Positions 1 through 51,577 of a stretch of 51,577 nucleotides of DNA are shown here, one piece after another. Where the stretch lies: contig JAJFHA010000023.1 of assembly GCA_021775875.1 (NCBI GenBank), positions 1 through 51,577 on the forward strand, written 5' to 3'. Below the pieces are notes generated by a model that was not told the DNA's origin, did no database searches, and worked only from the letters and a program-made list of their open reading frames with translations. The stretch's first letter is position 1; each line of letters begins with the position of its first letter. The position numbers were made by a program, and so were the translations under genes. This DNA comes from Hyphomicrobiales bacterium. GTDB lineage: Bacteria; Pseudomonadota; Alphaproteobacteria; Rhizobiales; NORP267.

Positions 1-252
1 CATCTCTTCATAGGCAGCACCTTCACCGGCTTCTGATTTTTTAATGGCGCGGGTGATATTATCCTTCGGCATACTCTGGGCGCGGGCATTCTGCATCGCC
101 AGCCTGAGGCGCGGGTTACCGTCAGGGTCCGGACCCCCAGTATTGGCAGCAACGGTGATATCCTAGGACAGCTTGGAAAACAGCTTGGAGCGCTTTTTAT
201 CCTGCGCCCCTTTGCGGAACATGATGTTCTTAAATTTTGAATGGCCAGCCAT
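1..252 (-). pseudogene. yebC: YebC/PmpR-family regulator, interrupted by an amber codon, 3' end off window
   Basis: Translating the minus strand from the ATG at 252 gives [20 protein letters not shown], the typical N-terminus of YebC/PmpR DNA-binding or translation-associated proteins. Codon 30 (165-163) is TAG, where family members normally carry Lys or Arg just before the E/D-I-T-V-A-A segment. Reading through, the frame stays open and family-like to the window edge (codon 84), including [16 protein letters not shown] and [12 protein letters not shown]. The gene is therefore intact except for one nonsense codon. A sequencing error, a recent mutation or readthrough are all possible. The upstream neighbour on the same strand is a YmdB-type phosphodiesterase, and a 254-bp inverted-repeat element fills the gap between them. 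Family identity is secure; functional status is not. Confidence 0.85.
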
Positions 253-300
253 GAATTTAACCCAAACCTGTAATTACTTTGATGCGTATATGCCTGTGAT

Positions 301-554
301 CGTTTCTTATTCTTGTTGCAACATTTGGTGGCCCAAATCAGCCCACCGGCTAGGCGCAATGCGTAGCGCGATCTGGTAGATCGAGCAAGCCTTGCAACAA
401 CGCCGATGGGCTGATTTGGGCCACCGAAGGCCACCTTTTTGCGCTTTCTGGACTTCGTTGTGCTTTATTTGTGGTCAACCAGACCACGGCACAAAGCACG
501 CCTCGCCAGCAAACGCAAAAAGTCGGTCAAATGCGGCAACAAGAATAAGAAACG
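301..554. repeat. 254-bp nested inverted-repeat (MITE-like or structured) element
   Basis: This is the 304-base stretch between yebC and the YmdB-type gene; I see no gene in it. The outer arms 301-319 and 536-554 are perfect 19-bp inverted complements. Inside lie two further hairpins: 327-350 pairs with 402-425 (23 of 24 positions), and 435-443 pairs with 514-522, enclosing 460-466 with 493-499 and 471-476 with 482-487. The whole can fold as a closing stem with two side stems. No target-site duplication is obvious and no transposase is inside. It may be a non-autonomous mobile element, or a structured leader in the ymdB-yebC transcript. Confidence 0.7.
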
Positions 555-556
555 GT

Positions 557-1378
557 CTAGCTCCAGAAAGCTGGCAAGACCGGCTCTAATTGTCCGCCGA
601 TCCTGAGCGGCCAGATATCCGTGGCCAGCCCGGTTTTATCGTCCGTCTCCACAACCACGCCGCAGATAGTAGCTTCGCCACGGGCTGGCTCAAATCGCTT
701 GGCCCCGATCTTGGTGGTGAAGCGGCGCAGCGGTTCTTCCTTGTCCATCCCGATCACCGAATTGAAATCGCCGCACATCCCGGCATCCGTAATGAATGCC
801 GTGCCGCCATCAAGGATGCGGTGATCCGACGTCGGTACATGGGTATGGGTGCCAACCACCATGCTGGCGCGACCATCGGCAAAATGCCCCATGGCCTGTT
901 TTTCAGACGTTGTCTCGCAATGCATATCGATCAGGATCGCACTAGCCACATCGCCCAAAGGGCACGCGGCCAGTTCGCGCTCAATGGCCGCGAACGGATC
1001 ATCCAGCGGATCCATGAAAATGCGTCCCATAACATTGATCACAAGCACATGGGCACCATTTCGACCGGTGATCAGATTGGCACCCCGCCCCGGTGTGCCG
1101 TCAGGATAATTGACGGGCCGCAGCAGCCGGTCTTCGCGTTCGATAAAAACCAGCGCCTCTTTCTGGTCCCACGAATGGTTGCCAAGGGTGATCGCATCAG
1201 CGCCAGCGTCGCGGAGGTCATCATAAATTTTTTCGGTAATGCCGAATCCGCCAGCCGCATTTTCGCCGTTGATGACAACAAAATCTATATTTTGTTGTTC
1301 AATCATGTCCGGCAATCTCTCAATGACCGCATCGCGGCCGGATTGCCCGACAATATCTCCCAGAAACATCAACCTCAA
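557..1378 (-). CDS. TIGR00282/YmdB-family metallophosphoesterase
   Basis: A 273-residue calcineurin-like phosphoesterase. Metal-ligand motifs are visible in order: GDIVG at residues 7-11, NGEN at 37-40, GNHSWD at 66-71, then DMHCE and VGTHTHVPTSD further on. Characterised relatives (YmdB) hydrolyse 2',3'-cyclic nucleotides; transfer of that activity here is by homology. The start is probably the TTG at 1378, giving the family-typical MRLMFLGDIVG; an ATG four codons in (1369) would also keep the metal site. The TTG overlaps the stop of the upstream cyclo-ligase gene by three bases, so translation is likely coupled. yebC lies downstream on the same strand. Confidence 0.9.
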   Translation of the reverse strand: MRLMFLGDIVGQSGRDAVIERLPDMIEQQNIDFVVINGENAAGGFGITEKIYDDLRDAGADAITLGNHSWDQKEALVFIEREDRLLRPVNYPDGTPGRGANLITGRNGAHVLVINVMGRIFMDPLDDPFAAIERELAACPLGDVASAILIDMHCETTSEKQAMGHFADGRASMVVGTHTHVPTSDHRILDGGTAFITDAGMCGDFNSVIGMDKEEPLRRFTTKIGAKRFEPARGEATICGVVVETDDKTGLATDIWPLRIGGQLEPVLPAFWS

Positions 1379-2001
1379 GACACCTGCTCCCCGGCCCTGA
1401 AAAGGCCCCCGGCCTTGAACAGGCCCTTTTCCGTCAAGATCCAGTCTAGCGGCACGTCATGAGCTTCGCGCGGCACTTCGTCAACCTCTTGCCCTGAAAA
1501 TGCCAGCCCGACCGAAATGATTTTGCCGTTGGTACCAAGCCTGGCCAGCGTCCGGTCATAAAACCCACCGCCATAACCGATCCGGTATCCGGCCCGGTCA
1601 AACCCGAGCAGCGGCACCAGCAAAATATCCGGCACCAGATTGGCAGCCTCCGGCAATGGCACCGGGATATCCCACACGCCTGGAACGGTCGGATCCCCCG
1701 GCCCCCATTGGCGAAAACCGAGGGGCTGGTTCGGCGCAATGATGAACGGAAGCACCGTCACACATTCAGCCTTATTCAACGCCGCCATCAGCGCCAGACA
1801 ATCCAATTCTGAATTGAATGGATAAAAACCAGAAACCACACGCGCCGGGCCAGCGGAATTTATGTCTTTATCTGCAAACCATTCAACAACGTTATCAGCA
1901 ATTTCGCGTGACGCTGTTTCGCGAAATGCCGCGCCAAGATCATCCCGGCATTTTGCCAGATATGTTCGCAAGGCTGGTTTGTTGTCCGGGGATGGCTGCA
2001 A
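1375..2001 (-). CDS. 5-formyltetrahydrofolate cyclo-ligase
   Basis: Converts 5-formyl-THF to 5,10-methenyl-THF with ATP in folate one-carbon metabolism. The C-terminal half carries the diagnostic RIGYGGGFYDRTL phosphate/folate loop, preceded by VPLLGFDRAG. I place the start at TTG 2001 (LQPSPDNKPALRTYL), with a CAGG about eight bases upstream, giving about 208 residues, near family length. An open frame continues to an ATG at 2079, but those extra 26 residues run into the 6S RNA 3' region and look non-native. Position next to 6S RNA and zapA matches the widely conserved zapA-ssrS-fau order. The stop overlaps the next gene's start. Confidence 0.88.
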   Translation of the reverse strand: MQPSPDNKPALRTYLAKCRDDLGAAFRETASREIADNVVEWFADKDINSAGPARVVSGFYPFNSELDCLALMAALNKAECVTVLPFIIAPNQPLGFRQWGPGDPTVPGVWDIPVPLPEAANLVPDILLVPLLGFDRAGYRIGYGGGFYDRTLARLGTNGKIISVGLAFSGQEVDEVPREAHDVPLDWILTEKGLFKAGGLFRAGEQVS

Positions 2002-2084
2002 GACGAATACCTGAAAAAATATGCGCTGGTCGAAACTGGCGGGCCGCAACGGGCGTTGAAGGGATAGAACCCGGGACACCTAGA

Positions 2085-2225
2085 GTATAGGTGGGTGCCG
2101 AATATCCGAACCCACGGGTCCGGTCAGGGTCAGCTCCCTTAGGGATTGAAAGGGCCCTGGGAAATAAGCTTCTGGCGCACCGCACAGCACCGCCTGTTCG
2201 TAATTTAGGGTGCAACACCCAAAAT
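2085..2225 (-). ncRNA. ssrS: 6S RNA (SsrS), approximate ends
   Basis: The 180-base gap between zapA and the cyclo-ligase gene on the minus strand is where proteobacterial 6S RNA usually lies. The transcript contains segments resembling alphaproteobacterial 6S: GCGGTGCGCCAGAAGCTT near 2175, GGGAGCTGACCC near 2135, and GGGTTCGGATATTCGGCACC near 2100, which can pair as arms around a central bulge. 6S RNA mimics an open promoter and sequesters sigma-70 RNA polymerase. Identity rests on synteny plus recalled consensus, not on a covariance search, and the ends are estimates. The mature RNA is probably co-transcribed with the cyclo-ligase gene. Confidence 0.72.
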
Positions 2226-2263
2226 AGCCATATGCACAATTGCGATCAGGCGTAAAAAATCGA

Positions 2264-2629
2264 TCAGGATTCCGAATCACCCATTTGCGCGCTAAGTGAT
2301 TCGATTCGCTGCGCCGCTGTATCGAGCGTTTGCGCGACAGAATTCTGGGCTCCTTCCAGCCGATCGGCGATTGATGTTCTGGCCATTTTCATTTGTTGCA
2401 ATTCGGCCTCCAGTGCTTCAATTTTTCGCCGCGACTCACCAAGCTCATCTACCACCATGACGCCAGCCATCAACAACAGTCTGGTATCTCCTACCTGACC
2501 GAAAGCCACTTTCATTTCTTCAACATAATTATTGAGATAATTGGCAAGACCGGTCAGATGGCTTTCCTGACCATCATCACACGCCATTTTATAGCTGCGC
2601 TCGTTAATGGTAACGGTTACCTGAGACAT
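2264..2629 (-). CDS. zapA: Cell division protein ZapA
   Basis: A 121-residue FtsZ-associated protein that crosslinks protofilaments at the division ring. The N-terminal globular part (MSQVTVTINERSYKMACDDG, then LTGLANYLNNYVEEM) matches the ZapA fold. A region of hydrophobic LLLMAGVMVVDEL leads into a C-terminal coiled coil (about residues 62-118) typical of the tetramer stalk. The start ATG at 2629 follows a GAGGAAATT ribosome-binding site. It lies directly upstream of 6S RNA, and a DUF4164 coiled-coil gene ends 46 bases upstream on the same strand, a pairing common in alphaproteobacteria. Confidence 0.92.
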   Translation of the reverse strand: MSQVTVTINERSYKMACDDGQESHLTGLANYLNNYVEEMKVAFGQVGDTRLLLMAGVMVVDELGESRRKIEALEAELQQMKMARTSIADRLEGAQNSVAQTLDTAAQRIESLSAQMGDSES

Positions 2630-2675
2630 AAAATTTCCTCGAAATTCAGTGACTTAAACAATATTTTTGCTCGCA

Positions 2676-2951
2676 TTAATCCCGGTCCAGAATGCCTTCA
2701 AAGGCTTCTGTCGCCAAGGCCAGCCGGCGGCTGACTTCCTCATTGACGCGCTCTAATTGGGCATTGCGGGCGCGAACCTGATCCAGTTCCTGGGCCAAAC
2801 GTGAGCGGTCTTCAGACAGCGCCTGAACCTCACCCTGGAGGTTATCAATCGCGCCTTCGCTGATGCTGCGCCGTTGTGTCGCAAGCTCCAGCCCGGCAAT
2901 AGCGGTCTGCAATCGCTTGGCAGCAACTTCAATGGAAGTGTCATCACTCAT
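2676..2951 (-). CDS. DUF4164-family coiled-coil protein
   Basis: About 91 residues, almost entirely predicted coiled coil with Glu/Arg/Gln/Leu heptads (for example LQGEVQALSEDRSRLAQEL). I favour the ATG at 2951 (MSDDTSIEVAAKRL) over one seven codons upstream, because the shorter start matches the usual N-terminus. DUF4164 proteins commonly sit just before zapA in alphaproteobacteria. The function is not established; a division-associated partner of ZapA is an inference from position. No membrane segment or catalytic motif is visible. Confidence 0.75.
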   Translation of the reverse strand: MSDDTSIEVAAKRLQTAIAGLELATQRRSISEGAIDNLQGEVQALSEDRSRLAQELDQVRARNAQLERVNEEVSRRLALATEAFEGILDRD

Positions 2952-3125
2952 TCTGGCGGACCTCGTCACCAAAAATTCGGCAGAGGAAACATATATTACC
3001 TCTCATGACCGAAAGTTTATGCTGAGCAACAGGTTAGCGCAACGTGTTTAGCCATTGATGCAAGTTCAACCCCAAGTTTTATCCAATTGCAGGCATACAC
3101 AATCACGAATCGCTGCTGCTGCTCG

Positions 3126-3153
3126 TTGACTCGTATGAGCCAAGTGGTATTTG
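3126..3153 (+). promoter_or_regulatory. Candidate sigma-70 promoter for tkt operon
   Basis: TTGACT at 3126-3131 is separated by 16 bases from TATTTG at 3148-3153, in the divergent region between the DUF4164 gene and tkt. This would start transcription about 60 bases before the chosen tkt ATG. The -35 is near consensus and the -10 is weak. The rest of 2952-3219 shows no other gene. Confidence 0.4.
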
Positions 3154-3219
3154 TTTCGCCCGAAAGGCGCAGGGCCCCATTTCCTGCGCCATATCCAAAC
3201 CACAGGCGTGTTTAAATTA

Positions 3220-5265
3220 ATGTCCGCAGCTTCATCCAAAGCAGCCGATGCTGCTGCCACCCCGCCCGGCGGAACGGATCAGCAAAAATTGCGAACGATG
3301 GCGAATGCCGTCCGCGCACTTTCCATGGATGCCGTCCAGGCCGCAAATTCCGGACATCCCGGTATGCCCATGGGTGCCGCAGATTTTGCTACCATCCTGT
3401 TCGCTAAATTCCTGAAATATGATCCAACCGACCCGAAATGGCCGGACCGGGATCGCTTTGTCCTCTCTGCCGGTCATGGTTCGATGCTGCTTTATGCGTT
3501 GCTGCACCTGGTCGGTTATGAAGACATGACAATGGACCAGATCAGGAATTTCAGACAACTCGGCTCGAAAGCCGCCGGTCATCCTGAATTTGGCTTCGCC
3601 GAAGGCATCGAGACCACTACCGGACCTCTCGGCCAGGGTCTGGCGACTGCGGTTGGCATGGCCATTGCCGAACGTCATATGAATGGTGTTTTCGGCGACG
3701 ATCTGGTGGATCACCATACTTACGTGATCGCAGGCGATGGCGACCTGATGGAAGGGATCAGCCACGAAGCGATTTCCCATGCCGGGCAATTGCGCCTGTC
3801 CCGTCTGATTGTATTGTTTGACGACAACGAAATCTGCATCGATGGGCCGGTTACCATGTCCGAGACCGGCAACCAGCAAGCCCGCTTTGAAGCCGCCGGT
3901 TGGCACGTCCAGTCAATCGATGGCCACGACATGGAAGCAGTGGCTGGCGCTATCGAAGCCGCCAAGAACAGCGATCGCCCGAGCATGGTCGCCTGCCGCA
4001 CAAAAATCGGTTTCGGCGCGCCCAACAAAGAAGGTACATCGGGCGCCCATGGCAGCCCACTGGGCGACGAAGAAATTGCCGCCACCAAAGCCGCAATTGG
4101 CTGGGAAGGTGGCCCGTTTGAAATTCCAACCGATGTGCGCGACGCTTGGCGACTTGCCGGCCTGCGCGGTGTTAAATCCCGCAAAGCCTGGCAGAAACGG
4201 CTCGACGATCTGGGCAATGGTGCCAAGGCTGAGTTTGAGCGCCGGGTCCGTGGCGACTTGCCCGCCGGACTTGATGAAGCCCTGATTGCATTCAAGGCCG
4301 ATGCCAGCAAGGCCGGCGACAAGATCGCCACGCGGTCCGCCTCAGGCAAAGTTCTCGAAGTGGTCAACGGCATCGTGCCAGAAACCATTGGCGGCTCTGC
4401 CGATCTGACCGGGTCGGTGAATACCCTCACCTCCCAGTTGGAAATATTGAATTCAGATAATTATGCCGGTCGCTATATCCATTACGGCATCCGCGAACAT
4501 TCCATGGCTGCCGCCATGAACGGTATGGCATTGCATGGTGGCGTGATCCCTTATTCCGGAACGTTTCTGGTGTTTTCCGATTATTGCCGCCCCGCCATTC
4601 GCCTGTCCGCCCTGATGCACCAGCGTGTCATTTACGTCATGACCCATGATTCCATCGGGCTTGGCGAAGACGGCCCGACCCATCAGCCGGTTGAACATCT
4701 GGCAAGCCTGCGGGCCATGCCCGGTGTGCATGTTTTCCGCCCTGCCGATATTGTTGAAACAGCAGAATGCTGGCAATTGGCATTGACCCGTACCGATGGC
4801 CCAAGTGTCATGGTGCTGACCCGCCAGGGCTTGGCGACTTTGCGCAGCGAGCACAATGATAAAAACCTGGCCCGCAAGGGCGGCTATATTCTTAAAGCGG
4901 CGTCCGACGATGCCAGTGTAACTTTGGTCGCCACCGGATCAGAAATTGAAATTGCCGCCAACGCCCAGGCCACGCTTGAAGCGGACGGGATCCCGACCTG
5001 CCTGGTATCTCTGCCCTGCTGGGAATTGTTTGCCGCACAAAGCGAAAAATATCGTCACGGCGTAATCGCGCCGGATTCAATCCGGATTGGTATCGAGGCG
5101 GCGGTGTCTTTTGGTTGGGAACGCATCATTGGTGAAAACGGGACTTTCATCGGCATGCAGGGTTTTGGAGCGAGCGCCCCGGCAAACGAATTATACGCGC
5201 ATTTCGGCATCACCGCAGACGCCATGGTTGAAGCGGCAAAAGCGAAACTCGCCGCACAAGACTAA
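3220..5265 (+). CDS. tkt: Transketolase
   Basis: Thiamine-diphosphate enzyme that moves two-carbon ketol units between sugar phosphates in the pentose phosphate pathway. Visible signatures: SGHPGMPMGAADFA near the N-terminus, the ThDP motif GDGDLMEGISHEA, LIVLFDDNEICIDG, and the pyrimidine-domain segment IHYGIREHSMAAAMNGMALH followed by GEDGPTHQPVEHLASLRAMP. The start at 3220 (MSAASSKAADAAA) gives 681 residues; an upstream ATG at 3151 would add 23 atypical residues and overlap the promoter. It heads a plus-strand run with gap, pgk and fba, linking pentose phosphate and triose metabolism. The gap gene follows after 32 bases. Confidence 0.95.
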   Translation: MSAASSKAADAAATPPGGTDQQKLRTMANAVRALSMDAVQAANSGHPGMPMGAADFATILFAKFLKYDPTDPKWPDRDRFVLSAGHGSMLLYALLHLVGYEDMTMDQIRNFRQLGSKAAGHPEFGFAEGIETTTGPLGQGLATAVGMAIAERHMNGVFGDDLVDHHTYVIAGDGDLMEGISHEAISHAGQLRLSRLIVLFDDNEICIDGPVTMSETGNQQARFEAAGWHVQSIDGHDMEAVAGAIEAAKNSDRPSMVACRTKIGFGAPNKEGTSGAHGSPLGDEEIAATKAAIGWEGGPFEIPTDVRDAWRLAGLRGVKSRKAWQKRLDDLGNGAKAEFERRVRGDLPAGLDEALIAFKADASKAGDKIATRSASGKVLEVVNGIVPETIGGSADLTGSVNTLTSQLEILNSDNYAGRYIHYGIREHSMAAAMNGMALHGGVIPYSGTFLVFSDYCRPAIRLSALMHQRVIYVMTHDSIGLGEDGPTHQPVEHLASLRAMPGVHVFRPADIVETAECWQLALTRTDGPSVMVLTRQGLATLRSEHNDKNLARKGGYILKAASDDASVTLVATGSEIEIAANAQATLEADGIPTCLVSLPCWELFAAQSEKYRHGVIAPDSIRIGIEAAVSFGWERIIGENGTFIGMQGFGASAPANELYAHFGITADAMVEAAKAKLAAQD

Positions 5266-5297
5266 TTATACGATAGCTACAACTTCAGGAGATTTTC

Positions 5298-6308
5298 ATG
5301 ACGATACGTGTCGCAATTAACGGCTTTGGCCGGATCGGTCGATTGGTTCTTCGGGGCATTATCGAATCAGGCCGCACCGATATTCAGGTTGTCGGGATCA
5401 ACGATCTGGGACCGATTGAAACCAACGCCCACCTGTTGCGCTACGATTCAGTTCATGGCCGGTTCCCCGCCAAGGTTGAAGTCGGCGATGGCGTCATCGA
5501 TATCGGCAAAGGTCCGATCCGGATCACCGCTGAACGCGACCCGTCAAAACTGCCATGGGGCGAACTGAACGTTGATATCGCACTTGAATGTACCGGCATT
5601 TTTACAGCCAGCGAAAAAGCTGCCGCCCATCTGGAAGCTGGCGCCAGGCGCGTCTTGATTTCAGCCCCGGGTGCCGGTGCCGACAAAACCATCGTCTTTG
5701 GCGTCAATGATGATCAGCTGACCGCCGATGATATCATCGTTTCCAACGCGTCCTGTACCACCAATTGCCTGGCCCCTGTTGCCATGGTGTTGAATAACGA
5801 GATTGGCATCGAAAAGGGGTTCATGACCACGATCCATGCCTATACCGGTGACCAGCCGGTGCTCGACACCATGCACAGCGATTTGTATCGCAGCCGTGCC
5901 GCTGCCATGTCGATGATCCCCACATCAACCGGTGCGGCCAAGGCCGTCGGGTTGGTAATGCCTGAACTGGATGGCAAACTGGACGGCGTATCTGTGCGCG
6001 TCCCGACCCCGAATGTGTCGATGATCGATCTCAAGGTGATCACCAACCGGGCCACCAGCGCAGACGAAGTCAATGCCGCCATGGTCAAGGCGTCAGAATC
6101 TAATCGCCTCAATGGTATTCTTGAAGTGACGGACGAGCCGCTTGTTTCCAGCGATTTCAATCACAACCCGGCATCATCAACATTTGCCACGCCGCAGACC
6201 AAAGTCATGGATGGTAATCTGGTCCGGGTGCTTAGCTGGTATGATAACGAATGGGGCTTTTCCAACCGGATGGCGGATACTGCGCTGGCAATGGCGAAAT
6301 ATCTGTAG
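5298..6308 (+). CDS. gap: Glyceraldehyde-3-phosphate dehydrogenase
   Basis: A 336-residue NAD-linked type I GAPDH. The Rossmann motif [13 protein letters not shown] is at residues 7-19, and INDLG at 34-38 supplies an Asp that favours NAD over NADP. The catalytic SNASCTTNC is at 149-157 with nucleophile Cys153, and the C-terminal [13 protein letters not shown] is typical. An AGGAGA ribosome-binding site stands before ATG 5298. It catalyses oxidative phosphorylation of GAP to 1,3-bisphosphoglycerate, the substrate of Pgk encoded 31 bases downstream. Second gene of the tkt-gap-pgk-fba run. Confidence 0.96.
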
Positions 6309-6339
6309 CCCCGGAAACATCTCTAAACCGGCACCCATT

Positions 6340-7518
6340 ATGAGCCCGCATAAAACCCTCGACAATATCGATGTCGCCAACAAACGGGTGCTTGTGCGCC
6401 TCGATTTGAACGTGCCGATGCAAGACGGCAGGGTCAGCGACATGACCCGGATCGAACGCGCTGTGCCGACCCTAACCGAATTGCTGGATAAAGGCGCGGC
6501 GGTGCTTGTGCTGTCACATTTCGGCAGGCCGAAAGGCCAGGTAGTGCCGGAAATGTCTCTTGCGCCGATCGCCGGGCCACTTAGCGAAGTATTGGGCCAA
6601 CCCGTCCGCTTCATCAATATAGATTGGTCAGCGCCAGACGCTGGCAACGTGAATTCCGGCGAAATTGTCCTGCTGGAAAATACCCGTTTCGCGCCCGGCG
6701 AAGAAGCCAACGACCCAGCATTTGCTGAATCGATGGCGGCACTTGGCGACATTTTTGTGAGCGATGCCTTTTCCACCGCCCACCGGGCACATGCGTCGAC
6801 CGAAGGCATTGCGCACATTCTGCCAACGATCGCCGGTCGTGCCATGCAAGCCGAACTGGATGCTCTGGAAGCTGCCTTGCAGACACCCAAGAAACCTGTT
6901 CTGGCGCTTGTGGGCGGTGCCAAAATTTCGACCAAGCTGGAGCTGATCGGCAATCTGTCAGCTAAAGTTGATGGCCTGATAATTGGCGGCGGTATGGCCA
7001 ACACGTTTCTTGCGGCCAAAGGTATCAATGTCGGCAAATCGCTTTGCGAACACGATCTGCTTGAGACCGCACGCAAGGTCAGCGAGACAGCCGCAAGCCA
7101 TGGCTGCGAAATCATTTTGCCGGTGGATGCGATTGTCGCGACCGAATTTGCGTCAGGGGCACCATCCAAAGCCGTATCTCTGAAGGACATTGGCAACGAT
7201 GATATGGTACTCGATATCGGCCCCCAAAGCGTCGCTGATTTGAACGCCCGCATAGACAATGCCGCAACACTCGTATGGAACGGCCCACTCGGGGCGTTTG
7301 AGATCGAACCATTCGATAAAGGCACCAACATGGTCGCCCGGCACGCGGCAGCCCTTACCAAGGCTGGCAAGCTGGTATCGGTGGCTGGTGGCGGCGATAC
7401 GGTTGCGGCGTTGGTCCATGCCGGTGCTGCTGACAATTTTACCTACGTTTCGACCGCTGGTGGCGCGTTTCTTGAATGGCTTGAAGGCAAAGACCTGCCA
7501 GGCGTCCAAGTGCTCTGA
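6340..7518 (+). CDS. pgk: Phosphoglycerate kinase
   Basis: A 392-residue monomeric kinase making ATP from 1,3-bisphosphoglycerate. Motifs: [15 protein letters not shown] (substrate-binding signature) near the N-terminus, [32 protein letters not shown] at the hinge, and C-terminal [13 protein letters not shown] chose ATG 6340 ([16 protein letters not shown]) because it gives the usual start; the open frame continues upstream but through the gap gene. It sits between gap and a class I aldolase gene, as in many alphaproteobacteria. Confidence 0.96.
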
Positions 7519-7628
7519 AACGAGACAGCAAACGGTTAATTGAGTGCCGACTGGTTCGGCAATGACACAGGCCGAAACAGACCGGCCAACGGAAAAGAAG
7601 ATACACTAGAGAAGGTGGAAATTAGATC

Positions 7629-8651
7629 ATGACGGAACGTCTCGAAGATATTGCCCAGGCAATGGTTGCGCCCGGCAAAGGTATTCTGGCAGCGGATGAA
7701 AGCACGGGAACCATCAAGAAAAGGTTCGATTCCATCGGCGCGGAGTCTACCGAAGACAACCGCCGCGATTACCGTGAAATGTTATTCCGCACCACCAACG
7801 CCATGGAAACCTGTATTTCCGGCGTAATCCTGTATGACGAAACCATTCGCCAGAAAGCCGCCGACGGCACCCCGCTCGTGGACCTGATCAAGGCCGCTGG
7901 AGCGATCCCCGGCATCAAGGTAGACGCAGGTGCCAAGGAGCTCGCTGGCGCACCCGGCGAGAAAGTAACCGAAGGCCTGGACGGGCTGCGCGAACGCCTC
8001 AACGAATATCACGGTCTTGGCGCACGGTTCGCCAAATGGCGCGCCGTCATTGATATCAACGACGATATCCCGAGCGACTATTGCCTGCGTGCCAACGCCC
8101 ACGCCCTCGCTCGTTACGCAGCCCTTTGTCAGGAAGCCGGCATTGTACCGATCGTCGAACCCGAAGTGTTGATGGATGGGAACCACGATATCAACCGCTG
8201 CTGGCAAGTTACCGAAGCCGCCCTCAACGCGCTTTTTGACGAAATGTACGCCCAGCGTGTTGTTCTTGAACAAGCCATTCTGAAACCAAATATGGTGATT
8301 TCCGGCAAGAAATGTGCAACCCGCGCGGGCGTCGATGAAGTCGCGGAGATGACCGTGCGCTGTTTGAAACGCACTGTCCCGTCAGCCATTCCGGGCATCG
8401 CATTCCTGTCTGGCGGTCAGTCGGATGAAGAAGCCACCGCCCACCTCTCGGCCATGAACGCGGCATACGACGTGGCGTGGAAATTATCCTTTTCCTACGG
8501 CCGCGCCTTGCAGGCGGCACCTCTGCAGGCATGGGGTGGCAAAAGCGAGAATGCCGCCGATGCACAAGCTGCATTCGCCCACCGCGCCCGGATGAACAGC
8601 CTGGCCGCAACTGGCAAATGGTCGGTTGATCTCGAGCAGAGTTCGGCTTAA
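7629..8651 (+). CDS. Class I fructose-bisphosphate aldolase
   Basis: A 340-residue Schiff-base aldolase that cleaves fructose 1,6-bisphosphate to DHAP and GAP. The N-terminus carries GKGILAADESTGTIKKRF, typical of the animal/plant-like class I family. The motif AILKPNMVISG contains the Schiff-base lysine (about residue 218), and IVEPEVLMDG precedes it. LSGGQSDEEAT forms the phosphate loop. A GAAGGTGG ribosome-binding site precedes ATG 7629. The 110 bases after pgk contain no obvious terminator, so co-transcription is plausible. The class I form in a bacterial glycolytic operon is common in alphaproteobacteria. Confidence 0.95.
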   Translation: MTERLEDIAQAMVAPGKGILAADESTGTIKKRFDSIGAESTEDNRRDYREMLFRTTNAMETCISGVILYDETIRQKAADGTPLVDLIKAAGAIPGIKVDAGAKELAGAPGEKVTEGLDGLRERLNEYHGLGARFAKWRAVIDINDDIPSDYCLRANAHALARYAALCQEAGIVPIVEPEVLMDGNHDINRCWQVTEAALNALFDEMYAQRVVLEQAILKPNMVISGKKCATRAGVDEVAEMTVRCLKRTVPSAIPGIAFLSGGQSDEEATAHLSAMNAAYDVAWKLSFSYGRALQAAPLQAWGGKSENAADAQAAFAHRARMNSLAATGKWSVDLEQSSA

Positions 8652-8664
8652 GGCCGCCTGATCC

Positions 8665-9306
8665 ATGGATGAGCAACGCTGCCGGCTGGTTCTGATATCG
8701 CCCCTAGCGCCCGACCCGGAAACTTTTGAAGCCGAACTCGCTGCCGCTTTTGCCGGTGGCGATATCGCTACCTTGATCCTGGCGCTTGAAAACGACGAGC
8801 GGAAATTCTGGAAACGAATTTCGGATATTGCCCGACCGCAAACCATCAAGGCCGGAGCGGCATTTCTGATCAAGGACCAGATTTCCCGCATCAGTGAACT
8901 GGATGCCGACGGCACCCATGTGGAAGCAGGTCTGGAAGAACTGAGTGAAATTACAGAATCTTTGCAACCTGAAAGAATTGTTGGCGCAGGCGCTCTTTTC
9001 AATCGCCACACCGCAATGCGGGCGGGCGAGACCGGCGTTGATTATGTTCTGTTTGGCAAAATCAATCTGGAACCTGAAGATCGCAAAGCCGCCGACGTGG
9101 TCAAACAATTGACAGAATGGTGGTATCCCCTGTTTCAGGTACCAAGCATTGCATTCGCATCAACAATTGATGATGCCGAAGAATTAGCGCGGTGCGGCGC
9201 CGATTTTGTTGCTGTTGGCAACGCCGTATGGGAGCATCCGGATGGTGTAGAAGCCACCATCCGTGCACTTAACAAAACTTTTGACGAGATTGCCGCTGAA
9301 GCATGA
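8665..9306 (+). CDS. ThiE-like (thiamine phosphate synthase superfamily) protein, degenerate
   Basis: 213 residues with a TIM-barrel ThiE-like pattern: LISPLAPDPETF at the start, FLIKDQ, DGTHVEAGLEEL in the DGVHLG position, DYVLFGKINLEP in the DYIGFGPVFPT position, and ADFVAVGNAVWE near the end. Several ThiE signatures are altered: the strand normally followed by PTxTK lacks it, and the Gly-Gly-Ile phosphate-binding turn reads IAFASTID. Thiamine phosphate synthesis is therefore doubtful. It starts 13 bases after fba and overlaps the next gene by four bases, so it is probably expressed with glycolytic genes. The actual substrate is unknown. Confidence 0.7.
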   Translation: MDEQRCRLVLISPLAPDPETFEAELAAAFAGGDIATLILALENDERKFWKRISDIARPQTIKAGAAFLIKDQISRISELDADGTHVEAGLEELSEITESLQPERIVGAGALFNRHTAMRAGETGVDYVLFGKINLEPEDRKAADVVKQLTEWWYPLFQVPSIAFASTIDDAEELARCGADFVAVGNAVWEHPDGVEATIRALNKTFDEIAAEA

Positions 9307-10268
9307 TTGCACGCGCAAAAAAATACTCAGGCATTCTGTTTGTTTCCTCTCTTGTGGCGAGTGGCTTTTTTTCTACGGCTCACAGCGCCGAGCAACCGCC
9401 CGAAGCACCTGACATCCGCTCCAGTCTGATCCCCGTCCAGCCGGGAGATGCGGCATACGCCGCCTACCAGCGCGGTGAGTATATGGACGCCTACCGGTTA
9501 GCCAGCGATCGGGCCGAGGCCGGTAACGCCGCAGCCCAAACCCTGCTTGGCGAATTATACATTCAAGGCCTTGGCGTCGACCGCGACCCGGTTATGGCTG
9601 CCCAATGGTATCGTCGCGCTGCCGATTCTGGTGACCCGGAAGCCCAGTTTGCCATCGGCGTCATGTATGGCAAGGGCGAAGGGGTTCCGGTCGATACCGG
9701 CCTCGCTGCAGATTATTTTGAGAAATCTGCCGAACAGGACCACGCAACAGCCCAATATAATTTCGCGCTCATACTGCTGGCCGGTGAATTACGCCCACGC
9801 GATTCAGAACGTGCGGCCCGGATCATGGAAGCCAGCGCCACCAGCGGCGTCGTGGAGGCGCAATATGATATGTCGGCGCTCTATACCACCGGCAACGGTG
9901 TCCCGCTGGATGAGGTGAAAGCTGCCTATTGGATGGGTAAGGCGGCGCTGGGTGCGCACCCGATTGCTGAACTTGAATATGGCATCATGGTCTTCAAGGG
10001 GCGCGGCGTACAGGCCGATGAAGCCACCGGAGCCGCCTGGATTTTACGCGCGGCCCGGCGCGGCAACGCGATTGCCGCCAACCGCATTGCAAAATTATAT
10101 GCATACGGCCGGGGGGTCGAATTCAACGCTCTGGAAGCAGCCACATGGCACCTGATTTCAAAGGGGCTTGGGGCCAGCGACACCTGGCTCGACGGCTTTG
10201 TACAATCCCTGCCAGATGATGTTCAGGCGGAAGCCGCGAAAACAGCTGCCGAATTTCGACCCACATGA
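9303..10268 (+). CDS. Sel1-repeat protein, exported
   Basis: 321 residues with an N-terminal signal sequence (about residues 1-29, a hydrophobic core ILFVSSLVASGFF and a likely cleavage near AHSAEQ). It is followed by five or more Sel1-like TPR repeats, recognisable as AxxLLGELYxxGLGVxxD, AQFAIGVMYGKGEGVPVD and AQYDMSALYTTGNGVPLD. Sel1 repeats mediate protein interactions, often in envelope or stress pathways. The ATG overlaps the ThiE-like stop (ATGA), implying translational coupling. The partner and role are unknown. Confidence 0.85.
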   Translation: MIARAKKYSGILFVSSLVASGFFSTAHSAEQPPEAPDIRSSLIPVQPGDAAYAAYQRGEYMDAYRLASDRAEAGNAAAQTLLGELYIQGLGVDRDPVMAAQWYRRAADSGDPEAQFAIGVMYGKGEGVPVDTGLAADYFEKSAEQDHATAQYNFALILLAGELRPRDSERAARIMEASATSGVVEAQYDMSALYTTGNGVPLDEVKAAYWMGKAALGAHPIAELEYGIMVFKGRGVQADEATGAAWILRAARRGNAIAANRIAKLYAYGRGVEFNALEAATWHLISKGLGASDTWLDGFVQSLPDDVQAEAAKTAAEFRPT

Positions 10269-10384
10269 AGAACAATTAGTCCGGCCTGACCCTTGCACCA
10301 ATCGCAATAATGGTGCACTTCCATGCCCAGCTTTGGAAACGATCCAGAGTATCAATTTTTAATCCTCTTTCGACGGCGCTTATT

Positions 10385-10948
10385 ATGAAAATCAACGGCA
10401 ACGAAATCCGCCAGGGCTATGTAATCCAGCACAAGGGCGAGCTTTGGGTCGCGGTCAAGCTGCAGCACGTTAAACCCGGCAAAGGCGGCGCATTCGCCCA
10501 AGCTGAGCTTAAAAATGTTCAGACCGGTTCAAAACTGAACGAGCGTTTCCGTTCGTCAGAAACCGTCGAGCGCGTCCGCCTTGAGCAGAAAGACTATCAA
10601 TTCCTGTATGCCCAGGACAATCTCCTCGTCTTTATGGACCTTGAAAGTTACGAGCAGCTTGAACTGGACAGCGATTTCGTCGGCGAGCGCGCGGCTTTTC
10701 TGCAGGAAAGCATGAATGTGAAGGTCGAGAGTTTTGAAGAAACGCCGATTGGCATCAGCTTACCCGATCACGTCACCCTTGAAGTCACCGAAGCCGAGCC
10801 GGTGATCAAGGGCCAGACAGCGTCATCTTCCTATAAACCTGCCATGATGGAAAACGGGGTCCGGGTTATGGTCCCGCCCTTCATCAATGTGGGTGAGAAA
10901 ATTATCGTTGATACCAACGAGATCACGTATGTGCGTCGCGCCGATTAA
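10385..10948 (+). CDS. efp: Elongation factor P
   Basis: 187 residues with the three beta-barrel domains of EF-P. It binds ribosomes stalled at polyproline stretches and promotes peptide bond formation. [20 protein letters not shown] begins the KOW-like domain, and the modification loop [10 protein letters not shown] places Lys33 at the position lysylated in E. coli (Lys34). The C-terminal signature [12 protein letters not shown] and [20 protein letters not shown] are intact. The start ATG 10385 is chosen because upstream in-frame residues are not family-like. I see no epmA or epmB in this window. Confidence 0.95.
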
Positions 10949-10972
10949 TTCCAATAAAGCACCGAGATAGCA

Positions 10973-11782
10973 ATGGCCCGTTCCGCACTCTTAAACGTCA
11001 TGGTCGCCGCCGCCCGCAAAGCCGCGCGCGGGTTGGCCAGAGATTTTGGCGAAGTTGAAAACCTTCAGGTTTCGGTCAAAGGACCGGCAGATTTTGTCTC
11101 CGCCGCCGACCGCAAAGCCGAAGAAATCCTCATCGAGGAATTGCAGAAAGCCCGCCCCGGCTACCCCATTCTGGCGGAAGAAAGTGGCGCGACGCCGGGC
11201 ACCGACAAGACCCATCGCTGGATCATTGATCCCCTCGACGGCACCACAAATTTTCTGCATGGCTTTCCGCATTTCGCGATTTCAATCGCTCTGGAACGCG
11301 ATGGCGTTCTGGAGGCAGGGATGGTCTTCAATCCCGTGACAGATGAATTATATACCGCATCGCGCGGCACCGGCGCTTACTTAAATGATCGCCGTATCCG
11401 CGTTGCCAGCCGCAGTAAATTGGAAGATGCTGTTGTCACCTGTGGTATTCCTCATCGCCAACGTGGTGACCATGCGGTCGCCATTCGCGAACTCGCTAGC
11501 ATCATGCCGCGCGTCGCCGGGATCAGGCGCACCGGGTCCGCTGCGCTGGACCTTGCTTTTGTCGCGGCCGGGCGCTGCGACGGATTTTGGGAAAACGGCT
11601 TGATGCCCTGGGATACAGCTGCTGGAATTCTTCTGGTTCGCGAAGCTGGCGGCATTGTAACCGACGACAAAAATCGCCAATCCATGTTGGAAACCGGCAA
11701 TATTATTGCAGGTAACGAATCCATTCATATCGATTTATACAAGCTTTTAACCAAAGCCCGCGCCCTGCGAGAAGCCAGTTAG
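10973..11782 (+). CDS. Inositol monophosphatase family protein (SuhB-like)
   Basis: 269 residues. Mg-dependent phosphatase signatures: AEESG (first metal site), IIDPLDGTTNFLHGFPHFAI (second and third sites) and the C-terminal WDTAAGILLVREAGGIVTD. The family dephosphorylates myo-inositol 1-phosphate; bacterial SuhB also acts in rRNA antitermination. Which role applies cannot be told from sequence. It follows efp by 24 bases on the same strand, an arrangement frequent in alphaproteobacteria. Confidence 0.92.
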   Translation: MARSALLNVMVAAARKAARGLARDFGEVENLQVSVKGPADFVSAADRKAEEILIEELQKARPGYPILAEESGATPGTDKTHRWIIDPLDGTTNFLHGFPHFAISIALERDGVLEAGMVFNPVTDELYTASRGTGAYLNDRRIRVASRSKLEDAVVTCGIPHRQRGDHAVAIRELASIMPRVAGIRRTGSAALDLAFVAAGRCDGFWENGLMPWDTAAGILLVREAGGIVTDDKNRQSMLETGNIIAGNESIHIDLYKLLTKARALREAS

Positions 11783-11903
11783 CAGAGTATGTTAAAAAGG
11801 GGATTTTCCCCAGTTCACAAAATTGCCATCAAATTGATGGTTCTTTTCAAGTCCATTTCGAGATATCTCTATATATCCGACTGGCGGACCGGAACCATTA
11901 AGC

Positions 11904-12923
11904 GTGCAAATAGAAACTCAAAAACTATCAAGCCCACAGACCTTTCTCTGGCGGATGATCGTATTTCTCATCATCTCGATTTTTCTTGGTGTCATTCTCT
12001 CTCCTCAACTTAAAGACGCTTTCATGTCCAACCCGTTTCTGAACGGGCTGATTATCGGTGTTCTTTTTATTGGCGTCGCCTATAGTTTCAGGCAGGTGAT
12101 CCGCCTGTTTCCCGAGGTTGGCTGGGTCAATGGTTTCAGGATCGCTGACCCGGGCATTGAAGTTGCTCGCACACCAAAATTGCTGGCTCCGATGGCGACC
12201 ATGCTACGCGACCGGATCGGGCAAATGTCTATTTCAGCAGCAACCATGCGCTCCCTGCTTGATTCGATTGCCATGCGGCTTGATGAAGCCCGCGACATTT
12301 CGCGTTACCTGATCGGATTGCTGGTTTTTTTAGGCCTGCTCGGCACTTTTTGGGGCTTGCTGGAAACCGTAACCTCGGTCGGCGATACCATCAATTCGCT
12401 TGATGCAGGCAGTGGCGATTCAAGCGTGGTCTTTGAAGAATTGCGCTCTGGCCTGCAAGCGCCCCTGTCCGGCATGGGCACCGCATTTTCATCGTCCCTG
12501 TTTGGGCTCACCGGGTCGCTCATTCTGGGATTTCTCGATCTCCAGGCAGGTCAGGCCCAGAACAGATTTTATACGGGCCTTGAAGACTGGCTATCCTCGG
12601 TTACCTCGATTTCCCTGGAAGCCTTGTCCGGCACGCCGCAACCCGCCGAGACGGGTTCCATGGTGAGCGTCCAGGCAAGCCTCGACCAGATCGCGGCCAA
12701 TTTGAGCCATGCCAATGTTTCGGGCGCAGATGCCGCCCCCAGCGAAAACGCGACCGCCGCCATGGCGGCCCTTGCCGAAGGGGTGCAATCCCTGGTCCAG
12801 CATATGCGCTCGGAACAACAATTGATCCGTGACTGGGTCGAAGCCCAATCCGAACAGCAGGCCGATATCAAGAACGCCCTTGAACGCCTCGCGCCACCGC
12901 CCGACAAAAAAACCAAGCGCTGA
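11904..12923 (+). CDS. MotA/TolQ/ExbB-like proton channel protein
   Basis: 339 residues starting at GTG 11904. Four hydrophobic segments are visible at about residues 15-33, 46-63, 136-158 and 198-218. The last two (LIGLLVFLGLLGTFWGLLET and AFSSSLFGLTGSLILGFLDL) match the conserved MotA/TolQ/ExbB helices. A cytoplasmic C-terminal region of about 120 residues is rich in Ala, Glu and Gln. The gene five bases downstream encodes a MotB-like partner, so the two probably form an ion-driven stator. No flagellar, tol or ton genes are nearby, so the driven partner is unknown. The 121 bases before it show no other gene. Confidence 0.82.
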   Translation: MQIETQKLSSPQTFLWRMIVFLIISIFLGVILSPQLKDAFMSNPFLNGLIIGVLFIGVAYSFRQVIRLFPEVGWVNGFRIADPGIEVARTPKLLAPMATMLRDRIGQMSISAATMRSLLDSIAMRLDEARDISRYLIGLLVFLGLLGTFWGLLETVTSVGDTINSLDAGSGDSSVVFEELRSGLQAPLSGMGTAFSSSLFGLTGSLILGFLDLQAGQAQNRFYTGLEDWLSSVTSISLEALSGTPQPAETGSMVSVQASLDQIAANLSHANVSGADAAPSENATAAMAALAEGVQSLVQHMRSEQQLIRDWVEAQSEQQADIKNALERLAPPPDKKTKR

Positions 12924-12928
12924 TTTCC

Positions 12929-13957
12929 ATGGCCCTTGCCCACAACAGACGAACCACGTCAGGTGCCGATTATTGGCCCGGTTTTGTCGATGCGATGGCA
13001 TCGCTGTTGCTCGTCATTATATTCCTCTTGTCGATTTTTATGGTGACGCAATTTTATCTGAATCAGGAAATTTCCGGCAAGGACACAATCCTAGGGCGGT
13101 TGAATAGTGAAATTGCCGAGCTATCCGAATTACTCGCTTTGGAGCGCGCCGGGACGCGCAGCATCGAAGAGAATCTGGCCGCCTTGCAGGATAGTCTTAC
13201 GTCTTCAGAATCCGAACGCAGCTCGCTTCAGGGCCTGATTGAAGCTGAACGCGCAGGGGGCGAGAGCGCGGAAGGTAGACTATCCGCCCTCACACTGGAA
13301 TTAGATGAAGAGCAAAGCGTCAGTGTTCGGGCGCTTGCCCAGGTTGAACTTTTGAATCAGCAGATCGCGGCCCTGCGCCGTCAGCTTGGTTCGCTTGAAT
13401 CTGCTCTGGATGCCAGCGAAGGTCGCAACAGCGAAAGCCAGAACCAGATTGCAAATCTTGGGCAGCGGTTAAATATCGCACTGGCCCAGCGGGTGCAGGA
13501 ACTGGCCAGCTACCGCTCTGATTTTTTCGGACGCCTGCGCACCATTCTTAGCCAGCGGGCTGATATCGAAATTGTCGGCGACCGGTTTGTCTTTCAATCG
13601 GAAGTCCTGTTCGGGACCGGCGCCAGCGACGTAAACCCCGAAGGGCAAACCGAGCTCGCCATATTGGCGGCGGCCCTGATTGAGCTTGGCGGAGATATCC
13701 CACCGGAAATCAACTGGGTTTTACGGGTCGATGGCCATACCGACACTCGCCCGATTCAGTCACCGCGATTCCCATCCAACTGGGAATTATCATCCGCCCG
13801 CGCCATCGCGGTTGTTCAAAATCTGATCGCCAGCGGGGTCCCGGCCAACCGGCTGGTCGCCGCAGGGTTTGGAGAATTCCAACCGATTGATACAAGCGGC
13901 ACCGAAGCCGCATTTCGTCGCAATCGCCGAATCGAGTTGAAGCTAACCGAGCGTTGA
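12929..13957 (+). CDS. MotB/OmpA-like peptidoglycan-binding stator partner
   Basis: 342 residues. One transmembrane helix lies near the N-terminus (about 19-45, FVDAMASLLLVIIFLL), with Asp21 in the position of the proton-carrying Asp of MotB, ExbD and TolR. A coiled coil follows (about 60-190, Glu/Leu/Ser-rich), then a C-terminal OmpA domain (about 215-340) with VDGHTDTRPI, SSARAIAVVQNLI and GFGEFQPI, followed by RNRRIEL. The OmpA domain should anchor the complex to peptidoglycan. It is paired with the MotA-like gene upstream. The long coiled coil is unlike flagellar MotB. Confidence 0.85.
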   Translation: MALAHNRRTTSGADYWPGFVDAMASLLLVIIFLLSIFMVTQFYLNQEISGKDTILGRLNSEIAELSELLALERAGTRSIEENLAALQDSLTSSESERSSLQGLIEAERAGGESAEGRLSALTLELDEEQSVSVRALAQVELLNQQIAALRRQLGSLESALDASEGRNSESQNQIANLGQRLNIALAQRVQELASYRSDFFGRLRTILSQRADIEIVGDRFVFQSEVLFGTGASDVNPEGQTELAILAAALIELGGDIPPEINWVLRVDGHTDTRPIQSPRFPSNWELSSARAIAVVQNLIASGVPANRLVAAGFGEFQPIDTSGTEAAFRRNRRIELKLTER

Positions 13958-13972
13958 TCAGGAATTCAATTA

Positions 13973-15763
13973 TTATTCCGCGACGTCCCGGCCTTCAAAT
14001 TGCAAAGCTGCGAGGCGGCTATAAAGCCCCTTCTTGCGCCTGAGAGCGGCATGGGTCCCTTCTTCAACAATCCGGCCCTGATCCATGACCAAAATCCGGT
14101 CCGCATTCTGGATCGTCGCCAACCGGTGCGCAATCACCAGGGTGGTGCGATCTTTCATCAGTTTTTCAAGGGCCTTTTGCACCAGTGTTTCGCTTTCGGC
14201 ATCGAGTGCGCTGGTGGCTTCATCAAGCAACAGGATCGGCGCATCCCGCAAAATGGCACGGGCAATTGCGATCCGCTGACGCTGACCACCGGACAACGTC
14301 ACCCCGCGCTCACCCACCATGGAATCATACCCGCCCGGCATTTTCTCGATAAATTCATGGGCGTGCGCTGCCTGTGCCGCCGCCATTACAGCCTCATCAT
14401 CAGCACCCAGTTTTCCAAACCGGATATTCTCGGAGATGCTCGCGGCAAATATCGCAGCGTCCTGCGGGACCAATGCCAGGCGTTGGCGCAAATCCGCAGG
14501 CATCACGTCGTCGATAGCTATTCCGTCCACCAGAATTTTTCCCGATAATGTGTCGTAATAGCGCAGCAGCAGATGGAACAAAGTGGATTTCCCGGCCCCC
14601 GATGGGCCGACAATTGCAACCGTTTCGCCGGGTTTTATTGCAAAATCCAGATCTTCCAGAACGGGCCGTTCAGGCTGGCCCGGATACGAAAACGAGACAT
14701 TGGCAAAGGTCACGGCGCCCCTTGCCGGATCCGGTAATATTTTTGGATTGACCGGCAACGGTACTTCGGATTCCACATTGAGCAATTCAGACAACCGCTC
14801 CGCCGCGCCCGCGGCCTGTTGCACTTCGCCCCAGACCTGGCTCAACTGCCCCATCGAAGACGCTGCAAACACAGCGTAAAGCAGGAATTGGCTGAGAGTC
14901 CCGCCCGTCAGCCGCCCGTCGATAACTTCCTGCGCCCCGTACCAAAGGACACCGACAATGCTGGTGAAAATCAGAAAAATTGCCCCCGCCGTCAAAAACG
15001 CCCGCGCCTGACTGGACGCCAATACGGCGGCAAACGCATTGTCCACGGCATTGGTGAACCGGTCTCTGATCACCCTTTCATTGTTGAAAGCCTGCACAGT
15101 ACGAATAGCGCCAATATGCTCACCGGCATAGGCCGTTGCATCGGCGAGAGTATCCTGGGCTACCCGCGAACGCCGCCGGACCGAACGCCCGAACCCCACC
15201 AACGGCAATACGATCAGGGGAATAACCGCCAACACCATCGCGCTCAATTTGCCGCTGGTATAGATCATCATGGCCATCGCTCCGACCATCAGAAAAGTAT
15301 TTCTGAGCGCAATAGATGCACTTGAACCAACCGCTGATTTGATCTGGGTGGTATCGGCTGCAAGTCTGGAGAGAATTTCACCGGAGCGGGTTTTATCGAA
15401 AAACGCCGAGCTGAGCCCGAGCAGATGATCAAAAACGCCACTTCTTAAATCAGCGACCACCCGCTCTCCGAGCCAGTTCACGAAATAAAACCGCGCCGCG
15501 CTTGAAACCGCCAAAGCCGCAGAGACCAGCAGCATCGTGCTGAAATAGACATTTATCAATTCCCGGGTTTCGCTGGAAAATCCGAAATCGATCACCCGGC
15601 GCACTGCAAGCGGAATGGCTAGCGTCGCGCCAGCCGCAACAATCAGGAAAAACAAAGCCAGAAAAAGCTGGGTTTTGTGGCGCAAAATATAAGGCAAAAG
15701 CACCCGCAAAGGTCTTAGCCGTTTGCTATTCTTTCGCTCAGGTCTTCCGGTTTCTTCAACCAT
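13973..15763 (-). CDS. ABC exporter, fused permease and ATPase (MsbA-like)
   Basis: 596 residues: an N-terminal six-helix ABC exporter domain (about 25-320) and a C-terminal ATPase (about 350-590). Walker A is GPSGAGKST, the signature is LSGGQRQRIAIARAIL, and Walker B is ILLLDEATSALD, followed by the switch His in VIAHRLATI. Half-transporters of this type export lipids, lipid A precursors or drugs as homodimers; the substrate cannot be read from sequence. It is convergent with the MotB-like gene, 15 bases apart, with only a weak hairpin between. Confidence 0.92.
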   Translation of the reverse strand: MVEETGRPERKNSKRLRPLRVLLPYILRHKTQLFLALFFLIVAAGATLAIPLAVRRVIDFGFSSETRELINVYFSTMLLVSAALAVSSAARFYFVNWLGERVVADLRSGVFDHLLGLSSAFFDKTRSGEILSRLAADTTQIKSAVGSSASIALRNTFLMVGAMAMMIYTSGKLSAMVLAVIPLIVLPLVGFGRSVRRRSRVAQDTLADATAYAGEHIGAIRTVQAFNNERVIRDRFTNAVDNAFAAVLASSQARAFLTAGAIFLIFTSIVGVLWYGAQEVIDGRLTGGTLSQFLLYAVFAASSMGQLSQVWGEVQQAAGAAERLSELLNVESEVPLPVNPKILPDPARGAVTFANVSFSYPGQPERPVLEDLDFAIKPGETVAIVGPSGAGKSTLFHLLLRYYDTLSGKILVDGIAIDDVMPADLRQRLALVPQDAAIFAASISENIRFGKLGADDEAVMAAAQAAHAHEFIEKMPGGYDSMVGERGVTLSGGQRQRIAIARAILRDAPILLLDEATSALDAESETLVQKALEKLMKDRTTLVIAHRLATIQNADRILVMDQGRIVEEGTHAALRRKKGLYSRLAALQFEGRDVAE

Positions 15764-15920
15764 AGATTATTATTCCACCACAAGATTGTGCGTTAGCCCT
15801 TGTCCCAGCCCTCAGGCTGCGGTATAGGATCGCCCGAATTTAACGTCTGTTGCCGCAACGCGAAAGATAGCATTTGCGCAAATACAGATTGATCACAATT
15901 ATTTTTGCAGGCCAAAGACA

Positions 15921-16145
15921 ATGAAAAAAGAAATTCACCCCGCCTATCATTCGATTACCGTCGTAATGACAGATGGCACAGAATACCAGACCCGTTCCAC
16001 ATGGGGCAGCGAAGGCGATCGCCTGACGCTGGATATCGATCCCTTGACCCACCCGGCATGGACTGGCGGCAGCCAGCACCTGATCGACCGTGGTGGCCGC
16101 CTGAGCCGCTTCAACAAGAAGTATGAAGGCCTGCTCGGAAGCTAG
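15921..16145 (+). CDS. rpmE: 50S ribosomal protein L31, zinc-independent form
   Basis: 74 residues beginning [20 protein letters not shown] and ending [10 protein letters not shown], the alphaproteobacterial L31 pattern. The protein contains no cysteine, so it lacks the zinc ribbon of C+ forms. L31 bridges the ribosomal subunits. The open region 15764-15920 upstream should contain its promoter; I could not assign boxes. An A/T-rich hairpin with a T-run follows at 16150-16173. Confidence 0.95.
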
Positions 16146-16149
16146 CCTA

Positions 16150-16173
16150 GAATTCAGTTTTTTGGAATTTTTT
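16150..16173 (+). terminator. Rho-independent terminator after rpmE
   Basis: AATTC at 16151-16155 pairs with GAATT at 16165-16169, followed by a run of six T. A second hairpin (GGGTC/GACCC, about 16174-16199) lies just beyond, between the convergent rpmE and rcdA genes. Confidence 0.5.
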
Positions 16174-16199
16174 GGGTCTGGACCCCACGGGTCTCGACC

Positions 16200-16712
16200 C
16201 TAGTTTGGTTGCGACGCCTTGAAGGCATCCGCAATGCGATTGATATCGCCCTGGACCCTGTTAACGCGGGTCTCGACGCCAGCACCGGTTTCAGAACGCA
16301 ACATCCGCTCCACATTCCGCACCCGGTCGTTCAGCGAGAAACTGCGAAGAACAAGTTTCTGCAATGCATCCGGCATTTCCGCGAAATCTTCGCTCTCCAC
16401 ATTGGCCTGAGAATGTTGGCGCAGGCGAACCTTGTGCTTTTCGCCCTGGGCTTCATCAAAAGTCAGTTCGCCTTCATTGACCGCACGCTGCAACAGCAAC
16501 CAGGACGCGATCTGCATCAATCTTGTTGTGAGCCGCATGCTCTCAGTGGCGTAATTGAGAGACGCAATCCGCGAAAGCGCACGCGATTCCTTGCGCCCAT
16601 CACCGTCAAGATAATTTGCGGTCTCCTCCACCAGGTTCATGCCTTCTTCGAAAAGCTGCTTGAACTGGTTAGAATCCGTGTATTTCTCCACAAACCGAAT
16701 TGTATCTGACAT
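16200..16712 (-). CDS. rcdA: RcdA-type protease adaptor (DUF1465)
   Basis: About 170 residues, alpha-helical, with the DUF1465 pattern: an N-terminal FVEKYTDSNQFKQLFEEGMN, a central RLTTRLMQIASWLLLQRAV and a later SFSLNDRVRNVERML. Caulobacter RcdA belongs to this family and helps ClpXP degrade CtrA during the cell cycle by linking CpdR to substrates. The start ATG 16712 (MSDTIRFVEKY) is preferred; another ATG lies five codons upstream. The promoter is probably the extended -10 at 16911-16919, leaving a leader of about 190 bases. The cell-cycle role here is by homology. Confidence 0.85.
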   Translation of the reverse strand: MSDTIRFVEKYTDSNQFKQLFEEGMNLVEETANYLDGDGRKESRALSRIASLNYATESMRLTTRLMQIASWLLLQRAVNEGELTFDEAQGEKHKVRLRQHSQANVESEDFAEMPDALQKLVLRSFSLNDRVRNVERMLRSETGAGVETRVNRVQGDINRIADAFKASQPN

Positions 16713-16910
16713 ACTCACTCCACTCATTACACTACCAATGCACTGGCCCAGTTCGATACATTTTTGATCGATTTGGACCCGCCAATGCCGATTTGGAACA
16801 CAAATTGACTATTAGCTGACTCTTGCCTGAACTTCTGCAAGAACCAGACCAGTTAAAACACACCAGTCTGGTACTAAATCAAATTGTTCAGAGAGCCTTT
16901 GAACCCGGCC

Positions 16911-16919
16911 ATTATAGCA
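16911..16919 (-). promoter_or_regulatory. Extended -10 promoter, likely for rcdA
   Basis: On the minus strand this reads TGCTATAAT, a perfect extended -10. No good -35 is seen, which an extended -10 can tolerate. Transcription would begin near 16903. It lies immediately downstream of the minus-strand terminator at 16921-16948, so rcdA appears insulated from the transcript behind it. Confidence 0.55.
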
Positions 16920-16920
16920 C

Positions 16921-16948
16921 AAAAAAAAGAGCCGCCTAAAAAGGCGGC
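16921..16948 (-). terminator. Strong Rho-independent terminator, minus strand
   Basis: A GCCGCCT/AGGCGGC stem (16931-16937 with 16942-16948) and a four-base loop are followed, in the minus direction, by TC and an eight-T run. No protein gene on this strand precedes it within 200 bases, which suggests a short non-coding transcript ends here. Confidence 0.75.
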
Positions 16949-17095
16949 CCAAGTGAGTTAACAGGGAGGCGTCAAACAGAGTGACAGGAGCCACTCGATC
17001 CAGATGTCTGGATAAGATTATGTTAGCCTTAATATCCCTAATATTAGGTTAATGCCTTTATCGCTCGTTTGATTTTCTCTTTGCTGGCCACGCTG
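16921..17095 (-). ncRNA. Candidate small RNA upstream of rcdA
   Basis: This is most of the 410-base gene-free stretch between rcdA and the quinone oxidoreductase gene. The minus strand ends in a strong terminator. Just before it, a hairpin (GAGTG/CACTC, 16979-16983 with 16992-16996) exposes a GCTCCTGT loop, and an unpaired GCCTCCC (16964-16970) follows. Both are anti-Shine-Dalgarno-like, as in several alphaproteobacterial trans-acting sRNAs. A TATACT box at 17102-17107 could be the -10, but its -35 is poor, so the 5' end is approximate. The rest of the stretch holds the rcdA leader and the promoter region of the plus-strand gene. Confidence 0.5.
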
Positions 17096-17138
17096 CGGCG
17101 CAGTATACAATAACAAAAAATCATAATCTGGAGCTACA

Positions 17139-18143
17139 ATGTCCCTACAAATTCCCGATACCATGACCGCCGTCGCCATCTCTGAGCCTGGAGGCCCGGA
17201 GGTATTGAAACCCGAACAACGCGCTGTGCCGACTCCAAAATCCGGTGAAATTCTGGTCCAGGTGGAAGCCGCAGGCGTCAATCGTCCGGATATTCTTCAG
17301 CGGCGCGGACTATATCCGGTTCCAAAAGACGCTTCCGACCTGCCCGGCCTTGAAATTAGCGGGACGATTGTTGCAACCGGCGACGGCACCAACCGCTTCA
17401 AGATCGGGGATAAAATATGCGCACTCACAGCGGGCGGCGGTTATGCTCAATATTGCACCGTCGATGAACGTAGCGCCATGCCAATCCCGTCCAACCTATC
17501 AATAATCGAAGCCGCCGCCATTCCCGAAACATTTTTCACTGTCTGGCACAATGTGTTTCAGCGTGGTGGGTTGAAAAGTGGAGAAACATTTCTGGTCCAT
17601 GGCGGCACGTCCGGGATCGGAACCACCGCGATCCAGTTGGCCAAAGCCTTTGGTGCCAAAGTTATCACCACGGCCGGGTCTGCAGAAAAATGTGATTTCT
17701 GTCTCAAGCTCGGTGCCCAAAGAGCTATCAATTATATGGAAGAGGATTTCCCTGAAGCGGTTATGGCCGCAACCGATGGCCATGGCGCCGATGTTATCCT
17801 TGATATGGTGGGTGGAGACTATGTGGAGCGCAATTACGCCGCTGCCGCTGTTGAAGGCCGGATCATCCAGATTGCATTTTTACGCGGCGCTCAAACGGAC
17901 GTGAATATCACCCCGCTTCTGATCAAGCGCCTTGTCCATACCGGCTCAACGCTGCGCCCCCGGTCTCTTGAATTTAAGGGCCAGATCGCAGCTGAACTTG
18001 AAGACCAGGTGTGGCCGCTAATCGAAAATGGGTCGTTACGCCCGATCATGGATTCTACATATCCACTGGAAAATGCCATGGCTGCCCACGAAAGAATGGA
18101 AACGAGCAAGCATATCGGAAAAATCATGTTGGAAGTTTCATAA
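17139..18143 (+). CDS. NAD(P)H quinone oxidoreductase, PIG3/zeta-crystallin type
   Basis: 334-residue zinc-independent MDR reductase. It has an N-terminal GroES-like domain with EAAGVNRPDILQRRGLYPVP (family signature), then a Rossmann domain with LVHGGTSGIGTTAIQLAKAFG, and AERIIQIAF-like strands in the C-terminal half. PIG3-type enzymes reduce quinones with NADPH. The start ATG 17139 gives MSLQIPDTMTAVAI; a second ATG at 17163 (MTAVAISEPGGPE) also matches homologues. Neighbours give no pathway. Confidence 0.9.
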   Translation: MSLQIPDTMTAVAISEPGGPEVLKPEQRAVPTPKSGEILVQVEAAGVNRPDILQRRGLYPVPKDASDLPGLEISGTIVATGDGTNRFKIGDKICALTAGGGYAQYCTVDERSAMPIPSNLSIIEAAAIPETFFTVWHNVFQRGGLKSGETFLVHGGTSGIGTTAIQLAKAFGAKVITTAGSAEKCDFCLKLGAQRAINYMEEDFPEAVMAATDGHGADVILDMVGGDYVERNYAAAAVEGRIIQIAFLRGAQTDVNITPLLIKRLVHTGSTLRPRSLEFKGQIAAELEDQVWPLIENGSLRPIMDSTYPLENAMAAHERMETSKHIGKIMLEVS

Positions 18144-18304
18144 CCAGTCTGGAGATATGGATTTTTTGATCACGGAATTTTTTCTGGATAAATGCGGGAA
18201 GCGATTGCGTAAATAACCGGTTGCGCGTATATCAACGCCAATTCAACACATTTTGAATTTGAGCCCTCGCTTCCCATTTGAGGCGAACGGATGGAGGAAT
18301 TTGC

Positions 18305-19138
18305 ATGTCGAGCATGCTGCTAATGCCCAGGGCGACTGCCGTTTGGTTGGTCGACAACACATCGCTAACGTTCGCACAAATTGGCGATTTTTGCGATATT
18401 CACGAATTGGAAGTGAAAGGCATCGCTGATGGCGATGTGGCCCATGGTATCCTCGGGCTTGACCCGATCGGCAAGGGACAATTGACCCGTGCCGAGATTG
18501 AAAAAGGCCAGGACGATCCGGAATATCGGATGAAATTATCCGCGCCGAAGGTAGAGGTGCCGGAAATTGCACGGCGCAAAACCCCGCGCTACACCCCACT
18601 TTCGCGCCGCCAGGATCGTCCCAACGCCATCCTCTGGTTGCTGCGCTACCACCCGGAATTACGCGATTCTGAAATTATCAAGCTCGTCGGCACAACCAAG
18701 CCAACGATCCACGCTATTCGGGAACGTACCCATTGGAACTCGGTCAACCTGGTTGCCGCCGACCCGGTCGGATTGGGCCTGAGTACCCAGATCAATCTGG
18801 ATGCCGTTGTACGAAAAGCTGGCGAACGGGCGGAACGCGAAAAACTGGCGCAGGACAAAGCCGCAGGCATTACCGGTGAAAGCATTACGCTTACACCCGC
18901 TGAAAGGGCGATTGCCGACGCGGTACCTACTCCTCTGGAAAGCCCCGCAAAATCAGACACGGAAAACGTCCCTGATGCCAGCGAGGTTTTCGCAAATCTT
19001 GATAAGGCAGAAAGTGCTGAGGCCCAGGTTGAAGCTGACGAAACCGAAGAAGAGCTGGATGCTGATTCGGTATTTGCCAAATTGAAAGCTCTGAAAGATG
19101 ATCTGGAAGAAACCAAAGACGACGCGGAACAGGAATAA
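18305..19138 (+). CDS. TrcR-type cell cycle transcriptional regulator (DUF1013)
   Basis: 277 residues with the DUF1013 core in the first 160: VDNTSLTFAQIGDFCDIHEL, GIADGDVAHGILGLDPI, RQDRPNAILWLLRYHPEL, and a helix-turn-helix-like DSEIIKLVGTTKPTIHAIRE. The C-terminal half is acidic and low-complexity, more variable and longer than usual. A GGAGG ribosome-binding site precedes ATG 18305. The family is annotated as a cell-cycle regulator in alphaproteobacteria; the target promoters are not known from sequence. It lies 1.6 kb from rcdA. Confidence 0.82.
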   Translation: MSSMLLMPRATAVWLVDNTSLTFAQIGDFCDIHELEVKGIADGDVAHGILGLDPIGKGQLTRAEIEKGQDDPEYRMKLSAPKVEVPEIARRKTPRYTPLSRRQDRPNAILWLLRYHPELRDSEIIKLVGTTKPTIHAIRERTHWNSVNLVAADPVGLGLSTQINLDAVVRKAGERAEREKLAQDKAAGITGESITLTPAERAIADAVPTPLESPAKSDTENVPDASEVFANLDKAESAEAQVEADETEEELDADSVFAKLKALKDDLEETKDDAEQE

Positions 19139-19156
19139 ATCCGTCGGCTTCGCTTT

Positions 19157-19762
19157 TCAGAAACCGTCTTTGACCAGCAGATAAACGGCTACCATCGCCA
19201 GCAAAATGCCGAAAATGGTTGTCTGGATACGAAGCGCCCGCTCGGATTTCAGTAGCGGGCGCAATCCAACACCAATGCTGAGCCATACCGTTTGTGACCC
19301 CAGCAAGACCAACCCCAGCCCAAATAGCAATTTGGCCAGATCGCCTTCGCCCGGTTTCAGAAACTGACTGAAAAATACCGTCACCAGGACATAGTATTTC
19401 GGATTTAATGAGGTTAGCAGAAAGCCATCCAGAAACCCGTAACTGACGGGATTGTCACCGTCCACTTGTGGCCGGGCACGAAACAGCTTCCAGGCCAGAT
19501 ATAGAATGTAACTTATGCCCGCATAGCGAATGATGGTGAAAGCCACCGGGCTGGAGAGCAATAATTCATTCAGCCCCAAGCCCCCTGCAATTGCCACTAT
19601 AACGGCCGCGGCGAACAACCCAAAAAAGAACGGCATGGACCGGACAAAACCGTGATTCATTCCAGTACTCGCCAACGCGATGGTTGCCGGACCTGGGCTC
19701 AGAGTGATCGGTAAAAGAAAAGCCAGGAATGTCAGAACGAATTGCATCTTGCAGCCTTGCAT
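19157..19762 (-). CDS. LysE/RhtB-family exporter
   Basis: 201-residue membrane protein with six hydrophobic segments. The N-terminal LPITLSPGPATIALASTG is the LysE/RhtB signature, followed by GLFAAAVIVAIAGGLGL and a C-terminal IFGILLAMVAVYLLVKDGF. Family members export amino acids or related metabolites. It is convergent with the trcR-type gene (18 bases). The start ATG at 19747 (MQFVLTFLAFLLP) is equally likely. Confidence 0.88.
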   Translation of the reverse strand: MQGCKMQFVLTFLAFLLPITLSPGPATIALASTGMNHGFVRSMPFFFGLFAAAVIVAIAGGLGLNELLLSSPVAFTIIRYAGISYILYLAWKLFRARPQVDGDNPVSYGFLDGFLLTSLNPKYYVLVTVFFSQFLKPGEGDLAKLLFGLGLVLLGSQTVWLSIGVGLRPLLKSERALRIQTTIFGILLAMVAVYLLVKDGF

Positions 19763-19827
19763 TAATTAGGTAACTAATACTGACCTAATAATGACTGCTG
19801 TCAAGAACGAAATATCCGGTTCGATCT

Positions 19828-20622
19828 TTAATCATCGTCGTGAACAGGAACGGTGTAATTCAACCCAAGCCGACCGCCATCCGGATAAATGATCTGGCCG
19901 GTAATATAGCTAGCATCACTTGAAGCCAGAAAAGCGGCTACCGACGCGATTTCGGAAGGTTCGCCGATGCGCCCGAGCGGGGTGCGCGATAACACCATGT
20001 TGCGGGCCTTTTTGTCGGTGGTAATGGTTGCCAGCATATTGGTCATAATACTCCCCGGCCCAATCGCGTTGACCCGAATACCGTAAGAAGCCAGCGCCTG
20101 GGCCATAACCCGCGTCAATTGGTTGACGCCACCTTTGGAGACCGAATAGGGCACCTGATTGGGGATTGCGAAAACTGCATTGACCGACGACATATTGACA
20201 ATGGCACCCGGTTCACCGCCTGCTTCAACCTGCGCCACCATTTGCCGGGCCACAGCCTGACCGACCAAAAACCCACCCTTGAGATTGACCCGCAAGACCC
20301 GGTCGAAGTCTTCTTCTTCAAGTTCGAGGAAACTACCGGCAACAATGATCCCGGCATTGTTAATCAGGATATCGATCGCGCCAAAAGCTTCCAGTGTTGC
20401 GGTGATCAGGTTCCGGACATCGAGCCGGTCTCCCACGTCGCAAGCGACAAAAATGGCTTCAGCGCCCTGTTCAATGAGTTCTTCAAGGCCGCTCGCGCCA
20501 ATCTCTTCATCGATATCAGCGATAACAATCTTGGCCCCGTCATCTGCAAGCCGACGTGCGCAAGCCAGACCAATGCCGCGGCCGCCGCCGGTGATGATCG
20601 CAACTTTACCCTTGAGTGACAT
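19828..20622 (-). CDS. Short-chain dehydrogenase/reductase (SDR)
   Basis: 264-residue classical SDR. TGGGRGIGLACARRLADDG is the nucleotide-binding Gly motif, VIADIDE suggests NAD preference (Asp at the strand end), and NNAGI precedes the catalytic set: Ser in NMSSVNAV, then YSVSKGG (Tyr and Lys). The C-terminus has YITGQIIYPDGG. Substrate unknown; glucose/acetoin-type and sugar dehydrogenases share this pattern. Good ribosome-binding sequence (AGGGAGAAG) before ATG 20622. Confidence 0.92.
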   Translation of the reverse strand: MSLKGKVAIITGGGRGIGLACARRLADDGAKIVIADIDEEIGASGLEELIEQGAEAIFVACDVGDRLDVRNLITATLEAFGAIDILINNAGIIVAGSFLELEEEDFDRVLRVNLKGGFLVGQAVARQMVAQVEAGGEPGAIVNMSSVNAVFAIPNQVPYSVSKGGVNQLTRVMAQALASYGIRVNAIGPGSIMTNMLATITTDKKARNMVLSRTPLGRIGEPSEIASVAAFLASSDASYITGQIIYPDGGRLGLNYTVPVHDDD

Positions 20623-20701
20623 GAGCTTCTCCCTGCGCTGTCATGAACCAGATGCCAGATTATGACATCCGCCAATGTGAGGCTATAGCCACGTCAGGTT
20701 T

Positions 20702-21013
20702 TTACATGCAGTTTCGGCAAAGCGTGGCGGTCGGTACGGTTTCAAGCCGGGCTTCGGAAACAGGCTCACCGCAAGACACACACTCGCCGAAGGTTCCCTT
20801 CTTGACCCGTTCCAGAGCCGCATTGATGGCTTCCAGTTCGTCAAGACCCACATTGCCCATGCTTTCCAGCACTTCATCGCCTTCGCGCTCGGTCGCCCTG
20901 TCTTCCACATCCTTGCTCATGGGTTCATCAAGGTCGTGCTCGATTCCCTGGAGCCGCTGCTCAAGTTCTTTTTTGCGGGCCAAAAGTTGCTTTTCAAATT
21001 TTGCTACATCTAC
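20702..21013 (-). CDS. DksA/TraR-family zinc-finger regulator
   Basis: 103 residues from ATG 21013 (MVDVAKFEKQLLARKKEL), with an N-terminal coiled coil and a C-terminal C4 finger: Cys-Val-Ser-Cys, then LCRNC. The DxxDxA-like tip reads DVEDRATEREGDEVLE. DksA-type proteins enter the RNA polymerase secondary channel and, with ppGpp, tune rRNA and stress promoters. It is shorter than DksA and closer to the small TraR/YbiI-like group. An upstream ATG at 21073 would add 20 residues and is less likely because GAGGCGAGCAA sits before 21013. An FNR-type box lies about 110 bases upstream. Confidence 0.88.
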   Translation of the reverse strand, partial: VDVAKFEKQLLARKKELEQRLQGIEHDLDEPMSKDVEDRATEREGDEVLESMGNVGLDELEAINAALERVKKGTFGECVSCGEPVSEARLETVPTATLCRNCM

Positions 21014-21122
21014 CATTTGCTCGCCTCGCTCGCTTTTGCCTGTGTAAATCGATTTCCCGCGCGGTGCGGCCAAGCCGGTCAGGAATTAGCGCTCAGTTTT
21101 GCACAAAGCCAAAAAACCGCCC

Positions 21123-21136
21123 TTGACCAAGGTCAA
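21123..21136. promoter_or_regulatory. FNR/FixK-type box (candidate)
   Basis: TTGACCAAGGTCAA is a perfect palindrome fitting the TTGAC-N4-GTCAA anaerobox bound by FNR/FixK/CRP-family regulators. It sits between the prpE stop and the DksA-like gene, both on the minus strand, about 110 bases before the latter's start. Regulation of the DksA-like gene by oxygen or nitric oxide is an inference. Confidence 0.4.
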
Positions 21137-21143
21137 CCACGGT

Positions 21144-23051
21144 TCAACCAATGATACCCCTGTCTTTCATTACGTCGCCGATCTCATCCAGGATAGCCGG
21201 ATCATCAATCGTCGCTGGAACATTAAAATCATCCCCGTCAGCAAGCTTGCGCATAGTTTGACGCAAAACCTTGCCTGATCTGGTTTTGGGCAACCGCTGA
21301 ACAATCATGGCCAGCTTGAACGCCGCCACTGGGCCGATTTTTTCGCGAACCAGTTTGACGGCTTCTTTTTCTATTTCAGCAGGGTTGCGATTGACCCCTG
21401 TTTTCAACACAAGGAACCCGGCCGGTATTTGCCCTTTGAGTTTGTCGGCAATTCCAACTACGGCGCATTCAGCAACATCAGGGTGGCTCGCCAGAACTTC
21501 TTCCATACCGCCAGTGGAGAGACGGTGCCCGGCGACGTTGATAATATCATCAGTGCGCGCCATGATGTAGATATAGCCATCTTCATCCATATAGCCCGCA
21601 TCTGACGTCTCAAAGAACCCCGGAAATGTCGTCAGATAGCTTTCGGAAAACCGTTCGTCATTTTGCCATAGCGTTGGCAGGCATCCGGGCGGCAACGGCA
21701 TTTTAACAACAACTGCCCCCATCTCGCCTGTTGGCACCGGATTTGAATTTTCATTCACCACATGCAATTCCCACCCAGGCAGCCCAACGGTTGGCGACCC
21801 ATGCTTAACCGGCAGCAGACCAAGACCAACCGGGTTCCCGGCAATCGTCCACCCGGTTTCCGTCTGCCACCAATGATCAATCACCGGTACATTTAGCATG
21901 TTTTCCGCCCATTCAAGGGTATCGGGGTCAGATCGCTCGCCAGCCAGAAACAGCGTTCTGAATTTTGAGAGATCATAATCTCCCACCAGCTTGCCATCCG
22001 GATCTTCCTTTTTGATTGCCCGAAATGCGGTTGGCGCCGTGAAAAGGGCAACCACGTCATGCTCTTCAATCACCCGCCAGAAGACGCCAGCATCCGGTGT
22101 CCCGACAGGTTTGCCTTCAAACAAAATCGTCGTGCAGCCATGAAGCAACGGCGCATATACAATATAGGAATGGCCAACCACCCAGCCGACGTCGGAAGCT
22201 GCCCAATAGGCTTCCCCCGGCTCGATGCCGTACATGTTGAACATGGTCCATTTGAGCGCCACCATATGGCCGCCATTGTCGCGGACGACGCCCTTGGGAA
22301 CACCCGTGGTTCCCGATGTGTACAACACGTATAGCGGGTCGGTAGCAGCGACCGGCACACAATCTGCCTGACCGCCAGCTTCGCGAACATTGTCCACAGC
22401 CACAGCCCAATCCAGATCGCGCCCTTCAATCATCGAAGCCCGTTCCATATTCCTCTGGAACACCAGACAGGATTTGGGTTTGTGAGCAGCGATCTCAATC
22501 GCTTCATCCAGCAAGGGCTTGTAGGCAACCACCCGGTTCGGTTCCACACCGCACGACCCACACATAATTGCGACCGGTTTGGCATCGTCGATCCGGGTGG
22601 CCAATTCCTTGGCCGCAAATCCGCCAAACACAACTGAATGAACAGCCCCGATACGGGCACAGGCCAGCATCGCAAATGCGGCCTCAGAAATCATCGGCAT
22701 ATAAATGATGACCCGGTCACCTTTGCCAACACCCATATCGCGCAACACACCTGCCAGGCATGCCACTTCATCAAGGGCTTCGTTATAAGTGTAGGTTCTC
22801 TTGCTGCCGGTGACCGGGCTGTCGTAAACCAGTGCCGCCTGATCGCCGCGCCCGGCTTCCACATGGCGGTCCAGGCAATTGTAGCAGGTGTTGCATTCCG
22901 CACCCGTAAACCAGCGGCCATAAACCCCGGCATCGGCGTCGAAAACTTTGTCCCACGGCTTGTACCAGTCAATTTCCCCGGCAGCTTCTGCCCAAAATTC
23001 TTCCGGGTCTTTTTTCCAGGAATCGTAGACTTCGTAATACCGGCTGGTCAT
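21144..23051 (-). CDS. prpE: Propionyl-CoA synthetase (PrpE-like acyl-CoA synthetase)
   Basis: 635 residues from ATG 23051 (MTSRYYEVYDSWKKDPEEFW). AMP-forming ligase of the acetyl/propionyl-CoA synthetase branch: ECNTCYNCLDRHVEAGRGDQ, the P-loop YVLYTSGTTGVPKGVV, WWQTETGW, and SGKVLRQTMRK containing the catalytic, often acetylated, lysine. The N-terminal pattern is more PrpE than Acs. It activates propionate, or acetate less well, to the CoA ester. No prpBCD genes are nearby. The upstream start at 23102 adds 17 residues and seems unlikely. Confidence 0.88.
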   Translation of the reverse strand: MTSRYYEVYDSWKKDPEEFWAEAAGEIDWYKPWDKVFDADAGVYGRWFTGAECNTCYNCLDRHVEAGRGDQAALVYDSPVTGSKRTYTYNEALDEVACLAGVLRDMGVGKGDRVIIYMPMISEAAFAMLACARIGAVHSVVFGGFAAKELATRIDDAKPVAIMCGSCGVEPNRVVAYKPLLDEAIEIAAHKPKSCLVFQRNMERASMIEGRDLDWAVAVDNVREAGGQADCVPVAATDPLYVLYTSGTTGVPKGVVRDNGGHMVALKWTMFNMYGIEPGEAYWAASDVGWVVGHSYIVYAPLLHGCTTILFEGKPVGTPDAGVFWRVIEEHDVVALFTAPTAFRAIKKEDPDGKLVGDYDLSKFRTLFLAGERSDPDTLEWAENMLNVPVIDHWWQTETGWTIAGNPVGLGLLPVKHGSPTVGLPGWELHVVNENSNPVPTGEMGAVVVKMPLPPGCLPTLWQNDERFSESYLTTFPGFFETSDAGYMDEDGYIYIMARTDDIINVAGHRLSTGGMEEVLASHPDVAECAVVGIADKLKGQIPAGFLVLKTGVNRNPAEIEKEAVKLVREKIGPVAAFKLAMIVQRLPKTRSGKVLRQTMRKLADGDDFNVPATIDDPAILDEIGDVMKDRGIIG

Positions 23052-23220
23052 TTTTTCACGTCTCCAAAATTTTCTTAGTGCCCGGCTTCGAATAGAAACC
23101 ATTTCACCTGGCCAGATTGCAAGTCCATCCGCATTCGACTTTAGGCTGGTAACCGGGCGTATAAAAGGTCAAAAAAGGTATCAGCAATTCAACCCATCAT
23201 TCAGCGCGGCCCACTTTTCA

Positions 23221-23979
23221 ATGATCACCGATCCCTGGTTCTATACCCTGGCTATCCCAGCGGTATTGTTGGTCGGCCTTTCAAAGTCCGGCTTTGGCGG
23301 TGGCATCGCGCTTGTAGGCGTACCCTTGATGGCACTCGCGGTATCGCCGATCAAGGCGGCTGCGATCCTGCTGCCTATCCTGATCGTAATGGATTTGATC
23401 GGACTGGCCGCTTACCGCCGCGAATTTCACCGCCGCGCAATCATTATATTGGTCCCGGCCGCTGTCATCGGTATCGGCATAGGGTGGATGGCAGCATCAA
23501 TAGTCAGCGAAGCGATGGTGCGCTTGATCGTCGGGTTGATCGCACTTGCCTTTACGCTCGATCACTGGCTGGGTCAGCATACCGGCAAAACCCGCCGCCC
23601 GCCTGGCAGGATTGCGGGCTATTTCTGGGGTACGGTTGGCGGGTTCACAAGTTTCATCAGCCATGCCGGGTCCGCACCGTTACAGATGTATCTGTTGCCC
23701 CAACGCCTGAGTCCGGTTCTATATGCAGGCACATCTGTCGTATTTTTCGCAGCCGTCAACGCGCTGAAAGTTATCCCGTATTTTGCCCTTGGACTGTTCA
23801 GCGCGGAAAATCTGGCCACTTCACTCATGCTGATACCCTTCGCGGCTATAGCCATGTTTGTTGGCATCTGGCTTGTGCGCCACATCCCGGCCGAGCCATT
23901 TTACCGGATCGCATATATTCTGGTTTTCGTGGTGGCCCTCAAACTGGTCTGGGACGGCGCGAGTTCCATATTGTCCTGA
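23221..23979 (+). CDS. TauE/SafE-family sulfite/anion exporter
   Basis: 252-residue membrane protein with about eight hydrophobic helices. The TauE/SafE repeat signature LVGLSKSGFGGGIALVGVPLMAL is near the N-terminus, and the second repeat GGFTSFISHAGSAPLQMYLLP is at about 138-158. Members export sulfite, sulfoacetate or other anions. It is divergent from prpE and lies 79 bases before an acyl-CoA synthetase gene, so a link to organosulfur catabolism is conceivable but not shown. Confidence 0.88.
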   Translation: MITDPWFYTLAIPAVLLVGLSKSGFGGGIALVGVPLMALAVSPIKAAAILLPILIVMDLIGLAAYRREFHRRAIIILVPAAVIGIGIGWMAASIVSEAMVRLIVGLIALAFTLDHWLGQHTGKTRRPPGRIAGYFWGTVGGFTSFISHAGSAPLQMYLLPQRLSPVLYAGTSVVFFAAVNALKVIPYFALGLFSAENLATSLMLIPFAAIAMFVGIWLVRHIPAEPFYRIAYILVFVVALKLVWDGASSILS

Positions 23980-24058
23980 CGTGAATCATATTAGATTGCG
24001 CTGAAATTGATGATTGGATAGCTTGCGGCGAACCCCATCCTTGCCGAACAGGAACGCT

Positions 24059-25681
24059 ATGAGTATCTACGACCAGCATCTGGACAAGAACCCCGCCAAT
24101 TATCAGCAATTGACGCCGATCTGGCATCTGGAACGCGCTGCAAAAGTTTTCCCCGATACAGTGGCCATCATCCACGGCAAGCAGCAGACCACATATGAAA
24201 GTTATTATGCCCGATCCCGGCAGTTAGCATCGGCGCTGACAAAAATCGGCATCTGCAAAGGCGACACGGTGTCTGTCCTGCTGGCCAACACACCACCCAT
24301 GCTGGAAGCCCATTACGGCGTGCCGATGATGGGTGCCATTTTGCATTCCATCAATACCCGGATCGACGCCGCCACCCTGGCTTTCCAGCTGGATCATGCC
24401 GAAAGCAAGATTTTTTTCGTCGACCGCGAATATGCGGAAATCGCGAAAGAAGCACTCTTGATTGCCAAGGTAAATCCGATGGTAATCGATTATGACGATC
24501 TGGAATTCCCCCAGACCGGCGAGCTGCTTGGCGAAACCGATTATGAAACCTTCATAAAGGACGGAGACCCTGAATTTGCATGGTCGCCGCCTGAGAATGA
24601 ATGGGATTCAATCTCACTCAATTACACATCCGGCACCACCGGCAACCCCAAGGGCGTGGTCAATCATCACCGTGGCGCCGCACTGATGGGATATTCCAAT
24701 GTAATTTCCGGAGACATGGGCAAACACCATGTCTACCTCTGGACCCTCCCGATGTTCCATGCCAACGGCTGGTGCTTCCCTTGGTCGGTCCCGATCCAGG
24801 CTGGCACCCATGTTTGTCTGCGCTGGGTCCGGGCAGACGCAATTTATGACGCCATCGTTGAAAACAAGGTGACCCATCTTTGCGGGGCTCCGATTGTCAT
24901 GGCCATTTTGTTGAACGCGCCGGATGATGAAAAACGCAAGATCGAACGGAATGTGAATTTCATCACCGCCGCCGCTCCACCACCTGAAGCGGTGCTGGCA
25001 GGCATGGCCGATGCCGGATTTACCGTTACCCATGTTTATGGTCTCACCGAAACTTATGGCCCAGCCGTGGTGAACGAATGGAATAGTGATTGGGACAAAC
25101 TGGATGCGAGCACCCGAGTTGCCAAAAAAGCCCGCCAGGGTGTGCGCTATCTGGGGCTCGAAGGTCTGACTGTCCGCGATCCTGAAACCATGGAGATTGT
25201 GCCTTCAGATGCCAAGACCATCGGAGAAATTATGTTCCAGGGCAATATCGTCATGAAAGGATATCTGAAAAATCCCAACGCCACCGACGAAGCTTTTGCT
25301 GGCGGCTGGTTCCATTCCGGCGATCTGGCGGTGATGCACCCGGACGGCTACATCCAAATCCGCGACCGCTCCAAAGATATCATTATTTCGGGCGGTGAAA
25401 ATATCTCGTCAATCGAAGTTGAAGACACGCTCTATAAACACGCTGCCGTTCAGGCAGCGGCTGTCGTCGGGAAGCCCGATGAGAAATGGGGCGAAACCCC
25501 GTGCGCGTTTGTTGAATTAAAACCGGGCGCTACCGCAACAGAAGAAGAGATTATTACCTGGTGCCGCGATAATCTGGCGCATTATAAATGCCCACGCAAT
25601 GTAGTCTTTATCGAATTGCCAAAAACCTCAACGGGCAAAATTCAGAAATTCAAACTGAGAGGCCCCGCCAAAGAGCTCTAA
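24059..25681 (+). CDS. AMP-forming acyl-CoA synthetase (DmdB/medium-chain-like)
   Basis: 540 residues from ATG 24059 (MSIYDQHLDKNPANYQQLTP), preceded by AGGAACGCT. Motifs: P-loop LNYTSGTTGNPKGVV, the adenylate-binding VYGLTETYGP, and hinge DRSKDIIISGGENISSIEVE, with catalytic lysine in TSTGKIQKFKLRG. The family joins short- or medium-chain acids, including 3-methylmercaptopropionate in DmdB-like members, to CoA. The adjacent sulfite-type exporter makes a sulfur substrate worth testing, but sequence does not decide it. Ends at 25681. Confidence 0.88.
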   Translation: MSIYDQHLDKNPANYQQLTPIWHLERAAKVFPDTVAIIHGKQQTTYESYYARSRQLASALTKIGICKGDTVSVLLANTPPMLEAHYGVPMMGAILHSINTRIDAATLAFQLDHAESKIFFVDREYAEIAKEALLIAKVNPMVIDYDDLEFPQTGELLGETDYETFIKDGDPEFAWSPPENEWDSISLNYTSGTTGNPKGVVNHHRGAALMGYSNVISGDMGKHHVYLWTLPMFHANGWCFPWSVPIQAGTHVCLRWVRADAIYDAIVENKVTHLCGAPIVMAILLNAPDDEKRKIERNVNFITAAAPPPEAVLAGMADAGFTVTHVYGLTETYGPAVVNEWNSDWDKLDASTRVAKKARQGVRYLGLEGLTVRDPETMEIVPSDAKTIGEIMFQGNIVMKGYLKNPNATDEAFAGGWFHSGDLAVMHPDGYIQIRDRSKDIIISGGENISSIEVEDTLYKHAAVQAAAVVGKPDEKWGETPCAFVELKPGATATEEEIITWCRDNLAHYKCPRNVVFIELPKTSTGKIQKFKLRGPAKEL

Positions 25682-25810
25682 GCAATATTGTGAGGGTTTC
25701 GCCAATAGGCACCGGAAATTTGGAAATAAACAACCTGCCATCCAACCCGGCATGCGCCGGATGGTGCGGATATATGTCAGTGGCTCTTTCGAGCCCTACG
25801 ATGCCTGCAT

Positions 25811-25833
25811 AAAGTCGCTATTCAGGCGACTTT
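25811..25833. terminator. Hairpin overlapping DUF465 stop, possible terminator
   Basis: AAAGTCGC at 25811-25818 and GCGACTTT at 25826-25833 form an eight-base stem with a seven-base loop between convergent genes. It overlaps the DUF465 stop codon. T-runs are weak on both sides. Confidence 0.4.
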
Positions 25834-26004
25834 GCTATTGTCGGCTTTCAAATGCGAAATCAGATCTTTGAGGCCAAGTTTGCGCTTTTTAAGTTCCGCA
25901 ATTTCCATCTCGTCAGACCCCGGATGCGCCATGGCATCTTCGATTTTCTGATCAAGCTTGCGGTGTTCTTCAATGGCTTCAGAGAGTTCCAGTTCGTCGA
26001 TCAT
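25822..26004 (-). CDS. YdcH-type DUF465 small protein
   Basis: 60 residues from ATG 26004: MIDELELSEAIEEHRKLDQK, then LKKRKLGLKDLISHLK, the characteristic helical DUF465 pattern. AGGATGAT precedes the start. DUF465 proteins are short helical hairpins of unknown function. A second, distinct DUF465 gene is divergent 227 bases away (26232), so the two form a head-to-head paralogous pair. An alternative start at 26079 adds 25 atypical residues. Confidence 0.85.
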   Translation of the reverse strand: MIDELELSEAIEEHRKLDQKIEDAMAHPGSDEMEIAELKKRKLGLKDLISHLKADNSKVA

Positions 26005-26231
26005 ACAATCATCCTTTCCTGCAACTTGAAGATTCCACAAGACTGCCACAAAAACCTGCCGCCGTAAAATGACCAGCATATTTCTTCCACTTTTGCTCTG
26101 TATGACTGCCAGTAGGCTTGATTGTCATTGCCGAAAACCCGGCTCAAGGGCACAATGGCCACGGGCACAAAAGTTCGAGCGATTCTTGCCCCGGTGCTGC
26201 CACCGAAATTTGACACGAAAGATGCGACAAC

Positions 26232-26444
26232 ATGTCAAACGATCCGGTAAACCAGGAAGAACTGAAGGCTAAACTCGAAGAGCTTATGGTGGAACACCGC
26301 CGTCTCGACGAAGAAATCTCTCACCTTCATCATACAGGGTCAGGTGATTCGCTGGCGCTGAACCGTCTCAAAAGGGAAAAACTACATCTGAAAGATCAGA
26401 TACTCCTGATCGAAGACCGGCTTCTCCCCGATATCATTGCCTGA
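26232..26444 (+). CDS. YdcH-type DUF465 small protein, paralogue
   Basis: 70 residues: MSNDPVNQEELKAKLEELMV followed by EHRRLDEEISHLH and LNRLKREKLHLKDQILLIEDRL. It aligns with the divergent DUF465 protein over EHR(K/R)LD and the L-K-x-x-K-L-x-L-K-D pattern but has a longer N-terminus. Function unknown. The shared divergent region 26005-26231 probably holds both promoters. A GGDEF gene converges on its 3' end, 16 bases away. Confidence 0.82.
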   Translation: MSNDPVNQEELKAKLEELMVEHRRLDEEISHLHHTGSGDSLALNRLKREKLHLKDQILLIEDRLLPDIIA

Positions 26445-26460
26445 AAATTCAACGGAGATT

Positions 26461-27084
26461 TTAGCGCTTTTTCGCGGCATACATTTCGCTGTCCGCCCGC
26501 CCTAGCAAGCTTTCTGCTGTATCGTCTTTCACTGCCAAAGCAACACCAGCAGTCGCCGCCAACGCGACCGGGCCATCGGGAGTATCAAACGTCGCGTTTG
26601 CGAGATCATCGACCAGCGATTTTGCCTTGATCGACGCCGCATCCAGATTGGCATTCCAAAGCACAATGGCAAATTCGTCGCCGCCGAGCCTGCCAACAAT
26701 GTCAGATTCGCGCAAGTTATCGAGCAACGTATTGCCCGCCACAATCAATGCCGCATCGCCAATCGCATGGCCGTATTTGTCATTGATGCCTTTAAACTTA
26801 TCCATATCCATAAAGACAACGCACATGCTGGCACCATAGCGCCGCCCGTAGGAAAGCGAGCGGTTCAACTCGCGCAAAAACCCGCGCCGGTTCAAAACCG
26901 GCACCAATGTGTCTTCGGCGGCAACGGTTTCAAGCTCGGATACCTTGGTTTTGTTGGCATCCAGCTCCGCTTTCAAGCGGTCAAATTCTGCCAAAAGACT
27001 ATTCACAGCCTCCTGCGCGTCCGGCGAAAACCCGTCCACCGGCACCCCTAGAATATCCTCGTTGTCGTTCTCATCCCGCGCCAC
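26461..27084 (-). CDS. GGDEF-domain diguanylate cyclase
   Basis: 207 residues. A short N-terminal acidic and coiled-coil part (1-55, AEFDRLKAELDANKTKVSEL) precedes a GGDEF domain (about 60-205): DTLVPVLNRRGFLREL, MDMDKFKGINDKYGHAIGD and the active-site RLGGDEFAI. All catalytic features for making cyclic di-GMP from two GTP appear intact. No membrane segment or input domain is visible, and no I-site RxxD is seen at the usual position. It ends 16 bases from the DUF465 gene. Confidence 0.88.
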   Translation of the reverse strand: MARDENDNEDILGVPVDGFSPDAQEAVNSLLAEFDRLKAELDANKTKVSELETVAAEDTLVPVLNRRGFLRELNRSLSYGRRYGASMCVVFMDMDKFKGINDKYGHAIGDAALIVAGNTLLDNLRESDIVGRLGGDEFAIVLWNANLDAASIKAKSLVDDLANATFDTPDGPVALAATAGVALAVKDDTAESLLGRADSEMYAAKKR

Positions 27085-27292
27085 AGACCCGGCCTCATTT
27101 TGATTCCTGCCTAACTTCTACAATGCCCGACTTTTGATTGCTTGTCTTTTTCGCCTGCCAGTTTAATCAATTGATATATTTTCCGGGTCCAGAGACCAAA
27201 TCACCCTTGCGCCACCGTGCTGGCCAAATATACTCCGCCGTCTCCGTATCCGGCCAATTCGCTGGCCCATCCGCATTGCAGGAAACCGTGAC

Positions 27293-27790
27293 ATGAAACC
27301 GCCCGTCGCCGTTATTATGGGAAGCCAGTCCGACTGGACCATTATGGAAAATACCACCCGAACCCTGGAAGCGCTGGGGATTGGCTTTGAAGCCTTGATC
27401 GTTTCTGCCCACCGCACCCCGGACCGGATGGCGGCATTTGCAAAAGGCGCCAGGGACAATGGGTTCAAGATAATTATCGCAGGTGCTGGTGGGGCCGCGC
27501 ATTTGCCAGGCATGATCGCTGCGTTTTCTCCGTTGCCGGTTTTTGGTGTTCCCGTCGAAAGCAAAGCCCTTTCAGGCAAGGATAGTTTGCTCTCAATTGT
27601 ACAAATGCCAGCGGGCATCCCGGTCGGCACTTTGGCAATTGGCCGTGCGGGCGCTATAAACGCTGCTTTGCTGGCAGCCGCCGTTCTGGCACTAAATGAC
27701 GAAGACCTCGCCGCCCGGCTTGATCAATGGCGTCTCGATCAATCCGAAGCCGTTGGAGAAAAGCCCGAAATGGACCAGACCAATGGCTGA
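27293..27790 (+). CDS. purE: N5-carboxyaminoimidazole ribonucleotide mutase
   Basis: 165 residues, class I Pur[35 protein letters not shown] and [27 protein letters not shown] match the active-site strands, including the catalytic His in SAHRTP. It converts N5-CAIR to CAIR in purine synthesis, working with PurK. The ATG follows CCGTGAC with a weak ribosome-binding site. It overlaps purK by eight bases. Confidence 0.95.
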
Positions 27791-28880
27791 AAATGTCGGC
27801 GCGCTCGCACCCGGTTCGACCATCGGCATTTTAGGCGGTGGACAGCTTGGGCGCATGCTGGCGCTGGCTGCCGGTGAACTGGGCTTCAGAACACATATTT
27901 TTTGTCCTGACCCGGACAGCCCGGCTTTTGAAGTGACAAGGCGCAACACGGTTGCTGAATATACCGACGAAGCGGCGCTCGATCTGTTTGCCCGCGACAG
28001 CGACGTGATCACTTACGAATTTGAAAATATTCCGAGCAGCACGGCTGCATTTTTGCGCTCCAGGCGGCTGGTATTTCCCGGCGTCAAAGCGCTTGATATT
28101 GCCCAGGATCGTTTGAAAGAACGCAACCTGATGGAGCAACTGGGCATCGGCATTGCCAATTATCGCCCGATTGATGGCCTTGATGATCTTGAAAAAGCAG
28201 CTTCCGAAATCGGCTATCCGGTAATTCTGAAAACCCGCCGCTTTGGCTATGACGGAAAGGGCCAGGCCACAATTTCAAGTGCCACCGATATCGCAAACGC
28301 CTGGAAACAGGTTGGCGAACAATCAAGCATTCTGGAACAGCGCATTCCCTTCGAGATGGAAATCTCAGTCATCATCGCCCGCACCGCGTCCGGCGAAACG
28401 CAAGCCTATGACAGCCCCCACAATATTCACGAAAAGCAGATCCTGCATCATTCCATCGTGCCCGCGCCGATTTCGCAACAGATACAGGATGATGCCCTGG
28501 TGATTGCAAGAAAAATCGCCGATGAACTGGACTATGTAGGCATTTTGGCCATCGAGCTATTTGTCGTTAAAGCTGAAAATGGCAACCATTCGCTACTCGT
28601 CAACGAGATCGCGCCCCGCGTGCATAATTCCGGCCACTGGACGATTGATGCCTGCCATGTCGGCCAGTTTGAGCAGCATATCCGGGCAATCACCGGCTGG
28701 CCGCTCGGGCCCACAATTCGTCATTCAAACGCCAAAATGACCAACCTGATCGGCCAGGATATTAATTCCTGGGACAGTCTTAACGCTGAAGCCAATACCT
28801 GTCTGCATTTCTATGGCAAAACGCGGGTACGGCCTGGCCGCAAGATGGGCCATATAACAAGACTGGAACCCATCGCCTAG
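27783..28880 (+). CDS. purK: N5-carboxyaminoimidazole ribonucleotide synthase
   Basis: 365 residues, ATP-grasp enzyme making N5-CAIR from AIR, bicarbonate and [23 protein letters not shown] starts the pre-ATP-grasp fold; [17 protein letters not shown] and [19 protein letters not shown] are the ATP-grasp and substrate signatures. The start ATG 27783 gives [20 protein letters not shown]; an upstream frame runs inside purE and is not real. Translationally coupled to purE. Confidence 0.95.
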
Positions 28881-28910
28881 CGGTTCAAACCAATTGCGGT
28901 GCGATTTGAT

Positions 28911-29711
28911 CTAGACTGCCGCCTCGGCGACGTTCCCTTTCGGGATGGCCTCCAGCTCTTCGAGCATGAGCTCAGAGATATCAATCACCTTAGCGAGATC
29001 GCAAATCATTTGCCCGTGGAAGTGGATGGGATAGCCATCGTCCGGTTCGTTGCCAAATGAGTGCATCATCAGAGGCTCGAAAACACCCAACTTCTTCTGT
29101 TTAGCCAGAAGCTCATTCCACAATTCGTGCCTGTGCTCCTTGGTGGCTATCTCCATTTGAAGGTCAAGCTCTCGCCATTTAGTCTCAGCTTCCGCGTCAA
29201 TCCGATATGGCGGAATATAGAGTGGAATTCGATGTGCTAATGCATGCCGGTAGTTCTCAAGATATTTGAACCAGCCATCAGATTGCGTGAGGTATTCCTG
29301 AAACTCCTTTGATAGGCTCTTCCTCACCGTGACGAACTTTGGGCCGAGACCGATGTGCCCTCGCGGCACAGGCTTTCCTTTCTCCTGGAGATCAGACTCG
29401 ACGACCCAAATTCTAGCCAAATTGTCTAAGGTGCCGTACACATTTACGACGAATGCTTGGAGATACACGCTGGCGTCCAGGAGAGCGTCTGGGACCGGCT
29501 CTTTTTCATCTGGGGCGACGTGTTGGAAGGTCCTGTTCATGCAATGACAAAGGGTATGAAAGCGCCGCACGAGCCCGTGCTTGACCATCGTGTAGGCGGC
29601 GTCGGTTCGGTAGACATGGACGAGCAGAGAGGTGGTGAGTTCATCCTCGCGACCATGCCAGAAGGCATATTTCTTCGCGATATCGTCCAGATCTTCGGTT
29701 GAGTAAGGCAT
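28911..29711 (-). CDS. Unrecognised protein with HEPN-like features
   Basis: 266 residues, mostly helical, hydrophilic, with no signal or membrane segment. I do not recognise the family. The segment ENYRHALAHRIPLYIPPY contains an R-x4-H arrangement (RHALAH) typical of HEPN ribonuclease or nucleotidyltransferase-partner domains, and NVYGTLDNLARIWVVE resembles the preceding HEPN helix. No nucleotidyltransferase or antitoxin gene is adjacent. It stands alone between purK and rpsU on the opposite strand, as an accessory gene would. HEPN assignment is an inference from a short motif. Confidence 0.55.
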   Translation of the reverse strand: MPYSTEDLDDIAKKYAFWHGREDELTTSLLVHVYRTDAAYTMVKHGLVRRFHTLCHCMNRTFQHVAPDEKEPVPDALLDASVYLQAFVVNVYGTLDNLARIWVVESDLQEKGKPVPRGHIGLGPKFVTVRKSLSKEFQEYLTQSDGWFKYLENYRHALAHRIPLYIPPYRIDAEAETKWRELDLQMEIATKEHRHELWNELLAKQKKLGVFEPLMMHSFGNEPDDGYPIHFHGQMICDLAKVIDISELMLEELEAIPKGNVAEAAV

Positions 29712-30038
29712 GTTTGACCCCGGCTAGCTTTGCTACGCCACGATTATTGATGTGTATTCCGTTGTTGCATAACCGAATATATAGAACCATTCGCAAAACC
29801 GGCCAACCGAGATATAGTTTTAGTCCCAACTAAACAGAATTGACGCATATCTGTTTAATCGCTCGTTCCTTATATAGACATTGGCCAAGCCATCTGGTAG
29901 AGACCAGCCATAATCTTGAATCGGGAACGCATTTGGCGGCCGGACTGTTGATCGGCGGGATTTATGTGTGGCCTGAATGAAACCCGGATTGGCGGTTTAT
30001 GCCAATCTGCCATTGAGACAAAGAACAGGAATTAACGC
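29712..30038. other. Intergenic region upstream of rpsU
   Basis: 327 bases between the divergent HEPN-like gene and rpsU. I see no gene or tRNA here. A hairpin, GATTGGC at 29987-29993 with GCCAATC at 30001-30007, lies in the rpsU leader about 30 bases before the start. A/T-rich patches at 29778 and 29870 could be promoter elements but are not convincing. Confidence 0.4.
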
Positions 30039-30263
30039 GTGCAGGTATCAGTCCGCGACAATAACGTCGATCAGGCCCTTAAAGTGCTAAAGAAGAAATT
30101 GCAGCGCGAGGGTGTATTCCGTGAGATGAAACTCCGGAATTATCACGAAAAGCCATCTGAAAAGCGCGCCCGCGAAAAGGCCGAAGCTGTTCGCCGCGCC
30201 CGCAAACTGGCCCGCAAGCGCGCCCAACGCGAAGGCCTTTTGCCGATGAAGAAACGCGACTAG
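30039..30263 (+). CDS. rpsU: 30S ribosomal protein S21
   Basis: 74 residues from GTG 30039: [20 protein letters not shown], then [20 protein letters not shown] and a basic C-terminal helix. ACAGGA precedes the start. S21 helps 16S rRNA anti-Shine-Dalgarno access. It is followed 33 bases later by a strong terminator, so it is probably monocistronic. Confidence 0.95.
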
Positions 30264-30296
30264 TTGAACGCAAAATTTTCTGCAATTCTGCTTTAG

Positions 30297-30324
30297 GGCA
30301 GTGGCTTATGGCCACTGCCTTTTT
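30297..30324 (+). terminator. Rho-independent terminator after rpsU
   Basis: GGCAGTGGC (30297-30305) and GCCACTGCC (30311-30319) form a perfect nine-base stem, followed by a T-run. Confidence 0.85.
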
Positions 30325-30422
30325 GTTTGAACCGCGACAGACTTAATCTGACAACAATCTCGTTTTAGCGTTATATTGGATTCGGCTCCTTTATCCTGCT
30401 GCCTGCCAACGAGGAATTCCCA

Positions 30423-31295
30423 TTGCGGCCAATGCTTCGGAAAACTCTCAGGCTGAACCTGTTGCTCATTGCTGCTTTGTTTCTGGCAGCCTGCCAGTCC
30501 CAATCTTCGAGCTCCCGTAACGGACAAGACCTGACCGGCAGCATCAATGCTGGATCGGCTCTGAATATCGCCTCCCTGACAGATGTGATTACAGCCCGCC
30601 CCAATGACCCCGTTGCGCTGAACTTGCGCGGCTCCGCCTATGGACGCGCCGGGAACAGCCAGGCAGCGATCCAGGATTTCACAGCTGCGATTGCCCTCAA
30701 CCCGGAATTTTTTCAGGCTTATAACAACCGCGCGCTGGTTTACCGCAAAACTGGCCGATTGGCGCTGGCGCTGGCCGATTATAATAGAGCAATCAGCCTG
30801 GCACCGCGCTATGACCCGGCCTATATGGGCCGCAGCATTATCTATCGGTCTCAGCAGCAATATGGCATGGCGCTGGCGGACCTTGATAAGGCGATTGAGC
30901 TGAATCCATCATCTGCCCGCGCCTATCACAACCGGGCTTTGGTCTATCAGGTCCAGAACCTGCATTCGTTCGCGATTGAGGATTTTAGCCGCGCCATCAA
31001 CATCAATGCAGCGTCTGCCGAACCCTATCTCGGACGCGCCCAGAGCCTGCTTGCGTCCGAGCAAATCGACAAAGCCGTTGCTGATCTGGACATTGCAGTT
31101 AATCTCAACCCACGCTCCGCCAATGCCTGGGCGATGCGCGGCGTCGCATACGAAAAGATTGGCAATTTACAACGCGCTTACAATTCGTTCCAGCGTGCCG
31201 CCTCAATTGATCGCCACCAAAGCATGGCTCACGCCGGTGTCGCCCGGTTGCGTAGCAAGGTGCCCGAGATGGTCGAGAGCGACAATAATATCTAA
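30423..31295 (+). CDS. TPR lipoprotein (NlpI-like)
   Basis: 290 residues. The TTG at 30423 has a GAGGA ribosome-binding site eight bases upstream, while the in-frame ATG at 30432 is too far from it, so I prefer TTG. The N-terminal signal ends in the lipobox LAAC, predicting a lipid-anchored protein. Six to seven TPR repeats follow (AIQDFTAAIALNPEFFQAYN, ALADLDKAIELNPSSARAYH and AVADLDIAVNLNPRSANAWA). Such proteins scaffold envelope complexes and peptidoglycan hydrolases in other bacteria. The partner here is unknown. Confidence 0.88.
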   Translation: MRPMLRKTLRLNLLLIAALFLAACQSQSSSSRNGQDLTGSINAGSALNIASLTDVITARPNDPVALNLRGSAYGRAGNSQAAIQDFTAAIALNPEFFQAYNNRALVYRKTGRLALALADYNRAISLAPRYDPAYMGRSIIYRSQQQYGMALADLDKAIELNPSSARAYHNRALVYQVQNLHSFAIEDFSRAININAASAEPYLGRAQSLLASEQIDKAVADLDIAVNLNPRSANAWAMRGVAYEKIGNLQRAYNSFQRAASIDRHQSMAHAGVARLRSKVPEMVESDNNI

Positions 31296-31316
31296 TTTTC
31301 AAATTCAGGCCCGGAA

Positions 31317-32228
31317 ATGAATACAAGAACAGCTTATACCCTTGTCATGATTGGCGTGTTCGGCCATGCATCGAGTGAATTTTTTGCCGTTTTGAGCGGC
31401 GTCACCGGTCCTGAAGTCTCCGTCTGGCGATTTGTGCTTGGTGCCATCGGTCTTTTGATCATCACCCAGGCGATGCCTGCCGCCAGAGACATCCTCACGC
31501 CCTTGCGTCAGGAATGGAAAACCCTCCTGCCCCTGTCGCTGCTTGGGGTGACCTTGCCGTATCTGGCCTTCCACTGGTCGCTGGATTTCGCTTCAATCGT
31601 GCAGATCGGCACGCTGATGACCACGATCCCAATTTTTGTAGGCATCACCAATTTGCTGGTCAACCGACACCCTTTGGGCCTGGTGAAAATAGTAAGCGGT
31701 CTTTGCGCGATAATCGGCATCGCGCTGCTGGTCACTGATGGCTACCTGTTGCAACTCGCTGGCGACAACCGCTCTCTGACCGGGATCGGACTGGCGCTCG
31801 TCAGCACCATCGGTGTTGGCTCTTATACGGTATTTGTGCGGCCCCTGATCCTGCGCCATGGCGCATTGCGGATTACAACCATTTCCATGTCCATTGGTGC
31901 CGCTGGCCTGTGGCTGATGGTCGGCACCTTCTGGAGCATCTGGGTCAACCCGGCTACGATTTTCGCAATGCCGGGCAATGTCGCGCTGCCACTCCTCACG
32001 GTCGGGTTCTGGAACACCACCATCACCCAGCTTTGTTGGCTTATGGGCCTCGCCGCCCTGCCGGATATTACCCGGGGCTCTTATCTGTTTTTTCTGAAAC
32101 CGGTAATTACCGCCCTGCTGGCGTGGCTGATCCTGACCCAGCCCATTACCTGGACCCAGCTATTGGCAATCGCCGTGATCTGTTCATCGGTCTTGTTTGA
32201 ATTTATGTCGGATTATTTCAGGCGGTAG
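31317..32228 (+). CDS. DMT-superfamily EamA transporter
   Basis: 303 residues with ten hydrophobic segments in two EamA repeats: GVTGPEVSVWRFVLGAIGLL in the first, and GSYTVFVRPLILRHGALRIT plus GSYLFFLKPVITALLAWLIL in the second. Drug/metabolite exporters of this type carry varied solutes; the substrate cannot be told. It follows the TPR lipoprotein gene by 21 bases and is convergent with pntB. Confidence 0.87.
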   Translation: MNTRTAYTLVMIGVFGHASSEFFAVLSGVTGPEVSVWRFVLGAIGLLIITQAMPAARDILTPLRQEWKTLLPLSLLGVTLPYLAFHWSLDFASIVQIGTLMTTIPIFVGITNLLVNRHPLGLVKIVSGLCAIIGIALLVTDGYLLQLAGDNRSLTGIGLALVSTIGVGSYTVFVRPLILRHGALRITTISMSIGAAGLWLMVGTFWSIWVNPATIFAMPGNVALPLLTVGFWNTTITQLCWLMGLAALPDITRGSYLFFLKPVITALLAWLILTQPITWTQLLAIAVICSSVLFEFMSDYFRR

Positions 32229-32247
32229 AGACATTTCTGCCCGAAGA

Positions 32248-33648
32248 TTAATCCAGCGCCTTGACGATATTTTCGGTCATTTTCTTGGCGTCGGCGAACA
32301 ACATCATGGTGTTGTCGCGGAAAAACAATTCGTTGCCAACGCCTGCATAACCAGACGACATGGAGCGTTTGATGAACAATACCGTTTTGGCATTTTCCAC
32401 ATCCAAAACCGGCATCCCGTAAATCGGGGATGTCTTGTCGGTCTTGGCGGCGGGGTTTGTGACATCGTTAGCGCCTATAACAAAGGCAACGTCAGCGCGC
32501 GAAAATTCTGAATTAATATCTTCCAGTTCGAACACTTCGTCATAAGGCACGTTGGCTTCTGCCAGCAACACGTTCATGTGGCCTGGCATACGACCAGCAA
32601 CCGGATGAATGGCGTAGGAGACGTCTACCCCTTCGGCTTTCAGCTTGTCGGCCATTTCACGCAACGCATGCTGGGCCTGCGCCACCGCCATGCCATATCC
32701 CGGTACGATGATAACCTTGGTGGCGTTCTTCATGATGAAAGCGGCGTCTTCGGCTGAACCCTGCTTGACCGGGCGCTCTTCAACTTCGCCACCGCCAGCC
32801 ACAGCAACCTCGCCGCCAAAGCCGCCGAGAATGACGCTGAAGAATGAGCGGTTCATGGCTTTGCACATAACGTAAGAGAGAATGGCCCCGGACGACCCCA
32901 CAAGGGCGCCGGTGATGATCAGGGCAATATTGCCCAGCGTGAAGCCGATGCCCGCTGCCGCCCATCCTGAATAGGAATTGAGCATGGAAACCACAACCGG
33001 CATATCCGCCCCGCCGATCGGAATGATGATCAACACCCCAAGCACCAGCGCCAGCAGCGTGATCATCCAAAACGCGACATGACTTTCGCTAACGGCAAAC
33101 CAGTAGATCAAAATTACCAGCAATATCCCAAGCGCCAGATTGACCATATGCTGCATGGGAAACGTGATCGGGCTTCCCGAAACCAACCCTTGCAACTTGG
33201 TAAAAGCGACAATCGAGCCTGTGAAGGTAATCGCCCCGATGGCCACCCCAAGGGACATTTCTACAAGGCTGGCGCCAGCAATTTCACCCGGTGCGCCGAT
33301 CCCGAAGGCAAGCGGCGCGTTCAGTGCAGCGGCCGCGACCAAAACAGCCGCAAGACCAACCAGTGAATGAAAGGCCGCGACAAGTTGCGGCATCGCGGTC
33401 ATCGGAATCCGTCGTGCGGCGATTGTACCGACAGCGCCGCCAATCCCAAGACCGGCAATGATCAATAGCCAGCCAAAAAACCCGCCCGGAGACGCAACCG
33501 CTAACGTGGTGAGGACGGCAATCGCCATCCCGGCCATGCCAAGATAATTGCCACGCCGGGATGATTCCGGATGTGAAAGACCGTGCAGCGCCAGAATGAA
33601 CAAAATCCCGGAGGCCAGATAACAAAGGGTTGCGAGGTTGGCTGACAT
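32248..33648 (-). CDS. pntB: NAD(P) transhydrogenase subunit beta
   Basis: 466 residues: about nine transmembrane helices (dII, 1-270) followed by the NADP-binding domain III (about 290-466) with IVPGYGMAVAQAQHALREM, HPVAGRMPGHMNVLLAEA and GANDVTNPAAKTD. Domain III cradles NADP(H) and couples proton entry to hydride transfer from NADH to NADP. Last gene of the pntAA-pntAB-pntB set, five bases after pntAB. Confidence 0.95.
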   Translation of the reverse strand: MSANLATLCYLASGILFILALHGLSHPESSRRGNYLGMAGMAIAVLTTLAVASPGGFFGWLLIIAGLGIGGAVGTIAARRIPMTAMPQLVAAFHSLVGLAAVLVAAAALNAPLAFGIGAPGEIAGASLVEMSLGVAIGAITFTGSIVAFTKLQGLVSGSPITFPMQHMVNLALGILLVILIYWFAVSESHVAFWMITLLALVLGVLIIIPIGGADMPVVVSMLNSYSGWAAAGIGFTLGNIALIITGALVGSSGAILSYVMCKAMNRSFFSVILGGFGGEVAVAGGGEVEERPVKQGSAEDAAFIMKNATKVIIVPGYGMAVAQAQHALREMADKLKAEGVDVSYAIHPVAGRMPGHMNVLLAEANVPYDEVFELEDINSEFSRADVAFVIGANDVTNPAAKTDKTSPIYGMPVLDVENAKTVLFIKRSMSSGYAGVGNELFFRDNTMMLFADAKKMTENIVKALD

Positions 33649-33653
33649 GCCCC

Positions 33654-34094
33654 TTAACTCTTCCTTTTATACATTGCGAGCATTCGCTGGGTTACCAGGA
33701 AGCCGCCAAAAATATTGACCGATGCCAGAATGAGCCCGAAGAACCCAAGACCCTTGGCAAACCAGGGCGAGCCTTCGCTGGAAGCGGCGGCTACATCAAC
33801 ACCAATCGCCAACAGGGCACCGACAACAATTACGGATGAAACCGCATTGGTCACCGCCATCAACGGGGTATGCAGCGCCGGCGTCACTGCCCAGACGACA
33901 AAATAGCCGACAAAAATGGCAAGCACAAAAATCGCGAATTGAAATACGAAGGGCGACGCCCCCCCGACGCCACTGGCATGCACGGTGACAGCCACCTGAT
34001 CGGAATAAGCCTGAACCGCGTCGGCGGCTTCACGGGCCTGTTCTGTAACATTTTGCAGACGTTCGACAAGTTCGCGTCCAGCTTCACCACTCAT
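33654..34094 (-). CDS. pntAB: NAD(P) transhydrogenase subunit alpha, membrane part (PntAB)
   Basis: 146 residues. A hydrophilic N-terminus precedes three membrane helices: [20 protein letters not shown], then [20 protein letters not shown] and [20 protein letters not shown]. It is the separate alpha-2 subunit of split-type transhydrogenases, forming part of the proton path with PntB. The start overlaps the pntAA stop by four bases. Confidence 0.93.
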
Positions 34095-35317
34095 GACTTG
34101 CCTCCCTTGGCAGCAGATTTAGCCTTGACGGCAGGTTTGGCTTTTGGCTTTGGCTTTGGCTTTGGCTTGGTTTTGGCTTTGGTCTCAGCCGGTGCCAACC
34201 TTGGGTGAACAATCCTGCCACCTCTGGTCAACAGGGTTGCGCCAATAACTTCATCATCCCAATCAACATTCAAAGCGCCTTTTTCAGCATCAACCAACAG
34301 CTCTACAAAAGCTTTCAGGTTGCGTGCATAGAGGGCAGATGAAGAGGCCGCGACCCGGCCCGGTACGTTTGCATACCCAACCAGCTTCACATCACCATGC
34401 TCAACAACTTTGCCGGCAACCGAGAGCGGGCAATTGCCGCCCCGTTCCACTGCCAGATCAACGATGACCGATCCGGGCTTCATGCTCTCAACCATTTCTT
34501 TGGTAATAAGAACCGGCGCCGGGCGTCCCGGGATAAGCGCGGTGGTGATCACAATATCCTGCTTGGCGATATGCGCGGCGGTCAGTTCAGCCTGCTTCGC
34601 CTGATATTCTTTCGACATTTCCTTGGCATATCCGGCAGCGGTTTCCGCCTCGCGAAATTCGTCGTCTTCAACAGCGATGAATTTCGCACCGAGTGATTCT
34701 ACCTGCTCCTTGGCAGCCGGGCGCACATCGGTGGCAGTCACAACGCCGCCCAGACGGCGCGCGGTAGCGATTGCCTGAAGTCCAGCTACACCAGCCCCCA
34801 TCACGAATATCTTGGCGGGAGACACGGTCCCTGCCGCTGTCATCATCATCGGCAAGGCGCGGTCATATTCAATAGCCGCATCCATAACAGCCTGATACCC
34901 AGCCAGATTAGCCTGCGACGACAATACGTCCATCGACTGGGCCCGCGTGATGCGCGGCATGAATTCCATTGAGAAAGCGGCAACCCCGGCTTTTGCCAGA
35001 GCTTCGATCCCGGCGCGGTCGTCGGTCGGTTCCATAATGGCTATAACGAGCGCACCTTTTTTGAATTTGGCCGTCTCGGCCACATTCGGTCGGCGCACCC
35101 GGAGAACAATATCAGCGTCCTTGACGGTCAAATCCGCCGTTTTGGCAATTGTAGCGCCTGCATCTTTATATTGCTGATCGGGAATACGCGACCGCGCTCC
35201 GGCACCCGCCTGGACGGCCACTTTGAACCCAAGCTTTATATAGGCCGCAACAGTATCCGGCGTCGCGGCAACGCGCGGCTCGTCTTTCGAAGGCTCAAGA
35301 GGAACGGCAAGTTTCAT
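34091..35317 (-). CDS. pntAA: NAD(P) transhydrogenase subunit alpha, NAD-binding part (PntAA)
   Basis: 408 residues. Domain I with [20 protein letters not shown] at the N-terminus, the NAD-fold [19 protein letters not shown], and [17 protein letters not shown]. It binds NAD(H) and donates hydride to PntB. The C-terminus carries about 30 residues of Lys-Pro/Lys-Ala repeats after [11 protein letters not shown], followed by SAAKGGKS, longer and more basic than I would expect. First gene of the pnt operon, preceded by a small membrane-protein gene. Confidence 0.95.
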
Positions 35318-35328
35318 GTGTAATCAGC

Positions 35329-35619
35329 CTACAAAACCAGCGCCAGAAACGTCATACCGACAAGGATAATAATCGAAGGCACAAACGACAATCCGGCTGT
35401 CAGGCTAACAAGGAGCACAATCAGACCAACAACTAAACCGAGACACGCAATGACAATGGCTGCGGTGCTACCAAACCCGACAGCCCCCAGAGCCACCATA
35501 ATCATTACACATGCCAGGACACCAGCAATACATATATCAACAAATGAGCCGTAGGTTTCGTTATGCTCCGGCATATCGCCAACGGTATCAATGTATCCAG
35601 AATCTGTATCGGCCATCAA
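35329..35619 (-). CDS. Small membrane protein, possible aa3-oxidase subunit IV-like
   Basis: 96 residues. A soluble start (MPEHNETYGSFVDIC) resembles the H-x3-TY-x2-F pattern of alphaproteobacterial aa3-type cytochrome c oxidase subunit IV (PF07835-like). Three hydrophobic segments follow, whereas that family usually has one. It lies 11 bases before pntAA, a position where such genes occur in alphaproteobacteria. No other oxidase genes are nearby. The oxidase assignment is tentative. Confidence 0.5.
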   Translation of the reverse strand: MMADTDSGYIDTVGDMPEHNETYGSFVDICIAGVLACVMIMVALGAVGFGSTAAIVIACLGLVVGLIVLLVSLTAGLSFVPSIIILVGMTFLALVL

Positions 35620-35719
35620 GGCACCCCTAATTTAGTGGCTGTAATTCGATCCTTTATAACAAACCGCACGGAATCGTCCATGGCGTAATCATGGAAAAAT
35701 CCAGTTGTCGTGAAAAACC

Positions 35720-37090
35720 CTATTCGGGCAATTCCAACCCCGCTTGATCAAGCGCCGCTGTCTGGCGCTTCACCAATTTTGCGAGGTTGAAATCTTTGAT
35801 TTCGTCCTGAAATAATTTGGCGAAATTGAGCTTTGCACCCAGATGTAAAAACACCCCGCCAAGGCCGATCGCAGCGCGGTCCATAAAGACAAATTCACGC
35901 GGCAGGGCAATTGGCCCTTTTTCCTTCAATGCCTTGTGAACCTTGAACGCTTCCTTGCGACCATATTCACCGGGCTGCACCCCGTCGGCCACCGTGCGCA
36001 CGCGGTCATCCAGCAGGGGTCCGAAAATAAACAGCGCCCATATATTCAGGATTTCAATGATATCTTCCTGTAGGTTTTCAAACCCCCAGGTCTCATAGGC
36101 ATGCACGATAAGATCCCGGTCATTTTCACGAAGCCCTCTATGCAGGTCGATGACGCCCTGAACAAAGGACGGTGAAAAAATACGGATGCATCCATAATCC
36201 AGCAAGTTCAGACCAGCGACTTTATTGTCTTTTCTAAACACCGTGTAATTACCAAGATGCGGATCGCCGTGAATCACCCCGTAACAGGCAAACGGGTGCC
36301 ACCAGGCTTTGAACATGGCGCGGACAATTTTATTGCGGACCGCGAGCGGAGCCTCTTTGAAATCAAGCACCGGGTCGCCATCCAGCCAGTCCATGGCCAA
36401 CAATCGCTTGGTCGACAAGTCCTCATCAATACCTGGAACCCGCACCTCAGGACTATCAGCCAGCATTTCGGTATAGAGATGGATGTGGCGGGCTTCGCGC
36501 TCATAGTCGAGCTCTTCCCGCAACCGCGACCCGATCTCCACACCGATATTGCGGGTATCGATGGCCGGGTTCATGCGCCGGTGCAGCACAAAAATCATGT
36601 TAAGCTGGGAAAGGTCCGCTTCAACCGCGGATTGCATATCCGGATATTGCAATTTGCAGGCAAGCGCCCTGCCGGAATTTGTTGTCGCCCGATGGACTTG
36701 GCCAAGTGACGCGGCTGCTGCTGCCTGATGCCCGAATTCGGCGAAACGATCACTCCAGTCCGGACCAAGTTCCGCCGCCATTCGCCGTTTCACAAATGGC
36801 CACCCCATTGCCGGGGCGTGATTTTGCAGCTTTGCCAGTTCGGTCGCATATTCCGGCGGCAGGGCTTCCGGGATGGTGGCCAGCATTTGTGCCACCTTCA
36901 TCAAGGGACCCTTGAGCTCGCCAAGCGCGGACGCCAATGCCAGCGCATTCACATCTCGATTTTTAGCAGCCCCCAGAAATCTCTGCGATGCCAGCTTTGC
37001 CGCAACCCCGCCCATGCGGGTGCCAACGTTGCCGTAACGCCGCACCCGGCCCGATAATCGGTTTGCTTCAGTGTCGCGCTCATTACTCAA
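35720..37090 (-). CDS. ABC1/UbiB-family atypical kinase
   Basis: 456 residues. ELKGPLMKVAQMLATIPEAL is the family's KxGQ-type N-terminal motif, here KVAQ, with AAAASLGQVHRA (the Ala-rich nucleotide loop), ELDYEREARH and the catalytic FACYGVIHGDPHLGNYTV, then LLDYGCIRIF. The ABC1 group supports ubiquinone biosynthesis and related lipid processes. No transmembrane helix is evident at the C-terminus. Neighbours are the M3 peptidase gene (31 bases upstream) and the pnt operon downstream. Confidence 0.88.
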   Translation of the reverse strand: MSNERDTEANRLSGRVRRYGNVGTRMGGVAAKLASQRFLGAAKNRDVNALALASALGELKGPLMKVAQMLATIPEALPPEYATELAKLQNHAPAMGWPFVKRRMAAELGPDWSDRFAEFGHQAAAAASLGQVHRATTNSGRALACKLQYPDMQSAVEADLSQLNMIFVLHRRMNPAIDTRNIGVEIGSRLREELDYEREARHIHLYTEMLADSPEVRVPGIDEDLSTKRLLAMDWLDGDPVLDFKEAPLAVRNKIVRAMFKAWWHPFACYGVIHGDPHLGNYTVFRKDNKVAGLNLLDYGCIRIFSPSFVQGVIDLHRGLRENDRDLIVHAYETWGFENLQEDIIEILNIWALFIFGPLLDDRVRTVADGVQPGEYGRKEAFKVHKALKEKGPIALPREFVFMDRAAIGLGGVFLHLGAKLNFAKLFQDEIKDFNLAKLVKRQTAALDQAGLELPE

Positions 37091-37121
37091 TTTCGAAATA
37101 CCCTGCTATTTGTCTGGCCCG

Positions 37122-38960
37122 CTACTCACCTTCCAGGCTCTCAATTTCATCAATCATGCGCTCAATAACACCAAGACCGAGTTGCCAGAAATCCGGTTGT
37201 GTTGCATCCAGCCCAAACGGCTCCAGCAATTCCTTGTGGGGCTTGCTGCCACCGGCAGCGAGCAATTCCAGATAGCGCTCGACAAATCCGTCTTCGGCAT
37301 TTTCATAAACAGCATAGAGCGAATTCACGAGACAATCGCCAAAGGCATAGGCGTACACGTAAAAAGGCGAATGCACGAAATGCGGGATGTAGCACCAGAA
37401 ATTCTCGTAGCCCTCGCGCAATTCAATCGCCGGGCCGAGGCTCTCATGCTGAATTTCCATCCAGATGCGGCAAATCTGCTCCGAGGTCAGTTCCCCGTTG
37501 CGCCGCTCTAGATGAATGCGGCGCTCAAACCGGTAGAAGGCTATTTGGCGCATTACGGTATTGATCATGTCTTCGACTTTGGAAGCCAGCAACAATTTAC
37601 GTGCCGTCGGGCTTTCGGCTTTCGCCAACATCGCCTTGAAGGTCAGCATCTCGCCGAAAACACTTGCCGTCTCCGCCAGTGTGAGCGGGGTAGACGCCAT
37701 CAACGCACCAAGCGGTGCCGCCAGATATTGATGCACGCCATGGCCAAGTTCATGTGCCAGAGTCATGACATCGCGGGGTTTGCCCTGATAATTCAACAAC
37801 ACATAAGGATGAGCACTCGGGACGGTCGGGTGCGAAAAAGCACCTGGCGTTTTGCCCGGGCGGACCGACGCATCGATCCAGTTTTTGTCGAAAAATTGCT
37901 GCGCGATTTCCGCAAGTTTCGGCGAAAAGCCCTGATAGGCAGATAATACCGTGTCGCGCGCAGCCCCCCAGGAGACCAATTCATCTGGTTCACCCGGCAG
38001 CGGCGCATTGCGGTCCCAATGTGGCAATGTTTCCTTGCCGAGCCATTTTGCCTTTAGCGCATAATAGCGATGGGAAATGCGGGGATAGGCATCCACCACG
38101 GCTTTCTCCAGCGCATCCACGACAGGCGCTTCAACCCGGTTGGCCAGATGCCTGCCATCGGCAACATCATCAAACCCGCGCCAATTATCGGAAATGGCTT
38201 TGTCTTTCGCCAACGTATTGGTAATTAAAGTAAAAAGCCGAAGATTTTTGCCAAACACTTTGCCAATGGCACCAGCACCCTTTTCCCGCACCGCTCCATC
38301 ATTATCTGTGAGTTTGTTTAGAACGGGTTCGATATCGAGGAGTTCGCCATCAAATTCAAATTTCAACGATGAAATCGTCTCGTCAAACAAGCGGTTCCAG
38401 GCCCCGGCCCCGGTGACCGATTTCTCCAGAAACAATTGTTCGATCCGGTCTTCAAGCTGATGCGGACGCTCGCGCCGGATATCCTGAAGCCAGGGGCGAT
38501 AAAAGGCCAAATCAGATTCGGCCATAGCGTTGTCCAGCACCTCATCTTCAATCCGGTTCAATTCCAGAGTGAAAAACAGGAGATGCGCACTTGCTTCGGT
38601 GATGGATTCGCGCACATCACCAAAAAACTTGGCGCGGGCCGGATCGCTGGAATCACCGGCATAGAGCAAACTGGCATAAGAGAAAATCCGCCCTGCCAAA
38701 TCTTCAACATTTTCATACGCGCGTATAGCCTCGGTGAGGCCGTGAACTTCACCAGATGATTCGACAAGACCCGCCAAACGCCCCTTGTAACGCGCTTCAA
38801 AGGCCTGACCATCGCCCTGCACCCGCGCCAAATCTACTTTCAGCTCTTCACTTTCCGGGTCAGAATAAAGATCATCAAGGTCCCATTCAGGGAGATCACC
38901 AAGATCAGCAACCCCCTTGTCGGCATTATTATTACGCGCAAATTGTTCTTCAAATTTCAT
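37122..38960 (-). CDS. M3-family oligoendopeptidase (PepF-like)
   Basis: 612 residues. The zinc motif HELGH occurs at about residue 402 in VMTLAHELGHGVHQYLA, with the third ligand in LAETASVFGEML. The N-terminal half contains the oligoendopeptidase F helical domain (WDLDDLYSDPESEELKVDLA). It should hydrolyse short peptides in the cytoplasm. No signal peptide. The start ATG at 38960 follows a GGAATGAT sequence. Confidence 0.92.
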   Translation of the reverse strand: MKFEEQFARNNNADKGVADLGDLPEWDLDDLYSDPESEELKVDLARVQGDGQAFEARYKGRLAGLVESSGEVHGLTEAIRAYENVEDLAGRIFSYASLLYAGDSSDPARAKFFGDVRESITEASAHLLFFTLELNRIEDEVLDNAMAESDLAFYRPWLQDIRRERPHQLEDRIEQLFLEKSVTGAGAWNRLFDETISSLKFEFDGELLDIEPVLNKLTDNDGAVREKGAGAIGKVFGKNLRLFTLITNTLAKDKAISDNWRGFDDVADGRHLANRVEAPVVDALEKAVVDAYPRISHRYYALKAKWLGKETLPHWDRNAPLPGEPDELVSWGAARDTVLSAYQGFSPKLAEIAQQFFDKNWIDASVRPGKTPGAFSHPTVPSAHPYVLLNYQGKPRDVMTLAHELGHGVHQYLAAPLGALMASTPLTLAETASVFGEMLTFKAMLAKAESPTARKLLLASKVEDMINTVMRQIAFYRFERRIHLERRNGELTSEQICRIWMEIQHESLGPAIELREGYENFWCYIPHFVHSPFYVYAYAFGDCLVNSLYAVYENAEDGFVERYLELLAAGGSKPHKELLEPFGLDATQPDFWQLGLGVIERMIDEIESLEGE

Positions 38961-39206
38961 GGATCATTCCTGTTTTCCGGCGGTTTTAGGGCAGATCAAA
39001 CAAGCTTTCTTCGGAGCGCACCTAATCTTGTGCCGGGCTGCATATAAGACAAGCTACCCCGGCACCGCAAGATGCATTGGAATTGCGGAATCAGATTTTT
39101 CATTTCCAGACACCGCGTTAAACAGGTCTTTACTGTTATCCCCCATCATTGCCCCAAAATGAGACAGGCAGAAACGCCGGTCGGTGCTAACAGGAAGTTC
39201 AGCCGT

Positions 39207-40724
39207 ATGAGTCAATGCATTCTCGTCGTCGACGATGATCCCGCCCAGCGCCGCATTCTGGAAGAACTGATCAAGCGATCAGGCTTCGTTGTCAGGAGTG
39301 CTGATGGCGGTGAAGCGGCCCTCGCCGCCCTTGAAGGATCAGCTGGCAACGATATCGATCTGGTCATCCTTGATCTTGTCATGCCCGATATTGATGGCAT
39401 GGGTGTGCTGGAACACATGCAGAAAAAGGGACTGACGGCACCGGTTATCGTCCAGACAGCCCATGGCGGCATTGATACGGTCGTTAGTGCCATGCGTGCC
39501 GGTGCGGTAGATTTTGTTGTAAAACCTGTCAGCCCTGAGCGCCTTGAAGTCTCGATCCGCAACGCCTTGAAGGTAGATGCGCTAGAGGGGCAGCTAACCC
39601 AAAACAAACGCAAAATCACCGGAACCTTCACATTCAGCGATATTGTAACCCGCAGTCCGGGTATGGATCAGGTTGTAAATTTGGGCGAACGTGCCGCTAA
39701 ATCCACTATCCCCATCATGATAGAAGGTGAAAGTGGCGTCGGGAAAGAATTATTCGCCCGCGCCATTCAAGGGTCAAGCGCCAGAAGTGGCAAGCCATTG
39801 GTCACCGTGAATTGCGGCGCGATCCCGGAAAATCTGGTTGAAAGCATCCTGTTCGGTCACGAAAAAGGCTCGTTTACCGGCGCAACCGAAAAACATATGG
39901 GTAAATTTGTCGAGGCGGACGGCGGCACCCTGTTTCTCGATGAAGTCTCGGAATTGCCACTGGACGCTCAGGTAAAATTATTGCGAGCCATCCAGGAAGG
40001 CGAAGTTGACCCGGTTGGCGGCAAGAAATCCGTCAAAGTTGATATCCGGCTGATCTCGGCTACCAATAAAAACATGATGGAACTGGTCCGCGAAGGTAAG
40101 TTCCGCGAAGATTTGTACTACCGCCTCAATGTTTTCCCGATCACCCTGCCCCCTGTGCGTGACCGACTTGAAGACGTGCCGCTGCTGGTCAATCATTTCA
40201 TCACCCGGTTTGCGGCTGAAGAAGGCAAACGAATCGATTCAATTTCCCCGGACGCCATGGCCCTTCTGCAACGCTATCGATGGCCCGGAAATGTACGCCA
40301 GATCGAGAACGTAGTCTTCCGCGCCGTTGTTTTGGCGGATACGTCAACCCTGAGCTACGATGAATTCCCACAAATCGCCGTCCAGGTCGCGGCTCAGGAC
40401 GGCATGACCGAGCTGCCATCCCATGGTTTGCAACCGCCAATGGCCCCGATCCCCAGCCGCCAACCCGAAGCAATGCCCGGTCAGCTTAACGGCGAGGCCG
40501 GACCAGCCATACCAGTTGTCTCGTTTGACGACGCACCCGGACAAATTACGGCTTTCGACGATGGCGGCGAGATCAGGGCACTGGAGGCGATCGAAGCTGA
40601 TTTGATCAAATTTGCACTCGATCATTATAAAGGCCATATGTCAGAAGTCGCCCGCAGATTAGGGATAGGGCGATCTACTTTGTACCGTAAAGTTCGCGAA
40701 CTTGGCCTCGAAGAATTCGCCTGA
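39207..40724 (+). CDS. Sigma-54-dependent response regulator, NtrC-type
   Basis: 505 residues. The receiver domain (about 1-120) has VVDDDPAQRR with LVILDLVMPDIDG (phosphoacceptor Asp about residue 55). The AAA domain (about 140-380) has Walker A GESGVGKE (about 174-181), GSFTGA (about 220, in place of GAFTGA), Walker B GTLFLDEVSEL, and the arginine finger segment VDIRLISATNKN. The C-terminal Fis-type HTH is MSEVARRLGIGRSTLYRKVR. ATG 39207 follows AGGAAGTTC. It activates sigma-54 promoters. No cognate histidine kinase is adjacent. Targets unknown. Confidence 0.92.
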   Translation: MSQCILVVDDDPAQRRILEELIKRSGFVVRSADGGEAALAALEGSAGNDIDLVILDLVMPDIDGMGVLEHMQKKGLTAPVIVQTAHGGIDTVVSAMRAGAVDFVVKPVSPERLEVSIRNALKVDALEGQLTQNKRKITGTFTFSDIVTRSPGMDQVVNLGERAAKSTIPIMIEGESGVGKELFARAIQGSSARSGKPLVTVNCGAIPENLVESILFGHEKGSFTGATEKHMGKFVEADGGTLFLDEVSELPLDAQVKLLRAIQEGEVDPVGGKKSVKVDIRLISATNKNMMELVREGKFREDLYYRLNVFPITLPPVRDRLEDVPLLVNHFITRFAAEEGKRIDSISPDAMALLQRYRWPGNVRQIENVVFRAVVLADTSTLSYDEFPQIAVQVAAQDGMTELPSHGLQPPMAPIPSRQPEAMPGQLNGEAGPAIPVVSFDDAPGQITAFDDGGEIRALEAIEADLIKFALDHYKGHMSEVARRLGIGRSTLYRKVRELGLEEFA

Positions 40725-40838
40725 TAAGCCCTCTCGACGCTTGTGGATAAACCGTGTAAAACTTCCGGGATGCGGAGCTTGATTGATACAATCGAGCCTT
40801 TCACGTAAGTTGCATGTCTTACTTTGAAAGATAAAAAA

Positions 40839-42497
40839 ATGTCTTTGAAATTACGCACTTGGCAAGCACCTTTCCTCGCGGCCATGGTTTTATTAGCCAC
40901 ACCTACAATTGGTTCAGCCGCTACGGAACAATCAAGTTCAACGGCCGCTCAAGGATATTGGAACGAATTTGTCCAGGCTCCACTTGCGCATCGATTGACG
41001 CAACGCCCTGCCAACGCCGATATCAATGTCCGGCGCGATCAGGCCGCCCTCGCCGCATATTACGACGAACGTGGACATCAAACAGTCTGGGTCGAAGACG
41101 GCAAATTAACGTCAGCAGCCCGCCAGGCAATATTTTTTCTCAGCCGAAGTGACCGTTGGGGCCTTGATCCGGAAGCTTACGAAACACCCGATCTCGCCCT
41201 TGGTTTTTCTGAACCTGCATCAGGCAGCGATATCGCCGATGCTGAAGTAAAAATGGGCATGGCGATGTTGGCCTATGCCCGTCATGCCTTTGCCGGGCGC
41301 ACCATCCCTCGCGAAATTTCCCCAAACCTGGACATGCGCCCCGAATTGCCGGACCCGATTGAAGCCATTTCCAGTCTGGCAACCGGCGAAGATATCGTTG
41401 CAACAATGATTTCGTTCAATCCGCCCGATACGGAATTTGAGGTTTTACGCCAGGAATTGGCCAATTTGAAAATCATCGCCGCTGAAGGTGGCTGGCGTAC
41501 GATCGGCAACGGCCCGACTCTGAAGGTCGGTATGCGCGATGACCGCGTTATTTCTTTGAAGCAGCGCTTCAATATCCCGATGCCACCACCAATTATCGCT
41601 GACCCGAGAGAAGTATCCCTCTATGACGGCGAAGTGGTGGAAGCAGTGCGCCGGTATCAGACCGAACACGGCCTGGATGCTGACGGCGTCATTGGCCCGG
41701 CAACGTTGCACCAACTAAATATGTCGGTGATCGACCGGATTTATCAGATCCTCGCCAATATTGAGCGCTGGCGCTGGTTGCCACGCGACCGGGGTGATTT
41801 TCATGTCCAGGTGGATATTCCGGGTTTCCGGGTAAATATCGTGAGAGGCGGTGAAGTTGCCTATTCAACCCGTGTTGTTGTCGGACAGCCAACTAACCAG
41901 ACCGCGATTTTCTCCGACGAGATCGAGCATGTGGTCGTCAATCCTTACTGGAACGTACCGCGTTCTATCGCGACCGAAGAAATGCTTCCGCTACTGCGTA
42001 ACGATCCGGATTATTTCACCAACCGGAATTTCGAAATGCTCACCGAAGGTAGTGGACAGGTTGTCGATGCCAGCTCGGTAAACTGGTCCCGGATCGATGC
42101 TGGCAATATGCCGTTCCGGTTTCGCCAGCGCCCCGGTGTCGGCAACGCCCTTGGCAACGTCAAATTCATGTTCCCCAATCGGCATGCCATTTATCTTCAT
42201 GACACCCCGTCAAAGAGCCTGTTTCAACGCACCACCCGCGCCTTCAGTCATGGTTGTATCCGGGTCTATCAGCCGATGGAATTTGCTGACGCTTTGCTTG
42301 CTTCAGATTCCCGTCTTGGTGTGCAACAGGTTAGCTCCGGCATTAATTCCGGAAAGAACCAGACCTTGCCGCTCGGCGAACACATCCCTGTTCACATCAC
42401 ATACATTACGGCCTGGGTTGAAAATGGCCGGATCAATTATCGCAACGACATTTATGGTCATGATCGCCGTGTCGCTGCCGCCCTTGATTGGCACTGA
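40839..42497 (+). CDS. L,D-transpeptidase (YcbB-like) with peptidoglycan-binding domain
   Basis: 552 residues. Signal sequence (about 1-29) with cleavage near IGSAATEQ; then a scaffold domain; a peptidoglycan-binding repeat VRRYQTEHGLDADGVIGPAT; and a YkuD catalytic domain (about 320-520) with the SHGCIRVYQP motif at about 469, whose Cys is the nucleophile. Such enzymes form 3-3 crosslinks in the cell wall. An upstream TTG at 40824 is in frame but ATG 40839 has the better leader. The DUF882 peptidase gene follows. Confidence 0.9.
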   Translation: MSLKLRTWQAPFLAAMVLLATPTIGSAATEQSSSTAAQGYWNEFVQAPLAHRLTQRPANADINVRRDQAALAAYYDERGHQTVWVEDGKLTSAARQAIFFLSRSDRWGLDPEAYETPDLALGFSEPASGSDIADAEVKMGMAMLAYARHAFAGRTIPREISPNLDMRPELPDPIEAISSLATGEDIVATMISFNPPDTEFEVLRQELANLKIIAAEGGWRTIGNGPTLKVGMRDDRVISLKQRFNIPMPPPIIADPREVSLYDGEVVEAVRRYQTEHGLDADGVIGPATLHQLNMSVIDRIYQILANIERWRWLPRDRGDFHVQVDIPGFRVNIVRGGEVAYSTRVVVGQPTNQTAIFSDEIEHVVVNPYWNVPRSIATEEMLPLLRNDPDYFTNRNFEMLTEGSGQVVDASSVNWSRIDAGNMPFRFRQRPGVGNALGNVKFMFPNRHAIYLHDTPSKSLFQRTTRAFSHGCIRVYQPMEFADALLASDSRLGVQQVSSGINSGKNQTLPLGEHIPVHITYITAWVENGRINYRNDIYGHDRRVAAALDWH

Positions 42498-42725
42498 TCG
42501 AAATCTTTATATTCCACAGACGGGTGATTGAACCTTGAATAAACAATGCACATAAAATTGCCATTGTTTCCCGTCACTTCCCCTAACCATTAAAGGGGCG
42601 CTAACCTTATTCGGTAACAATCTATGGTGTTGATGATTACCGTGTTAGGCGTTGAAAGTGTGTGGGACCGTTCGTTGGGATATTATCCCCAAGCCTCTGC
42701 GGTCTGTAAGGGAACAGTGAGCAGA

Positions 42726-44126
42726 ATGCCGGGTGCGTATCCAAAACGGTATCTTGTCTTTCAGATGATATCCTTACTGGCAGTTTTTCTGCTTGTGACG
42801 ATAGGGTCGGCCTTTGCCCAGACCCGGACCCTTTCATTCCGCAACATGCATACCAATGAAACCCTCACCGTAGTCTACAAGCAGAACGGGCAATATGTCC
42901 CGGACGCCATGCAGAAAATCAACCATATCCTGCGTGACTGGCGACGTAATGAATCTATCCGCATGAACCCGAAGCTGATCGACTTGATTTACGATGTTCA
43001 TCAGGCAACCGGTTCCCAGGAACCCGTTAATGTGGTCTCCGGTTATCGGTCTCCGGTAACAAATGCCGCATTGCGCCGTCGCAGCAACGGGGTTGCGCGC
43101 AACAGCCAGCATATTCTCGGCAACGCCACCGATCTCTATTTCCCCGATGTTCCGGTCTCAAAAATCCGCGAAGTGGCGCTCCAGTTCGAGGGCGGTGGTG
43201 TTGGCTATTATCCCCGCTCGAACCGCCCGTTCGTGCATCTCGACGTGGGCCGTGTCCGCCATTGGCCGCGCATGTCGCGAACACAACTTGCCCGCGTGTT
43301 TCCAGACGGCAACACCCTTCATGTACCCTCTGACGGCAGGCCCTTGCCGCGTACAGCGCCATCAACGAATATTATGGTGGCGTCGAGCGACCCTGCAACA
43401 GAGGCCCGCAGCACTCCGTCACGAACCAATCAACACAGCGTATCGCCAACCCCCGGAAGTCGTCCTCTAATTGTCGCAGGCAATGTGGGGCTTGAACGCG
43501 ACGTGATCACCAGCCCGCAAAATAATGGCAGTTTCAGTATTGCGGGTGTTTTTGGCGCAGATGCCTCAGCAACCAGCGTCGCCGCCGGCCCACCAACGGC
43601 CAGCACGACGCAAGACACACCTGATGAACCTTCAATCACCTTAAATGTCGCCGCACTGCGCGTACCTACAAACCGGCCATCGCCCATTGCTGACATTGAA
43701 ATCGAAGCCCCGGCAGCCATTCAACTTGCTGGATTGTCCTTACCACCCGCTCGCCCGAACTATGCGGCACCGCCGGAATATACAGCTTCCGTGGAACCCG
43801 CGAGACAACCAGACAGCATTGGCGGTTTTCTGTTGGCATCCTTATCGGGTCCAGCGCCTCAGGCTGACCTCCTAATAGAAGACCACAGTGCGCCGCTTGA
43901 ATATCACCAGCCTTATGCTCACGATCTTGTAACAACCGAACGCGCCGAAGGAATGAGCTTTGCGTCCTTCACAATCCCCAACCCCTCGAATATGCGCGAT
44001 CTTTCAAGCGCTGGATCACCAGGCATCGCACTCTCATTCACAAGTGGTCGCCTCGGCAACGCAACCGACAACCGCAGCTTTGAGGGCCCGGCGGTTCGCG
44101 CCCTTCAGATCGCCTTTTCAAGCTAA
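42726..44126 (+). CDS. DUF882 (M15-type) exported peptidase with long Pro/Ser tail
   Basis: 466 residues from ATG 42726; an ATG at 42624 would add 34 residues. A hydrophobic signal segment MISLLAVFLLVTIGSAFA leads into the DUF882 domain with VVSGYRSPVTNAALRR, NSQHILGNATD (metal-binding H-x3-G-x2-D-like) and VGYYPRSNRPFVHLDVG. The C-terminal 270 residues are Ala/Pro/Ser/Thr-rich and unlike known domains. Gene order L,D-transpeptidase then DUF882 is common in alphaproteobacteria and supports a cell-wall role. The 228 bases before it show no gene. Confidence 0.85.
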   Translation: MPGAYPKRYLVFQMISLLAVFLLVTIGSAFAQTRTLSFRNMHTNETLTVVYKQNGQYVPDAMQKINHILRDWRRNESIRMNPKLIDLIYDVHQATGSQEPVNVVSGYRSPVTNAALRRRSNGVARNSQHILGNATDLYFPDVPVSKIREVALQFEGGGVGYYPRSNRPFVHLDVGRVRHWPRMSRTQLARVFPDGNTLHVPSDGRPLPRTAPSTNIMVASSDPATEARSTPSRTNQHSVSPTPGSRPLIVAGNVGLERDVITSPQNNGSFSIAGVFGADASATSVAAGPPTASTTQDTPDEPSITLNVAALRVPTNRPSPIADIEIEAPAAIQLAGLSLPPARPNYAAPPEYTASVEPARQPDSIGGFLLASLSGPAPQADLLIEDHSAPLEYHQPYAHDLVTTERAEGMSFASFTIPNPSNMRDLSSAGSPGIALSFTSGRLGNATDNRSFEGPAVRALQIAFSS

Positions 44127-44141
44127 GCAAAAATATTAGAT

Positions 44142-44399
44142 TTACTCGTCCGGCGCGATCATGCCAAGCGCATGCATATAGGTATCCAGCAATGCCTGTT
44201 GTTCATTCCGCTCTGCAGTTTCCTGCTTGCGCAACCGGACCACAGACCGCAAGGTTTTTACATCAAAACCGTTACCCTTGGCTTCCGCATAAACTTCACG
44301 AAGATCAGCCGTAAGCGCGGTTTTTTCTTCTTCAAGGCGCTCAATACGCTCGATTATTGTGCGCAACTGATCGCGCGCCACACCATGGACGTCGTTCAT
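44142..44399 (-). CDS. gapR: GapR-type nucleoid-associated protein (DUF2312/UPF0335)
   Basis: 85 residues: [20 protein letters not shown], a long helix with [20 protein letters not shown], then [15 protein letters not shown], and a C-terminal helix. This is the UPF0335 signature shared with Caulobacter GapR, which clamps overtwisted DNA ahead of replication and RNA polymerase. The family is essentially restricted to alphaproteobacteria and their phages. It is convergent with the DUF882 gene. Confidence 0.92.
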
Positions 44400-44418
44400 T
44401 TTCTAAAATCCTGTTATG

Positions 44419-44721
44419 TCAGCCGTTGGCTTCATTATTAGCCGCAAACGCCGCCTCTTGTTCGGGCGTTGCTTTGGTTTGATATTTGTCTTTCCACTCG
44501 CCATACGGCATGCCGTAGACAATTTCGCGCGCTGAATCTTTCGACATATCAACGCCTTTTTCGTCGGCAGCTTCCTGGTACCAGCGCGACAGGCAATTGC
44601 GGCAAAACCCGCCAAGGATCATAAGATCAATATTCTGCACATCATTGCGTTCGCGCAAGTGTGACACCAGCTTGCGAAACGCCGCCGCCTCAAGTTCCGT
44701 CGTCATTTTATCGTCGCTCAT
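44419..44721 (-). CDS. DUF1244 protein
   Basis: 100 residues with the family core LVSHLRERNDVQNIDLMILG, then GFCRNCLSRWYQEAA, and a later MPYGEWKDKYQTKA. Cys-x2-Cys in FCRNC could bind a metal, but only two cysteines are seen. Function is unknown. It lies 19 bases upstream of gapR on the same strand, and the N-formylglutamate amidohydrolase-family gene is next upstream, an order recurring in alphaproteobacteria. Confidence 0.88.
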   Translation of the reverse strand: MSDDKMTTELEAAAFRKLVSHLRERNDVQNIDLMILGGFCRNCLSRWYQEAADEKGVDMSKDSAREIVYGMPYGEWKDKYQTKATPEQEAAFAANNEANG

Positions 44722-44781
44722 ACCGTTCTCCCAATCCTGTACTATTTTGTCCTGACACTGAATTTTTGTACCGATCTCGTA

Positions 44782-45618
44782 TCAGATATCCGAATGAGAT
44801 CCGAATAGAACTTTTCTGCGCACATCGTCCCTGACCATGATGTCTTTCATGATCAGAGCCAGTCGGTCAGCCCATTCCTCAACACCCCCGGGCGTTGAAA
44901 TCAGATCCTGGCGCACTTCGACAAGACCGTGGGTAAATCCGTGGACGGTGCCATGACGATGCATGGTATCGCCCTTTAGGATGCCTTTGTAGGGTTCGTT
45001 ATCACCAATCACCAGATTTTCATGCGCCCGCAACCCTTCAATCAATGGCACCGCGATACGCGGGTCTTTGTCCCACAGAATACCGGCATGCCAGGGCCGG
45101 TCGATGCCGCGCCAATGATGGGTAAAGCTGTGGATCGAGAGAATAACCGGCATCCGGTCACCTTCCGTCATCACGGCAAGCTTATCTTCGATCGCCTGAT
45201 GATAGGGACGGTAGAAACAATCAAGCCGCCGCGTTCGCTCTGCGCTATCAATCAGTTCGTTGCCGGATATTTTCACCCGGTCAGAAATCCGCATGATCAA
45301 TGTAGGGTCATCTTCACCCCGGTTGGGATCAATGACCAGGCGGGAAAAGCGGGACATCAGGGCTGGCGCATTCAGATGTTCTGCCAGTGCCAATGTCAGA
45401 GACCGGGCGCCAATGTCGTAGGAAATATGCCGCGCCAACGCCGCGCTGCCAACACCCAGGTCGCCATATTCGGATGGAATTTCGGAAGATGCGTGATCGC
45501 ATAATATCAGTAAGCCCGCTTTATCGTCACCGGTTACAAACTCGACCGGTTCAAACAAGGCGTCTCCAGACCGGGGTTTTCCTCCGCCGGCAACTTGCGT
45601 GTCATAATCCTTCAACAT
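44782..45618 (-). CDS. N-formylglutamate amidohydrolase family protein
   Basis: 278 residues. LLILCDHASSEIPSEYGDLG, DIGARSLTLALAEHLNAPAL, IDPNRGEDDPTL and ILSIHSFTHHWRGIDRP match the zinc-dependent PF05013 family. Family members cleave N-formylglutamate in histidine degradation, but no hut genes are nearby and the family includes members of other function. Precedes DUF1244 and gapR on the minus strand. Confidence 0.85.
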   Translation of the reverse strand: MLKDYDTQVAGGGKPRSGDALFEPVEFVTGDDKAGLLILCDHASSEIPSEYGDLGVGSAALARHISYDIGARSLTLALAEHLNAPALMSRFSRLVIDPNRGEDDPTLIMRISDRVKISGNELIDSAERTRRLDCFYRPYHQAIEDKLAVMTEGDRMPVILSIHSFTHHWRGIDRPWHAGILWDKDPRIAVPLIEGLRAHENLVIGDNEPYKGILKGDTMHRHGTVHGFTHGLVEVRQDLISTPGGVEEWADRLALIMKDIMVRDDVRRKVLFGSHSDI

Positions 45619-45715
45619 AAAGCTGATTTATCCAATACAGGATGTTCGTGAAACTGGTCCAAGGAAGCTGTATCATTTTCAAACCACAAAGCTCGTGTCA
45701 GGTAAAGTCACAACC

Positions 45716-47002
45716 ATGAAACATCCCGCGAAATTTCTGCAAACTCTGTATGAGGCCGCCGTTTCAGCCGCCCAGCCTAAAAAATGCGTTCCCCCCGCTT
45801 TGCCTGCATTTCCGGAAAATGGCGAATTGATCATTCTCGCAATCGGCAAAGCTGCATCCTCGATGGCGTTAGCGGCGACTGAACATTATTTGAAGCTCAA
45901 TCTCGCCAATGCCGACCGGATGCGGGGTCTGGTAACGACCCGCCACGGCTATGGTATTCCAACGCCGCCACTAGACCTGATCGAAGCCGGGCACCCCGTG
46001 CCTGATGACGCCAGTGCAAAAGCCGCCAGCAAAGCCCTGAAAATCGCGGCGTCGGCCAAACCGGGTGATTTGGTACTGGTATTGATTTCAGGCGGCGGCT
46101 CCGCGCTTTGGTCAGCGCCCCGCCCCCCGCTTGATCTGGCGGCCAAGCAGGCTCTAACAAAAACCCTGCTCCGGTCGGGTGCAACAATTGCTGAAATAAA
46201 TACGGTCAGACGACATTTATCAGACATCAAGGGCGGCAGACTCGCGCGCGCTGTGCCCGAAGGAATTCCTGTGCTCACCCTCGCCATTTCCGACGTTCCC
46301 GGCGACGACCCGGCTGCGATAGCCTCCGGTCCAACTGTCGCCAATCCGACAACGGGCGAGCAATGCCTTGCAATTTGTGATCAATACGGTGTCGAAATTC
46401 CCGAACAAATCCGGTTCAGCCTCGAAAAAGACAAAATTCCGGCAAAAATGGTTCCGGATACAAAATTCGATCTCGTAGCAACACCGGCCATTGCCCTTGC
46501 AGCTGCGGAAAAAAAAGCGCGGCAAAAAGGTTTTTCCGTCATCAATCTTGGTGACGCACTTGAAGGAGAGGCTCGTGAACGCGCCCGCGAACATGCTGAA
46601 AAAGCGCTCCAACTGGCGAATGAAGGAAAACCGGTCATGTTGATGTCCGGCGGCGAACTCACCGTCACCATGAAAGGTAACGGCAAGGGCGGCCCAAGCC
46701 AGGAATATGCCCTGGCGCTCGCCATAGCGCTGAAAAGCCACCCGGATATTCATGCCGTTGTCTGCGATACCGACGGGGCAGACGGCGGGTCTGGTGCTGA
46801 TGATGACCCGGCAGGCGCCCGTGTTGGCCCAGACACATTAGTGCGCGCCATTGCTGTTGGCGCAATCCCGGCGAAATTTTTGGCTGAGAATGATTCTACA
46901 AGTTTTTTCAAAGCCTTGGATGACTTGATCATTACCGGTCCAACATATACAAATGTTAATGATTTTCGGGCAATTATGGTAAACAGCACGTTATTGAACT
47001 GA
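45716..47002 (+). CDS. Glycerate 2-kinase (MOFRL family)
   Basis: 428 residues from ATG 45716 (MKHPAKFLQTLYEAAVSAA); a GTG at 45695 would add seven. Signature segments: AIGKAASSMALAATEHYL, VLVLISGGGSALWSAPRPPL, LAISDVPGDDPAAIASGPTV, and the C-terminal MOFRL motif with CDTDGADGGSGADDDPAGA. It phosphorylates glycerate to 2-phosphoglycerate, which enters lower glycolysis. Fits with pyruvate kinase encoded 560 bases downstream on the same strand. Confidence 0.9.
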   Translation: MKHPAKFLQTLYEAAVSAAQPKKCVPPALPAFPENGELIILAIGKAASSMALAATEHYLKLNLANADRMRGLVTTRHGYGIPTPPLDLIEAGHPVPDDASAKAASKALKIAASAKPGDLVLVLISGGGSALWSAPRPPLDLAAKQALTKTLLRSGATIAEINTVRRHLSDIKGGRLARAVPEGIPVLTLAISDVPGDDPAAIASGPTVANPTTGEQCLAICDQYGVEIPEQIRFSLEKDKIPAKMVPDTKFDLVATPAIALAAAEKKARQKGFSVINLGDALEGEARERAREHAEKALQLANEGKPVMLMSGGELTVTMKGNGKGGPSQEYALALAIALKSHPDIHAVVCDTDGADGGSGADDDPAGARVGPDTLVRAIAVGAIPAKFLAENDSTSFFKALDDLIITGPTYTNVNDFRAIMVNSTLLN

Positions 47003-47011
47003 TTTGCCGCC

Positions 47012-47563
47012 ATGAAAACGCGCCACTGGAGACGACACGTGAAACCAACCGGGTTGGAAAATCCAAAAATCGTGAACCGGGTAAAGTCCGGTAGCAGAAA
47101 GTTTGTCGGCTCCTTGCCGCAACTTCTGATCGCGATTGGATTGCCGTTGGGCCTGCTTCCCACGTCTATGGCGATCATGGGTATTGATACCGCCCGTGCC
47201 GATTTGCAGATTTGCAACCAGACCGATAGCCAGGTTGGTGTTTCGGTTGGGTATAAAGGCCAGCAAGGCTGGGTAACTGAGGGTTGGTGGAACCTGCCAC
47301 CCAAGGGTTGTGAAACCCTGCTCGCCGGACCGCTTGTTGCCCGCTATTATTATATTTACGGCGTTGATTACGATCTTGGCGGGGAATGGACCGGAACTGC
47401 GTTCATGTGTACCCGCGACGAAGAATTTACAATTGCCGGAACCGAGAATTGCGTTGCTCAAGGTAACGAACTGACCGGCTTTCTGGAAATTGATACCGGC
47501 AGCGAGAGACAATGGACCGTCCAGTTGACCGAACCAACTGAACAAGGCATTGGCGGCCGATGA
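47012..47563 (+). CDS. DUF1036 exported protein
   Basis: 183 residues. A basic N-terminus and hydrophobic stretch (about 27-55, SLPQLLIAIGLPLGLLP) suggest export or a membrane anchor. The DUF1036 domain (about 65-175) reads ADLQICNQTDSQVGVSVGYK, then TEGWWNLPPKGCETLL and FMCTRDEEFTIAGTENC; four cysteines may form disulfides. Function unknown. Its stop overlaps the pyk start by four bases (ATGA), so the two are translationally coupled, an arrangement recurring in alphaproteobacteria. Confidence 0.88.
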   Translation: MKTRHWRRHVKPTGLENPKIVNRVKSGSRKFVGSLPQLLIAIGLPLGLLPTSMAIMGIDTARADLQICNQTDSQVGVSVGYKGQQGWVTEGWWNLPPKGCETLLAGPLVARYYYIYGVDYDLGGEWTGTAFMCTRDEEFTIAGTENCVAQGNELTGFLEIDTGSERQWTVQLTEPTEQGIGGR

Positions 47564-48996
47564 AGCGCATCAGACGCGTTAAAATCGTAGCAACGCTGGG
47601 GCCTGCATCTTCTTCCCCTGAAAAAATCAAAACTCTATTTGAAGCCGGCACCGATACATTCCGCATCAATATGAGCCACACGCCCCATGACGAACTAAAA
47701 CGGATGGTTCGCGATATCCGCGCCGTGGAAACAGAATTCGGCCGACCAATCGCCATCCTTGTTGATCTGCAAGGCCCCAAATTCCGGATCGGTGAAATTG
47801 CCAAAGACTCTGTAGCTTTGGAAACCGGGAATACTTTTATTCTGGATAATGACCAGACGCCGGGAGATGACCGACGGACATTTTTGCCTCATCCTGATAT
47901 CTTTAAAACCGTCAAGGTCAGCGACAATCTTCTGCTTGACGACGGCAAGGTCAGACTGACCGTAACGGCCACGGACACCAACATAATCATCTCCGAAATT
48001 GTTGTGGGCGGATCGCTCTCATCAAAAAAAGGCGTCAGCCTGCCGGATACAATCGTGCCGGTCCCGGCAATGACCGAAAAAGACCGCCGCGACCTCGATT
48101 ATGCGCTTGGCTTGAATATCGACTGGATCGCGCTCTCCTTTGTCCAGCGTGCCGATGATGTATCAGAAGCTAAAAAAATCTGCCAGGGCAGAGCTGCAGT
48201 GATGGCAAAAATCGAGAAGCCATCAGCGGTAACCTCATTGAACGAAATCCTGGAAGTCGCAGACGGCATCATGGTAGCCCGGGGAGACCTTGGCGTCGAA
48301 TTGCCGGTGGAGCAGGTGCCTGGCTTGCAAAAGCAAATGGTCCTTGCCGCCCGCCAGGCAGGGAAACCTGTTGTGATCGCTACCCAGATGCTGGAATCCA
48401 TGATCACCTCGCCGGTGCCGACCCGGGCCGAGGTTTCAGACGTAGCCAACGCTATTTTCGATGGCGCCGACGCCATCATGTTGTCGGCGGAATCCGCCGT
48501 TGGTGATTATCCTGAAGAAGCGGTCGCCACCATGGATCGCATTGCGCTCGAAGTGGAGCAGGATCCGACCTATCACGACGCCATTTCCAGCCACAAAATT
48601 GAACCTCTGGCAACCGGCGCCGACGCCATCAGCGCCGCCCTGCACCAGATTTCAGATACGCTCAATCTGGCAGCAATCGTTTGCTATACATCATCCGGCA
48701 CCACCGGAATCCGCGCTGCCCGCGAGCGGCCGGAAAAGCCCATTGTGGCTTTGACACCGCGCATTGAAACCGGTCGCCGGTTGGCCCTGATATGGGGCTT
48801 GCATTGCGTTCTCACCGAAGACGCCAACAATCTGGATGATATGGTCGATCGCGCCTGCCGGATATCTTTCCAGGAAAAACTGGCAAGGCCGGGCCAGCGC
48901 ATCATCATCTCGGCAGGCATGCCATTCGGCACACCGGGCGCGACCAATATCCTGCGGATCGCTTTCGTCGGTGACGACGGCACAGGTGGCTTTTAG
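47560..48996 (+). CDS. pyk: Pyruvate kinase
   Basis: 478 residues. RRVKIVATLGPASSSPEKIK and FRINMSHTPHDEL at the N-terminus, ILVDLQGPKFRIG, the catalytic-lysine signature VMAKIEKPSAVTSLNEIL, then MVARGDLGVELPVEQVPGLQ and TRAEVSDVANAIFDGADAIM. The allosteric C-terminal domain is present (ICYTSSGTTGIRAARERP-like). It makes pyruvate and ATP from PEP. Completes a glycerate kinase - DUF1036 - pyk group. Confidence 0.96.
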   Translation: MKRIRRVKIVATLGPASSSPEKIKTLFEAGTDTFRINMSHTPHDELKRMVRDIRAVETEFGRPIAILVDLQGPKFRIGEIAKDSVALETGNTFILDNDQTPGDDRRTFLPHPDIFKTVKVSDNLLLDDGKVRLTVTATDTNIIISEIVVGGSLSSKKGVSLPDTIVPVPAMTEKDRRDLDYALGLNIDWIALSFVQRADDVSEAKKICQGRAAVMAKIEKPSAVTSLNEILEVADGIMVARGDLGVELPVEQVPGLQKQMVLAARQAGKPVVIATQMLESMITSPVPTRAEVSDVANAIFDGADAIMLSAESAVGDYPEEAVATMDRIALEVEQDPTYHDAISSHKIEPLATGADAISAALHQISDTLNLAAIVCYTSSGTTGIRAARERPEKPIVALTPRIETGRRLALIWGLHCVLTEDANNLDDMVDRACRISFQEKLARPGQRIIISAGMPFGTPGATNILRIAFVGDDGTGGF

Positions 48997-49027
48997 GCTC
49001 TTTGCGATACCAAACCAAAAGACCTGC

Positions 49028-49606
49028 TCAGGTCTGCGCGGTTTTATATTTTGCAAATTCTTCCATAAATGCCGCAATATATTCGGGCGGTATGGTCATA
49101 TCGACATTCCCCCTGGCCCCGACAACGCGAAATGTAATCCCGGTTTGCGCGTAACCCGTCGCCTGCGCCATATCCAGATTTATCCCAATATATTCAGTGT
49201 AAATGCAGCCACTTTTACGACAATTTTCTTCGCGGTCCATTTGCAGGGTTTCCAGTTCTTCACCCTCCGAATAGGCTTGCCTGAGAAGCATCCAGTGGTC
49301 CACCTTCGCGATCACCACGATCTGGAACTGACCCTGGGGATGTTCCCCGCTATCCAGTAGCCAGCTTCTGAAACTATAGGAATTTCCTGTCACGTTGTTA
49401 TCATGAAAAATAATCGGCGCTGTGACCGTTGTGACCCCGGTGGCGTCGTTCGTTTCCACTTTGATCGCGGCGGCAATGGCCAGTTTATCTGCAGGGTCTA
49501 CAATGGGAACACCGGCCAACTGCGCCATCTGCGCACCGCAGCCGGTTAAAAGCATCAGGATCAAAACCCCGATAAAATATCTTGTCCTGAAAAGGGTCCG
49601 GTACAT
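49028..49606 (-). CDS. Putative lipoprotein of unknown function
   Basis: 192 residues. The N-terminal signal IGVLILMLLTGC ends in a lipobox (LTGC), predicting lipid anchoring. The mature part has no family I recognise; it contains two further cysteines (NCRKSGC) that may pair, and alternating hydrophobic strands suggesting a beta-rich fold. It follows the TPR gene on the minus strand by 29 bases, and the two may form an operon. Confidence 0.78.
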   Translation of the reverse strand: MYRTLFRTRYFIGVLILMLLTGCGAQMAQLAGVPIVDPADKLAIAAAIKVETNDATGVTTVTAPIIFHDNNVTGNSYSFRSWLLDSGEHPQGQFQIVVIAKVDHWMLLRQAYSEGEELETLQMDREENCRKSGCIYTEYIGINLDMAQATGYAQTGITFRVVGARGNVDMTIPPEYIAAFMEEFAKYKTAQT

Positions 49607-49635
49607 TGGCTCTCCTTATCGAGGGATGCAGCGGA

Positions 49636-50247
49636 TCAGATCCCCTGCCCCTCCACCTCAAGTTCGAGCCGGTTGGCAGATTGCCTGGCATTTTCAAGAA
49701 ACGGGTGCACTTCCAGAGCCCGGCGAAACGCCCGCAACGCACCCTGCTTGTTACCAAATTCCAGCAGGATCAATCCAAGCCCGCTCAGAGCCCCGAAATG
49801 CCGGGGCTCAAGCTCCAGCGTTCGCTCCACATCCTGGATGGAATGTTGATAATCCCGCAGCAAATAGAGAATGGTCGCACGCTTGTTCCAGCCCTCCGCA
49901 TAATCGGGGGCAAGGTCGACAATGGCGTTGCTGAAATCAAGCGCCAACGGCAAATCATCCCGCCGCATCGCTTCAACAGTACGCGTCATCAGGAGATTGA
50001 TCGTATCACTCCCTGATTCCCGCCAGGCTCGGAGAATGGTTTCTTCAAGGAAACTCGCTGTATCCGCGTCGTCAGTCTCCTGCAGACGGTTGAGCAGCGA
50101 ATTGATCGCGTCGGAATCAGCCCGGACCGTCTCCTCATCGCCCTTTTCTCCGGTATCGCCCGATTGCCCCAACGCATGATCGAACGGCGCAAACAACAAT
50201 GCACAGAGCAAAGCGGCAGTCAAAAATTTCGAAAATACGAGCCCCAT
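49636..50247 (-). CDS. Exported TPR-repeat protein
   Basis: 203 residues with a signal peptide (about 1-27, LTAALLCALLFAPFDHALGQ) and three or so C-terminal TPR units (ALDFSNAIVDLAPDYAEGWN, SIQDVERTLELEPRHFGALS and ALRAFRRALEVHPFLENARQ). A low-complexity acidic linker lies between. Envelope scaffold role inferred from TPRs. It sits upstream of the lipoprotein gene and downstream of rpmJ on the same strand, separated from rpmJ by a terminator. Confidence 0.85.
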   Translation of the reverse strand: MGLVFSKFLTAALLCALLFAPFDHALGQSGDTGEKGDEETVRADSDAINSLLNRLQETDDADTASFLEETILRAWRESGSDTINLLMTRTVEAMRRDDLPLALDFSNAIVDLAPDYAEGWNKRATILYLLRDYQHSIQDVERTLELEPRHFGALSGLGLILLEFGNKQGALRAFRRALEVHPFLENARQSANRLELEVEGQGI

Positions 50248-50281
50248 GGCACAATCATGACGCCAGAAAGAAGACGCGTCA

Positions 50282-50312
50282 AAGAAAACCGGATCAAATG
50301 ACCCGGTTTTTC
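50282..50312 (-). terminator. Terminator after rpmJ
   Basis: A stem (ACCGG, 50288-50292, with CCGGT, 50303-50307, extendable by flanking A/T pairs) is followed on the minus strand by a T-rich tract, 23 bases after the rpmJ stop. Confidence 0.65.
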
Positions 50313-50334
50313 AAAACTTGGAAACTGGAATAAA

Positions 50335-50460
50335 TTAGCCCTGACGCGCCTTGAAACGCGGATTGGTCTTGTTGATGACATAGACGCGGCCCTTGCGACG
50401 CACAATTTTATTGTCGCGATGACGACCACGCAGGGATTTCAGCGAATTTCTGACTTTCAT
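50335..50460 (-). CDS. rpmJ: 50S ribosomal protein L36, zinc-independent form
   Basis: 41 residues translated from ATG 50460: [20 protein letters not shown], then a basic part ending NPRFKARQG. It matches the longer L36 form (YkgO-like), with no cysteine, so no zinc ribbon. The gene is short and easily missed. The 161-base region upstream holds a 16-bp direct repeat. L31 in this window also lacks cysteines. Confidence 0.92.
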
Positions 50461-50465
50461 TTTAT

Positions 50466-50547
50466 GTCACCAAATCATGTCCAACCCGTTTCGGGCGGCT
50501 CAAAAGTGTTAGCGGCGCGGACCATAAGTCCGTCACCAAATCATGTC
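50466..50547. repeat. 16-bp direct repeat pair upstream of rpmJ
   Basis: GTCACCAAATCATGTC occurs at 50466-50481 and again at 50532-50547, 66 bases apart, immediately upstream of the rpmJ start. It may be a regulator site pair or a duplication scar. Confidence 0.6.
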
Positions 50548-50621
50548 AACTCAGGGATTAGCAGAATTCAGCAAAAACGCCAGCTTTTCCTGATCATTCA
50601 AGCTCCGGATATTCGCACAAA

Positions 50622-50939
50622 TTACATTTCCATATCCATGCCTTGCGCTACTTCGATCGTGCCGCCGATATCGATATGCGGACAAGCTTTCGCCATCGCC
50701 AAAACTTCGTCCATGGTCTCCGCCTGGACAATGGTAATGCCAGACAACGGGTTTGATCCGCCATCATCAGTGACGCCATCCGCGCCAACGGTTTTTGACT
50801 GCCCGAACGGCATACCCGGATCAACAATCGCATCACCAAGCCCCGCGCTCCAGGCCTGCCATTTGACCATATGCGCCATGCCCTCTTCTTTGGATTTGAA
50901 CTGGTGACCACCGTGATAGGCGAGGACGAATTTCGGCAT
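50622..50939 (-). CDS. YciI-like (YCII/DGPF) protein
   Basis: 105 residues: MPKFVLAYHGGHQFKSKEEG, AGLGDAIVDPGMPFGQSKTV and ITIVQAETMDEVLAMAKACP, then HIDIGGTIEV. This matches the dimeric alpha-beta YCII/DGPF fold, often of unknown function or near sigma-factor genes. It is divergent from the TetR gene, with a 119-base shared upstream region that probably contains the operator. No ECF sigma gene is adjacent. Confidence 0.85.
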   Translation of the reverse strand: MPKFVLAYHGGHQFKSKEEGMAHMVKWQAWSAGLGDAIVDPGMPFGQSKTVGADGVTDDGGSNPLSGITIVQAETMDEVLAMAKACPHIDIGGTIEVAQGMDMEM

Positions 50940-51058
50940 ATCAGCTTTCCTTATTTTGTACCGTTTAAACCGAGAGCCTGATTTTATGACACATATCTAA
51001 ATATGTTAAAGGTCATTTTTTGATGTTTGATAGAAAGTCGATAATCAGGAGATCAACC

Positions 51059-51397
51059 ATGCCCTATAGCCGTGAACATAAGCAAATGACGCACGACAAA
51101 ATTGTAGAAGCTGCCCGCATCCTGTTTAACCGACATGGTTTTCAGGATGTAACCATCGACATGGTGATGGAAGATGTCGGCCTCACCCGTGGTGGATTTT
51201 ACAATCACTTCAAAAGCAAAGAAGCCCTCTACAGCGCTGCCGTTTCCTGCTTCCTGATGGGACGCGGCGCAAAATGGCGGGCGGATGCGGGCGTCGACGC
51301 TAAAACAAGGTTTGTTCTCATAGCCCGGTCGGAAATAACGTCCCGATCACATTGCAAAATCGCCGATGGTGAACCCAGCCTATCATCGGCAACATAG
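51059..51397 (+). pseudogene. TetR-family regulator, truncated
   Basis: 112 residues. AGGAG precedes ATG 51059. The N-terminal DNA-binding domain is intact: AARILFNRHGFQDVTIDMVM, then GLTRGGFYNHFKSKEALYSAAV. The ligand domain breaks after about residue 82 (WRADAGVDA), where the expected continuation is replaced by an unrelated tail and early stop. The protein is about 80 residues shorter than usual. The break lies about 140 bases before the left end of an IS3 element, so rearrangement by mobile elements is likely. It probably does not sense a ligand; a DNA-binding fragment could remain. Confidence 0.75.
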
Positions 51398-51438
51398 CCA
51401 AGAAAATCTAACCTCCAGCTACCAATAAATGGCCCCAC

Positions 51439-51577
51439 TGAATAGCCCCTAGAATTGTAGACACCTTGTCACCTAAAAATGAGGACAAGGAGAACGACAT
51501 GGGCAAGCCACGATTTACAGAAGAATTCAAGATTGATGCCATCAAGCAGATTACCGAACGGGGTTATTCTGTAGCGG
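51439..51577 (+). mobile_element. Left end of an IS3-family insertion sequence
   Basis: A TGAATAGCCCCTAGAATTG start resembles the left inverted repeat of IS3-family elements. It lies 60 bases before an orfA-type transposase start. The right end and target duplication are beyond the window. It may have entered next to an already broken TetR gene. Confidence 0.7.
51499..51577 (+). CDS. IS3-family transposase OrfA, partial
   Basis: ATG 51499 with AAGGAG upstream starts MGKPRFTEEFKIDAIKQITE and continues RGYSVA to the window edge. This is the HTH_Tnp_1-type N-terminus of IS3 OrfA, the DNA-binding half of the transposase usually joined to OrfB by frameshifting. Only 26 codons are visible. Confidence 0.85.
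   Translation, partial: MGKPRFTEEFKIDAIKQITERGYSVA

Follow-up and report, generated by a model that had tools for sequence, protein, structure and literature searches.

A BjrC1505-family small RNA gene beside rcdA in Alphaproteobacteria, with a predicted CtrA-dependent promoter

What RNA ends at the terminator that lies on the minus strand just ahead of the protease adaptor gene rcdA, and what might switch its transcription on? The question is raised by a stretch of 51,577 nucleotides from a Hyphomicrobiales bacterium (hereafter the window, meaning the whole stretch of DNA that was analysed), in which rcdA and a divergent PIG3-family quinone oxidoreductase gene (QOR) flank an interval (Table 1) where the first-pass annotation had proposed a small RNA (sRNA) gene with exposed anti-Shine-Dalgarno motifs. 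Family models confirmed the identities of RcdA, QOR, TrcR and L31. A further cell-cycle regulator gene, trcR (PF06242), is located at window 18278-19138 (+), two genes from rcdA; 41 of 158 loci gave a tblastn match to it, and many loci are too short to contain the gene. We have confirmed that a minus-strand sRNA gene beside rcdA is real, and the earlier interpretation as a whole is partly supported.

An Rfam scan of the window has shown that the candidate is a member of a known, little-studied family of alphaproteobacterial sRNAs, BjrC1505 (RF02356), whose model it matches over the full length and above the gathering score (E 5e-14). BjrC1505 was reportedly first described by Madhugiri and colleagues. 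No function of BjrC1505 was found reported in the open PMC literature searched, nor did that literature yield a relevant paper with the core sequence in its full text, or any mention of a CtrA link, of a shorter transcript or of the rcdA locus for this family; within that scope, these last three points are new here. The only other Rfam family above its cut-off in the window is 6S RNA (RF00013), at 2038-2193 (-), which scores 50.7 bits (cut-off 46.4). Two minus-strand open reading frames, of 60 aa with a GTG start and of 87 aa with a TTG start, overlap the sRNA. We rejected both as genes: they were judged non-coding by eye, and the reading frame is not kept among homologs because hairpin 2 in the window is one base shorter than in most of them.

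The terminator stands where the first-pass annotation had placed it, with a 9-bp stem (7 G-C pairs) at 16950-16929 of the minus strand followed by T8. It is the sole terminator found in 16700-17200, where shuffles expect 0.4 (s.d. 0.6), and is, taken alone, only mildly unusual. The RNA leading into it folds better than chance would give: for a 92-nt form the minimum free energy structure coincides with the centroid, the z-score is -5.37, and none of 200 dinucleotide shuffles folds as well, while a 141-nt form has a z-score of -4.22. A transcript of 150-190 nt had been expected; the 5' end lies more probably near 17013 than at 17107, giving an RNA of about 92 nt. The hairpin described earlier as having a CTCCT loop does exist, but in the 92-nt fold its loop is the 4-nt UCCU, the first C of CTCCT being paired. 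Likewise, the CCTCCC described as unpaired is indeed single-stranded (unpaired probability about 1.0), but is placed in the 6-nt loop of the weak hairpin 3.

Table 1. Coordinates of the features at the rcdA-QOR locus (positions in the window)
Feature	Position	Strand	Basis or remark
Predicted mature sRNA, ~92 nt	16922..17013	-	Four-hairpin fold; promoter elements end just before; predicted 5' end, +/- few nt
Hairpin 1 (AUCCAG-ACAU-CUGGAU)	16998..17013	-	Fold; double changes in 4/5 pairs counted
Hairpin 2, UCCU loop at 16989-16986	16979..16996	-	Fold; double changes in 4/6 pairs counted
Weak hairpin 3, CCUCCC loop at 16969-16964, candidate seed	16958..16975	-	Fold, accessibility
24-nt core CACTCTGTTTGACGCCTCCCTGTT	16960..16983	-	Exact in at least 120 stretches of the genome collection
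Intrinsic terminator and T run	16921..16950	-	Double changes in 6/8 pairs
CtrA-box-like site TTAACCTAATATTAG	17038..17052	-	7/8 bases of TTAA-N7-TTAA
Putative -10-like element TAACATAAT (TAACAT or CATAAT)	17017..17025	-	Weak; T-A-T-N-A-C-T-like in the 114-locus profile
Extended -10 TGCTATAAT, possible rcdA promoter of the genus	16911..16919	-	2/156 loci
Rfam RF02356 (BjrC1505) match	16922..17062	-	Model 1-140, full length; 82.2 bits, cut-off 50
Protease adaptor gene rcdA, starting at 16712 or 16727	16200..16712	-	NF051867, 196.4 bits, cut-off 170; PF07323
PIG3-family quinone oxidoreductase gene (QOR), divergent	17139..18143	+	TIGR02824, 501.8 bits, cut-off 296.8

The structure was examined in an alignment of 60 homologs hand-chosen from the thinned loci. 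Of the cells for the 23 pairs of hairpins 1, 2 and 3 and of the terminator, 95.3% are paired (89.5% when shuffled, 40-53% when slid), and double changes are found in 14 of the 23 pairs, against 6.2 in shuffles. Covariation is present in hairpins 1 and 2 and in the terminator; helix 3 (GACG-CCUCCC-UGUU) is nearly invariant, and covariation is uninformative there. (A model termed R1 was set aside; RNAalifold omitted hairpins 1 and 2.) All 60 homologs expose CCUCCC or an equivalent (mean accessibility 0.95), a CUCC-type motif of the anti-Shine-Dalgarno class, and its CUCCC is near-invariant. The conservation of the hairpin and of the CUCC motif, named earlier as a check on the sRNA, is therefore borne out, with the exception that the UCCU loop of hairpin 2 is variable in more distant homologs, outside the close set. 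Because of this variation, the CUCCC of loop 3 is the better candidate seed.

Upstream of hairpin 1 lies a CtrA box that the first-pass annotation overlooked. A side-by-side comparison of homologs revealed TTAA-N7-TTAR at a fixed upstream place, and we scored its presence in 118 loci thinned from 148, accepting at least 7 of the 8 bases within an interval of 21 positions and using 200 rounds of dinucleotide shuffles for comparison. The box was found in 114 of the 118 loci, against 1.9 expected and a shuffle maximum of 7, and a perfect 8/8 box in 51 of them, against 0.07 expected. The spacer is variable while TTAA and TTAR are kept, as in a protein-binding site. In the profile of the 114 loci, the -10-like element follows 26-32 nt after the start of the box, with hairpin 1 starting around +40. 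Measured from the core (5-95% ranges), the box starts at -79 to -69 (174 loci, including some repeats), whereas the rcdA match starts at 188-646 (154 loci) and QOR lies at 154-2802 (126 loci); the box is fixed in position relative to the RNA and varies in its distance from both neighbouring genes. No further conserved element was seen in the ~110 nt that precede it, the information content being at most 0.23 bits beyond 3 nt from the box. The box of the window itself reaches 7/8 only, and a second 7/8 match overlaps the -10. A simple sigma-70 scan returned no minus-strand promoter here, which fits an activator-dependent promoter and lends it no support. The genome encodes CtrA (83% identity to the C. 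crescentus query sequence used), GcrA and Hfq.

The simplest reading of this arrangement, in which the box precedes the predicted start at a constant position in 114 of 118 loci, is a CtrA-dependent promoter from which the RNA would start at hairpin 1, near 17013. If so, the first ~45 positions of the Rfam model, which look like a promoter, would be promoter DNA. It could be argued instead that the RNA is ~140 nt long, as in Rfam, where the box bases are modelled as part of the family, and that TTAA-N7-TTAR is RNA sequence merely resembling a CtrA box. We think this unlikely: the spacer varies freely while the two half-sites are kept, the DNA upstream is without conserved sequence that could be a promoter, the fold of the 92-nt form stands out more from shuffles than that of the 141-nt form, and several Rfam pairs of the 5' part are broken in the window.

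The gene neighbourhood bears on two further explanations. Among 61 relatives, RF02356 was matched in 51, rcdA in 56 and both in 49; two had the sRNA without an rcdA match, seven had rcdA without an RF02356 match, and three had neither. With R2, a second model described below, an RNA was located next to rcdA in three of the seven genomes that have rcdA without an RF02356 match. Of the 49 genomes with both, 46 have rcdA 145-328 nt downstream in the same orientation, and the remaining three (G012, G014 and G021) have it on another contig. At the level of loci, rcdA is downstream in 126 of the 131 that have at least 1 kb of downstream sequence, and QOR is divergent and no more than 1.3 kb upstream in 102 of 138. 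Since the remaining five of the 131 loci retain the RNA and a 7/8 box without an adjoining rcdA, the sRNA gene is an old neighbour of rcdA, yet independent of it. In one Bradyrhizobium metagenome-assembled genome (L073), the sRNA and box are inverted between rcdA and the oxidoreductase gene, possibly through an assembly error.

So constant a neighbour might suggest that the RNA forms the 5' portion of the rcdA mRNA, a cis-acting leader or attenuator governing read-through. The loci that hold RNA and box without rcdA downstream, the inverted unit of L073 between the same neighbours and the three genomes with rcdA on another contig all speak against such a leader, as does the strength of the terminator, for which no antiterminator alternative was noticed in an unsystematic look; we regard a leader function as improbable. 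Alternatively, the box may serve rcdA or the divergent oxidoreductase gene, with the RNA as a passenger. C. crescentus rcdA is indeed listed among genes whose promoters have a CtrA motif (PMC4287350), but the box lies at a constant distance from the RNA and from neither gene, the terminator stands between box and rcdA, and in S. meliloti rcdA is described as not responding to CtrA depletion although a CtrA ChIP-seq signal lies at its promoter (PMC4433202). That the box belongs to a neighbour therefore seems to us unlikely.

A CtrA-driven sRNA in the interval upstream of rcdA could explain these published observations. Besides the S. meliloti data, a CtrA motif upstream of an rcdA transcription start site (TSS) was noted earlier (PMC3616915), and a study of three agrobacteria reports several TSSs for rcdA, the CtrA site lying further upstream than it does in Caulobacter (PMC10469942). 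We give an even chance to the broader proposal that an old alphaproteobacterial module is at work, in which CtrA would directly drive a short anti-Shine-Dalgarno sRNA between the divergent oxidoreductase gene and rcdA in many orders; the CtrA sites described ahead of rcdA in Sinorhizobium and in agrobacteria would then be those of this sRNA and not of rcdA. It had also been claimed that a perfect extended -10 for rcdA follows the terminator. The element is present exactly as claimed, but TGNTATAAT occurs at this place in only two of 156 loci, those of the window and of a congener (G002), and a role for rcdA is for this reason not backed by conservation. It may be a local rcdA promoter; it is not part of the conserved feature.

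RF02356 matched 85 of 101 relatives, 74 of them above the cut-off, and none of 14 control genomes, a panel that includes Caulobacter vibrioides; in a class-wide draw it matched 30 of 289 genomes, 14 above the cut-off. The core matches listed include Bradyrhizobium, Bosea, Stappia, Mesorhizobium, Brucella endophytica and Parvibaculum. A second RF02356-like copy was seen in six genomes (G022, G028, G053, G100, G101 and G308).

As a check, the R2 model was built from the transcript alone, with the box left out. It matched 110 of the 121 genomes in the family of G027, nine of the 11 misses being genomes of at most 2.6 Mb. We infer that this taxonomic family corresponds to the Rhizobiaceae as GTDB defines them; the match coordinates in G450 are those of the core in Mesorhizobium sp. 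L-8-3. Among the matches listed, 28 of 29 strong Rhizobiaceae loci have the box. Of 20 weaker, hand-picked loci, in which the RNA body has diverged, 19 carry a box of at least 7/8, and all 20 have rcdA on the same strand, 270-397 nt downstream of the match start. Seven of the weaker loci (L278, L283, L284, L288, L290, L295 and L296) were scanned against Rfam and none reached a cut-off, while other members of the same family pass RF02356 (e.g. G072, 72.8 bits). Diverged relatives occur beside rcdA in Rhizobiaceae. When 27 genomes were re-searched with R2, seven were matched at E <=0.01 and 20 were without a match; the best matches (E <=1.2e-5) were in G055, G091, G025 and G046, and those in G025, G046 and G055 lie just upstream of rcdA.

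Across the class, R2 matched 94 of 289 genomes; the weak matches are a mixture, and the figure is not a count of orthologs. Among the matches listed, with 55 nt scanned, the box was found in 21 of 28 loci, sometimes at an unusual place, and no good box in the other seven; two R2 homologs, L391 and L393, have a 6/8 box. Several matches were rejected as orthologs: L315 is SorX, L308 is suhB/MmgR, and L303, L305-L307, L309 and L314 are without the box and without rcdA or QOR in the right place, the 8/8 box in L309 being a chance occurrence inside the R2 match. A different sRNA-like element, made up of a (G/A)-CGUCUCCCAGACGU hairpin, then GAAGCCUCCCUGU and a terminator, lies around position 1500 in these last six loci when oriented. 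It occurs in other orders, without rcdA or QOR adjoining and without a box upstream, and in the four loci scanned against Rfam (L305, L306, L307 and L309) nothing reached a cut-off.

From the patterns described above we infer the following course of events. Phosphorylated CtrA would bind the box at 17052-17038, at about -39 to -25 from the predicted start and overlapping the -35 region, a position that fits activation, and would thereby activate a promoter having a weak -10; CtrA could also repress instead. Transcription would stop at the intrinsic terminator ahead of rcdA, and the C-rich loops of the RNA (UCCU and CCUCCC), probably with Hfq, would pair with GGGAG-type Shine-Dalgarno regions of several mRNAs, whose translation would be lowered while CtrA is active. 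We lean slightly towards this explanation as a whole, that is, a ~92-nt BjrC1505 sRNA activated by CtrA and acting in trans through anti-Shine-Dalgarno pairing.

Possible targets were scored by the longest exact complement to a 21-nt seed within the 30 nt preceding the start codon, with start codons picked by a rough rule that left several rcdA starts at doubtful GTG codons. The mean longest complement was 4.67 for ctrA (30 loci), 4.61 for gcrA (18 of 20 loci, two not being found and the start in L401 looking wrong), 4.46 for rcdA (61 sequences, in which some genomes appear twice), 3.83 for QOR (29) and 3.78 for rpmE (27). In their start regions, ctrA and gcrA show no better complementarity to the seed than rcdA does, and these two genes are not favoured as targets. 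A mean of 5.85 was obtained for SBP_bac_3 genes (13 of 17 loci), a value that owes its height to three congeners. CAGGGAGG was found 3-10 nt before an ATG at six sites in this genome (one in the reversed control), nine in G001 (five) and 11 in G002 (one), several of the sites not being gene starts. One of the sites precedes an SBP_bac_3 gene for an amino-acid-type periplasmic binding protein (L326:772-1503, minus strand), whose Shine-Dalgarno region CAGGGAGG matches the seed; the match is present in three of three congeners and is not kept further out. This gene is the best target lead, one common only within the genus.

If the proposed mechanism is true, the CtrA circuit gains a post-transcriptional arm in many orders: an RNA damping the translation of other genes would be switched on by the cell cycle. 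The tie to CtrA gives BjrC1505 a directly testable cell-cycle role. It would also offer an answer to the oddity in S. meliloti, where CtrA is on the rcdA promoter and rcdA expression does not follow CtrA. Furthermore, our results suggest that the curated Rfam model includes promoter DNA and misses some diverged members. In the open PMC literature we met a handful of alphaproteobacterial cell-cycle sRNAs, i.e. CcnA, EcpR1 and GspR.

CcnA (CCNA_R0094) of Caulobacter crescentus likewise combines a CtrA-box promoter, the box being reported at -23, with an exposed C-rich loop (PMC8959179), and the sRNA studied here might be thought its ortholog, acting on ctrA and gcrA. This is very improbable. RF02356 matched none of the 14 control genomes, with Caulobacter vibrioides among them; CcnA is described as an RNA of 182 nt in the replication origin (PMC4287350) with a CCCC loop and with ctrA and gcrA as targets (PMC8959179); and the CCCC loop A of CcnA type is absent from the window RNA, whose loops are UCCU and CCUCCC and for which neither gene is favoured as a target. 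EcpR1 of Sinorhizobium meliloti is also a conserved rhizobial sRNA linked to the cell cycle (PMC4414408), but it is encoded by divK-pleD, targets dnaA and gcrA, and has the loop UCCGCCGCAUCU, which is absent from the window RNA. AbcR (alpha-r15) and NfeR1 (alpha-r14) are reported to act at ribosome-binding sites through unpaired anti-Shine-Dalgarno motifs, which in NfeR1 lie in the loops of three hairpins (PMC7143759); their sequence families are different from that of the window RNA. A similar exposed CUCCC before a similar terminator is found in suhB/MmgR (RF00519), but the window RNA scores 34.4 bits against that model, below the cut-off of 41. With BjrC1505, by contrast, it shares the same hairpins, core and terminator, the difference being that the first ~45 model positions are read here as promoter DNA with a CtrA box.
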